A stretch of 43,915 nucleotides of DNA, taken from NCBI GenBank assembly GCA_016234115.1, contig JACRHD010000020.1:1-43915 (forward strand). The letters run 5' to 3'. The translations under genes and the position numbers were made by a program. How positions within the stretch are numbered: the stretch's first letter is position 1; each line of letters begins with the position of its first letter. The stretch comes from Nitrospirota bacterium (GTDB taxonomy: Bacteria; Nitrospirota; Thermodesulfovibrionia; UBA6902). A model generated the notes under the pieces. It was not told the origin of the DNA. It made no database searches and worked only from the letters and a program-made list of their open reading frames with translations. This document shows, one piece after another, positions 1 through 43,915 of the stretch.

Positions 1-1
1 A

Positions 2-61
2 GTGAGAACTGACACCGAAGCGATTGAAATTGCGGCAATGGTGAAGACATTCGGCAATTAA
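2..61 (+). CDS. 3' end of an unidentified gene (partial)
   Basis: An open frame enters from the left edge and stops at TAA 59-61, leaving 19 residues (ending IEIAAMVKTFGN). It is followed within a few bases by a hairpin, as expected for the end of a real gene. The tail is too short to assign; a faint likeness to VapB-type antitoxin tails (RTDTEAI) is not enough to name it. Confidence 0.4.
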   Translation: MRTDTEAIEIAAMVKTFGN

Positions 62-63
62 AC

Positions 64-106
64 AAAGACGTGAAAAGTTCCTTTTCACGTAAAGGGGTGT
101 CTTTTT
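64..106 (+). terminator. Putative intrinsic terminator / inverted repeat
   Basis: A perfect 10-bp stem (acgtgaaaag / cttttcacgt, 68-77 with 81-90) closes on a 3-base loop directly after the stop at 59-61. A second pairing, aaagac (64-69) with gtcttt (99-104), ends in a T run at 102-106. The T run is not immediately after the main stem, so termination is inferred. Confidence 0.5.
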
Positions 107-122
107 GCTTGACAACAAGCCT

Positions 123-293
123 TTAAATGGGTGACCCCATGAGTTTTGCACCATAGCGCATGTGCGCCGATTTCAGGTATGCAAGAAAGTGCTCCCTGTC
201 GCGATTGTCTCTGAAGATATTTTTTCTCTCATTACCCCGTGACGTAATATGGTAATATGCGCCTGGATATTGAATACGCAAATGTCTCGTCAT
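123..293 (-). pseudogene. N-terminal fragment of an IS200-like / REP-associated Y1 transposase
   Basis: Read on the minus strand from ATG 293, the frame gives 56 residues starting MTRHLRIQYPGAYYHITSRG and continuing with NERKNIFRDNRDREHFLAYL. This is the characteristic beginning of the Y1_Tnp (REP-associated tyrosine transposase) family. A purine-rich GGGGGA lies just upstream as a ribosome-binding site. The frame stops at 123-125, before the HUH motif and catalytic tyrosine of a full protein of roughly 150-230 residues, so it cannot be active. It marks this edge as accessory DNA. Confident as a fragment of this family. Confidence 0.8.
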
Positions 294-452
294 GCCATGT
301 CTCCCCCAACAGTTTATAATTATAAGGATAAAAGATGAAAAATAAAATATGGCTACTGCTTATGTATGAAATGTGTAGACGCGACACCACGATCGATGCG
401 CGTAAGAACGCGTCAGTCGGACCGCAATTAGTAAGGATGCTCCCAGTTTGAG

Positions 453-497
453 CAATAGAGATAGCTGCGGCGAAGCGCCGCTGGACTATTGTATAAT
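453..497 (+). promoter_or_regulatory. Nested palindrome overlapping a -10 box
   Basis: Outer arms caatag (453-458) and ctattg (486-491) enclose a GC-rich hairpin gcggcg (467-472) / cgccgc (476-481). TATAAT follows at 492-497, 20 bases before the start at 517. No convincing -35 is seen. The palindrome could be an operator for the downstream pair, or a REP-like repeat left by the adjacent transposase remnant. Confidence 0.4.
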
Positions 498-516
498 GTT
501 GATAGAAGGAGGACTG

Positions 517-786
517 ATGCCGACTATCTCTATGTTTTTCGGAATTATTATCCGGATGTTTTATCGTGACAACAAGCAGCACCATCTGCCACATATTCAT
601 GCGGAGTACCAAGGTGAGATTGCCGTTTTTGCTATTGAAGACGGAAGAATTCTTGAGGGCTCGATTCCTGTTTCTAAACGGAAACTTGTTGAGGCGTGGA
701 TCGAAATACACCGGGAGGAGTTGCTTGCTGATTGGCAACTCGCAGTTGCAGGGGAGACAGTTTTTAAAATCAAAGGATTGGAATAA
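517..786 (+). CDS. DUF4160 family protein
   Basis: 89 residues beginning MPTISMFFGIIIRMFYRDNK, the standard opening of DUF4160, followed by the family's conserved HLPHIHAEY segment (about residues 24-32). The ATG at 517 is chosen over upstream in-frame starts because it follows GAAGGAGG (504-512) at good spacing and matches family length. The stop shares one base with the next gene's ATG (TAATG), so the two are translationally coupled. DUF4160 genes are commonly paired with DUF2442 genes in mobile, toxin-antitoxin-like arrangements; no biochemical function is established. Function here is therefore unknown, though the family call is firm. Confidence 0.85.
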   Translation: MPTISMFFGIIIRMFYRDNKQHHLPHIHAEYQGEIAVFAIEDGRILEGSIPVSKRKLVEAWIEIHREELLADWQLAVAGETVFKIKGLE

Positions 787-1070
787 TGAGAAAAATCACT
801 GCCATTTACGCTAATAATGATTGGACGCTCGACGTTTCCTTTGATGACGGCGCAAGGCGCCGTTTTGACGTAAAACCGCTACTTGAACTTGAGGCGTTCG
901 CATCTTTGAGTCAACTCGGCGCGTTCAAGTCTGTTCGCAACGGCGGCTATTTCGTCGAATGGGCAAACGAGGCGGATCTTAGCGCGGACACACTATATCT
1001 GGACGGTATACCCATAGGCAATGGTAAAGATACTGAGCACGACCGGCCAACCAGTCCGTCAACCCGATAA
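786..1070 (+). CDS. DUF2442 family protein
   Basis: 94 residues: MRKITAIYANNDWTLDVSFD, then a DVKPLLELEAFASL segment and a VEWANEADLSADTLYLDG motif near residues 60-78. This is the typical DUF2442 core in which a segment around W-x-x-x-x-DL-x-x-D-L is conserved. It overlaps the DUF4160 stop by one base, so both proteins are made from one message. The last 15 residues (GNGKDTEHDRPTSPSTR region) look like a non-conserved tail. Partnership with DUF4160 suggests a two-gene module, possibly of toxin-antitoxin type; this is inference from repeated co-occurrence, not from a known activity. Confidence 0.85.
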   Translation: MRKITAIYANNDWTLDVSFDDGARRRFDVKPLLELEAFASLSQLGAFKSVRNGGYFVEWANEADLSADTLYLDGIPIGNGKDTEHDRPTSPSTR

Positions 1071-1186
1071 ACGGGTTACGTCCGCATTGGAGGAGGATTT
1101 CGACCTGCATTCAGGAGACCCTGCTGCAACTCTTGCTCCTCTTCATTACATTTTCAAATACTCATATAGCGGCAAAAATATTTTGT

Positions 1187-1231
1187 TTGACAGTATATCT
1201 TGCTCTATGCTACGATTTTAAACTTTCGTAG
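1187..1231 (+). promoter_or_regulatory. Probable sigma-70 promoter upstream of fhs
   Basis: TTGACA (1187-1192) and TACGAT (1211-1216) are separated by 18 bases. An inverted repeat ctacga (1210-1215) / tcgtag (1226-1231) overlaps the -10 and could bind a regulator. It lies about 145 bases before the fhs start, leaving a long leader. The rest of 1071-1369 holds nothing else recognisable. Confidence 0.5.
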
Positions 1232-1375
1232 TTTATGTACTTTTAACGGCCTCAATTGCATGGTATCATTTGAATACGTCCGGTTAGGGTAATACATAAT
1301 AATATCCTGCGCTGCCTGAAGGGAAATTAATCTCAGAGGACGCCGGAAAATCAATATATCGAGGAGGATTTGAAA

Positions 1376-3139
1376 ATGCCGTACGATGCAACGAAATTAG
1401 CCGACTGGCAGATATCCGAAGAAGCTGAAAAGAATATGCCTACCGCCGAAGAGTGGCGGGAGAAGCTCGGCCTTCAGAAGGACGAGATGCTCCCGCTGGG
1501 CCGCTTGGCCAAGATCGACTTCCTGAAGGTCATCAATCGTCTAAAGGACAGGACTGACGGCAAATACATAGAAGTGACTGCCATTACCCCTACCCCTCTT
1601 GGCGAAGGCAAGAGCACCACGTCATGCGGCCTGATGGAAGGTCTCGGTAAGAGGGGCGTCAATGTAGGCGGCGCCCTGAGGCAGCCTTCCGGCGGTCCGA
1701 CCATGAACGTAAAAGGGACCGCTGCCGGAGGCGGAAACTCCCTTCTTATCCCTATGACCGAATTCTCTCTGGGACTCACCGGCGACATCAACGACATCAT
1801 GAACGCCCATAACCTTGCGATGGTCGCACTGACCTCGCGGATGCAGCATGAGCGTAACTACACAGACGAGCAGCTTGACAGGCTCACAAAAATGAGGCGG
1901 CTTGATGTCGACCCTACCCGGGTGGAGATGGGCTGGATCATGGACTTCTGCGCACAGAGCCTCCGCAATATCATTATCGGAATCGGCGGCAGGACAGACG
2001 GCTTCATGATGCAATCGAAGTTCGGAATCGCAGTTGGTTCCGAGTGCATGGCGATCCTTTCTGTTGCCAATGACTTAGCTGATCTGAAACAACGCCTGAA
2101 CAACATCACCGTTGCCTTCGACAAAAGCGGCAAGCCTGTCACAACAGGCGATCTCGAAGTCGGAAACGCAATGGCCGCCTTTATGCGCAATACCATTAAC
2201 CCGACGCTTATGTGCACTGCCGAATACAACCCCTGCTTTGTCCATGCAGGACCATTCGCCAACATCGCGGTGGGTCAGTCCTCCATTATCGCAGACCGCG
2301 TCGGCCTGAAATTATTCGATTACCATGTCACGGAGTCCGGGTTTGCAGCCGACATCGGTTTTGAGAAATTCTGGAACGTCAAGAGCCGCTTCAGCGGTCT
2401 GAAGCCCCATGTTTCGGTGCTCACAACCACTGTCCGCGCCCTGAAGATGCACGGCGGAGGGCCGAAGGTCGTGGCAGGCAAGGCCTTGCCCGAAGAATAC
2501 ACAAAGGAAAACATCGGTCTCGTCGAAAAGGGCTGCGCAAATATGGTCCATATGATAAACGTCATCAGGAAGTCCGGAATTAACCCTGTTGTCTGCGTCA
2601 ACCGTTTTTATACCGATACGGACGCTGAAGTGGCGGCCGTCAAAAAGGCCGCGGAGGCTGCGGGCGCCCGCTGCGCCGAATCCCAGCACTGGCTCAAGGG
2701 CGGCGAGGGAGCACTCGAGCTTGCCGATGCCGTCATCGACGCATGCAAAGACAAAAACGACTTCAAGTTCCTCTATCCGCTCGAAATGAAGCTGCGCGAC
2801 CGCGTTGCAACGATAGCAAAGGAAGTTTACGGAGCAGACGGGGTCTCCTGGCTGCCCGAAGCGGAAGCAAAGGCCAAGATGCTCGAAAGCGACCCCAAGT
2901 ACGCTGACTACGCGACCATGATGGTCAAGACACATCTGAGCCTTTCTCACGACCCGGCAGTCAAGGGAGTGCCGAAGGGCTGGACACTGCCGATCAGGGA
3001 CGTCCTGATTTACTCCGGCGCTAAATTCCTTTGTCCATGCGCGGGTACAATCAGTCTCATGCCCGGAACAAGCTCCAACCCCGCCTTCAGACGGGTCGAT
3101 GTAGACGTGAACACCGGCAAGGTAAGCGGGCTGTTCTAA
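1376..3139 (+). CDS. fhs: Formate-tetrahydrofolate ligase
   Basis: Cytosolic enzyme joining formate to tetrahydrofolate with ATP, giving 10-formyl-THF; it feeds C1 metabolism and is the formate-activating step of the methyl branch of the Wood-Ljungdahl pathway. The 587-residue protein has the usual full family length. The nucleotide loop [11 protein letters not shown] sits at about residues 71-81, followed by the conserved [20 protein letters not shown] and later [19 protein letters not shown] segments. The ATG at 1376 is chosen because GAGGAGG (1361-1367) lies 8 bases before it; an upstream in-frame TTG at 1370 is too close to that site. It has its own promoter region and is followed by an octamer hairpin. 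Sequence is intact. Confidence 0.97.
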
Positions 3140-3147
3140 AAAAGACA

Positions 3148-3213
3148 GGGTTCGAGGGTTCGAGGGTTCAGGGTTCAAGGGAGAAGTTATTTTACCTTGA
3201 CCCCTTGGACCCT
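3148..3213. repeat. Intergenic tandem-octamer hairpin (fhs-pgsA gap)
   Basis: The left arm is gggttcga, gggttcga, gggttca, gggttcaa (3148-3178). The right arm (3194-3213, ccttgaccccttggaccct) is roughly its reverse complement, so the transcript can fold into a long hairpin. It fills almost the whole gap between fhs and pgsA. Confidence 0.8.
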
Positions 3214-3222
3214 TTATTGTTT

Positions 3223-3765
3223 ATGCTTGGAAATCTCCCGAACATTTTAACTCTTACGCGAATATTGCTTTTGCCGTTCTTTGCTGCTACGCTATTATAT
3301 GGAGAGTACAGGATTGCATTGCTGGTGTTTATATTGGCGTCCGTCACGGACTTCCTCGACGGGCTCATTGCGAGAATAAGGAACCAGGTAACGTATTTCG
3401 GAAAAATCCTTGATCCTGTGGCGGACAAGTTTTTTCTGATAACGTCATTTGTCCTGATGGGCGTATCCGGATTGACGCCTAAATGGCTTACGATCATAGT
3501 AATCAGCAAAGATGTGATCGTCCTGACCGGAAGTATGATACTTTATTTTGTCACTCACAATTTGAAGATAGAGCCGACGTTTTTCGGAAAGTTGGCCAGC
3601 GCATGCCAGTTCATCCTCATCGGTCTGGTCCTGCTGCTCCTTAACTTCGGCGCGACTATGCAGGTCCATCTGTCGGTCTTTATTTTCGTGGCCGTTATCA
3701 CGGCTGTCTCGGCTGTTCACTATATTTATAAGGGATTGAAGATAGCGCATACTGAAAACACATAA
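3223..3765 (+). CDS. pgsA: CDP-diacylglycerol-glycerol-3-phosphate 3-phosphatidyltransferase
   Basis: Integral membrane enzyme that makes phosphatidylglycerophosphate from CDP-diacylglycerol and glycerol 3-phosphate, the committed step to phosphatidylglycerol. The 180-residue protein opens MLGNLPNILTLTRILLLPFF. It contains the CDP-alcohol phosphotransferase signature D-x2-DG-x2-AR-x8-G-x3-D-x3-D in DFLDGLIARIRNQ...GKILDPVAD (residues about 43-67), plus several hydrophobic helices. The start at ATG 3223 matches family starts; the longer open frame upstream only reads through fhs and the repeat. No strong Shine-Dalgarno is visible because the repeat occupies the leader. The family assignment is secure; a closely related CDP-alcohol transferase is the only alternative. 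Confidence 0.92.
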   Translation: MLGNLPNILTLTRILLLPFFAATLLYGEYRIALLVFILASVTDFLDGLIARIRNQVTYFGKILDPVADKFFLITSFVLMGVSGLTPKWLTIIVISKDVIVLTGSMILYFVTHNLKIEPTFFGKLASACQFILIGLVLLLLNFGATMQVHLSVFIFVAVITAVSAVHYIYKGLKIAHTENT

Positions 3766-3767
3766 GG

Positions 3768-3860
3768 AAGAGTTAAGAGTCAAGGGTTAAGAGTTAAGAG
3801 TTAAGAGAATAAAATCGCGCAGCGATTCACTTAACTCATAACTCGTAACTCTTAACTCTA
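3768..3860. repeat. Intergenic tandem-heptamer hairpin (pgsA-DUF512 gap)
   Basis: The left arm contains repeated agttaag-type units (3770-3808). The right arm (3829-3859) is the complement, with cttaactc-type units. The loop holds a further perfect hairpin aatcgc/gcgatt. It spans the entire gap up to the next ATG at 3866, leaving no room for a conventional ribosome-binding site. Confidence 0.8.
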
Positions 3861-3865
3861 ATAAT

Positions 3866-5158
3866 ATGCAGGCAACAATTAATAACATCACGGAAGGCAG
3901 CCCGGCCCATGAGACCGGGCTTGAAAAAGGGGACATTATTCTCGCTATCAACGGCGACGCGGTGAGGGACGTCATTGATTACATGTTTTATACCAGGGAC
4001 AATACGCTCAATCTCAAGGTCCAGCGCTCGAACAGGACACATTTGTTCAGAATAAAGAAGAAGGACGAGGACAGCCTCGGCATTGAGCTGAAATCCTTCA
4101 AGATAAAGTCATGCAGGAACAGGTGCATCTTCTGTTTTGTCGACCAGATGCCTAAGGGCATGAGAAAGACCCTGTATGTAAAAGACGACGATTACCGGAT
4201 GTCGTTCCTTTACGGCAATTACATCACGCTCACAAACCTCTCGGAAGCGGACAAAAAGAGAATAATAGAACAGAGGCTGAGCCCCCTTTATGTTTCCGTG
4301 CACACAACCAATCATGACTTGCGAAAAAAGGTATTGGGCAACGCGAGGGCGGAGAATATTCTTAAAGACGTCCTTGAACTTACGGCTCACAAGATCAAGC
4401 TTCATGTGCAGGTAGTATTGTGCCCGGGAATAAACGACGGGGAGGAGCTTTCGAGGACCATCAAGGACCTGCTGAAATTTTATCCCTATATCGCTTCCAT
4501 AGCCGTAGTGCCGGTGGGGCTTACAAAATATAAGAAATCTCAAATCAGGCCCTTTGAAAAAGCCGAGGCGGTAAAGGTCGTTGAAACCGTAAAACTGGCA
4601 AGGGCCAGGTTCAGAAAACGCCACGGAGATCCGGTAGTTTATCTTGCCGATGAATTCTATATTAGAGCCGAGATGCCGGCGCCTCCCCTCAAGGATTACG
4701 GCGACCTGCCTCAGATTGAAAACGGCGTAGGGCTTGTTTCTTCATTTCTGCAGTCGGCAAAGAAACTGAAGCTGCCGAAGAAGATCGAACCGCTGAAGGC
4801 GGCGGTCTTCACCGGGGCCTCCTTCATGCCCCATCTTGAAGATTTTGCAAAAAAAATGAATACGATCGAAGGGCTTGACCTGGAAGTGTTCAAAGTGGAA
4901 AATAAATTCTTCGGCCCGACAGTGACTGTGACCGGCCTGCTCACCGGGAAAGATATAATAAAGACAATCGGCGGCAAGACCAGGGCCGACTGCCTGTTCG
5001 TCCCGAACGTTACTCTCAAATACGGGTCGGACGTCTTTCTGGACGACTTTACGCTTAAAGACGTCGAGGAATGTCTCGGCATGCGCGTCAAGGCGGTCGA
5101 TCCGACTCCTGAAGGACTGCTGAAGGGGATATCAAATGGAACTAAGTGGGAAAACTAA
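3866..5158 (+). CDS. DUF512 family PDZ/radical-SAM-like protein
   Basis: The 430-residue protein starts with a PDZ-like segment (about 1-60; EGSPAHETGLEKGDIILAIN). Next comes a C-x3-C-x2-C cluster at C83, C87, C90 (SCRNRCIFCFVDQMPKGMRK), the radical-SAM iron-sulfur signature. The C-terminal half is DUF512 (TGASFMPHLEDFAKKMN and later residues). The family is widespread in anaerobes and cyanobacteria, but its substrate is not established. The start at ATG 3866 fits the PDZ beginning. The 3' end overlaps aroE by 23 bases, implying co-transcription and coupling. Function beyond a predicted SAM-dependent Fe-S oxidoreductase is unknown. Confidence 0.9.
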   Translation: MQATINNITEGSPAHETGLEKGDIILAINGDAVRDVIDYMFYTRDNTLNLKVQRSNRTHLFRIKKKDEDSLGIELKSFKIKSCRNRCIFCFVDQMPKGMRKTLYVKDDDYRMSFLYGNYITLTNLSEADKKRIIEQRLSPLYVSVHTTNHDLRKKVLGNARAENILKDVLELTAHKIKLHVQVVLCPGINDGEELSRTIKDLLKFYPYIASIAVVPVGLTKYKKSQIRPFEKAEAVKVVETVKLARARFRKRHGDPVVYLADEFYIRAEMPAPPLKDYGDLPQIENGVGLVSSFLQSAKKLKLPKKIEPLKAAVFTGASFMPHLEDFAKKMNTIEGLDLEVFKVENKFFGPTVTVTGLLTGKDIIKTIGGKTRADCLFVPNVTLKYGSDVFLDDFTLKDVEECLGMRVKAVDPTPEGLLKGISNGTKWEN

Positions 5159-5960
5159 AATAATAGGCATCTTCGGCAATCCTGTCGAACATACCCTGTC
5201 GCCGGCGATGCATAACGCGGCGTTTCAAACCCTGGGACTCGATATGGCTTATGTCCCGTTCAGGGTCCTGCCCGAAGACCTGCCTGACGCTGTCCGGGCC
5301 GTCAGGACCCTTAATCTGCAGGGTGTGAATATAACTGTGCCGCATAAGGAAAACGTTATTCCTCTTCTTGACGAGGTTGATAAAGAAGCGGAGTTTATCG
5401 GCGCCGTAAATACCGTCGTAAACACCGACCGGAGGCTGAAAGGGTATAACACCGACGGACGCGGGTTCATGAACTCTCTTTCCGAGGCGGGCCTTTCCGC
5501 AGAGGGGAAGACGGTGCTGATGATCGGCGCGGGTGGCGCATCCCGCGCAGTCGGCTATTACCTCAGTGATAAGGCGTCCGGCCTCTTTCTCTATGACGTA
5601 GACAGGCCGAAGGCGGAGAAACTGACGGCCGACCTGCAGAATATCCGCAGCAACGTCGTCCTTCTTGAAAATATCTCCGATGTGGTCAAACCTGATGTCC
5701 TGATCAACGCGACGCCCCTGGGACTTAAGCCGGGAGATCCTCTTCCCTTCGACCCTGACCGCATAACCTCCGGCATGGTCGTATGCGACCTGATATACAG
5801 AAAGACCGCGCTCCTGCGGGAGGCCGAAAAGAAGGGGGCGAAAACAATGAACGGTTTAGGGATGCTTCTCTGGCAGGGCGTGCTGGCCTTCGAACTCTGG
5901 ACGGGGATTGTGCCGCCGGTAGACGTCATGAGGGAAGCGCTGTTGTCGAGGATCAAATAA
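5136..5960 (+). CDS. aroE: Shikimate dehydrogenase (NADP+)
   Basis: Reduces 3-dehydroshikimate to shikimate in aromatic amino acid synthesis. At 274 residues it is of usual length. Shikimate-binding motifs are visible: GNPVEHTLSPAMHN (about 14-27; S-x-S region) and VNITVPHKE with the catalytic lysine (about 63-71). NTDGRGF follows near 107-113. The Rossmann glycine loop is MIGAGGASRAV (about 129-139), and GLGMLLWQG near the C-terminus is also typical. The ATG lies inside the DUF512 gene, a 23-base overlap, so translation is probably coupled. A heptamer hairpin follows the stop. Confidence 0.96.
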   Translation: MELSGKTKIIGIFGNPVEHTLSPAMHNAAFQTLGLDMAYVPFRVLPEDLPDAVRAVRTLNLQGVNITVPHKENVIPLLDEVDKEAEFIGAVNTVVNTDRRLKGYNTDGRGFMNSLSEAGLSAEGKTVLMIGAGGASRAVGYYLSDKASGLFLYDVDRPKAEKLTADLQNIRSNVVLLENISDVVKPDVLINATPLGLKPGDPLPFDPDRITSGMVVCDLIYRKTALLREAEKKGAKTMNGLGMLLWQGVLAFELWTGIVPPVDVMREALLSRIK

Positions 5961-5965
5961 CAAGA

Positions 5966-6041
5966 AAGTAACGAGTGACAAGTAACAAGGAACGAGTAAT
6001 GTTTTAAAATTATCCGTCACTTGTTACTTGTCACATGTCAC
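5966..6041. repeat. Heptamer hairpin between convergent aroE and diguanylate cyclase
   Basis: The left arm has gtaacga, gtgacaa, gtaacaa, ggaacga units (about 5968-5998). The right arm (6016-6041) is gtcacttgttacttgtcac-like, its complement. It fills the gap between two converging genes and abuts the stop codon of the minus-strand gene. It could act as a bidirectional structure, but no T run makes it a clear terminator. Confidence 0.75.
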
Positions 6042-7696
6042 TATATGTTCTTTATATTCACCGAAGGCGACACGCAGTTCTTCCCCGACGCCTTGGCCTT
6101 GTACAGCTCGTCGTCAGCCTGTTTGATTACGCCCTCCCATGGAATATACCCGACATTGTCTGCAATATTGCAGGCCACTCCCACGCTGAGCGTTAAAATC
6201 CCTGAACGGGAACCCGCATGCGAAATAGAGAGCGACTCCACGGACAGCCTCAGGTTCTCCGCGACCTTCAGGGCGGCGAATAAATTCTGCTCAGGCAAAA
6301 TAATGATGAATTCCTCTCCGCCCCACCTGAATATCTCGTCAGTCCTTCTCAGCGATTTCTTCATGACGCCGGCGATTGAAACAAGCGCATAGTCGCCCTT
6401 TTGATGCCCGTACGTATCATTGTATGTTTTGAAATTGTCCACGTCGCATATGATTACGCTGTAGGGATGCCTGTACCGGAGAGACAGGAGATGGATGCTT
6501 TCCATCCTCTTCTGGAAACTCCTCCGGTTGCCGGTCTCCGTAAGGGGGTCGGTATCGATAAGGACGTTAAGCTTTTCATTGAGTCTCTGCAGTTGCAGGT
6601 TTTTGCTTTCAAGGAGGGCCATCATGTTATTGAAACTCTCGCCTATCAGGCTGATTCCGCCCTGAAAGGCATACTGGTAAATCTCGCATTTTCTGCAGTC
6701 GCCGTATTTTTTCGCAAAATGTCCCTGCACCTTCCCCCCGCAGAAAGTGCCCGAGACCTGCCAGCACCTGAGGTTTTCAGATTTGAAGCTGGGACACCCG
6801 GTCTGTACGCAGTCTTTCACTTCCCAGCATTTCAGCAGGCTGTCGCACTGGAGCCTTACGCCGAAACTCTCATTCTGGATGACTTCATCTATGGCGCTCT
6901 TTATACGCTTCTGGGCCTCTTCGAGCCCGGCATTGTACAAATCGATCTCTTTATTCTGCCCGTCTATGATAGAGACGGCCTTTCTGATGACGATCTGCAA
7001 AAAGAGGTAAAGGGCGACCATAGAGAAGATCAGAAGCAGAGGGACCTTGAAAAACTCTTTTCTCATCAGTTGAAAAATGGGGCTCACGTCCTTATAGATT
7101 TCAAAGGCGCCCACGATATCATACGGCGAGGTCCGGGCCGGATCTCCGTATATCGGGGTATAAATCTCAAGCATGTCGGCCGGGAACCTTCCCCCGTCGC
7201 CGGATGATCTGTCGCGGGACTCCCTTCCCTTCTTCGTAAGGATCGAATTGGTTTGTCCCGTCAGAGAGATCTTTAAGGCAAAGGAGTCGTTTACATGACC
7301 GATGTCCCCCCTTTCAGTCGAATAAATAACCGCCCTCTGCAGGTTGAATATCTTGATTTTCTTTATATCGCGGTAATCATGCAGGAAGGCGCGGGCCATA
7401 TTATCAAGATGAAGATATTGTTCGGAATGTCCGTCAACGCGCAGATACCCGTATTTTGACACATTGGCTTTGATGAAATCCCCGTGTATCCGGTCCGTCA
7501 ATTGCCGGGCAAAATCCTTTGTCGACGATATCGAATATTCTATCAGGGCGTCCCGCTGGTTCCAGTAAACGAGGGCGCTTAAAAGGACGGTCAGGGCAAT
7601 GATTATTACCACGCTGAACAGAGAGAAATATCTCCTGAGATTGAACGTCCGCTTGGGCGCCCCTTTGTCCGGACCTGATTGCATATTATCAGTCAT
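6041..7696 (-). CDS. Membrane diguanylate cyclase with periplasmic sensor and Two-CW domain
   Basis: Predicted to make cyclic di-GMP. The 551-residue protein has a transmembrane helix (22-44), an extracytoplasmic sensor region (45-218) and a second helix (219-237). A cysteine-rich Two-CW segment follows (284-340, with [10 protein letters not shown] and [11 protein letters not shown] plus GDCRKCEIY), then a short coiled stretch and a C-terminal GGDEF domain. The active-site motif GGEEF is at 459-463, and an inhibitory I-site RRTD is at 450-453, five residues before it, so feedback inhibition is expected. Its ATG overlaps the gltX stop (ATGA), so it is read from the gltX message. The signal sensed is unknown; the clustered cysteines suggest metal or redox input. 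Confidence 0.93.
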
Positions 7697-9132
7697 GCCC
7701 TCTGATCAGCGATCGACTTTATTGCCTTTTCAAGCCTCCCCAGCGTTTTCTCCTTACCCATGACCCCGAGCACTTCGAATATGCCGGGGCTCTCCGTGCC
7801 TCCGGTCATGGCGACGCGAACAGGCTGGGCCAGGGCGCCGAGCTTTACGCCGTGGTTTTCCATAATCGCCTTAAATGCGATTTCAAGCTCTCCGTGCGAA
7901 AATACGGCGACCTGTTCGAGACTTTTTTTAAGTTCGATCAGCAGGTCAAGGCTCTTCTCATTGAGGAACTTGTCTCTCGCCTTCGGGTCGTATTCAACTT
8001 CATCGGCGATATAGTAGCGAAGAAGATGAGCGAGCTCCTTCAGGGTCTTCGCCCTCTCCTTCAGGGTGTCGATGGCCGAAGACAGCCAGCCCGCGTCAAG
8101 CTCGCTGTCCCCGCTTATGACACTGTCCCTTATGAGAAACGGAATGACGAGGCCGGCGAGCTTCTCCGAAGAAGTGTTCATTATATACTGGCTGTTCATC
8201 CAGACCAGTTTTTCAGGATTAAATACGGCCGCGGCCTTGCCCACGTTCTCAAAAGAGAAATATTTTATGAGTTCTTCCCTTGAAAATATCTCCTGGTCTC
8301 CATAAGCCCAGCCTAATTTCACGAGATAATTAAGGAGGGCCTCCGGCAGGTAGCCCATTTCCTGATAAGCCATGACGGACGTGGCCCCATGCCTCTTTGA
8401 GAGCCGGGTCTTGTCGGCGCCCAGGATCATGGGCAGATGCGCGAATTTGGGGACCTCGTAACCGAGCGCCCGGTAAATGTGGATCTGTTTCGGGGTATTA
8501 TTCAGGTGATCGTCGCCCCTGATTATATGAGTGATCTTCATATCGACGTCATCGACTACAACAGTAAAGTTGTAAGTGGGCGTCCCGTCCGACCTTAATA
8601 TTATGAGGTCATCCAACTGGCTGTTCTCGAACGTTACCGCCCCCCTTATCAGGTCATCCACAAGGGTCTGCCCTTCCTGCGGCATTTTAAAGCGCACAAC
8701 AGGATTTCTATCTTGAATCCTGAATCTTGAATCCTGAATCTTTTCGATATTCCTGCACCTGCCGTCATATTTCAGCGGTTTTCCAATGGCCATCGCCAGC
8801 TTGCGCCTCTCCTCGAGCTCCTCCGCGGAACAGTAGCAGCGGTAGGCCTTTCCCTCCCTGACAAGCTTCTCAACATAATCCCTGTAGATGCCAAACCTGT
8901 CGGTCTGCCTGAACGGACCTTCATCCCATTCAAGGCCGAGCCATTTCATGCCTTCGATTATTGCCTCTATGTATTCTTCCGTTGAGCGCGTCCTGTCCGT
9001 GTCTTCTATCCTCAGTATAAAGACACCATTGTTATGCCGCGCGAAAAGATAGTTGAACAGGGCCGTTCTCGCCCCTCCTACGTGAAGATGCCCCGTGGGG
9101 CTCGGCGCAAACCGGACTCTCACTTTTTCCAT
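7693..9132 (-). CDS. gltX: Glutamyl-tRNA synthetase
   Basis: Charges tRNA-Glu (and possibly tRNA-Gln in organisms using transamidation). The 479-residue class I synthetase has the HIGH-type motif HLHVGG at 15-20 and the KMSKS-type motif LSKRHG in the segment [13 protein letters not shown] zinc-type cysteine set YRCYCSAEE occurs near 97-105, and the anticodon-binding region is C-terminal. A TATAAT at 9174-9169 lies about 40 bases upstream of the ATG and a GAAAGGA site precedes it. Residues 131-141 ([11 protein letters not shown]) are encoded by four tandem heptamers, an in-frame repeat in a loop between CRN and PVVRFK that varies in this family. The stop overlaps the cyclase start. Confidence 0.97.
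8713..8740. repeat. In-frame 4 x 7-bp array inside gltX
   Basis: TTGAATC, CTGAATC, TTGAATC, CTGAATC, exactly 28 bases, encodes [11 protein letters not shown] on the minus strand. The same unit forms the end of the sco gene (33180-33207), which yields the related peptide SRFRIQN. Confidence 0.9.
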
Positions 9133-9264
9133 AGAGATAATCCTTTCAGTTAATTAGGAATGTGATTTATTATAACAGAAAAAGACATGCGGCATGAGCT
9201 CTTATACGGCGAATATTGTCCTGCCGGCAAGGCCTGCCCGGCGTCCGACGGTTTCAGACAACAT

Positions 9265-9296
9265 AAAAAAGGAGCAGGCCTGATCAGCCCGCTCCT
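9265..9296 (-). terminator. Rho-independent terminator of the PEP-CTERM gene
   Basis: On the minus strand AGGAGCGGGC, loop TGATCAG, GCCTGCTCCT forms a 10-bp stem with one G-U pair and is followed directly by six T (forward A run 9265-9270). It lies 25 bases beyond the stop at 9321. Confidence 0.9.
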
Positions 9297-9320
9297 GATT
9301 CATAGACCTGTATAAAGCAG

Positions 9321-9878
9321 TTATTTCTTTTTCAGGTAACCTCTCACGCCGAGTGTGGCCACGCCTATCAGAAAGAGAACAGAGCTTACCGGTTCAGGCG
9401 CCACCGGCGGAGGCCCTGCCACGCTTGTCCCGGAGATGTCGTAAGGCGTATCACCCTGAGCAAAGTATGCAACGAACGGATTGTCCCCTAACCGGTAGGT
9501 GACATCGAAGCCGAACCCCGTAAAAATTCCTCCCGGAGCTATAAAAGATTCAGGTCCGTCGGCAAATGCGGCCACGTATGTAGTCAGTTCACCCCCCGGC
9601 AGACTTTCGTTGCCATACGAACCGGAAAATCCGGACGGCGTCGTCATGTTCGAAAGAAAGGTCTCAATGTCGGTGGTCCCATCCTGAAAATACAGGAGAA
9701 GCCCGAAGAAATTCGAGTCATCCATAGATGTGTTAACAACGCTATAGTCATACCGCCAGCCGTTCGTAGTTGATGTCTCTACATAAGTTACTGTCGCCCC
9801 AGGCAACGCCCATGTCGCCGATGAAAACATCATAAGACTTACCGCGAGTATTACTGCTGCCAAAATTTTTCTCATCAT
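9321..9878 (-). CDS. PEP-CTERM sorting domain protein, secreted
   Basis: The 185-residue protein has a Sec signal peptide (about 1-24, ending SSATWA). The mature region is rich in G, T, S and aromatic residues. The C-terminal sorting signal carries VAPEP (about 160-164), a hydrophobic helix and a basic end RGYLKKK. PEP-CTERM proteins are exported and processed by an exosortase (EpsH family), often as part of exopolysaccharide or floc matrix. The central region matches no family I recognise. The start follows a GGAGG site; a second ATG is adjacent. The gene has its own sigma-54 promoter and strong terminator, so it is a single-gene transcript. No exosortase gene lies in the window. Confidence 0.9.
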   Translation of the reverse strand: MMRKILAAVILAVSLMMFSSATWALPGATVTYVETSTTNGWRYDYSVVNTSMDDSNFFGLLLYFQDGTTDIETFLSNMTTPSGFSGSYGNESLPGGELTTYVAAFADGPESFIAPGGIFTGFGFDVTYRLGDNPFVAYFAQGDTPYDISGTSVAGPPPVAPEPVSSVLFLIGVATLGVRGYLKKK

Positions 9879-10015
9879 TTTAAATATCCTCCCAGGTTTT
9901 GTTTTAAACTATTCATATCTTGTACGCAGGTTGATCCTGCGGTCGGTTTCCTGCCCTTTCAGCTTTCCAAAGCTTCCTATTTGGATTTGTTATTACTTAA
10001 TTAACATTTCTATAC

Positions 10016-10032
10016 AAGCAATAACGGTGCCA
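10016..10032 (-). promoter_or_regulatory. Sigma-54 (RpoN) promoter for the PEP-CTERM gene
   Basis: The minus strand reads TGGCAC-CGTTA-TTGCTT: -24 box TGGCAC (10032-10027), five-base spacer, -12 box TTGC (10021-10018). This is a near-consensus RpoN promoter. Transcription would start near 10007, giving a leader of about 130 bases to the ATG at 9878. Sigma-54 promoters with the PrsK/PrsR regulators are a known way of controlling PEP-CTERM genes. Confidence 0.88.
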
Positions 10033-10237
10033 GAGAATTGATGAAACCCTGAAGATATCTTTATTCTGATTTTACAGGAGGTTAATAATTTACTGTTCTT
10101 TTTCAGGAGCGGCGGAATATGAAAAATCACCGAATGTACTGTGTCATTTCACACAAATGTACCGGCACATATTGTGCGTGACACAGTAATCGCTCACAGT
10201 TACGTGGATAAGGCCGCTTGCACGACCTCATAAAACT

Positions 10238-10343
10238 GTCATGCCCGAGGTCCCCCCCGACTAAGACCTTCGAGGGCAGGCTTAATCGGGCATCCATGGA
10301 CCTGTCGAAGGGTGGATTCCCGCTTACTGACTGCGGGAATGAC
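10238..10343. repeat. Dispersed GTCATGCCC...GGGAATGAC repeat, copy 1
   Basis: The element starts gtcatgcccga and ends gggaatgac, which are inverted ends. Inside is GACTAAGACCTTCGAGGGC and CTTAATCGGGCATCCA, shared with the copy at 27169-27318. It is non-coding and belongs to a dispersed repeat class seen in many genomes. It sits in the 505-base gap 9879-10383, which otherwise holds only the sigma-54 promoter. Confidence 0.8.
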
Positions 10344-10383
10344 AAGCTTAGATAGATATAACTTGCATCCACAAACTGAGCGG

Positions 10384-11829
10384 TTACCTGTCGGCCTGAC
10401 CTTCATAATTCATAATCAAAAACAGTCCTGTTTCCGGTCCGGGCGTGAACCGTTCGTCAGCCCTGTGCCCGGCTATCCATATAATATCATTGCCTGACAC
10501 CACGACCGGGACCCTGTCCCGCTCGTCTCTCGGCACCTTTTCATCCACGAAAAAATCCTGCAGTTTCTTCTTCTTTCCGAAGCCGGAGGGATAAAAAAAG
10601 TCGCCATCAGCCCTCGCCCGTATTTTAAGGGGAAATCGTAAGATGTCCGCATTGAATGCAGCGGACTTCCTGCCGTCGTGATGACCGCCTCTTTCACCGA
10701 ACGAGGCCCGAATCACGTCGCCGGATTCTTTAATCACGATCTCGGACGGCGGCTGAATTTTATATTCAGTAATCATGACCGGAGTTGCCGATGTTATTCG
10801 CAGTACAGAGTAGTCCCTTATCGCCCTTATGCCCTTCGGCAAATAAAGCCTGTCTCCGGGCCTCCCTTTTTTGATCAGATCAATGACAGACTCCACATGA
10901 ATGAAAGCCATCCCCCTGAGGCCTTCGGTTGCGCCGACGGCCCTCCTGAGGACACGTCTGAGTAGGGCCTTCTCAAGCGTCTCGAGGGGAGAAAGGAAAA
11001 GCTCTATCATCACGGCGTCCTTCCTGCTGATGAGTCTCATAAGCGTTTTTGTGACGACGGTCTCCAGATATTCATCCTCTTCCCTGAGAATATCCATAGT
11101 CCTGCACAGACCCTGAACAAGCGAGGGATTTCTCTTTTTCATTTCCAAAAGGAATGTAAGCCTCAGCCAGTTTCTGAAATAGTCTTTCTTAAGGTTGGAA
11201 GAATCGACGACAAAAGGAAGTGACAAGTGACGAGTGACGAGTGACGAGTCATCGGCAAGAAATTCCTCTATTTCAGTTCTTTCAATCTCAATTAACGGCC
11301 TGATTACGGAGATACTGCCCCCGGACCCTTGCCCCTGGACCCTTGCCCCCAATCTCCTCACGGGTGGGATTCCCGTCAACCCTTTTCTGCCGGAGCCTCT
11401 GAGGAGATTTATCAGGAAGGTCTCCACCCGGTCGTCCGCGTGATGACCGAGGGCGATTCGCGCCGCGTTCAACTTCCATGCGATGTCTTCCAGCAACCTG
11501 TATCTCAACTCCCGCGCCGCCTCCTGGATGCTCATTCCCTTTTCCCCGGCGTGTCCTTTTACATCCACGGCTTCACTTAGGAAGTCAATTCCCATACCCT
11601 CGCAAAGATCTCTGCAAAAGGCCTTCTCATCAGCCGTCTCGCCCGGCCTCAGCCTGTGGTCGATGTAGACCGCGTGGAGCGTAATATTGAAATCCGCCTT
11701 TAGTTTGTCTAAAATAGCTGCAAGGCAAACTGAGTCCGGGCCTCCTGAAAGCCCGATTAGAACGCGGTCGCCTTCTGAAAGCATGGAATATTTGCTGATT
11801 GTGTCTTTAACTTTTTTCAGAATATCCAT
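10384..11829 (-). CDS. tilS: tRNA(Ile)-lysidine synthase
   Basis: ATP-dependent enzyme that converts the wobble C34 of the AUA-reading tRNA-Ile to lysidine. The 481-residue protein has the PP-loop SGGPDS at 28-33, the IDHRLRPGE motif (56-64), GHHADDRVET (128-137) and a TilS C-terminal domain. ATG 11829 is chosen: the frame extends upstream only through a repeat, and the family begins here. A TATAAT (11844-11839) lies only ten bases before the ATG, so the leader may be very short. Two heptamer arrays are embedded in frame: residues about 158-174 (RLGARVQGQGSG) before IRPLIEIER, and 194-204 (DSSLVTRHLSL) before PFVVDSSN. Both lie in linker regions, so activity is probably kept. Confidence 0.95.
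   Translation of the reverse strand: MDILKKVKDTISKYSMLSEGDRVLIGLSGGPDSVCLAAILDKLKADFNITLHAVYIDHRLRPGETADEKAFCRDLCEGMGIDFLSEAVDVKGHAGEKGMSIQEAARELRYRLLEDIAWKLNAARIALGHHADDRVETFLINLLRGSGRKGLTGIPPVRRLGARVQGQGSGGSISVIRPLIEIERTEIEEFLADDSSLVTRHLSLPFVVDSSNLKKDYFRNWLRLTFLLEMKKRNPSLVQGLCRTMDILREEDEYLETVVTKTLMRLISRKDAVMIELFLSPLETLEKALLRRVLRRAVGATEGLRGMAFIHVESVIDLIKKGRPGDRLYLPKGIRAIRDYSVLRITSATPVMITEYKIQPPSEIVIKESGDVIRASFGERGGHHDGRKSAAFNADILRFPLKIRARADGDFFYPSGFGKKKKLQDFFVDEKVPRDERDRVPVVVSGNDIIWIAGHRADERFTPGPETGLFLIMNYEGQADR
11220..11247. repeat. In-frame 4 x 7-bp array inside tilS (second site)
   Basis: GTGACAA, GTGACGA, GTGACGA, GTGACGA = 28 bases, encoding DSSLVTRHLS on the minus strand. The same unit type forms the hairpin at 5966-6041. 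Confidence 0.9.
11321..11348. repeat. In-frame 4 x 7-bp array inside tilS (first site)
   Basis: CCGGACC, CTTGCCC, CTGGACC, CTTGCCC = 28 bases, encoding the GARVQGQGSGG region on the minus strand. Units resemble the right arms of the cox-operon repeats at 30866-30893 and 31559-31584. Confidence 0.88.
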
Positions 11830-11856
11830 AGACAGATAATTATAACTTAAAAGAAA

Positions 11857-11936
11857 GGGTTCAAGGGGTCGAGGGTTCAAGGGGTCAAGAGAAGCTCTCA
11901 CTCGAACCCTCGAACCCCTGGACCTTTGAACCCTTG
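11857..11936. repeat. Octamer hairpin in the divergent tilS-lysA gap
   Basis: The left arm is gggttcaa, ggggtcga, gggttcaa, ggggtcaa (4 x 8, 11857-11888). The right arm 11901-11936 is complementary (ctcgaaccctcgaacccctg and beyond). It occupies most of the 116-base region where both genes need their promoters. Confidence 0.85.
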
Positions 11937-11945
11937 TTAAAAAGC

Positions 11946-13205
11946 ATGAACGATTTCAAGTATAGAAAATCTGAGTTGTACGCTGAAGACGTGCCGGTCG
12001 CCAAAATAGCTGAAAGGACAGGCACGCCCGTATATATTTACAGTCACGGTACGCTTGTCAGACATTACAGGGCGTTTAAGGAGGCGTTTGACGGATACCC
12101 CCACGTCATATGTTTTGCTCTGAAGGCCAACTCCAACGCCGCCATATTGAGACTGCTGGCCAGGGAGGGCTGCGGCGCCGACGTTGTATCGGGCGGTGAG
12201 CTCTTCTTTGCGCAAAAGTCCGGGATGCCCGCAAACAAAGTCGTATATGCAGGCGTAGGCAAGACAGAGGAAGAAATCGCGTACGCGCTGAAATCGCGCA
12301 TCCTCATGTTCAACGTGGAGTCCTCCGAAGAATTGGCGGCCATCGACAGGATTGCCGGAAAATTAAAAACGAAGGCTCCGATAGCGCTCAGGGTCAATCC
12401 CGACATAAACGCCTCGACGCATCCTTACATTTCCACGGGGCTGAAGAAACATAAATTCGGTATCCCCATCGAGAAGGCCCTCGAATACTATGGCCTGGCG
12501 GCCGGACTGCGTAACATCAGGGTCATCGGAATACATAAGCATATCGGGTCCCAGATAACGAAGGTGGAGCCTTTTGTCGATGCCCTGAAGAAAATCCTGA
12601 CACTTGCTCAAGACCTCAGGTCCCGAGGGATCGACATCAAATACCTCGACATAGGCGGGGGATTAGGCATTTCTTATAATAATGAAAAAGGCCTTCCCGG
12701 ACCGAAAGAGCTTGCAAAGGCGATCATTCCGCTCATCAAGCTCTATGATTTTACATTGATTCTCGAACCGGGGAGGTCCATCGTAGGCAACGCCGGGATA
12801 CTCGTCACCAGGGTCCTTTACCTGAAGCAGCAGCCGGAGAGGGAATTTGTGATCGTTGACGCGGGCATGAACGACCTGATAAGGCCGAGCCTGTATGACG
12901 CCTACCACCATATACAGCATGTAAAAAAGAACCGTCGTCCCCTGAAGCCGGTTGACGTGGTCGGCCCCATATGCGAATCAGGCGACTTTTTCGCGAGAGG
13001 AAGAATGATAAACCTTCCCAGGCATGATGATTTGCTTGCCGTCATGAGCGCCGGCGCGTACGGCTTTTCAATGAGCTCAAATTATAACGGACGCAGACGC
13101 GCCGCAGAGGTGCTGGTCAGGGGAAAGGAATTTTTCGTAATAAGGGAAAGAGAAGAATACACGGACCTGATAAAAGAGATAAGGGTCCCTGATTTTCTAA
13201 AATAA
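11946..13205 (+). CDS. lysA: Diaminopimelate decarboxylase
   Basis: PLP enzyme converting meso-diaminopimelate to lysine, the last step of the pathway. The 419-residue protein has the PLP lysine in FALKANSN (K60), then HKHIGSQI, the phosphate-binding GGGLGISY, EPGRSIVGNAG and the catalytic CESGD. ATG 11946 is taken because an upstream in-frame TTG (11934) lies in repeat sequence. It opens the lysA-dapF-yacG-dapB cluster. No clear Shine-Dalgarno is seen, as the hairpin occupies the leader. Family length is normal and there is no inserted repeat. Confidence 0.96.
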   Translation: MNDFKYRKSELYAEDVPVAKIAERTGTPVYIYSHGTLVRHYRAFKEAFDGYPHVICFALKANSNAAILRLLAREGCGADVVSGGELFFAQKSGMPANKVVYAGVGKTEEEIAYALKSRILMFNVESSEELAAIDRIAGKLKTKAPIALRVNPDINASTHPYISTGLKKHKFGIPIEKALEYYGLAAGLRNIRVIGIHKHIGSQITKVEPFVDALKKILTLAQDLRSRGIDIKYLDIGGGLGISYNNEKGLPGPKELAKAIIPLIKLYDFTLILEPGRSIVGNAGILVTRVLYLKQQPEREFVIVDAGMNDLIRPSLYDAYHHIQHVKKNRRPLKPVDVVGPICESGDFFARGRMINLPRHDDLLAVMSAGAYGFSMSSNYNGRRRAAEVLVRGKEFFVIREREEYTDLIKEIRVPDFLK

Positions 13206-13212
13206 GGATTTG

Positions 13213-13298
13213 GCCACAGAGAACACAGAGGAATTTATACATAGAAGATACGAAGTTGCGATGTCAGGAAGGAATTCTTTCTCTGTGTCCTCTGTGGC
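13213..13298. repeat. Inverted CCACAGAG-type repeat between lysA and dapF
   Basis: The left arm gccacagagaacacagag (13213-13230) and the right arm (13276-13298, ending ctctgtgtcctctgtggc) are near-perfect inverted copies. It fills the lysA-dapF gap. This repeat type is common as an intergenic element in varied bacteria. Confidence 0.85.
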
Positions 13299-13311
13299 TG
13301 AAATAATTTAT

Positions 13312-14229
13312 ATGAAACTTCAATTCACAAAAATGCATTCCCTCGGCAATGATTTCATTGTCATTGACGCCAGGGACCTGAAACTGAAAAATCTCCGGAA
13401 ACTTGCCGTAAGTCTCTGCGACCGGAGATTCGGCATCGGCGCCGACCAGATGCTTCTGCTCGGCCGCTCAGGCAAGGCCGACTATAAAATGCGCGTCTTG
13501 AACGCGGACGGTTCGGAAGTGCAGATGTGCGGAAACGGGATCAGGTGCCTGGGGAAATATATATGGGACGAAGAAAGCAGAGGGCAGAGGGCAAAGGGCA
13601 AAGGGCAAAATCTATCGATAGAGACGCTCGGAGGGACCAAGTATCTCAGGAGGGCCGGCAAACTTATCGAAGTCGATATGGGGGAGCCGGTGTTTGAACC
13701 TGAAAGGATACCGGTACGTCTGAGTTCAGAGTCCGGAGTCCGGAGTTTAGAGAAAGACTCGAAACGCCGTCTTTCCAATTCAAAACTCAAAACTCCAAAC
13801 TCCAGACTCTTACTCAATTACCCCCTGAAGGTGAAGGACAAGACCTTCAAAATAACCTGTGTCTCCATGGGCAACCCGCACGCGGTAATAGTTGTCAGGG
13901 ACGCGCGGAGCGCGCCGCTGAACGAGTACGGGCCTCTTATTGAACGCCACGGGCTGTTTCCTGAAAGGACAAACGTCGAGTTCATTCAGATTAAGGATAA
14001 AAGAAATATAAACATGAGGGTATGGGAAAGGGGCGCGGGAGAGACAATGGCCTGCGGCACCGGCGCGTCCGCCTCAGCCGTGGCAGCGGTCCTTCTCGGC
14101 CTTTCAGACAGAAATGTCCTTGTACGCCTTCCCGGCGGAAAACTCCGGATCCGGTGGTCTGATAAGAATGACCATGTCTACATGACAGGGGACGCAGTTA
14201 CTGTTTTTGAAGGGACCGTGGAAATATAG
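13312..14229 (+). CDS. dapF: Diaminopimelate epimerase with two in-frame repeat insertions
   Basis: Converts LL- to meso-diaminopimelate for lysine and peptidoglycan. The protein is 305 residues, about 30 longer than the usual 270-280. Both catalytic cysteines are present: MCGNGIRC (C73) and ACGTGAS (C248). The start MKLQFTKMHSLGNDF is the family start; the longer upstream frame reads repeat DNA. Residues 89-99 (SRGQRAKGKGQ) come from a 28-base heptamer array. Residues about 137-166 (SSESGVRSLEKD, then NSKLKTPNSRLL) come from a 90-base hairpin element with two arms. Both lie between conserved strands and away from the active-site loops, and together they account for the extra length. Confidence 0.95.
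   Translation: MKLQFTKMHSLGNDFIVIDARDLKLKNLRKLAVSLCDRRFGIGADQMLLLGRSGKADYKMRVLNADGSEVQMCGNGIRCLGKYIWDEESRGQRAKGKGQNLSIETLGGTKYLRRAGKLIEVDMGEPVFEPERIPVRLSSESGVRSLEKDSKRRLSNSKLKTPNSRLLLNYPLKVKDKTFKITCVSMGNPHAVIVVRDARSAPLNEYGPLIERHGLFPERTNVEFIQIKDKRNINMRVWERGAGETMACGTGASASAVAAVLLGLSDRNVLVRLPGGKLRIRWSDKNDHVYMTGDAVTVFEGTVEI
13577..13604. repeat. In-frame 4 x 7-bp array inside dapF (first site)
   Basis: GCAGAGG, GCAGAGG, GCAAAGG, GCAAAGG = 28 bases, followed by GCAAAAT. It encodes SRGQRAKGKG. Confidence 0.9.
13722..13811. repeat. In-frame two-arm heptamer hairpin inside dapF (second site)
   Basis: The left arm is GAGTTCA, GAGTCCG, GAGTCCG, GAGTTTA (13722-13749). The right arm is AATTCAA, AACTCAA, AACTCCA, AACTCCA (13777-13804) then GACTCTT. 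Total span is 90 bases, a multiple of three, adding about 30 codons without a stop. Confidence 0.9.
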
Positions 14230-14234
14230 AAGAA

Positions 14235-14330
14235 GGGTTCAAGGGTACAAGGGTACAAGGGTTCAGGCAGGGGCGGGTTTAAAAACCGCCCTTCATTACC
14301 CTTGAACCCTCGAACCCTTGAACCCTGAAT
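14235..14330. repeat. Octamer hairpin between dapF and yacG
   Basis: The left arm is gggttcaa, gggtacaa, gggtacaa, gggttcag (4 x 8, 14235-14266). The right arm is cccttgaa, ccctcgaa, cccttgaa, ccctgaat (14299-14330). The loop holds a further gggcgg/ccgccc hairpin. It ends one base before the yacG ATG. Confidence 0.9.
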
Positions 14331-14331
14331 T

Positions 14332-14520
14332 ATGAAAGTAAAGTGCCCGACATGCAGAAAACGGACTGAGTGGCAGGACAATCTTTACAGGCCTTTCTGC
14401 TCCGAAAGGTGCAAGCTTACAGACCTCGGGGCGTGGGCCTCGGAAGAATACAGAATCGAGGGTAAACTCGCTGATGAAGGCGGACAAACGCCTTTAGAAA
14501 AGGAGAACGAAAATGGTTAA
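14332..14520 (+). CDS. yacG: DNA gyrase inhibitor YacG-type zinc protein
   Basis: A 62-residue protein with the YacG zinc finger: C5, C8, C23, C27 in [11 protein letters not shown]...[13 protein letters not shown], followed by WASEEYRI. In E. coli YacG binds GyrB and blocks DNA binding. The ATG directly follows a repeat, so there is no usual ribosome-binding site. The stop (14518-14520) overlaps the dapB start by eight bases. Placement between lysine genes is incidental as far as can be seen. The family call is firm, but the gyrase role is by homology only. Confidence 0.9.
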
Positions 14521-15316
14521 TATCATCGTATCCGGCGCCGCGGGAAGGATGGGCAGCCGCATTATTGCTTTATCGAGGGACATCAGGGACCTTCGGCTCT
14601 GCGGGGCGCTGGAGAGCAGTAACCACCCTGCTTTGGGAAAAGACATCGGGGAAGTTATCGGCCTCGGGAAGATAGGAGTAAACCTTTCGGGCGGTGTTAA
14701 AGACATACACGAGAAAGCAGACGCGCTGATTGATTTCTCCTCCACTTCCGCGACTATCGAATGCCTGAAGGACCTGTCGGCCAAACCGCTGCCCGCAGTC
14801 ATAGGCACGACCGGTTTCAGCAAGGATGAGGCCGGACACATAAGTTTATACGCCCGGAAAGTCCCATGCGTTCTGGCCCCTAACATGAGTGTCGGGGTAA
14901 ACCTCCTCCTGAAGGTATTGGCGGACGTGGCAAGAGTGACCGGCGACGATTACGATGTCGAGATAATCGAGGCCCATCACAGGATGAAAAAAGACGCCCC
15001 CTCAGGCACCGCCATGAAGATGGCGCAGGTTGTCGCCTCGGCGTTAGGCAGGAACCTGGATGAAACAGCGGTATTCGCGCGTCACGGCTTAATAGGAGAG
15101 AGGACGCAAAAAGAGATCGGCATCCAGACCATCCGCGCGGGCGACATCGTCGGAGAGCACACGGTCATCTTCGGCACACAGGGCGAACGGATTGAAATCA
15201 CACACAAGGCCTCCAGCAGAGACACTTTTGCAAAAGGGGCGTTAAGGGCGGCCCTCTGGGTCTCCAGGCAGACCCCCGGGCTTTATGACATGCAGGATGT
15301 GCTGGGGCTGAAGTAG
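14513..15316 (+). CDS. dapB: 4-hydroxy-tetrahydrodipicolinate reductase
   Basis: NAD(P)H-dependent reductase of the DAP/lysine pathway. It is 267 residues, with the dinucleotide loop GAAGRMG at 8-14, GTTGF near 98-102 and the catalytic segment [15 protein letters not shown] (H155/H156, K160). The ATG follows AAAAGGAGAACG and overlaps yacG. The stop is 13 bases from the stop of the converging response-regulator gene, with no terminator between them. dapA, often next to dapB, is absent from this cluster. Confidence 0.96.
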
Positions 15317-15329
15317 GCCCTGCCCCTGT

Positions 15330-16373
15330 CTATTGGATGACCCCGTCGGGCGACAACAGCGGCACCCTGCCGCTCAGCAGAACATCCGAGACGTCGGGGT
15401 CGAACTGCGTCCCCGCGTTGTCCCTCAGCTCGGACATGACCTTCTCTGCGGTAAGGGCGTTTCTGTATGGACGGGCGGACATCATCGCGTCGACCGCGTC
15501 CGCGACGATCACAATCCTTGCGGAAAGGGGGATACGTTCGCCCGAAATACCTTCGGGGTATCCCGTGCCGTCATACCGCTCATGGTGGTAGAGGATGACC
15601 GGGATCGCGTCTTCGAGGAAGGGCACGGACTGCACGATGCGCATTCCGATGGCAGGATGTTTCTTTATTTCTTCATATTCGCTGTTCGTTAAATGACCGT
15701 TTTTCCTGAGGATGTTCTCGTCAATGCCGATCTTCCCGATGTCATGGATGGAAGCGGCGTGCTCTATTTCTTTAATTGTCTTCTTCGGCGCCCCGAGCTC
15801 CCCGGCTATCGCAGACGACAATTCCGCGACGCGCTTCGAGTGGTTATAGGTATAACGGTCTTTGGCGTCTATCGTGAGAATCAATGCGCTCACGGTCCCT
15901 TCACAGCACATGACTATGTTGGAGCGCGCCTCATCTATCTGCTTTTCAAGAGTAGAAGCCCTGTCCAACAAAGTGTCCCTCTCTGTTTTCAGATCGGCGT
16001 TTGAACGTCTCTTTGCGAGGCCTTTCTCTACAACCGTCAGGATGTCGTCCTTGTCAAAAGGCTTCAGCAGATAATCGAAAGCGCCGTGACGTATGGCGTC
16101 CCTCGCCGTCTCAAGACTTGCGTACGCGGTCAACATGACCACTTCCGTATCGGGGTGGGTCTTTTTTATCTCCTGCAGGACCGTTATCCCGTCCATCCTG
16201 GGCATCTTGATGTCCACTACCACCAGGTCGGCGGGACCCTCCGACAACATCCTGAGCCCCTCGATAGGTCCCGGCGCAGTGGAAACCGCATACTTGTCCT
16301 TCAGCACCATCCGTATCGATTCCCGCGGGGCCATCTCATCATCAATAACGAGTATCTTCTCCTTATTGCTCAC
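15330..16373 (-). CDS. Response regulator with HD-GYP phosphodiesterase output
   Basis: A 347-residue protein. The N-terminal receiver has D11-D12, phospho-acceptor D54 (VVVDIKMP) and K103 (YLLKPFD). After a short helical linker comes a complete HD-GYP domain: HDIGKIGI (H209, D210), KKHP, HHERYDGTGYP (262-272) and ADAVDAM. HD-GYP domains degrade cyclic di-GMP, so phosphorylation likely controls c-di-GMP breakdown. It starts with GTG at 16373, immediately after the stop of the upstream kinase, so it is the last gene of a six-gene transcript and probably the partner of one of the two kinases. Confidence 0.94.
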   Translation of the reverse strand: MSNKEKILVIDDEMAPRESIRMVLKDKYAVSTAPGPIEGLRMLSEGPADLVVVDIKMPRMDGITVLQEIKKTHPDTEVVMLTAYASLETARDAIRHGAFDYLLKPFDKDDILTVVEKGLAKRRSNADLKTERDTLLDRASTLEKQIDEARSNIVMCCEGTVSALILTIDAKDRYTYNHSKRVAELSSAIAGELGAPKKTIKEIEHAASIHDIGKIGIDENILRKNGHLTNSEYEEIKKHPAIGMRIVQSVPFLEDAIPVILYHHERYDGTGYPEGISGERIPLSARIVIVADAVDAMMSARPYRNALTAEKVMSELRDNAGTQFDPDVSDVLLSGRVPLLSPDGVIQ

Positions 16374-18410
16374 TCAAACAACCTCCCTGTCCTTTAATGA
16401 CACAGCGCCGTCCTTTCTGTCGAGCATGGGCATACTGATAATGAACGTGCTGCCGCCGCCGGAAGTCTTGATATCGAGCTTCCCGTTATGCCCTTCAATG
16501 ATCTTGTTGCTTATAGGAATATTGAGCTCGGTCCCCAGATTATGAATGTCGATCAGGGGCTTCACCGTATATTGTTCATCCGTCCCGGCGGTCCGGTCTC
16601 CTTTATATGAGATGGAGACTTCCGCGAAATAGACGTCCCTTACCGCGGCCCTGACGCTTATTGTTATCGCCGCGCCGTCGGGGGTCCGGTCGACTATGCC
16701 CTGGACGATATAATAAAAGGCCTTTACCAGTTGCTTCCTGTCGGCATTTATATAAAAAGGCTTGTCCGGCAGGTCCCTGATAAGCCTGTGCGTCCCGGGC
16801 AGGTTCCTCGAGCTGGAATTTGCGGCCTCGTTAAGTACGTCACTTATGTTTTCCCTGCTGAAGTTATAATCCTGTGAGCTCGAAAAGGTTATGAGTTTAT
16901 CAATCAGGCTGTCCAGCCTGCCGATGGACTGGCTCACGGTCGATACATAAAAATTCTGCAGATCGTCGTCAGGGCGCCTGTCGTTGAGCAACTGAATATA
17001 CGTCTGTATTGAAGTGAGAGGGTTCCTTATTTCATGGGCTATCTTTGCCATGAGATCATTGATCGCCTTGAGCTTCTCCGCGGTCCCGCGCTGGGCTTCC
17101 AGTTTTTTCGAGTCCGAAAGATCGGAAAATATGATCCCGGCCCCGGCCGGGCTCCGCTGCTCGTCGAGCAGCCTGTAACTGTTTACGCCGAGGGGGACCC
17201 TCGCGGGGTTTATCGTAATCTCGTAGCGCCTGTAGGAGTTTCCCGTCTCCATCGTCTCATACAGGATATCGCCCAGCGGGGACGGCAGCGCCCTCAGGTC
17301 CCTTCCGATCATGTCCCGAGGCCTGAGATTAAGGATGTCCGCGGCCTGCTGATTGAAGACCGTGATCTTTTCATTCCTGTCGATGGCGATCATCCCGCTG
17401 CTCATGCTGGAAATTATATTGTCGGTGAATTCCTTCTGGTACCACATGTGATGATATATGTCTATGTCCTTGACCGCGGCGGCAAGGTAGTTGCAGAGCA
17501 CATAAATGATCTCCAGCTCTTCCCTGTAAAAAGGCTGCTCCGTCACCTTGTTGTCGATATTGAATATGCCTATTAATTTGCCCTTGTGTATCATGGGAAA
17601 AGAGACCGAACACTGAAGGACCTCCATCTCGTCCCTGATACTTACCGACTCCGTATCAAAGAAATTAACGGGCTTATTCAGGATGCGGCCCGTTTTTGCA
17701 AGCCAGCCGGCAAGGGGCCCGTCCTTTCTCAGCAGCATATTTTCCGCAAGATACGGATCGAGTCCGTAATGGGTCTTGACCCGGAACGCGTCCTTTTCCC
17801 TGAGCAGGACGGACATCCTGCTCACCCGGGCAATCTCCATGACCGAATCAATGAAATGGCTGAAGAGCTTCTGCATATCAAAGCTCGCGGTAAGCATTTT
17901 GGCGAAGCAGACGACGATCTTTTCATAATCATATCTTCCGCCGGGGACCGGGTCATAACGGCTGCAAAGCACTTCGGAATCGGGCCGGTATAACGGTTTG
18001 GCCTGGGCCGGGGGCGTCACATCCTGCGTCCGCTTTAAAAGCCTTAATTCGTTCTTGAATCTGTGCCTCTCGAGGGCGCGTTCGACGACCAGAGGGAGCT
18101 CCGTTCTTATGGCCTCGACGCTGACGGAATCGAATATGCTCCCGGGGAGACGCTCCCTGGTAAAGCTGTCGATTTTGTCGCCCGAGATGAGCACGACCCT
18201 GTCGCTGTCCAGTCTGTTCAGAAAATTCTCCATGGAAGAAAGCTTGTGCGACGACGTGTCGATCAGGAGCAGGTTCAGGGGTATGTTGCCGTATAAGTCC
18301 TCAAGCTCCTCAAGCGTCTTGAGCGGGTATACGGTATACTGCTTCAGCGCCCCTTTCACATTCGTGATAACGGCGTCGTCCCTGCTGCTCAGTAATGCCA
18401 GAATCTCCAT
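16374..18410 (-). CDS. Soluble GAF/PAS sensor histidine kinase with degenerate ATPase domain
   Basis: A 678-residue protein without membrane helices. It has a receiver-like N-terminus (1-115), a GAF region (about 165-315), PAS (about 327-440) and HisKA with H459 in KIAHEIRNPLTS. The ATPase domain follows, but its usual motifs are poor. The N-box position reads FYYIVQGIVDR with no conserved Asn, and the DxGxG box appears as SYKGDR. The GLGL loop reads LGTELNIPIS, while the end GHNGKLDIKTSGGGSTF is still typical. It may accept phosphate or act as an allosteric partner rather than autophosphorylate. It lies 77 bases after the membrane kinase and directly before the HD-GYP regulator. Confidence 0.88.
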   Translation of the reverse strand: MEILALLSSRDDAVITNVKGALKQYTVYPLKTLEELEDLYGNIPLNLLLIDTSSHKLSSMENFLNRLDSDRVVLISGDKIDSFTRERLPGSIFDSVSVEAIRTELPLVVERALERHRFKNELRLLKRTQDVTPPAQAKPLYRPDSEVLCSRYDPVPGGRYDYEKIVVCFAKMLTASFDMQKLFSHFIDSVMEIARVSRMSVLLREKDAFRVKTHYGLDPYLAENMLLRKDGPLAGWLAKTGRILNKPVNFFDTESVSIRDEMEVLQCSVSFPMIHKGKLIGIFNIDNKVTEQPFYREELEIIYVLCNYLAAAVKDIDIYHHMWYQKEFTDNIISSMSSGMIAIDRNEKITVFNQQAADILNLRPRDMIGRDLRALPSPLGDILYETMETGNSYRRYEITINPARVPLGVNSYRLLDEQRSPAGAGIIFSDLSDSKKLEAQRGTAEKLKAINDLMAKIAHEIRNPLTSIQTYIQLLNDRRPDDDLQNFYVSTVSQSIGRLDSLIDKLITFSSSQDYNFSRENISDVLNEAANSSSRNLPGTHRLIRDLPDKPFYINADRKQLVKAFYYIVQGIVDRTPDGAAITISVRAAVRDVYFAEVSISYKGDRTAGTDEQYTVKPLIDIHNLGTELNIPISNKIIEGHNGKLDIKTSGGGSTFIISMPMLDRKDGAVSLKDREVV

Positions 18411-18487
18411 CCGTTCTTTCTCCGGTCCCTATGTCGGATATTGTCCCTTACTCCCGGCCGTATTCACGAGGGACTTACTATTATATG

Positions 18488-20593
18488 TTATTCATTCTGC
18501 ACAGGCAACGAAATTGTGAATGCGGTCCCTTTAGCGGGTTGACTGACGACATGTATTTTCCCGTTGTGGTCCTCTATGACCCTCTTGCTGATGGCAAGTC
18601 CCAGGCCCACTCCCACCTCCTTGGTCGTCACAAAGGGATCGAATATTTTCGGGAGGTCCTCCTGCTGAATGCCTTCGCCCGTGTCCCTGATTTCCACATC
18701 GGTATATTTGCCTCTCTCCTTTATGTCGACCCGCAAGACGCCTTCTCCGTTCATGGCCTGACAGCCGTTCAATATTATATTGCCGAAGGCCTGCTTCAAT
18801 TTCCGCGCGTCCCCCGACATTTGTATCTTTCTTCCGTTATAGTTTTTCTCGATGGCGATATTTGTCTTTTCAAATTCGAGCTTCCCCCTGACGTCTTCGA
18901 TAATTATATCAAGGAGCTCGGTCAGGTCATAGTTATTCATACGGGAGGTCTTTTTCCTCGAGGAAAAATCAAGCAGATCGCTGATAAGCCCGTCGATTTT
19001 CTCTATCTCTCCCACCACTATCCTGGAGAACGTCTCCCTGAATTCCACGTCGTTATATTTTTCAGGCATGAGCTGGGCAAAGGTCTTCAGCGAAGTAAGG
19101 GGGTTTCTTATTTCATGGGCGAAAGTCGCGGACATCATCCCTATCGACGCGAGTCTCTCCGAATTGATCTTTTCCCGGTAAAGCCGCGCGTTCTTCAGGG
19201 CGGCGGAAGTCTGGTTGGATATCGTCTTCAGCAGGTCCACGTCTTCTTTGCTGAACATGTCGCCGGAGACTTTCCCGCCCAGGACAATTAAAAGCGCAAG
19301 TTTACGGTCCACGAACACCGGGACGGCGACTTCTCCGTGAAAAGGCTCGAGGTCATTTATGATATGTTCGGCCTCCCTGTCCGCCTCTCTTCCCATACCG
19401 TCCAGCTCGTCCCTGACAATAATATCATCGGATCTCCTGTAAAAGCCGGCTATCCCCGAGCGTTTGTTTAAAAACAGCCTCTCCGCGCCGGCTGCGTCTT
19501 TATCGCCTGCGGCCCTGTGTTTGTGTTTCTTGTCCAGATAATATGCCGTCTCATATCTTCCGGAGGACGCCGTAAGGAGATAGACGCTTTTCAACCCCAG
19601 GAGATCATAAAGTGTGTCCCCTATGAATTTCAATATGCCGTCGTGGTCGAACATGCTCGCAAGCTTCGAGCTGACCTGCCTGACAGTCGCGTAGTAATCG
19701 TAGGTTTTCTTGTAGAAGGTCGAATCGATAAAACTCTGTATCCTGTGTCTCAGAGGGTTAAACAGCAGGGCGATCAGCAGGGCGGCAAAGATACTGACCT
19801 TGAAAGAGCCCGCATTCGCAAAAGTCGAGAACAGGTTTGTTATTGAAAGGACAAGGGCGACAAAAAGGCCGGTGAGAAGTCCGGCCGCCAGGGAGTACGC
19901 GGCTGTCTTTTTGAAGACGATGTTGACCTCCATGGTCCTGTATCTGATAATTGAATACGCGACTATGGCCGTAAATAATATGACGAGAAAGTCATGAGGA
20001 TAAACCTCCCGCACCCCATACGCTGAAAGGAAGTGAATAAAACCCGCGGTCCCGGCAATGACGAAGGCAATCAGCACATAAAGAAGCTGGTTCCTCTTGA
20101 ACCCCTTGACTTCCCTGTACCTCATGAAGATCTTATAGTACCCGTATATGATGGTCATCGCGAAAAAGGCAAAAAACAGATGGTACAGCGCCCCGGGGAC
20201 GATGGCAAAAGTCATCCCGGAAGGGTTGACGGACCTGATAAAATAGGGGCTGAAAGAAGAGAGCAGAAAACCGGCTGAAATCAGATAACAGGTCCTCAAT
20301 CTGTTGCGTTCTTTTGCTGCGTCATGGAGATCGATCAGGTTCAGCGCAAAAAAAAGAAATGTCGGCGGGACGAGTATCGCGGCAATATATACGACCCTTG
20401 CTATAAAGACCGGGGTCCCGATCACGTGAGACAGTCCCGTGGCAAAAGGGAACAGGGTCCAGACGCCTATAAAAAAAGTCTCGACCGCAAAAGACTTATT
20501 TACCCTGCTCCGGGGATTCTTCAGGTAAACAAACACCGCCAGGTATTCACAGATTGAAAACGCTATGAAAGAAGAAAGAGTGAAAATATTCAT
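18488..20593 (-). CDS. Multi-pass membrane sensor histidine kinase (7TM-type, GAF)
   Basis: A 701-residue kinase. About eight or nine hydrophobic helices fill residues 5-278, the first part resembling the histidine-kinase N-terminal 7TM module. A GAF region (about 300-470) is followed by HisKA with H493 in ATFAHEIRNPLTSLK and a complete ATPase domain: N-box FGNIILNGCQAM (N609), DTGEGI (637-642), GVGLGLAIS (661-669). It should therefore be active, unlike the next kinase. Architecture is reminiscent of PrsK-type kinases of PEP-CTERM systems, which is an inference only. Its ATG overlaps the reductase stop (ATGA), so sensing is coupled to the lipid-type enzymes upstream. Confidence 0.92.
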   Translation of the reverse strand: MNIFTLSSFIAFSICEYLAVFVYLKNPRSRVNKSFAVETFFIGVWTLFPFATGLSHVIGTPVFIARVVYIAAILVPPTFLFFALNLIDLHDAAKERNRLRTCYLISAGFLLSSFSPYFIRSVNPSGMTFAIVPGALYHLFFAFFAMTIIYGYYKIFMRYREVKGFKRNQLLYVLIAFVIAGTAGFIHFLSAYGVREVYPHDFLVILFTAIVAYSIIRYRTMEVNIVFKKTAAYSLAAGLLTGLFVALVLSITNLFSTFANAGSFKVSIFAALLIALLFNPLRHRIQSFIDSTFYKKTYDYYATVRQVSSKLASMFDHDGILKFIGDTLYDLLGLKSVYLLTASSGRYETAYYLDKKHKHRAAGDKDAAGAERLFLNKRSGIAGFYRRSDDIIVRDELDGMGREADREAEHIINDLEPFHGEVAVPVFVDRKLALLIVLGGKVSGDMFSKEDVDLLKTISNQTSAALKNARLYREKINSERLASIGMMSATFAHEIRNPLTSLKTFAQLMPEKYNDVEFRETFSRIVVGEIEKIDGLISDLLDFSSRKKTSRMNNYDLTELLDIIIEDVRGKLEFEKTNIAIEKNYNGRKIQMSGDARKLKQAFGNIILNGCQAMNGEGVLRVDIKERGKYTDVEIRDTGEGIQQEDLPKIFDPFVTTKEVGVGLGLAISKRVIEDHNGKIHVVSQPAKGTAFTISLPVQNE

Positions 20594-21762
20594 TTGACGG
20601 ACCTTGCGCCTGAAATAAAAAATGCAAAAAGCGTTTCAAGAAAGTTTACTGTAATCTCCGGGCACAGTATGGAGGTCCCCTTTAAAACCTCCCGCATATT
20701 ATCGTCGGTAAAAACAGGTTCCGCCGTCTCCAGATACGGTTGTATTTCCCTTAAACTGCCCGAAAAGAAACTTTCCCAGTCAGTCATAGGTATCAGGGAA
20801 AACTCGTTCCTTCCTGCAAGCCTGATTCCTGAGACGTTAAGCAGTGAGCTGACGGTTTCGTGAAGCCGTCCGAGCGTCGGCGGGTCCCGGTTTATGATAT
20901 GGTAAGTTGTGGGACCCGCTGAAGTCCGTATGCACCTGACAACGCAGTCCGTAACGTAATCGACAGGCACTATGTTCAGTGTCTTGTCCGGGTCGGCCTG
21001 CATTCTGACGGGAATGTCCAGCCTGTTGTCCCTGTATGCCGCTCCGACGGCAGACGCTCTTTTGCCGCCTCTTTCCAGGTCCTTTGCAAACAGCCCGGCA
21101 ATTAAGTGCAGCGCCTTGACATAACTGTATACGCCGTCGAACCTGGAGGCCTTTCCGGTCCTCGAATCGCCGGTCACTATCGACGGCCGGAATATCGAGG
21201 CGCTGAGATTGAATTTGTCCCGGTATTCATGTATTAATTGTTCCGCACGGAATTTGGTCTCTTCATACGAATTGTTGAAGTCCTGGCCCGTATCCAGATC
21301 ATCTTCCGTAAAAACGCCGCTGCTTTGTCCGCAGACGTATGCAGTGCTTACGTAATACAGGGCGCGTGACGGCGATTTCAACGCAATGGTAAAATCAAGA
21401 ATATTGCGGGCGCCTTCGACGTTGCATTTTTCAAGCAGCCCTTTTTCGGCTTCCTGAAAACTCGTCAGTGCCGCGCAGTGCAGGACAATATCCACATCCG
21501 AGCGCAATTTTTTCAGCGCATCTGAAGGAATGCCCATATGCTCCTGCGTCATTTCGCCGCGAATTATCTCGAACCTGTCCTGAAAATTCGCGTACTCGTC
21601 ACTGCTGTCCAGCAGATATTCCAGGCTTTGTCTGAACCTCTCCGCTGCGCCTGTCTTCCTGTCTCTTACAAGCAGTTTAAGACCGTACCCGGCCCTTAAA
21701 AGGGCGCAGGCAAGGTTTGAACCGATAAATCCGGTAGCGCCTGTCAGAAAAATTGTCTTCAC
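20590..21762 (-). CDS. Thioester reductase-like SDR (NAD_binding_4 / male-sterility type)
   Basis: A 390-residue extended short-chain dehydrogenase. It has the NADP loop TGATGFIGS (7-15), the catalytic triad region YYVSTAYV (S139/T140) and Y166-x3-K170 in NNSYEETKFRAE. The closest general type is the thioester reductase domain that releases acyl chains from carrier proteins as aldehyde or alcohol. Its position immediately after a ketosynthase and acyl carrier protein supports reductive release of an ACP-bound chain; the product is unknown. The stop overlaps the kinase start. A sugar epimerase-like role is less likely given the neighbours. Confidence 0.85.
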   Translation of the reverse strand: MKTIFLTGATGFIGSNLACALLRAGYGLKLLVRDRKTGAAERFRQSLEYLLDSSDEYANFQDRFEIIRGEMTQEHMGIPSDALKKLRSDVDIVLHCAALTSFQEAEKGLLEKCNVEGARNILDFTIALKSPSRALYYVSTAYVCGQSSGVFTEDDLDTGQDFNNSYEETKFRAEQLIHEYRDKFNLSASIFRPSIVTGDSRTGKASRFDGVYSYVKALHLIAGLFAKDLERGGKRASAVGAAYRDNRLDIPVRMQADPDKTLNIVPVDYVTDCVVRCIRTSAGPTTYHIINRDPPTLGRLHETVSSLLNVSGIRLAGRNEFSLIPMTDWESFFSGSLREIQPYLETAEPVFTDDNMREVLKGTSILCPEITVNFLETLFAFFISGARSVK

Positions 21763-21766
21763 CTGT

Positions 21767-22030
21767 TCATCCGTCTCTTTCAGATAGCCTTCGGTATATA
21801 TACGAATGAATATCGCCGACGGTCTTTATGTCCTCTCCCCCGTCCGGCGGCACGCTGATGCCGAATACGTCTTCCACGTCAAAGATCATCCTTAACAAAT
21901 CGAATGAATCTATGCCCAGGTCCTCCTTCAACTTCAACTCATCATTTATCTCTCCGATATCAATTCCCAATCTATTTGAAAGTATCTCGCCGATTTTATC
22001 TCTTATCTCCTTTTTCAACTCATCTCCCAC
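21767..22030 (-). CDS. Acyl carrier protein
   Basis: 87 residues from GTG 22030: MGDELKKEIRDKIGEILSNR, then a four-helix carrier fold with the phosphopantetheine serine S42 in DLGIDSFDLLRMI. The GTG is chosen because AGGAGG lies about ten bases upstream, and an ATG further upstream (22078) sits inside the ketosynthase gene and would add a non-conserved head. The start lies two bases beyond the ketosynthase stop, and five bases separate its stop from the reductase start. It is a dedicated carrier for the neighbouring ketosynthase and reductase rather than the housekeeping AcpP, judged by context. Confidence 0.9.
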   Translation of the reverse strand: MGDELKKEIRDKIGEILSNRLGIDIGEINDELKLKEDLGIDSFDLLRMIFDVEDVFGISVPPDGGEDIKTVGDIHSYIYRRLSERDG

Positions 22031-22032
22031 AA

Positions 22033-23319
22033 CTAATTTATACTCCTCCTGTCCGCAAACTTTCTGAAAATGATGCACGCGTTATTATTGCCCACGCCGA
22101 AAGAATTCAGCAAAGCGGTATTCAGGCGCGCCCTTCTCGGTCTGTTGGGCACATAGTCCAGATCACAATCCGGATCGGGATTTTCGTAATTGATCGTCGG
22201 CGGGATCATGTTGTTCTCCAGCGCGAGAAAACATGAAACAGCCTCTATTGCGCCTGACGCCCCTACGGTATGTCCTATCATCGATTTGATGGAACAGACC
22301 GGGATATTGTAAGCATGCTCTCCGAACACCCTTTTAATGCTCTTCGTCTCCGCCCTGTCATAAGGCTGTGTCGCGTTGCCGTACGCGCTTATATAATCGA
22401 TTTCATGAGGGTCGATGTCCGCTTCCTGGACGGCCTCATTCATGACCCTTGCGGCCTCAATACCGTCAGGCTCCGGAAGCACCATATGATATGAACCGCA
22501 GTTGGACGCATATCCTATGATTTCACCGTAAATATGGGCGTCCCTCTTGATCGCGTGAGAGAGCTCTTCCAGGACGAGAACCGCCCCCCCTTCCCCGAGG
22601 ACGAACCCGTCCCTCTTTTTATCATAGGGACGGCATGCCTTTTCCGGTAAATTGTTCTCCTTTGAGAGAAGCTGTAAATTGCAGAAGGCGCTGAAAGTTA
22701 TCGCGGTGATAGGCGCCTCCGTGCCGCCGGCAAAGACGATGTCCGCATCATTGTTCTGTATGATTCTGAACGCATGGCCTATGGCGTTGGCCCCTGAAGC
22801 GCAGGCGGTTGAAACCGACATATTAGGACCGGTAACACGAAATTCAATAGCCAGGTGGCTGGCGACGGCGTGGGTGCTGACTCTCGGCACGCTCAGGGGG
22901 TTTACCCTGTCAAACCCCTTTTGGTAGCCGGATATTATCTGCGCCTCGTGAAATAATACTCCGCCGAAAACCGACCCTATGACGACCCCCGCTCTCGACC
23001 TGTCCTCTCTTTCAAGGGCCAATTTTGAATCCTCCAGCGCCATTCGCGCCGATGCCAGTCCGAAATGGACAAAACGGTCGGTTTTTTTTGCTACATGCTT
23101 CTGGACATAATCCGTGGGGTCGAAGTCGAGGACCTGGGCGGCGATCTTCGAATTAAGGTTCGACGTATCAAAGCTCATGATCAGATCAACGCCTGATTTC
23201 GCCTCTGTCAACGCGTTCCAGAACTCGTATTTACCGATCCCGTTCGGGGCCACAACGCCCAGTCCTGTTACAACTACCCTGCGTTTTCTTATAGGCACGA
23301 TTTTTTTCTCATAATACAA
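22033..23319 (-). CDS. FabF-like beta-ketoacyl-ACP synthase with altered active site
   Basis: A 428-residue thiolase-fold condensing enzyme. The nucleophile is C173 (STACASG), with K346 and H350 in SIKSMIGHTVGASG and the C-terminal NSFGVGNNN. The first active-site histidine, normally in NAHGTST, is replaced by tyrosine (ISAYGNATQPYDRAE, Y313), so decarboxylation or substrate choice may differ from ordinary FabF. The start is uncertain: TTG 23319 gives the longest frame, GTG 23298 gives MPIRKRRVVVTGLG, closer to family starts. It is the first gene of the minus-strand cluster and diverges from the selenoprotein gene. Confidence 0.9.
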   Translation of the reverse strand: MYYEKKIVPIRKRRVVVTGLGVVAPNGIGKYEFWNALTEAKSGVDLIMSFDTSNLNSKIAAQVLDFDPTDYVQKHVAKKTDRFVHFGLASARMALEDSKLALEREDRSRAGVVIGSVFGGVLFHEAQIISGYQKGFDRVNPLSVPRVSTHAVASHLAIEFRVTGPNMSVSTACASGANAIGHAFRIIQNNDADIVFAGGTEAPITAITFSAFCNLQLLSKENNLPEKACRPYDKKRDGFVLGEGGAVLVLEELSHAIKRDAHIYGEIIGYASNCGSYHMVLPEPDGIEAARVMNEAVQEADIDPHEIDYISAYGNATQPYDRAETKSIKRVFGEHAYNIPVCSIKSMIGHTVGASGAIEAVSCFLALENNMIPPTINYENPDPDCDLDYVPNRPRRARLNTALLNSFGVGNNNACIIFRKFADRRSIN

Positions 23320-23625
23320 TTAGTGAACTTCTGACGGACAACGGGCTGGTTGATAAAAATGAGGGATTGGAGACTTCCATATGTATTAAACAATAGGCGA
23401 CTCTCCCTTTATGGATATAAGCATGCAATATAAAAAACTTTTACCAAATTCCAGTCGGTTTATAAGAAAACTTAAAGACGTTATAATTTTTAACAAATTA
23501 CAACTAAAAAATCAAGAAAAATTTACATAATAATAGCCGGCCGGTTGCTGCGGCTTCTCTTTTTCAGAAAAATGTTTTAATATATCGATTAGTATAATTT
23601 ATTAATTCGTTAAGGAGAAACAAGC

Positions 23626-23793
23626 ATGAAATGTAAGAAGTGCAATGGCGAAATTACCATTAAGATGGGTTGAAGGTCTGTCCAGATTGTCTGCATGGAA
23701 TGCAGCCAGATTTTTTCTTTGGAAGAATACATCGATCAATTAGACGCCAAGACATGGGAAAAGTTGTCGAACCGGTCCTGTAACAGGGTCTAA
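23626..23793 (+). CDS. Dual-CXXC small protein with in-frame UGA, probable selenoprotein
   Basis: From ATG 23626 a 56-codon frame ends at TAA 23791-23793 and contains one TGA at 23671-23673 (codon 16). Reading TGA as selenocysteine gives [26 protein letters not shown] and so on to NRSCNRV, with C3-x2-C6 and C23-x2-C26. This matches my memory of the small dual-CXXC (seleno)protein family, where the UGA position is Cys in other members (SCRRVRLRC type). AAGGAG (23612-23617) is at ideal spacing and TATAAT lies at 23593-23598. A hairpin starts 18 bases after the TGA. Codons continue sensibly beyond TGA with conserved [11 protein letters not shown], which argues against a dead gene. Role unknown, perhaps redox or metal binding. 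Confidence 0.78.
23674..23711 (+). promoter_or_regulatory. SECIS-like hairpin downstream of the UGA
   Basis: CTGCAT (23691-23696), loop GGA, ATGCAG (23700-23705) is a perfect 6-bp stem whose apex is 24-26 bases after the TGA. An outer pairing GGTCTG (23677-23682) with CAGATT (23707-23712) can enclose it. The spacing fits bacterial SECIS elements read by SelB; actual SelB binding is inferred. Confidence 0.5.
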
Positions 23794-23829
23794 TTCCGCT
23801 TACCGGCTTTAATTTTTTCCTTCGATCTA

Positions 23830-23859
23830 TTGACAATTACAAGGGTTTTCAATTAACAT
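23830..23859 (+). promoter_or_regulatory. Probable promoter for rplM-rpsI
   Basis: TTGACA (23830-23835), 18 bases, then TAACAT (23854-23859). A perfect TAACATGTTA palindrome overlaps the -10 (23854-23863). The remaining leader to ATG 23910 is about 45 bases and AT-rich. Confidence 0.55.
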
Positions 23860-23909
23860 GTTACGTTTTTACGTTAAAAGTTAAAAATTTATGTTTGTTG
23901 AGAGGAGCC

Positions 23910-24341
23910 ATGAAGACTTTATCTGCGAAGAGTACGGATGTTATAAGGAAATGGCATATTGTCGATGCCGATGGAATGGTCGTGGGACGCCTTGCCTCAA
24001 GGGTCGCCTCAATACTGAGAGGCAAGAATAAACCGATTTTTACTCCCCATGCGGATACGGGCGACTTCGTAATCGTAGTCAACGCGGAAAAGATACGGTT
24101 TACAGGCAATAAACTCGACCAGAAAGTATATTATCGTCATTCAGGCTATCCAGGGGGGCTGAAGGAAGCGACCGCCAGGAATGTAATGAAAAATTCTCCG
24201 GAAACTATAATCATGTCGGCAGTCAGGGGAATGCTCCCCAAGAACAGCCTTGGCAGGCAGCAGTTAAAAAAACTGAAAGTTTACAGAGGCGCGGAACATC
24301 CCCATAAGGCGCAGGCCCCTGAGACATTAATTCTGAACTAA
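23910..24341 (+). CDS. rplM: 50S ribosomal protein L13
   Basis: 143 residues, full length for L13, with [18 protein letters not shown] at the start, [17 protein letters not shown], and the C-terminal [15 protein letters not shown]. Part of the large subunit; in bacteria it is usually made with S9 from the same message, as here. ATG 23910 follows AGAGGAG; a longer frame from TTG 23895 would contain that site and is rejected. The rpsI gene follows after 20 bases. Confidence 0.98.
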
Positions 24342-24361
24342 CTACAAGGAGCTCTAATCAG

Positions 24362-24754
24362 ATGGCAGACATACAGGACCATGCTACAGGCAGAAGAAAA
24401 ACTTCCATAGCCCAGGTATTGATAAAACCGGGGACTGGAAACATTACGATCAATAAAAAACCGCTCCATGAGTATTTCCCTTACGAAACCATGAAGATGG
24501 TCGTCCAGCAGCCTTTAAGCGTTGCGGGCGTTACAGGCAAATATGACCTCACCATAAGAGTGAATGGAGGAGGGGTGAGCGGACAGGCTTCTGCCATCAG
24601 GCACGGTATTGCAAGGGCGCTCGTAGCGGTCAACTCCGATTTCCGGGGAAAACTCAAGAAAGAAGGTTTTCTGACAAGGGACCCGAGGGTTGTTGAAAGG
24701 AAAAAATACGGCCAAAAGGGCGCGAGAAAACGCTTCCAGTTTTCAAAGAGATAA
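24362..24754 (+). CDS. rpsI: 30S ribosomal protein S9
   Basis: 130 residues. It has the S9 features [34 protein letters not shown] and the extended basic C-terminal tail ending [17 protein letters not shown], which reaches the P-site tRNA. It follows rplM by 20 bases with an AAGGAGCT site. It is followed at 48 bases by argC with no terminator visible, so read-through into the arginine genes is likely. Confidence 0.98.
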
Positions 24755-24802
24755 TTATAAAGTCAATGAAGTCGAAAAGGCGTTTCGCCGGTCCTTCACT
24801 AC

Positions 24803-25861
24803 ATGCCTAAGCCACCTCTTAAAGTCGCTATATTGGGGGGGAGCGGTTACACAGGCGCCGAACTCCTCAGGCTGCTCCTGGGGCATCCCCGTGTAAAAGT
24901 AACCGCCGTTACCTCCGAGCGCTCAGCGGGCGCCGACGTATCAGCTTTATTTCTCCATCTGAGAAACACGGGCCTGAAATTTGAACTCCTCGACTTGAAT
25001 GTCTTAACAAAAAAAGCGGACGTCTTCTTCCTCTGTCTTCCTCACAAGACCTCGCAGGAGACCGCCGCCTTTCTCCACGCGGCGGGCAAGAAGGTAATAG
25101 ACCTGTCCGCGGACTACAGAATAAAAGATCCGGGTGTATACCGGCAATGGTACAACACGCCTCATCTGTTTCCGTCACTGCTGAAAAAGGCTGTTTACGG
25201 TCTGCCTGAAATTTACCGGGACAAAATAAAGAAGGCTTCGATAACCGCTAATCCGGGCTGCTATCCCACGAGCGCCGTCCTCGGACTTGCCCCCGTTATC
25301 GGGAAGAATTTTGTCGATCCGGACTCGATCATTATAGATTCGAAATCCGGCACGTCAGGGGCCGGCAGGAGCCCTGTCCAGCCCTTTATGTTCTGTGAAG
25401 TCAACGAGTCGGTAAAGGCGTATGCCGTCTCATCCCATCGCCACACACCCGAAATCGAGCAGGAGTTGAGCTCGATATCGGGTAAGAGCATACGTATAAT
25501 TTTTACTCCTCATTTGATGCCGATGGACCGGGGCATCCTCAGCACGATATATGTCCGGCTCAGGAAAAATATTTCCCTCCCGAAGGTCCAGGGGCTTTAC
25601 CGGGATTTTTACCGCGATGAACCCTTTGTGAGGGTCCTTGAAAACGGGGTCTATCCCGCCACAAAGGCCGTCAGGGGGAGCAATTTTTGCGACCTGTCGG
25701 TATTTCTGAACAACCGAGGCGCGGGCGGACAGACACTGATTATAGTGAGCGCGATCGACAACCTTTTAAAAGGAGCGTCCGGAGCGGCGGTACAGAATAT
25801 GAATATAATGTACGGGTTTGATGAAACCGCCGGGCTCCTGACCTCACCCCCCTTCCCTTAA
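24803..25861 (+). CDS. argC: N-acetyl-gamma-glutamyl-phosphate reductase
   Basis: NADPH-dependent third step of ornithine/arginine synthesis. The 352-residue protein has the nucleotide loop ILGGSGYTGAEL (10-21), the catalytic C153 in ANPGCYPTSAVL, and SHRHTPEIEQ and HLMPMDRGILST motifs. The ATG has a poor ribosome-binding site. The stop overlaps the argJ start by one base (TAATG), so argCJ are coupled. Length is normal for the shorter ArgC type. Confidence 0.97.
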   Translation: MPKPPLKVAILGGSGYTGAELLRLLLGHPRVKVTAVTSERSAGADVSALFLHLRNTGLKFELLDLNVLTKKADVFFLCLPHKTSQETAAFLHAAGKKVIDLSADYRIKDPGVYRQWYNTPHLFPSLLKKAVYGLPEIYRDKIKKASITANPGCYPTSAVLGLAPVIGKNFVDPDSIIIDSKSGTSGAGRSPVQPFMFCEVNESVKAYAVSSHRHTPEIEQELSSISGKSIRIIFTPHLMPMDRGILSTIYVRLRKNISLPKVQGLYRDFYRDEPFVRVLENGVYPATKAVRGSNFCDLSVFLNNRGAGGQTLIIVSAIDNLLKGASGAAVQNMNIMYGFDETAGLLTSPPFP

Positions 25862-27051
25862 TGAAAAGCGCGCCTGTCATTGTTCCCGGATTCGGCTTTG
25901 CAAGCGTGCCCGCGGGAATAAAAAAATCAGGGTCCGATGATCTGGCCCTGATATTCTCGGAGACCGTTGCGACCACTGCGGGGGTCTTTACGACAAACAG
26001 GGTCAAGGCTGCGCCTGTAAAACTCTCCCGGAAACGAATATCTTCACGGCAGGGGCAGGCCATCATCGTCAACAGCGGCAACGCAAACGCCTGCACAGGG
26101 AAAGAAGGCTACAGGGACGCGGAAGAAACGGCCGGCATGGCGGCCAGGACGCTCGGCATTCCTCATAGGCTCGTCTATGTTTCCTCTACCGGCGTGATCG
26201 GCAGACCTCTGCCCATGGAAAAGATAAGAAAGGCCGTGCCTGATCTGGCCGGCAAGCTCTCTCCCTTCGATCTGGACAAGGTCGCTTCCGCAATCATGAC
26301 GACCGATACGTTCGCGAAGATATGTTCCACCGGCATACGGGTCGGCAGGAAGACCGGCGTCATCGCCGGCATCGCCAAAGGCGCGGGCATGATATGCCCC
26401 AATATGGCCACGATGCTGTGTTTCATATTTACGGATATCGCTATAGAGCCTGACGCCCTTGACTCCGCTCTCGGGAAGGCCGTGGGTAATTCATTCAACA
26501 GGATCGCCATCGACAATGATATGAGCACAAACGATACCGTATTGATCATGGCAAACGGCCTGTTGCGCAATACCCCGGTTTCAATGAGGTCCGCAGCTTA
26601 CAAAAGATTCGAAAATGCCTTATGCGATATAACAACCGGGCTTGCGCGGATGATTGTGAAGGATGGTGAAGGAGCTACAAAACTCGTTGAAATTACGGTC
26701 AGGCGCGCGCGGTCTGAAACGGATGCTGAAACCGTGGCCAGGACGGTAGCCAATTCAATGCTTGTCAAGACCGCAATATACGGAAGAGATCCTAACTGGG
26801 GAAGGATCATCGCAGCAATAGGTTATTCAGGAGTCGGAGTCGATGAAGCTAAGATCGATATTTACCTCGGAAACATCAGACTTGTGAGGAAGGGGACCGG
26901 CACGGGTAAAGAAGAGGCCGCCAGAAATCTCCTGGCGCAAAAGAATATCTCCGTGCTGATCGATCTGGGCGCAGGGACCAAAAGCGCAAAGGTCCTGACG
27001 TGCGACCTGACTGAAAAGTACATAGAAATCAACGCACATTATACAACGTGA
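25861..27051 (+). CDS. argJ: Glutamate N-acetyltransferase / amino-acid acetyltransferase
   Basis: Transfers acetyl from N-acetylornithine to glutamate, completing the cyclic arginine pathway; some family members also use acetyl-CoA. The 396-residue precursor cleaves itself before T184 in the CPNMATML motif to give alpha and beta chains. Other conserved pieces are NSGNANACTG, FNRIAIDNDMSTNDT and AIYGRDPNWGRI. It shares the TAATG junction with argC. No argB follows in the window. Confidence 0.97.
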   Translation: MKSAPVIVPGFGFASVPAGIKKSGSDDLALIFSETVATTAGVFTTNRVKAAPVKLSRKRISSRQGQAIIVNSGNANACTGKEGYRDAEETAGMAARTLGIPHRLVYVSSTGVIGRPLPMEKIRKAVPDLAGKLSPFDLDKVASAIMTTDTFAKICSTGIRVGRKTGVIAGIAKGAGMICPNMATMLCFIFTDIAIEPDALDSALGKAVGNSFNRIAIDNDMSTNDTVLIMANGLLRNTPVSMRSAAYKRFENALCDITTGLARMIVKDGEGATKLVEITVRRARSETDAETVARTVANSMLVKTAIYGRDPNWGRIIAAIGYSGVGVDEAKIDIYLGNIRLVRKGTGTGKEEAARNLLAQKNISVLIDLGAGTKSAKVLTCDLTEKYIEINAHYTT

Positions 27052-27168
27052 AATCGCCCTTAACGCCCCGGACCGCCATTGAAGCGGCCCAGGCCGTCAA
27101 ATATCGGAGCAGCTTCCTCATTGATATTAACGTCTCAAAATAGTAATCACAACTGTAGGCCTTTGTCC

Positions 27169-27318
27169 GTCATGCCCGAAGTTCCCCCGACTAAGACTTC
27201 GAGGGCAGGCTTAATCGGGCATCCACCCTTCGACAGGCTCAGGGTGACACGCTTGTCATGGTGAGCCTGTCGAACCATGGATTCCCGCTCAATCCCGATG
27301 CATCGGGACGGGAATGAC
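27169..27318. repeat. Dispersed GTCATGCCC...GGGAATGAC repeat, copy 2
   Basis: The 150-base element has the same inverted ends and the same GACTAAGACTTCGAGGGC core as copy 1 at 10238-10343. It carries an extra middle part with CTTCGACAGGCTCAGGGTG and its partial inverse GAGCCTGTCGAA. It occupies most of the 402-base argJ-LysM gap (27052-27453); the rest holds only the promoter at 27383. Confidence 0.82.
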
Positions 27319-27382
27319 GATAAGGATATGCAGATTATCATGAGACCGTTTAAAAATGCGCAAAAGGCGGTGATCGTGACCC

Positions 27383-27411
27383 TTGACATGAATTTCATGC
27401 TTGGATAATGT
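27383..27411 (+). promoter_or_regulatory. Promoter with internal palindrome upstream of the LysM gene
   Basis: TTGACA (27383-27388), 17 bases, then TAATGT (27406-27411) (or GATAAT at 27404-27409 with a 15-base spacer). CATGAATTTCATG (27387-27399), a perfect inverted repeat around one base, lies in the spacer and could be an operator. GGAGAG precedes the ATG at 27454. Confidence 0.55.
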
Positions 27412-27453
27412 AGGGTATGTGTATGATAAAAAAGCATCCCGAGGAGAGATAAT

Positions 27454-28542
27454 ATGAAAAAGGTATATCACATTCTTGTCGTTGCGCTTATGTTCTGTGT
27501 CGCCGGCGCTCATGCCCAGGAAACAAAATCCGAAGAATATGTAGTACAGAAGGCAGACACGCTCTGGGGCATATCGGGTTCCAGATTGCAGGACCCTTTT
27601 TTATGGCCCAAGCTCTGGAACGTCAACCCACATATTAGCAATCCCGACCTTATCCTCCCCGGAGAGAAGCTGATCATCCCATCCAGGGAGGAGTTGCTGC
27701 GTCAGGCGTCTCCCCAGGCCGGGGAACAATCGCCGGAGGTAAAACAATTCAAGGCCCCCGCAGCCAAGGCCCCCCCGGTCAGGACTGCCGGCCCTGCCGG
27801 GGAAACTCAGCCGTCCGTCGAATTAACAGCAGAGGAAACGCCGCGCAAAAAATATCTGATAGATAAAGATAGCTATGTCTCCGCCGGCTGGATAACGGAT
27901 GTGGTCCCCGGCATCGGCAAAATAATCTCGACCCCGTCCGGGCATGAGATCGCCGGGAAACATGACGTCGTATATCTGAATATCTTTCCGGAGAAAGCAC
28001 TGTCCGGTCCCGATCTGCAGAGAAAACCGGTCCTGATAATCTCTCAGGCCGATAATTCAAAAAGCAGATTTTTTTCAATCAGAGACGTTAAAGAAGTCTT
28101 CCATCCGGTAACGGGGAAAACTTTAGGACACCTGGTCCGGGTGACGGGGGTATTGGAAATCATCGGAAAAGACAATGATACTCCGAAGGCCGGAATATTG
28201 CGCGCCTTTGACGACGTGCAGGTAGGAGACGGTCTGATCCCCTATAAAGAAATGGAGCCGCCCCTTGCTCCTGACGTGGTCCGTACTCCCGCGATAAAGG
28301 GCCATATAGTGGAGTCTCTATCGACCGCTGAACTCTCCAGTAAAGGAGCTATAATATTCCTCGACAGGGGGCAGAATGACGGTCTTCTATCAGGTGACGT
28401 TCTTTCCGTTTTTTCAAGTACGCAGGTCTCACGAGTCATCGGAAAGATCCAGATCATAACACTTCAGCCCACTACGGCCGGGGCCGTTATTTTAAGCAAT
28501 GAAGAAGCGATCGAGCCGGGGATGAAGGTGGGACAAAGATAA
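27454..28542 (+). CDS. Exported LysM-domain protein
   Basis: A 362-residue protein with a Sec signal peptide (1-21, MKKVYHILVVALMFCVAGAHA). One LysM domain follows (about 29-76: YVVQKADTLWGISGSRLQDP...LILPGEKLIIP), then a Pro/Ala-rich linker (90-130). The C-terminal region (about 133-362) has beta-rich repeats of the type DVVYLNIF, VLIISQ and DVLSVFSS. LysM binds peptidoglycan, so this is likely a periplasmic wall-associated protein. The C-terminal part resembles uncharacterised LysM proteins of Nitrospirota and Desulfobacterota; no enzymatic motif is seen. It is transcribed alone and converges on ctaB. Confidence 0.85.
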   Translation: MKKVYHILVVALMFCVAGAHAQETKSEEYVVQKADTLWGISGSRLQDPFLWPKLWNVNPHISNPDLILPGEKLIIPSREELLRQASPQAGEQSPEVKQFKAPAAKAPPVRTAGPAGETQPSVELTAEETPRKKYLIDKDSYVSAGWITDVVPGIGKIISTPSGHEIAGKHDVVYLNIFPEKALSGPDLQRKPVLIISQADNSKSRFFSIRDVKEVFHPVTGKTLGHLVRVTGVLEIIGKDNDTPKAGILRAFDDVQVGDGLIPYKEMEPPLAPDVVRTPAIKGHIVESLSTAELSSKGAIIFLDRGQNDGLLSGDVLSVFSSTQVSRVIGKIQIITLQPTTAGAVILSNEEAIEPGMKVGQR

Positions 28543-28557
28543 CAACCGCTCGTGAGT

Positions 28558-28612
28558 CGTGTCCGGTTAACGTGACCGTCAAGGAAGAAACGGACACGGC
28601 TAACGGACACGG
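28558..28612. repeat. Inverted repeat between convergent LysM gene and ctaB
   Basis: The left arm cgtgtccggttaacgtgacc (28558-28577) and right arm cggacacggctaacggacac (28591-28610) are imperfect inverse copies built on a repeated GTGTCCG unit. It lies in the 84-base convergent gap and may end transcription from both sides, but lacks T runs. Confidence 0.7.
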
Positions 28613-28626
28613 GAACCGGTTTATCT

Positions 28627-29493
28627 CTACCTGTTAATGACCCGGTCGGCGCTCAGCAGAAGCATGACAAACAATATGTATGCGTTCATCCTGCTGAAGG
28701 CGATGCGGTAGACGAATATGTCGCCGGGCCCCCGGAGGAGTTTCATACCATTGAGCATATGCAGGATTGCTGTGGCGCAAAGCAGATAGTTCGCGGCGTC
28801 AGACGCAGTCAAGCCATAAAACGGCGTCAATAGCGCGCCCACCGTCGTTGATAAAAACCAGACGAATGTAATCCTCTCAAGCTGCCTTCTCTCAAATACG
28901 CGCGTCAGCGACGGAAGGCCCGCCCTTTCATAATCCCTGCCATGCGTCAGGAACAAGAGCCAGAAATGGGATATCTGCCATATAAAGAATAAAAAGCAGA
29001 CAGCCGTCAACCGCTGGTCCGGGAAGCTTCCGCCCGCGGCAAACCACCCCATCGCCGGAGGCAATGCGCCTATCACGGCACAGGGGACTGAGGCAAAAGC
29101 TGTCTTTCTTTTTAAGTATGTGTACAGACCGTTATATAAGATTACCGCGCAGGCCCCCAAAAGCACTGCTGCAAGACTGCCTGAAAGGACCAGCGCCGTC
29201 ATCCCCGCGCACAGCAGCAGAAGGGAAAAATACAATGCGTGGAAGGGCCTAATCCTGCCGGAAGGCAGGGGACGGCCCTTTGTCCTTTCCATGAACGCGT
29301 CAGTGCGCCTCTCCTGGTATTGATTCAGGGCGGACGCCCCGCAGGCCGATAAAAATATTCCTGTCGCAACGAACGCGGTCTTTAATGCAAGGCCGGACCC
29401 GGCAAGTATATAACCGGTCACGGCAGAAAGCGCGGAAAAGAGTGATAGAGTAATTCTGCAAAGTTCAAGATACGGTTTGAGGACCATAAACAT
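28627..29493 (-). CDS. ctaB: Protoheme IX farnesyltransferase (heme O synthase)
   Basis: Polytopic membrane enzyme of the UbiA family that adds farnesyl to heme b, giving heme O for the oxidase. The 288-residue protein has about eight hydrophobic helices. The first prenyl-binding motif occurs as NQYQERRTDAFMERTKGRPLPSGR (about 57-80), a variant of the usual NxxxDxxxD region with one acidic position changed to Glu. ATG 29493 directly abuts the ctaC stop. It is the last gene of the oxidase operon. The heme A synthase gene ctaA is not in the window. Confidence 0.92.
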   Translation of the reverse strand: MFMVLKPYLELCRITLSLFSALSAVTGYILAGSGLALKTAFVATGIFLSACGASALNQYQERRTDAFMERTKGRPLPSGRIRPFHALYFSLLLLCAGMTALVLSGSLAAVLLGACAVILYNGLYTYLKRKTAFASVPCAVIGALPPAMGWFAAGGSFPDQRLTAVCFLFFIWQISHFWLLFLTHGRDYERAGLPSLTRVFERRQLERITFVWFLSTTVGALLTPFYGLTASDAANYLLCATAILHMLNGMKLLRGPGDIFVYRIAFSRMNAYILFVMLLLSADRVINR

Positions 29494-30405
29494 TTACTTC
29501 AACCCTTTTATATGATTAATTATGATTTCGATCTCCTCATCGCTCAGAAGACCTTCCTGCGGGGGCATTACAGGAGGATAACCCTTTACTACATCCTCGC
29601 CGGGGGACAATATCGACTTTCTCAGATACTCCTTATCCACAACAACCGTCCTTTCCTTCCCCCCTGTTATTACAGTTTCCTTCTTTCCGAAGATACCCTT
29701 AAAACTCGGGCCTACCGCCTTAGCGCCGTCTGTGGTGTGACATACGAGGCAGCCTTTCTTTTCCATGAGCTTCAACGCGTCCCGGCCTCCAGCAACCGGG
29801 GTCTCTTTCTTCGCAAACCATGCCGCGTATTCCTCCTGCGGCATAACTATGACTTTCGAAATCATGGAGTGATGCCCTACCCCGCAGTATTCGGTGCAGA
29901 AGAGGTCGTATTCTCCGGCGCTGTCGGGAAGAAACCACAGGTATGTCTCCATCCCCGGAACAGCGTCTTCCTTTACGCGGAAGGCCGGAATGAAGAGACT
30001 GTGCAGGACATCTTCGGAAGTGATGATGAGTTTGACCGGTTTGCCCAGCGGCACTCTCAATTCATCACTATTCAGCCCGTTTTCATATGTAAAGGTCCAG
30101 GCCCACATGCGGGCGCTCACCTTCACGGGCATGGCGTCTTCAGGAGGGTTTCTCATAATCCTGAACCCGGCCCATCCATAATAGAACATGGCCATGACGA
30201 GAATAGTAGGGACCGTAATCCATATTATTTCAAGAGGCAGGCTGCCTTCGATATCTTTTGCAACAGGATTTCTCTTACGGTTGAATCTTATCAGGAAGAA
30301 AATCATGGTAAAGGTGACAATCGATAGAATGACAACGGACACGGCGACTATGAAGAAGAAAACATTATCGACCCTGCCTGTCTGATTTAAAAGTCCCGGT
30401 AACAT
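29494..30405 (-). CDS. ctaC: caa3-type cytochrome c oxidase subunit II with fused cytochrome c
   Basis: A 303-residue protein with two membrane helices (about 14-38 and 60-77). The CuA domain has ligands H135, C170, E172, C174, H178, M181 (FCTEYCGVGHHSM). A C-terminal cytochrome c domain has C219-x2-C222-H223 (GCLVCHTT) with a likely Met ligand at 280 (PVMPP). It accepts electrons directly without a separate cytochrome c. No N-terminal lipoprotein box is seen. It lies downstream of the other subunits, unlike the common ctaC-ctaD order. Confidence 0.95.
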   Translation of the reverse strand: MLPGLLNQTGRVDNVFFFIVAVSVVILSIVTFTMIFFLIRFNRKRNPVAKDIEGSLPLEIIWITVPTILVMAMFYYGWAGFRIMRNPPEDAMPVKVSARMWAWTFTYENGLNSDELRVPLGKPVKLIITSEDVLHSLFIPAFRVKEDAVPGMETYLWFLPDSAGEYDLFCTEYCGVGHHSMISKVIVMPQEEYAAWFAKKETPVAGGRDALKLMEKKGCLVCHTTDGAKAVGPSFKGIFGKKETVITGGKERTVVVDKEYLRKSILSPGEDVVKGYPPVMPPQEGLLSDEEIEIIINHIKGLK

Positions 30406-30426
30406 TCGTTTTCAAAATCCCGCTTC

Positions 30427-30512
30427 ATCCCCCTTTTTCAAAGGGGGACTTTCAATTCCCCTCTTTGGAAAAGACCAACAGTAGGTGCCTTAAGCAGGGG
30501 TCAGGGGAGATT
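30427..30512. repeat. CCCCCTTTTTCAAAGGGGG-type palindromic repeat (ctaC-ctaF gap)
   Basis: A hairpin atccccctttttcaaagggg (30427 onward) is followed by ttcccctctttggaaaag and aggggtcaggggagattt (30495-30512). It is the same class as the element at 37114-37207 and a very common dispersed bacterial repeat. Confidence 0.75.
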
Positions 30513-30517
30513 TCCTT

Positions 30518-30805
30518 TCAATATCTGACTCCTATATCAAAAAATGTAAGTCCTATAATTACGGCTATGGTGCAGATTGTTACTAAAAGCATAAGTTTCA
30601 GGAAAGGTCTTTCATACTTCAGATGCATGAAAAAGAGAAGGACCAGCGCGGCCTTCACCGAGGCGATAAGAACAGATGCAAGCGCCCCGTATCTTCCCAT
30701 ATTCAAACCGGAGACCGTCACGGTTATTGCCGTTAAAACAACAAGGCAAAACCAGATGGCGATGTATGTTTTGAAGCCGATTGTATGGTCATTATTTTTA
30801 TTCAT
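30518..30805 (-). CDS. ctaF: Cytochrome c oxidase subunit IV-like protein
   Basis: A small 95-residue membrane protein with three hydrophobic helices (about 14-33, 38-60, 68-90). LFFMHLKYERPFLKL (about 57-71) is typical of the prokaryotic subunit IV family (COX4_pro). It sits between subunits III and II of the oxidase operon. The role is stabilising or assembly; it has no redox centres. The start ATG 30805 fits, and the preceding gap is filled by a heptamer hairpin. Confidence 0.88.
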   Translation of the reverse strand: MNKNNDHTIGFKTYIAIWFCLVVLTAITVTVSGLNMGRYGALASVLIASVKAALVLLFFMHLKYERPFLKLMLLVTICTIAVIIGLTFFDIGVRY

Positions 30806-30823
30806 ACATCCTCACTGATTCTT

Positions 30824-30893
30824 GGGTCAAGGGTCAAGGGTCAGGGGGCCAGAGTCCCAAAAACTCTTGACCCATGCCCCTTGACCCCGGACC
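30824..30893. repeat. Heptamer hairpin between ctaE and ctaF
   Basis: The left arm is GGGTCAA, GGGTCAA, GGGTCAG, GGGGCCA (30824-30851). The right arm is CTTGACC, CATGCCC, CTTGACC, CCGGACC (30866-30893), so 28 bases each. The right arm ends one base before the ctaE stop codon (30895-30897). Confidence 0.9.
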
Positions 30894-30894
30894 C

Positions 30895-31509
30895 TCAGTT
30901 AATCAGATAAAACACCGGGAAAAGATAAACCCAGACTACGTCCACCAGGTGCCAGTAAAGGCCTGAATTCTCAAGACGTACATATTGTTCCCGGTTGATC
31001 CTGTTGTTCACGGTCATGATAAACATAATCGTAAGAAGGATGACGCCCGCAAGCACATGGAGCCCGTGAAGTCCAGTCATGAGATAATAGAGTCCGTAAA
31101 ACATGGTCTTCCCTTTGCCTCTCTGCAGGAGCTCAGGAGAGTTCGGGTATATGCCGTGCCAGAGCTTTGCTCCCCACTCAAAATATTTATTCACGAGAAA
31201 TAAAATACCGAGGGAAACAGTAAGCGACTGGAACAGTAATGACATACCTCTCCTGCCTGATTTTATGACACTGATTGAAAGCGCCATAGTCAGACTGCTT
31301 GTAAGCAGAATGATCGTGTTGACGGTCCCAGCGGTCCTGCTCAATTCAACTGAAGAGGTATGAAACTCCGGCGAATATCTCGTTCTGAACACCGAATAAA
31401 GCAGGAACAGCCCGGCAAACAGCAGCATCTCGGTAAACAGAAAAATCCACATACCAAGCCTGGAGCCCTCATAGTCAGGCCTATGTTCTGTTATGCTCAT
31501 ATTACTCAT
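30895..31509 (-). CDS. ctaE: Cytochrome c oxidase subunit III
   Basis: A 204-residue integral membrane subunit with about five helices. LGMWIFLFTEMLLFAGLF (near 18-35) includes the conserved Glu of subunit III, then FEWGAKLWHGIYPNSPE, GLHGLHVLAG and YWHLVDVVWVYLFPVFYL, the hallmark end. ATG 31509 follows GAGG and matches family starts; the longer upstream frame reads through a repeat and into ctaD, so it is rejected. It supports oxygen delivery and stability of the catalytic core. Confidence 0.95.
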   Translation of the reverse strand: MSNMSITEHRPDYEGSRLGMWIFLFTEMLLFAGLFLLYSVFRTRYSPEFHTSSVELSRTAGTVNTIILLTSSLTMALSISVIKSGRRGMSLLFQSLTVSLGILFLVNKYFEWGAKLWHGIYPNSPELLQRGKGKTMFYGLYYLMTGLHGLHVLAGVILLTIMFIMTVNNRINREQYVRLENSGLYWHLVDVVWVYLFPVFYLIN

Positions 31510-31525
31510 GATATTCAATCCTCTC

Positions 31526-31584
31526 AGGGTCCAGGGGCCGTAAAAAACCCAGACCTGGGCTCCGGACCCCGGCCCCTTGACCCT
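31526..31584. repeat. Heptamer hairpin between ctaD and ctaE
   Basis: The left arm is AGGGTCC, AGGGGCC (31526-31539). The right arm contains CTGGGCT, CCGGACC, CCGGCCC, CTTGACC (31555-31582), the complementary type. It lies two bases from the ctaD stop (31587-31589). Confidence 0.8.
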
Positions 31585-31586
31585 AA

Positions 31587-33179
31587 TTATCTGAACCTGT
31601 ACGGAGCCCCTGTTACCACCGGCGGCTCCTCGAAATTTTCGACGGGAGGAGGCGACGAAGTCTTCCATTCAAGCGTAACGCCTCCCCAGGGATTGCTCAA
31701 TGCCTTCTCTCCCCTGAAAATCGAGCTGATGAGATTGTAGAACATAATGAACAATCCGGTCGCGAGTATCCATGAACCAATTGTCGATATCACCTGCAGG
31801 GTATGAAATTGCGGAAGATAATCATAATACCTCCTCGGCATCCCCTGCCACCCTAATATGAACATGGGAAAGTAGAGAGTATTGAAACCCGCAAACAGAA
31901 AAAACCACGCGGTATTCGCAAGCCTTTCCCTGAACATCTTCCCGAATATCTTCGGAAACCAGAAATGGAGCGCTGCAAAAAAAGCAAAGGCCGTCCCTCC
32001 GAACATCGTGTAGTGAAAATGGGCGACAATGAAATATGTCCCGTGCACCTGGATATTGGTGGCCAGCGCGCTGTTGACAAGTCCCGTAATACCTCCGATG
32101 GAAAAAAGGAATATGAACGCGACCGTGTAAAGGAGCGGTGATTTCATATCTATCGAGCCCCCGTAGAGGCTTGAAACCCAGTTGAAGATCTTAATGCCGC
32201 TCGGCACGGCAACGATAAATGTCAGAAACGAAAACACTACCTTCGACAAGTCGCTCATCCCGCTCGTAAACATATGGTGTCCCCAGACGAGGTAGCCGAC
32301 GAAGGCGATGGCGAGACTGGAGAAAACAATCAATCTGTACCCGAAGATGGTCCTCCTTGCAAAGACCGGGATTATCTCCGATACCACGCCCATCGCGGGG
32401 AGTATCATGATATAGACCGCGGGATGCGAATATATCCAGAAGAGGTGTTCGAAGAGCAGCGGGTCGCCCCCTTTGGCCGGGTCAAAAAAGCCGAGGCCGA
32501 AAACCCTCTCGAAGATCAACAGCAGCAGCGTCAGCGCGAGGACGGGTGTAGCGAGGATCTGGACCCATCCCGTGGCATAGAGCGCCCACGGGAAGAGCGG
32601 CATCCTGAGCCAGGTCATCCCCGAGGCCCTCAGGCGGTGAATGGTAGTTACGAAATTCAGGCCGGTCAGTGTTGAAGAGATGCCTAACAGAAAAACTCCG
32701 AAGACCGCAAGGGTCACATTTGTGCCGGTCCTTATGCTGTACGGAACATAAAAGGTCCACCCCGTGTCAGGCGGTCCGCCGCCGGTGAAAAGCGAGATGA
32801 GTATCACGGCCGCGCCTGAGACATAAAACCACCACGACATAAGATTGAGCCTCGGAAACGCCACGTCCCTGGCGCCGATCTGAAGGGGCAGCAGGAAATT
32901 CCCCAACCCGGCGGGGATTCCGGGGATTATGAATAAGAAAATCATGATCACGCCGTGCACTGTAAAGACGGCGTTGTATGCCGGCGCGGACATTATCGTC
33001 CTGCCCGGCGCAATGAGCTCCAGGCGGATGAGCAGGCCGAGGATTACCCCGACAAAGAAGAAGCTGAACATGGCCGTCAGATAAAGCAGGCCTATCCTTT
33101 TGTGGTCGGTCGAGAGTATCCAGGAGAGTATCCCCTTATGTTTGTCCTGCGCGTTGTAGAAACTGTTTCCTGTGATCAT
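31587..33179 (-). CDS. ctaD: Cytochrome c oxidase subunit I
   Basis: Catalytic haem-copper subunit of 530 residues with about twelve helices. The TDHKRIGLLYL start and VHGVIMIFLF (low-spin haem ligand region) are present. IYSHPAVYIMILPAMG carries the His-Tyr pair of the CuB site, followed by GHHMF and VAHFHYTMFGG with the remaining ligands. It reduces oxygen to water and pumps protons. ATG 33179 overlaps the sco stop codon (ATGA). The C-terminal tail SSPPPVENFEEPPVVTGAPY is family-like. Confidence 0.97.
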   Translation of the reverse strand: MITGNSFYNAQDKHKGILSWILSTDHKRIGLLYLTAMFSFFFVGVILGLLIRLELIAPGRTIMSAPAYNAVFTVHGVIMIFLFIIPGIPAGLGNFLLPLQIGARDVAFPRLNLMSWWFYVSGAAVILISLFTGGGPPDTGWTFYVPYSIRTGTNVTLAVFGVFLLGISSTLTGLNFVTTIHRLRASGMTWLRMPLFPWALYATGWVQILATPVLALTLLLLIFERVFGLGFFDPAKGGDPLLFEHLFWIYSHPAVYIMILPAMGVVSEIIPVFARRTIFGYRLIVFSSLAIAFVGYLVWGHHMFTSGMSDLSKVVFSFLTFIVAVPSGIKIFNWVSSLYGGSIDMKSPLLYTVAFIFLFSIGGITGLVNSALATNIQVHGTYFIVAHFHYTMFGGTAFAFFAALHFWFPKIFGKMFRERLANTAWFFLFAGFNTLYFPMFILGWQGMPRRYYDYLPQFHTLQVISTIGSWILATGLFIMFYNLISSIFRGEKALSNPWGGVTLEWKTSSPPPVENFEEPPVVTGAPYRFR

Positions 33180-33985
33180 TTTGAATTTTGAATCCTGAAT
33201 CTTGAATTCCTTCCCGTTACCACAAGATAAATAAAAAAAGAAGCCAGAGTAACAATTATCAGTGTCGCGACCACTTTCAGCGTATTAAAGACGTACCTCT
33301 TTCCCTGGGAATCATAACTCATGCAGTACAGCAGCGCCTTTTTCGCAAGAGAGACGACCCTTCCCTTTGACGCCTCGGTAACGGCCATTTCAAATTCGAA
33401 CGGCAGGAATGTCACGCCCGAAAGATACCTCACGATCTTGCCGTCACGGGACATGAATATCAATGTCACCGGGTGCGAGAACCCGGCATGCTCCTTTTTA
33501 AAATGGAAGCCCGCGGCCCCGGTGAACTTATTTATGCTTTCCGCGTCGCCTGTCAGAAAACTCCACGCGTCCTCCGGAAACGGGATGTTTGTCGCCTTCA
33601 GGTAAGCCGGCTTCTTTTCCGAGGCCAGGCGGGGGGTGTCAGTTTCGTCGAAACTGATTGACAGGACCTTATAATCTGTTCCGGGCTTCAGGTTTGATTT
33701 ACCGATCACGTCCGCAAGCCCTATCAGCAGGAGAGGACATGTATGATTGCAGCTTAAATAGACCGGAGCGATTACAACAGGTCTGTCAATCAGTTCGCCG
33801 AGGAAAACTGCATCGCCTTTTTCATTATGGAAAGTGATGTCGAGCGGAATGTTCGAGCCCAATTGTTCATCTACCGTTATCTCCCCTCCGGCATGACCCG
33901 CATCACGACCGTAAGCGATATTCATGAATACTAATACTGATGTGAGGGTAATGATAAATTTATTCAATGCGCCGGTCCGGGACAT
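33176..33985 (-). CDS. SCO1/SenC-type copper chaperone with C-terminal membrane helix
   Basis: A 269-residue thioredoxin-fold protein for CuA assembly of the oxidase. The N-terminal signal or anchor is 8-25; the copper ligands are C79 and C83 (LSCNHTCPL) and H170 (GFSHPVT). Unusually, a C-terminal helix (about 236-256) follows, as in membrane-anchored SCO variants. The last codons (GRNSRFRIQNSK) are made of four tandem heptamers, and the stop overlaps ctaD, so the repeat forms the join between two genes. It is the first gene of the oxidase operon. Confidence 0.93.
   Translation of the reverse strand: MSRTGALNKFIITLTSVLVFMNIAYGRDAGHAGGEITVDEQLGSNIPLDITFHNEKGDAVFLGELIDRPVVIAPVYLSCNHTCPLLLIGLADVIGKSNLKPGTDYKVLSISFDETDTPRLASEKKPAYLKATNIPFPEDAWSFLTGDAESINKFTGAAGFHFKKEHAGFSHPVTLIFMSRDGKIVRYLSGVTFLPFEFEMAVTEASKGRVVSLAKKALLYCMSYDSQGKRYVFNTLKVVATLIIVTLASFFIYLVVTGRNSRFRIQNSK
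33180..33207. repeat. 4 x 7-bp array forming the 3' end of sco
   Basis: TTTGAAT, TTTGAAT, CCTGAAT, CTTGAAT = 28 bases ending at the ctaD start codon (33177-33179). Units match the array inside gltX (8713-8740). Confidence 0.9.
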
Positions 33986-34053
33986 AAGTTTATTTACGTA
34001 AATTATAGCCGCAATCCTGTTGCCTGTCGAGGGATTTCTTGGCCTCCCCCTTG

Positions 34054-34116
34054 TTTGCTGTTTACTGTCTACTGTTTACTGTCAGCTGTCTACTGTTTAC
34101 TATCATCTGCTTACTT
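34054..34116. repeat. Nine-unit heptamer array upstream of the glcD-like gene
   Basis: Nine consecutive heptamers related to TTTACTG (TTTGCTG, TTTACTG, TCTACTG, TTTACTG, TCAGCTG, TCTACTG, TTTACTA, TCATCTG, CTTACTT). Only one arm is present. It sits in the divergent gap between sco (start 33985) and the oxidase gene (start 34149), where promoters are expected. Confidence 0.85.
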
Positions 34117-34148
34117 TCCTCATCCATATTGCTATAATTAATACCATC

Positions 34149-35534
34149 ATGGACTTCAAATTCTTTAATAAGAAAAAACAGGAGGACGCGCCCCCTCTTC
34201 CGGAAAGGACCTCGACCGACAGCGAAGAGCTTTTCTGTTACGGGTTTGACGCATCTTCGATGCAGGGGACCCCGTCCGCTGTTGTCAGGCCGGTCACTAC
34301 CGATGAAGTCGTGCAGATGGTTTCGTTTGCTCATAAACAACGGAAGCCCATTGTCCCGCGCGGCGCCGGAACAGGCATGACCGGAGGTTCTGTGCCGTTA
34401 AAGGATGCCGTTGTTCTGTCCCTGGACAGCATGAACAGGATACTTGATGTAGATGAAAAGAACATGGTGGCTGTTGTTGAACCGGGGGTGATCAACGGCC
34501 ATCTTCAGGAAAAGCTTGAGGCGAAAGGCCTCTTCTATCCCCCTGATCCGGCGAGCATGAATTTTTGCACGCTGGGCGGAAATGTTGCCGAGAATGCGGG
34601 AGGACCAAGAGCTATAAAGTATGGAGTTACAAGGGATTATGTGCTCGGGCTTGAAGTAGTTCTTCCTGACGGCCGGGTAATGATGACCGGAGGAAAAACC
34701 TTTAAAAACGTCGTCGGGTATGACTTGACAAGACTTATCGTCGGCTCTGAGGGGACCTTGTGCGTTGTTACAAAGATATTCCTTAAGATACTCCCGCTGC
34801 CCGGAGAGACTGTAACGCTTTTGTGCACGTATCCTGCGCTGAATGACGCGGCGCTGACCGTTTCCAAAATTACCGCCTCAGGTATCATCCCGAGGGTCCT
34901 TGAATTCATGGACAAAGCGTCCGTCAGCGCAGTCGAAGCTTACGGCCGATATGGATTGCCCCCCGATGCCGAGGCATTGCTGCTGATCGAGGTGGACGGC
35001 TCGAAGGCCTCGGTTTCAGAGGAAGTCGACAGGATAGCGTCAATATGCGCTTCATTGAACGGCAGGGTGAGCATCGCGGAGGACATTTTTTCACGGAAGC
35101 GTCTGTGGGAGGCAAGGAGGGCCATATCGCCCGCGCTCTACAGGATAAAACCTTCCAAGATAAATGAAGACATAGTGGTGCCGCGCGGGAGGATACCCGA
35201 GATGCTTCAGTCCCTGAGGGACATCTCTGAAAAATTCAATGTGAAGATAGTAAATTTCGGTCACGCGGGGGACGGCAATATCCATGTGAATGTTATGACT
35301 GATAAGAATGATAAGGACGAATATGAAAGGGCCGGGAAATCGGTCAAGGATATTTTTGAAGCCGTAATCAGGCTGGAGGGGTCCATATCGGGAGAGCATG
35401 GTATAGGGCTTACAAAGAAGCAATACATAGGGATGGAGCTTTCAGAAACAGGCATCGAGATCATGAAGGCGATAAAGAGGGCATTCGATCCCTACGGCAT
35501 TATGAACCCGGGGAAGATTTTTCCCGCAACATAA
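34149..35534 (+). CDS. FAD-linked oxidase, GlcD/D-lactate dehydrogenase family
   Basis: A 461-residue flavoprotein. The N-terminal FAD-binding PCMH domain (about 35-215) has VPRGAGTGMTGGSVP, DPASMNFCTLGGNVAENAGG and VGYDLTRLIVGSEGTL. The C-terminal FAD-oxidase domain has FGHAGDGNIHVN and GSISGEHGIGLTKK. Such enzymes oxidise 2-hydroxy acids (glycolate, D-lactate), usually with an iron-sulfur GlcF partner, which is not adjacent here. ATG 34149 is taken; the longer upstream frame translates the heptamer array. Substrate cannot be decided from sequence. Confidence 0.92.
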   Translation: MDFKFFNKKKQEDAPPLPERTSTDSEELFCYGFDASSMQGTPSAVVRPVTTDEVVQMVSFAHKQRKPIVPRGAGTGMTGGSVPLKDAVVLSLDSMNRILDVDEKNMVAVVEPGVINGHLQEKLEAKGLFYPPDPASMNFCTLGGNVAENAGGPRAIKYGVTRDYVLGLEVVLPDGRVMMTGGKTFKNVVGYDLTRLIVGSEGTLCVVTKIFLKILPLPGETVTLLCTYPALNDAALTVSKITASGIIPRVLEFMDKASVSAVEAYGRYGLPPDAEALLLIEVDGSKASVSEEVDRIASICASLNGRVSIAEDIFSRKRLWEARRAISPALYRIKPSKINEDIVVPRGRIPEMLQSLRDISEKFNVKIVNFGHAGDGNIHVNVMTDKNDKDEYERAGKSVKDIFEAVIRLEGSISGEHGIGLTKKQYIGMELSETGIEIMKAIKRAFDPYGIMNPGKIFPAT

Positions 35535-35560
35535 TTTCCGGCCTTTCTGATATCTTTACA

Positions 35561-35751
35561 GGCGCACAGGGGAGCCTGCTGCGGAATTTCTATAATCGAC
35601 AAAAAACATATTACATTTTGCCTCTGCGCAATTATTGTCATTTCCTGTTCTTAACTGTAGGGGCAACCCGGCGGGTCGCCCCTATGCCGGCTCATGGCTC
35701 TTTTTTAAGAGGTGTCGTATAGAAATTCCTCCGCAGCCTCCCCTGTGCGCC
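35561..35751. repeat. 191-bp inverted-repeat element upstream of greA
   Basis: 34-base imperfect arms, ggcgcacaggggagcctgct... (35561-35594) and its inverse (35718-35751, ending ccctgtgcgcc), are about 80% identical. The middle holds a second hairpin taggggcaaccc / gggtcgccccta (35658-35684). It looks like a MITE-type insertion in the 299-base glcD-greA gap (35535-35833), which contains nothing else recognisable. Confidence 0.82.
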
Positions 35752-35833
35752 CGGAGCATGTCCCTTCATCCCTTCCTCCCTTCGCACTTCTACGCGGGGT
35801 TTACTTTATGAACATATATTGTTAAAATTTTTC

Positions 35834-36307
35834 ATGAAAAAATTCCCCATGACCCCTGAGGGGCACCAGAAACTCAAAGAAGAGCTCGACAGGCTCCTTA
35901 AAGTCGACCGGCCTGAAAACATCAAGGCCATTGCCGAGGCGCGGGCGCACGGCGACCTTTCGGAGAATGCCGAATACCATGCAGCAAAAGAAAGGCAGTC
36001 CTTCATAGCCGGACGCATCCAGGAGCTCCAGTCAAAGCTCGCCCTTGCGGAGATAATCGACCCTTCGAGGATATCGATGAACAAGGTCGCCTTCGGCGCA
36101 AAGGTAAAGGTCATGGACCTTGAAGCGGATGAGGAATATGAATTTATCCTTTTAGGCCCGGATGAGGCAAACATAAAAGAGCGCAAGATATCGATCAGCT
36201 CGCCGGTCGGCAAGGCGCTCATCGGCAAGGAAATCGGGGACGTCGCAGTTGTAAAGGCGCCTGCGAGAACGATCGAATACGAAATATTAGAGATAAGCTT
36301 TGAGTAG
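35834..36307 (+). CDS. greA: Transcription elongation factor GreA
   Basis: 157 residues: [20 protein letters not shown], then the coiled-coil (about 8-75) with the acidic tip [20 protein letters not shown] that enters the RNA polymerase channel and triggers cleavage of backtracked RNA. A C-terminal FKBP-like domain ends [19 protein letters not shown] 35834 aligns with family starts; an upstream TTG (35819) is rejected. It overlaps pyrK by eight bases. Confidence 0.97.
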
Positions 36308-37112
36308 GTTATTTAAAGCGGCGGTAGCAGAAAACAGACAGATCATCGCCGATCACTTCCTTCTGACCCTCCATCCGCTTACAAAGATCGTTGAGCCGGG
36401 GCCCGGCAATTTTTTTATGCTTTCAACGGACAGCGGCCTGGACCCCCTGCTGAAACGTCCTTTCAGCCTCCATCGCCGGGTCGGCGGCGATTTCCAGATA
36501 CTTTACAGGATCGCCGGAAAAGGGACGGGTATCTTAAGCAAAAGGAAAAAGGGCGACGTGTTGGATATAGTCGGCCCCATGGGCAACGGTTTCCCCCCGG
36601 CGCGGTCACGGGACAAAATAATTTTAATAGCAGGAGGGCTTGGCATAGCCCCGATCTTCGCCCTTGCGGAAAAATTAAAAAAAAACAAACCCATGCTCTT
36701 CTACGGCGCAAAGACAGGAGAAGAAATGCTGTGCCTGAGTGAGCTGAAAGAACTTGGCATCGAAACTGTAATTTCCACAGACGACGGCACCTCCGGGATT
36801 AAGGGATTTGTTACAGACATATTAAAGGGATTCTTATCCCGTCACGCATCACGCATCACGCATCACGTTCTTTACGCGTGCGGGCCGGGGCCGATGCTCA
36901 TGGCACTCTCCGCCCTTGCAAACAAATTCAGCGTAAAGGGGCATATCGCCCTTGAGCAAAACATGGCATGCGGTATCGGCACATGCCTCGGTTGTGTGGT
37001 GAATACAAAAGAAGGCTATAAAAGAGTCTGTAAAGAAGGTCCCGTGTTTCCGATGGAAAAAATAATCTGGGGAGAAGGAATGGGAGAAAATCTCAGGAAA
37101 GAGTCAAACTGA
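36300..37112 (+). CDS. pyrK: Dihydroorotate dehydrogenase electron transfer subunit
   Basis: FAD and [2Fe-2S] subunit that links PyrD type 1B to NAD+. The 270-residue protein has RPFSLHR FAD binding (near 53-59), the NAD loop [15 protein letters not shown] (109-123) and ACGPGPML. Cluster ligands are C224, C229, C232, C244 (CGIGTCLGC...VCKEGP). The only plausible start is TTG 36300, within greA. Residues 181-190 ([10 protein letters not shown]) are encoded by a 28-base heptamer array in the linker before LYACGPGP. pyrD follows after a palindromic repeat, confirming the pairing. Confidence 0.95.
36841..36868. repeat. In-frame 4 x 7-bp array inside pyrK
   Basis: GTCACGC, ATCACGC, ATCACGC, ATCACGT = 28 bases, encoding RHASRITHH in a linker between the nucleotide loop region and ACGPGP. 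Confidence 0.9.
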
Positions 37113-37113
37113 C

Positions 37114-37207
37114 TTCCCCCTTTGTAAAAGGGGGGCAAGGGGGGATTTTGAAAATAAATGATTTATTCATAAAATCTCCCCTGGCCCCTCTTTGCCAAAG
37201 AGGGGTA
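37114..37207. repeat. CCCCCTTTGTAAAAGGGGG-type inverted repeat (pyrK-pyrD gap)
   Basis: The left part ttccccctttgtaaaagggg...ggggattttg and right part aaaatctcccctggcccctc...gaggggta are inverse copies. Each has its own hairpin, and an AATAAATGATTTATT palindrome lies at the centre. It fills the whole gap. Same class as 30427-30512. Confidence 0.85.
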
Positions 37208-37219
37208 TTTACGAAAACT

Positions 37220-38125
37220 ATGGACTTAAAGGTCAACATTGGAAAGTTAAAGCTCAAAAACCCCGTCATGACGGCTTCGGGCACCTTTGCTTACGGCAAG
37301 GAATATTCGGAATTTGTCGACCTGAACAAACTCGGCGCGATAGTTGTAAAAGGCATATCACTGAAGCCGATGAAGGGCAATCCCGGACCGAGAATATGTG
37401 AAACGCCCTGCGGCATGCTCAACGCCATCGGGCTGCAGAATGTGGGGTTGAAAGGCTTTCTGAAACAGCAGCTTCCCTATCTGAAAAAACTCAGGACAAA
37501 AATAATCGTCAACGTCCTCGGCAATTCGATAGACGAATACATCGAGCTCGCCGGGGACCTCGAATCCGCCGGGGTAGATGCGGTAGAACTCAACGTATCA
37601 TGCCCGAATGTCAAAAAAGGCGGGATCCTCTTCGGCACGGAGCCGGGCCTTTTCAGAGAACTGATAAGAAATGTCAGACTCAAGACCTCCGTCCCGCTTA
37701 TCACAAAACTCTCCCCTAACGTGACCGATGTCAGGATATTTGCGAAAATAGCTGAAGACGAGGGAAGCGACGCCGTCTCGCTTATAAACACGATAAGCGG
37801 AATGAGCATCGATATCAGGACGAGACGTCCCCGGCTGGCGAACATTACCGGAGGACTGTCGGGCCCGGCGATCAGGCCGGTCGCCGTCCGGATGGTCTGG
37901 GAATGTCATAAAACCGTGCGTATTCCAATTATCGGCATTGGTGGTATAATATCCGCCGAAGACGCCGTCGAATTTTTCCTTGCCGGCGCGAGCGCCGTCG
38001 CTGTGGGGACCGGCAACTTTATCAATCCCCGGGCGACGATGGACATACTTGAGGGAATCAGATCTTTTATGTCCTCGGAAGGCATTGCATCAATAAGTGA
38101 ACTTACTGGAGCGGTTCGGTGTTAG
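37220..38125 (+). CDS. pyrD: Dihydroorotate dehydrogenase, class 1B catalytic subunit
   Basis: Oxidises dihydroorotate to orotate in pyrimidine synthesis, using FMN and passing electrons to PyrK. The 301-residue protein has MTASGTFAYGKEY at the start, GNPGPRICETPCGMLNAIGLQN, and the catalytic cysteine C128 in ELNVSCPNVKKGG. PIIGIGGI and GASAVAVGT bind the FMN phosphate. ATG 37220 is chosen; the upstream extension reads repeat DNA. The stop overlaps the next gene by seven bases. Confidence 0.97.
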   Translation: MDLKVNIGKLKLKNPVMTASGTFAYGKEYSEFVDLNKLGAIVVKGISLKPMKGNPGPRICETPCGMLNAIGLQNVGLKGFLKQQLPYLKKLRTKIIVNVLGNSIDEYIELAGDLESAGVDAVELNVSCPNVKKGGILFGTEPGLFRELIRNVRLKTSVPLITKLSPNVTDVRIFAKIAEDEGSDAVSLINTISGMSIDIRTRRPRLANITGGLSGPAIRPVAVRMVWECHKTVRIPIIGIGGIISAEDAVEFFLAGASAVAVGTGNFINPRATMDILEGIRSFMSSEGIASISELTGAVRC

Positions 38126-38931
38126 AGAGACCTGTTATTACATTGACGACGGATTACGGGCAAAAGGACCCTTTTGCGGGAATGATCAAGGGGGTGATCC
38201 TCGGGATAAACCCGCGCGCGGAGATAGTTGACCTCACCCACAATATCGGGCGGCATAATATTTATGAGGCCGCGCTCGTACTTGGAATGTCCTTCAAATA
38301 TTTTCCTTCCGCCGCAGTCCACATCGCCGTCGTGGACCCGGGGGTCGGAGGTGAAAGACGGCCCATTCTCGTCGTCACCGAAAACCACTGTTTCGTCGGG
38401 CCGGACAACGGTATATTCTCTCTCATTTTTGAAATGGAGTCCGGTAAATTTCTCAGGGTGTATCACATAACATCATCGCAATATTTTCTCCCGGTCACAG
38501 GCTCGACTTTCCACGGCCGGGACATATTCGCCCCGGTTGCCGCGTGGCTGTCAACGGGAGTGGATTCCCTGAAGTTCGGAGAACCGGTTACCGATTATGT
38601 AACGATCACCTTGCCGAGGCCCTTTTTTTCAGGCGGCAATGTCATCCGGGGTGAAGTTGTATTAATCGATAATTTCGGCAATGCCGTCACGAACATCTCT
38701 GCCGAGGACCTTTCCCGCATGTCGCCTGCCGGACCGGGTCAGGGATTTATTGTCAGATACGGGGACCTGGACGTGTCCTTTTTCGGCTGCTACTCCGATG
38801 CCCCGGACCGGTCCCTGTCGGCAACCATCGACGGCTTCGGGCGCGTCGAACTGTTTGTCAAACTGGACAATGCCGCCCGGATGTTCAATATCGGCGCGGG
38901 CGACCGCGTAATCGTGACTACTGTGAACTGA
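38119..38931 (+). CDS. SAM hydroxide adenosyltransferase (SAM hydrolase) family
   Basis: 270 residues of the former DUF62 family, whose members use water to split S-adenosylmethionine into adenosine and methionine. The conserved pieces are ITLTTDYGQKDPFAGMIKGV (near 7-26), VDPGVGGERRPI and FVGPDNGIFSL. FHGRDIFAPVAAWL and VVLIDNFGNAVTNI carry the Asp and Asn residues of the SAM site. Its GTG start (38119) lies inside pyrD, and its stop is one base from the next start, so it is co-transcribed with pyrimidine genes and a glycosyltransferase. The biological role of the family is poorly understood. Confidence 0.93.
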   Translation: MLERPVITLTTDYGQKDPFAGMIKGVILGINPRAEIVDLTHNIGRHNIYEAALVLGMSFKYFPSAAVHIAVVDPGVGGERRPILVVTENHCFVGPDNGIFSLIFEMESGKFLRVYHITSSQYFLPVTGSTFHGRDIFAPVAAWLSTGVDSLKFGEPVTDYVTITLPRPFFSGGNVIRGEVVLIDNFGNAVTNISAEDLSRMSPAGPGQGFIVRYGDLDVSFFGCYSDAPDRSLSATIDGFGRVELFVKLDNAARMFNIGAGDRVIVTTVN

Positions 38932-38932
38932 C

Positions 38933-39970
38933 ATGAAGATACTGCTGATAGGAAATTTCGCCCCTCCCTACGAGGAAGAAAATCTTCATAACTTATCGCT
39001 CCTGAGGAAACTCGAAGACGAGGGACATGAGTGCAGCGTAATCAATAATTCCCCAAACCCGTCTCCGGACAAGAGGTTCGTCGACACAAATAACTACTTC
39101 GACTTCGTGCTGAAACTTCTCCGTGTGAGCGCGGGGAAAGACGTAATCCACTTTCTGACCAAGGGATATCTGCGTCTGGGCCTGCTGAAGCTTATGACCT
39201 CGATCCTCATCGGGAAGCTTTTTCGCGCAAAGACCTTCATAACCATTCATTCGGAGCTGTTTTCGATCCAGGGGCAGATGAGGAGCCCGGTCGGCGGGAG
39301 GCAGACGCTCTTTACCTCCTTTACCTTTGCCGACAAGATCATATGCGCCGACAAGGACACGTATCACGTCGCTTCCATGTATATGAGGAAATCCAATTTT
39401 GAGCTGATCCCCTCATTCATTTATATTCCCGACGACGTCAGGCCGCAGGAATATCCCCAGTTGACAAAATTAAAGAACAAGGAGAAGGTCATCATCTTTT
39501 CAAATGTAAAATACCCTTCATTCCTGTTCGACATTTTGCGCAAGATGACGTCCGATTTCCCGCTCCCGCCCGACACAGGCCTGATAATCTCGCTGTCTGA
39601 AAAACCGTCGGCAAAATTCCGGCACGTGCTCGAAGAGGCGGGAAAAGAAATGCAGGACAGCCTGCTTTTTATCGAACCGGATGACCTGAAGACCACATTA
39701 GCGGCTTTTGCGAGGGCCGATATCGTTATGCGTCCCCTGAGCTGCGACGGGATGACTTTTTTTGAAAGTTTCAGCATATCCGTCAAGAAGTTGATGCGCG
39801 CCGGCAATTACGTGTATTTTCCAGGCGGCATGCTGTTCGTTAAAGAAGGCGAGACCGCCGGGATGTGCGTCTGCATTCTCAACACCATGCTTTGCATGGA
39901 AAAAGGCATGATGCCTGAAGTCAGGGCGGAAGATTCTTTCACGAGAATAAAAAGCCTTTACGGGAAGTAG
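38933..39970 (+). CDS. Glycosyltransferase-like protein (GT-B fold, GT4 type)
   Basis: A 345-residue protein starting MKILLIGNFAPPYEEENLHN, the usual GT4 opening with a bound-loop after the first strand. DVIHFLTKGYLRLG and KTFITIHSELFS follow in the N-terminal domain. The C-terminal half has VIIFSNVKYPS, LLFIEPDD and ADIVMRPLSCDGMTFFES, a variant of the nucleotide-sugar Glu motif (E-x7-E region) with weak conservation. Acceptor and donor are unknown. It lies one base after the SAM hydrolase stop. A sugar-binding but inactive relative cannot be excluded. Confidence 0.8.
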   Translation: MKILLIGNFAPPYEEENLHNLSLLRKLEDEGHECSVINNSPNPSPDKRFVDTNNYFDFVLKLLRVSAGKDVIHFLTKGYLRLGLLKLMTSILIGKLFRAKTFITIHSELFSIQGQMRSPVGGRQTLFTSFTFADKIICADKDTYHVASMYMRKSNFELIPSFIYIPDDVRPQEYPQLTKLKNKEKVIIFSNVKYPSFLFDILRKMTSDFPLPPDTGLIISLSEKPSAKFRHVLEEAGKEMQDSLLFIEPDDLKTTLAAFARADIVMRPLSCDGMTFFESFSISVKKLMRAGNYVYFPGGMLFVKEGETAGMCVCILNTMLCMEKGMMPEVRAEDSFTRIKSLYGK

Positions 39971-40270
39971 GCTGTCCGGTAGTCCATCTTGTGCTGAAGC
40001 ATCTGCCCTCGCAGTAACCTTAACCACGTAACCGCTCAGAAGGTGTGAAAAAATTCATTTTCATTTAACACATGTCCATTTGATCGGTGAAAAACGACTC
40101 TCGATCACCGTTCATTCGATGGAATGCAGTGATAACCCTTATGTTATTCAAACATCAGGGCAGTCTGGGTGTAACGTCTCACATTATTCTGACTCGAAAT
40201 TCTCACAATAGGTTAAATGTTTCAAAATAGAGTGACCGGTAGGGTTATGCTCTCTACCGGTCACATGATT
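39971..40270. other. Non-coding stretch with strong hairpin (mobile-element edge)
   Basis: No gene is seen in these 300 bases. Near its right end gtgaccggtag (40232-40242) and ctaccggtcac (40254-40264) form a perfect 11-bp stem with an 11-base loop, just beyond the stop of the minus-strand ATPase remnant. It may be that gene's terminator or part of a transposon end. A smaller cggtga/tcaccg pair lies near 40085-40110. Confidence 0.6.
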
Positions 40271-40505
40271 TTAAATTATTTCTGTTGAAGCGATCCGGAC
40301 ATGTTCTGCGGAGATGACACTGCATTTTTCATGAGCCGCTGCAACCAGAGAACCTTTTGCCAGGAGGTTGGCACGTCTGAGCAAACCTCCTGAGCCCTGA
40401 TGGATCGCAAGGATTGCCTCGTCGGAGAACAGTTGTTCCTTGATGCCCGCTATCTGCAAATGATGTTTGATGTAACCTGCCATGTCTTTGTGCTTGAGCC
40501 CTTCT
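40271..40505 (-). pseudogene. C-terminal remnant of an ExeA/TnsC-like transposon AAA ATPase
   Basis: The minus-strand frame reads LKHKDMAGYIKHHLQIAGIK, then LFSDEAILAIHQGSGGLLRRANLLAKGSL and SAEHVRIASTEII before TAA at 40271. This is the C-terminal lid region of ExeA-type ATPases that accompany certain transposases. The upstream part (Walker A and B) is missing: the frame loses similarity near 40505 and runs into TTGACCCC-type repeat sequence. It is not functional and marks a past insertion. Confidence 0.8.
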
Positions 40506-40614
40506 GTAGATTGTCAATGTCAAGACATTTGACCCCTTTTCCGCAAATAGAACTGACCCCTTTTACTTTGCCTTCTTAAGCTTATTTTTCAGCCTGTAGC
40601 TGCTGCCGGTGAAT

Positions 40615-40728
40615 GGGGTCAAACCTTCAAATGTCATTTTGAATTGCGGGTTAAAGGCAGTGATTAGGAAAAAACATTGAACCTTTCTGTCAGAGAAGAT
40701 GATAAATGAATTTTGAAGGTTTGACCCC
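40615..40728. repeat. 114-bp terminal-inverted-repeat element, copy 1
   Basis: Perfect 17-base inverted ends GGGGTCAAACCTTCAAA (40615-40631) and TTTGAAGGTTTGACCCC (40712-40728) enclose about 80 bases. The plus strand ends with an ATG (40706) running outward into the RHS fragment as MNFEGLTP. The minus strand also has an outward ATG (40637) giving MTFEGLTPFTGSSYRLKNKL up to a stop at 40563. A second copy is at 41918-42025. Confidence 0.85.
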
Positions 40729-41341
40729 ATGCGTTCTCAGTTCGTTTATGACCGACAGCAGCGGCGCTGTTGCGTGGAGCGGTGAATACTTGCCTTTTGG
40801 TGAGCCATATTCTGTAACTGGATCAGTCATCAATAATCTGCGCTTCCCTGGCCAGTACTATGATTCAGAGACAGGATTACATCAGAACTGGCATAGAGAC
40901 TATAAGCCGGAACTTGGGAGGTATATCGAAGCTGATCCAATAGGAATAGAAGGTGGGAGTAATCCATTTGCGTATGTAGATAATAGACCTCTGACTCTTG
41001 ATGATCCATTGGGATTATTACCTTTTGAAACTCTTCCTATAAGCGGCTGTGATTATTATAGAGAGCAATGTAACAGAAAAACTTCCGAATGTGATGAAAA
41101 TGCTAACGGAAAAGATACTTATTCGTGCAAGGCTTACCAATGCTGCAAAGATTTTGGATGCAGTTGGACAGCTTCTTGTGTTAGAGGATGTTTAATTTCA
41201 TACGACAAACGGCATTGCTCAAATCTTACTGGGGAACAACGTCATAATTGTAGAAAAATCGCTCATGTGGAATGTTACAGCAGATGCAATGCGCTTCCTT
41301 TGTTACTTGACGTGCCGGAATCGTGCAAAGGTATTTGGTAA
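40706..41341 (+). CDS. RHS core C-terminus with cysteine-rich tip, starting inside a repeat element
   Basis: A 211-residue frame. The first ten residues (MNFEGLTPCV) come from the repeat element, which supplies the start codon. Residues about 14-101 are the conserved RHS core end: MTDSSGAVAWSGEYLPFGEP, RFPGQYYDSETGLHQNWHRD, GRYIEADPIG, NPFAYVDNRP, DDPLGL. After this, where toxin tips usually lie, residues 110-211 hold 14 cysteines (such as YQCCKDFGC and SCVRGC) and match no toxin I know. The upstream part of the RHS gene is missing, so this is a displaced tip (orphan) fused to a repeat. The stop shares a base with the next start. Confidence 0.8.
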   Translation: MNFEGLTPCVLSSFMTDSSGAVAWSGEYLPFGEPYSVTGSVINNLRFPGQYYDSETGLHQNWHRDYKPELGRYIEADPIGIEGGSNPFAYVDNRPLTLDDPLGLLPFETLPISGCDYYREQCNRKTSECDENANGKDTYSCKAYQCCKDFGCSWTASCVRGCLISYDKRHCSNLTGEQRHNCRKIAHVECYSRCNALPLLLDVPESCKGIW

Positions 41342-41754
41342 TGATATCAGAAAAAGGAAAGATAATATTCCTAATTTGTTGCATCTTCTCTTTTTTTATA
41401 ATTGAACAATTTGCATTAAGTATCGATATTCGATTATTCAAAAAGCTTGCAATTGTAATATATCCAAGTATCTCATTTTGGATATCATTACTTGCAGGAT
41501 TATGGAGTAAAAGGAAGTTTAATTTGGACGTACATTTGCTAATCAAAATTTCTTTTATTGCTGCAATAGTTTCTTGGGTCATCACTTTCGCGTTGATACC
41601 AATATATCTACCAGTTACATCATTTAAACCAAAAGTTAATGCTGTCGATATTTATGATATTTTTTATCTGCTAAGTATCTCTCTATATAAGTCAGGCTGG
41701 ACTTTAATAGTCTTATTAATAATATGGCGTAAAGAAATACGAGATGTGCATTAA
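41341..41754 (+). CDS. Small four-helix membrane protein, candidate partner of the RHS tip
   Basis: A 137-residue protein from ATG 41341, which overlaps the RHS stop by one base (TAATG). Four hydrophobic segments are seen at about 8-23, 36-56, 67-90 and 106-129. It matches no family I recognise. Its position directly after an RHS tip is where immunity genes lie, and a membrane immunity would fit a toxin acting at the membrane, but this is inference. Composition is strikingly AT-rich: the 60 bases 41341-41400 hold 14 G/C, compared with about half in the chromosomal genes nearby. Confidence 0.65.
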   Translation: MISEKGKIIFLICCIFSFFIIEQFALSIDIRLFKKLAIVIYPSISFWISLLAGLWSKRKFNLDVHLLIKISFIAAIVSWVITFALIPIYLPVTSFKPKVNAVDIYDIFYLLSISLYKSGWTLIVLLIIWRKEIRDVH

Positions 41755-41784
41755 CATATATGCTCGATTTTCCATTCAGCCATT

Positions 41785-41917
41785 TTGGGATATGAAATCT
41801 TTAACATACGGCAATGCCCTTCAGCGAAACATATTACCTGACAACCGCTACAGGACCGACACGATAACGACGGGCGTGATTCAAAGTCTGGACTATGATT
41901 ATTACGATAACAGTATG
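41785..41917 (+). pseudogene. Short RHS repeat-region fragment
   Basis: The translation WDMKSLTYGNALQRNILPDN, then RYRTDTITTGVIQSLDYDYYDN, is homologous to the segment at 43776-43910 of the downstream RHS frame (GDMNSLLYGNTLQRSIGYDN, RYRINSITTG). It begins without its own start beyond the membrane-protein gene and is cut by the second repeat element. It is a debris copy of RHS sequence. Confidence 0.8.
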
Positions 41918-42025
41918 CAAACCTTCAAATGTCATTTTTGAATTGCGGGTTAAAGGCAGTGATTAGGAAAAAACATTGAACCTTTCTGTCAGAGAGGATG
42001 ATAAATGAATTTTGAAGGTGACCCC
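41918..42025. repeat. Terminal-inverted-repeat element, copy 2 (degenerate ends)
   Basis: Nearly identical to 40618-40728. The left end has lost the GGGGT (reads agtatgcaaacc), and the right end lacks two bases (gaaggtgacccc instead of gaaggtttgacccc). The internal ATG (42006) now leads into a short dead frame instead of the RHS frame. Confidence 0.85.
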
Positions 42026-43915
42026 ATGCGTTTCTTCCACATATCACACTTCGGGCAGCAATGTGGGGAAGGCGATAACTTCATCTACTGACGGCACTCA
42101 AGAGACGCTGACGATAACGTATGACAGCGATGCGCAAACGAAAGTGAGAGATTCATTGGGGCGTGAGACGACGTATACGATTGACAAGTCTTTAGGACAG
42201 AGCCATGCGACAAATATCTCCGGTTCGGGGTGTAAATCGTGCGGACAGGGGGACAGCTCTTACGTCTATAACGACAACCTTGATGTCACATCAAGAACTG
42301 ACTCGAATGGAAACATTACAAACATGGTTTATGAAAACGGCAACATGATCTCAAGGACTGAGGCTTTCGGCACTGTCGATGCAAGGACTACGGATTTTAC
42401 ATACAACGATTATGGTCAGGCGCTGACCGAAACAGTTGACGATATTACGACGGAATATACTTATTATGACGACGGCAGCCTGTGGACAAAGACCGAGGCA
42501 TTGGGTACGACTGATGAAGCGACGACGACATACACTTATTATGGGGCTGAATATTACCGGCAGTTGCACACCGTCGACGACCCGGACGGCAATCTTACGG
42601 AGTATGCCTACAGCTACGACAGTACCGGTTACACAAAGACCGAGCTCAGGTATCCGGATGCGGATACTACTCTGACGACGACTTACAGGTACGACCTGAT
42701 GGGCAATCTTGTTTCAGTAACGGACTCAAACGGCAACACGACAAATTATATATACGACCTGAGAGACAGGCTGGAGAGAGAGATAAGGCCTGATGGCGGG
42801 ACCACCAGATACGAATATGACAGCCTAAGCAACAGGACCAGGATCATCGACGTGATTAGTGAAATTGAAGAAAAGCTGATATATGAATATACGTATGAGA
42901 GGGACCGTCTGATGACGGTAACGGACTTTGACGGCAATTCGACAAATTACACCTACGACACCGAGGGCAACATGACCTCCATGACGATTAAAGACAGCTC
43001 GGGTATTGTTAAGACGTCCGAGACATATGCCTATGACGACCGTAACAGGCTGACGAGGACGACCCATCCTGACGCCGCATACACAGAGCAGACCTATGAC
43101 GCTGTGGGGAACGTCCTTACAAAGAGGGATGAAAGCGGAAACGTCACGACGTTCGCATATGATGCCCTTAACAGGCTAAAGACAGTAACAGACCCGAATA
43201 CCGGTGTTACGTCGTACACCTACGACAGCAGGGACAATCTGACTTCGGTTACAGACGCCAATGAGAACGTTACGACATATACCTACGACCGCCTAAATCG
43301 CCTGAGCTCGACCATAAGCCCCGATACCGGGACGACGACCTACACGCATGACGACAACGGGAATATGCTTACAAGGACTGACGCCAACGGCATAACGACG
43401 AACTATGTGTATGACGCATTGAACCGCCAGACATCCGTTCAGCTCCCTGACCCTACACAGGATATCAATTACTTCTACGATGACCCCGAGGCAGAAAACG
43501 GCAAGGGTAGGCTTACAATGATGACCGACCCATCGGGATATACCTGGTACGATTATGATAAAATGGGGCGGGTGAAAAAAGAGACGAAGAAGATAAACAA
43601 TATTCTTTACAGAACCGAGTACACGTACGACTTAAACGGGAATGTCCTGACGATAACTCATCCCGGCGGAAGAGTGATAACCTATACCTACAACCATCAA
43701 AACAAAGCCGATTCAGTGACAGAGACATATCTTGGTGTGACAAGGACATTGGCAAGCGATATTAATTATCTGCCGTTTGGGGATATGAACTCTCTCTTAT
43801 ATGGCAATACCCTTCAGCGATCCATCGGATATGACAACCGGTATAGAATCAACTCGATAACAACTGGCAGCGTTCAAAATCTATCGTATAGTCATTTCGA
43901 CAATGGAAACATCTC
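42018..43915 (+). CDS. RHS repeat (YD-repeat) protein, 5'-truncated and running off the window
   Basis: One frame is open from about 42018 to the window end, over 630 codons, packed with YD/RHS repeats: YVYNDNLDVTSRTDSNGNIT, YRYDLMGNLVSVTDSNGNTT, YDRLNRLSSTISPDTGTTTY, YTYDLNGNVLTITHPGG. There is no convincing start: a GTG at 42018 is in frame, but the ATG in the adjacent repeat is out of frame by a two-base loss. It was therefore probably cut at its 5' end by the repeat element. RHS proteins form a beta cage around a toxic tip for contact or secreted delivery; no tip is visible in the window. Confidence 0.85.
   Translation, partial: MTPCVSSTYHTSGSNVGKAITSSTDGTQETLTITYDSDAQTKVRDSLGRETTYTIDKSLGQSHATNISGSGCKSCGQGDSSYVYNDNLDVTSRTDSNGNITNMVYENGNMISRTEAFGTVDARTTDFTYNDYGQALTETVDDITTEYTYYDDGSLWTKTEALGTTDEATTTYTYYGAEYYRQLHTVDDPDGNLTEYAYSYDSTGYTKTELRYPDADTTLTTTYRYDLMGNLVSVTDSNGNTTNYIYDLRDRLEREIRPDGGTTRYEYDSLSNRTRIIDVISEIEEKLIYEYTYERDRLMTVTDFDGNSTNYTYDTEGNMTSMTIKDSSGIVKTSETYAYDDRNRLTRTTHPDAAYTEQTYDAVGNVLTKRDESGNVTTFAYDALNRLKTVTDPNTGVTSYTYDSRDNLTSVTDANENVTTYTYDRLNRLSSTISPDTGTTTYTHDDNGNMLTRTDANGITTNYVYDALNRQTSVQLPDPTQDINYFYDDPEAENGKGRLTMMTDPSGYTWYDYDKMGRVKKETKKINNILYRTEYTYDLNGNVLTITHPGGRVITYTYNHQNKADSVTETYLGVTRTLASDINYLPFGDMNSLLYGNTLQRSIGYDNRYRINSITTGSVQNLSYSHFDNGNI

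Follow-up and report, generated by a model that had tools for sequence, protein, structure and literature searches.

The stretch of DNA analyzed here (the window; 43,915 nucleotides of contig JACRHD010000020.1, assembly GCA_016234115.1, from a Nitrospirota bacterium) carries on its plus strand a small reading frame that is interrupted once, at codon 16, by an in-frame TGA. The features at this locus are:

23593 to 23598, plus strand: TATAAT, a possible but weak −10 box, without a −35 partner
23612 to 23617, plus strand: Shine-Dalgarno sequence AAGGAG, 8 nt 5′ of the ATG
23626 to 23793, plus strand: small open reading frame predicted to contain selenocysteine (Sec), NF041197 family, 55 aa and a TAA stop
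23632 to 23643, plus strand: codons of the first CXXC motif (C3 and C6), from translation and alignment
23671 to 23673, plus strand: in-frame TGA, codon 16, predicted Sec from the comparison of TGA and Cys forms among homologues
23691 to 23705, plus strand: putative bacterial SECIS (bSECIS) hairpin with a 5-bp stem (CUGCA/UGCAG) and the loop UGGAA, overlapping the second CXXC codons
23692 to 23703, plus strand: codons of the second CXXC motif (C23 and C26), TGC ATG GAA TGC, for C23-M-E-C26

Translation confirmed that the frame, as proposed in the original prediction from the nucleotide sequence, is broken solely by this TGA and yields 55 residues, and the ribosome-binding site claimed for it is present as the AAGGAG at 23612. 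The accompanying claim of a −10 box held in part: the TATAAT is there, at 23593, but its support as a promoter is weak, as it lacks a −35 partner and stands isolated in an AT-rich region, and a promoter scan chose another site (23459 to 23487). The gene had also been expected to be missed by standard calling, and the standard listing of open reading frames indeed contains none of at least 40 aa on the plus strand at 23626 to 23793. Therefore, the small selenoprotein gene probably escapes ordinary gene calling.

When the TGA was translated as Sec, the protein matched NCBIfam model NF041197 over its full length (58.8 bits against a curated cut-off of 40 bits; profile positions 1 to 53 of 53). 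The name of this model, “dual CXXC motif small (seleno)protein” (CxxC_Se_CxxC), fits the CXXC...U...CXXC small-protein family that had been proposed for the locus, and the window protein has the layout typical of NF041197, a Sec or Cys flanked by a CXXC motif on either side. Across 41 aligned members, C3, C6, position 16, C23, and C26 are invariant. A Pfam scan of the small protein returned nothing over cut-off, an Rfam search of 23400 to 24000 nothing relevant, and a sequence profile search of the PDB only zinc-finger and zinc-ribbon matches at chance level. NF041197 is listed as OS_HP3 in a 2026 review, in an entry that refers to a 2007 study (Olavius algarvensis Delta 1 symbiont), and the same review places “hypothetical protein DW” under this model too (PMC13188914). 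The OS_HP3 of Desulfosarcina widdelii was overlooked by the deep-Sep predictor (PMC12013277). With the same size, a full-length profile match, and Sec or Cys at the same position between two CXXC motifs, the window protein is an additional member of this already recorded selenoprotein family. It differs at the C-terminus, which reads ..RSCNRV compared with ..YTxIIYD in the Desulfobacterota-type Cys members, and the family occurs nearly throughout the window's own Nitrospirota class, mostly with the TGA.

Exactly one TGA was present in every one of the 39 homologues found among the 47 genomes of the order. In the whole class, 192 of 230 genomes gave family matches; among the best 150 listed, 141 have one TGA and nine have no stop, and reading the loci of these nine placed a Cys at the aligned position in each case. 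The same holds for the Desulfobacterota-type relatives (Cys in 10/10), and the two of them that were scanned scored 80.1 and 71.3 bits with NF041197. As had been expected, codon 16 is Cys in the stop-free members. Close relatives that carry names are mostly Nitrospirota MAGs (Nitrospiraceae, Thermodesulfovibrionia, and Thermodesulfovibrionales), so that the window probably belongs to the class Thermodesulfovibrionia. Matches in the phylum beyond this class are few, and those that exceed the cut-off lie nearly all in one family (f25). Three genomes (G068, G093, and G166) have a second copy that is weaker or partial.

A stop of similarity at the TGA had been named beforehand as the outcome that should count against a selenoprotein, and homology was instead found to continue through it in both TGA and Cys homologues. 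Pairwise differences were concentrated at third codon positions (0.66 upstream and 0.58 downstream of the TGA, compared with 0.23–0.24 at second positions), which marks both sides as coding sequence. Seen in a single genome, a single change from TGC to TGA would look just like this locus, whether a Cys codon (TGC or TGT) had been mutated in a pseudogene or misread during sequencing. However, this explanation is refuted by the sharing of a TGA at the same codon among independent genomes of the order and of the wider class; the coding-type substitutions on either side also speak against it, leaving it a negligible probability.

Read-through of a TGA does not by itself specify Sec, and the UGA could in principle encode another amino acid, through a change of the code or natural suppression, or act as a programmed stop, the ATG at codon 24 then serving as a separate start for the downstream part. 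Several observations make these options very improbable: (i) the stop-free homologues carry Cys, not some other residue, at codon 16; (ii) of the 31 long stop-free frames in the window (at least 250 codons), nine end in TGA, so that TGA seems to serve as an ordinary stop here; (iii) 6 of 55 TGA forms have ACG or CTG at codon 24, which is therefore no conserved ATG start; and (iv) the upstream CXXC is conserved along with the downstream part, within one profile.

A reading of the UGA as Sec also presupposes that the organism can decode it, and the original prediction had expected the machinery elsewhere in the genome, taking its absence as refuting. No such absence was seen: selA (617.7 bits), selB (359.5 bits), and selD (325.5 bits) were all found over cut-off, together with a tRNA-Sec (72.5 bits) with a UCA anticodon. 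Moreover, selD has an in-frame TGA of its own (context GG*AAK), and two formate dehydrogenase alpha subunits have one each (CARV*HAPT and CART*HAPT). These further selenoprotein genes of the same genome are:

G000:C33:32321-33232 (L010): SelD
G000:C52:24802-26805 (L105): formate dehydrogenase alpha subunit
G000:C56:12552-14555 (L106): formate dehydrogenase alpha subunit

Given this gene content, Sec decoding is expected to be active in the source organism. Among the best 150 class members listed, selA went undetected in 5 of 9 Cys-form genomes compared with 12 of 141 TGA-form genomes (p = 0.001), a comparison limited by the incompleteness of the MAGs and the relatedness of the genomes. The absence from 12 TGA-form genomes is probably due to MAG incompleteness, and selA is present in four of the Cys-form genomes.

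The hairpin that had been noted at a SECIS-like distance from the TGA corresponds to CTGCA-TGGAA-TGCAG in the DNA and can alternatively be drawn with 6 bp and the loop GGA. Its loop begins 22–23 nt past the TGA, and it falls within all limits of the published bacterial SECIS model (apical loop of 3–9 nt, upper stem of 4–16 bp, a G in the first two loop positions, 16–37 nt from the UGA, and a minimum free energy of −7.5 kcal/mol or lower), with an energy of −11.1 kcal/mol for UGA+50. The bSECIS of Escherichia coli fdhF is likewise a small hairpin shortly after the UGA with a G in the apical loop; its sequence is different, whereas here the second CXXC codons themselves make up the stem.

What gives the hairpin significance is comparative evidence, not the single-sequence fold, which was no more stable than shuffled sequences (z = 0.22). 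The complete 5-bp stem occurs in 52 of 55 distinct TGA forms, compared with 15.6 ± 2.9 expected from synonymous codon resampling and a maximum of 25 in 2000 trials. This resampling ignores phylogeny; better controls are the Cys forms and, within each gene, the sequence flanking the hairpin. In the TGA forms, the ratio of TGC to TGT is 106:4 at the second CXXC (110 Cys codons), compared with 51:59 at the first CXXC (Fisher p = 9e-18, for sequences that are not independent), while the Cys forms show no such bias (23/38 vs 19/38) and retain the full stem in just 8 of 19 cases. Third-position variation drops from ~0.6 in the flanks to 0.19 within the hairpin codons. The first loop position is G in 55/55 and the second in 53/55 TGA forms, although the loop GG taken alone exceeds the synonymous null by little (108 vs 103.8 ± 1.1). 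The RNA constraint follows the TGA and relaxes in the Cys forms, where the stem has decayed. In the window, a T-rich run after the hairpin (23691 to 23715 for both) gives it the look of an intrinsic terminator or attenuator; yet relatives retain the hairpin without the T-run, and only where the TGA is present, so there is next to no likelihood that it is a terminator and not a SECIS element.

The in-silico checks (machinery, homology past the TGA, and SECIS hairpin) were thus positive and support the selenoprotein interpretation. We put the probability at about 0.96 that 23626 to 23793 is a genuine NF041197 selenoprotein gene whose UGA is read as Sec, as predicted from sequence comparison, by way of a bSECIS. 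In such a gene, SelB carrying Sec-tRNA(Sec)UCA would decode the UGA at codon 16, with insertion directed by the hairpin at 23691 to 23705, the stem of which doubles as the second CXXC codons.

In the GTDB family to which the window belongs, almost every locus has the gene upstream of rplM-rpsI-argC, while in other families the small selenoprotein gene has different neighbors. An assignment of function from operon context was therefore rejected, the gene order being kept only within that one family. A divergent cluster on the minus strand (18488 to 23319) encodes a histidine-kinase-like sensor, a male-sterility/NAD_binding_4 reductase, an acyl carrier protein, and a beta-ketoacyl synthase, which suggests a small acyl/polyketide-like pathway; a ketosynthase or a kinase is kept upstream in several relatives. 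In several families of the class, the selenoprotein gene is closely followed by one for a CxxCxxCC (PF03692) protein or a CEGC..NCC look-alike (L055, L058, L066, L085, and L088, of which the L085 copy was scanned), and a functional link between the two is possible.

As to the product itself, structure prediction gave a model of moderate confidence (pLDDT 76.7, pTM 0.51) with a beta-hairpin between the two CXXC motifs, and the CX2C-X16-CX2C spacing matches that found in zinc ribbons. Together, spacing and model point to a fold like that of zinc ribbons, in which Sec would occupy the tip of the hairpin, and the protein is likely to be a zinc-ribbon-like thiol/selenol protein. A structure search with this model found no significant match (best E 0.15, probability 0.93); many of the nonsignificant ones were zinc ribbons and zinc fingers, among them those of RNA polymerase subunits, topoisomerase I, and ZifS. 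The weak likeness to ZifS (TTHA0897, PDB 8yoz) and to RNA polymerase-type zinc ribbons is one of fold, and these proteins are without Sec.

On this model, the two CXXC knuckles would bind a metal, and Sec16, at the tip of the hairpin between them, could serve as a redox-active selenol; the chances of such a redox role appear about even. Sec16 may pair with Cys52 near the C-terminus, a residue found in 53 of 55 TGA forms compared with 5 of 19 Cys forms and on that account a tentative candidate for its redox partner. The argument is weak because several of the Cys forms come from one genus and the Desulfobacterota C-terminus differs. Alternatively, the protein might be purely structural or regulatory in its zinc binding, with Sec as a metal ligand or tuning residue, in which case the selenoprotein call would stand. 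The zinc-ribbon spacing and the weak matches to zinc ribbons and the small zinc-finger protein ZifS favor this idea, but zinc binding alone benefits little from Sec, and a Zn(Cys)4 site would already be complete with the cysteines of the two CXXC motifs, leaving Sec free. We regard a purely zinc-binding protein as possible but rather unlikely. More speculative still is the full combination of a class-wide, mostly Sec-encoded zinc ribbon of the Thermodesulfovibrionia, in which the CXXC codons form the SECIS stem and Sec16 and Cys52 would act as a redox switch; to our knowledge, such a selenol-based mechanism has not been described for zinc ribbons.

The most interesting details of this selenoprotein gene are that it is almost universal in the class and that its CXXC and SECIS overlap. 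The second CXXC, serving both as Cys codons and as the SECIS stem, is a clean natural case of overlapping protein and RNA constraint. A gene likely to be missed by ordinary calling has been confirmed here, and its family, present in 192 of 230 class genomes and mostly in the UGA form, accordingly counts as a core gene of the class, one well suited to selenium labelling.
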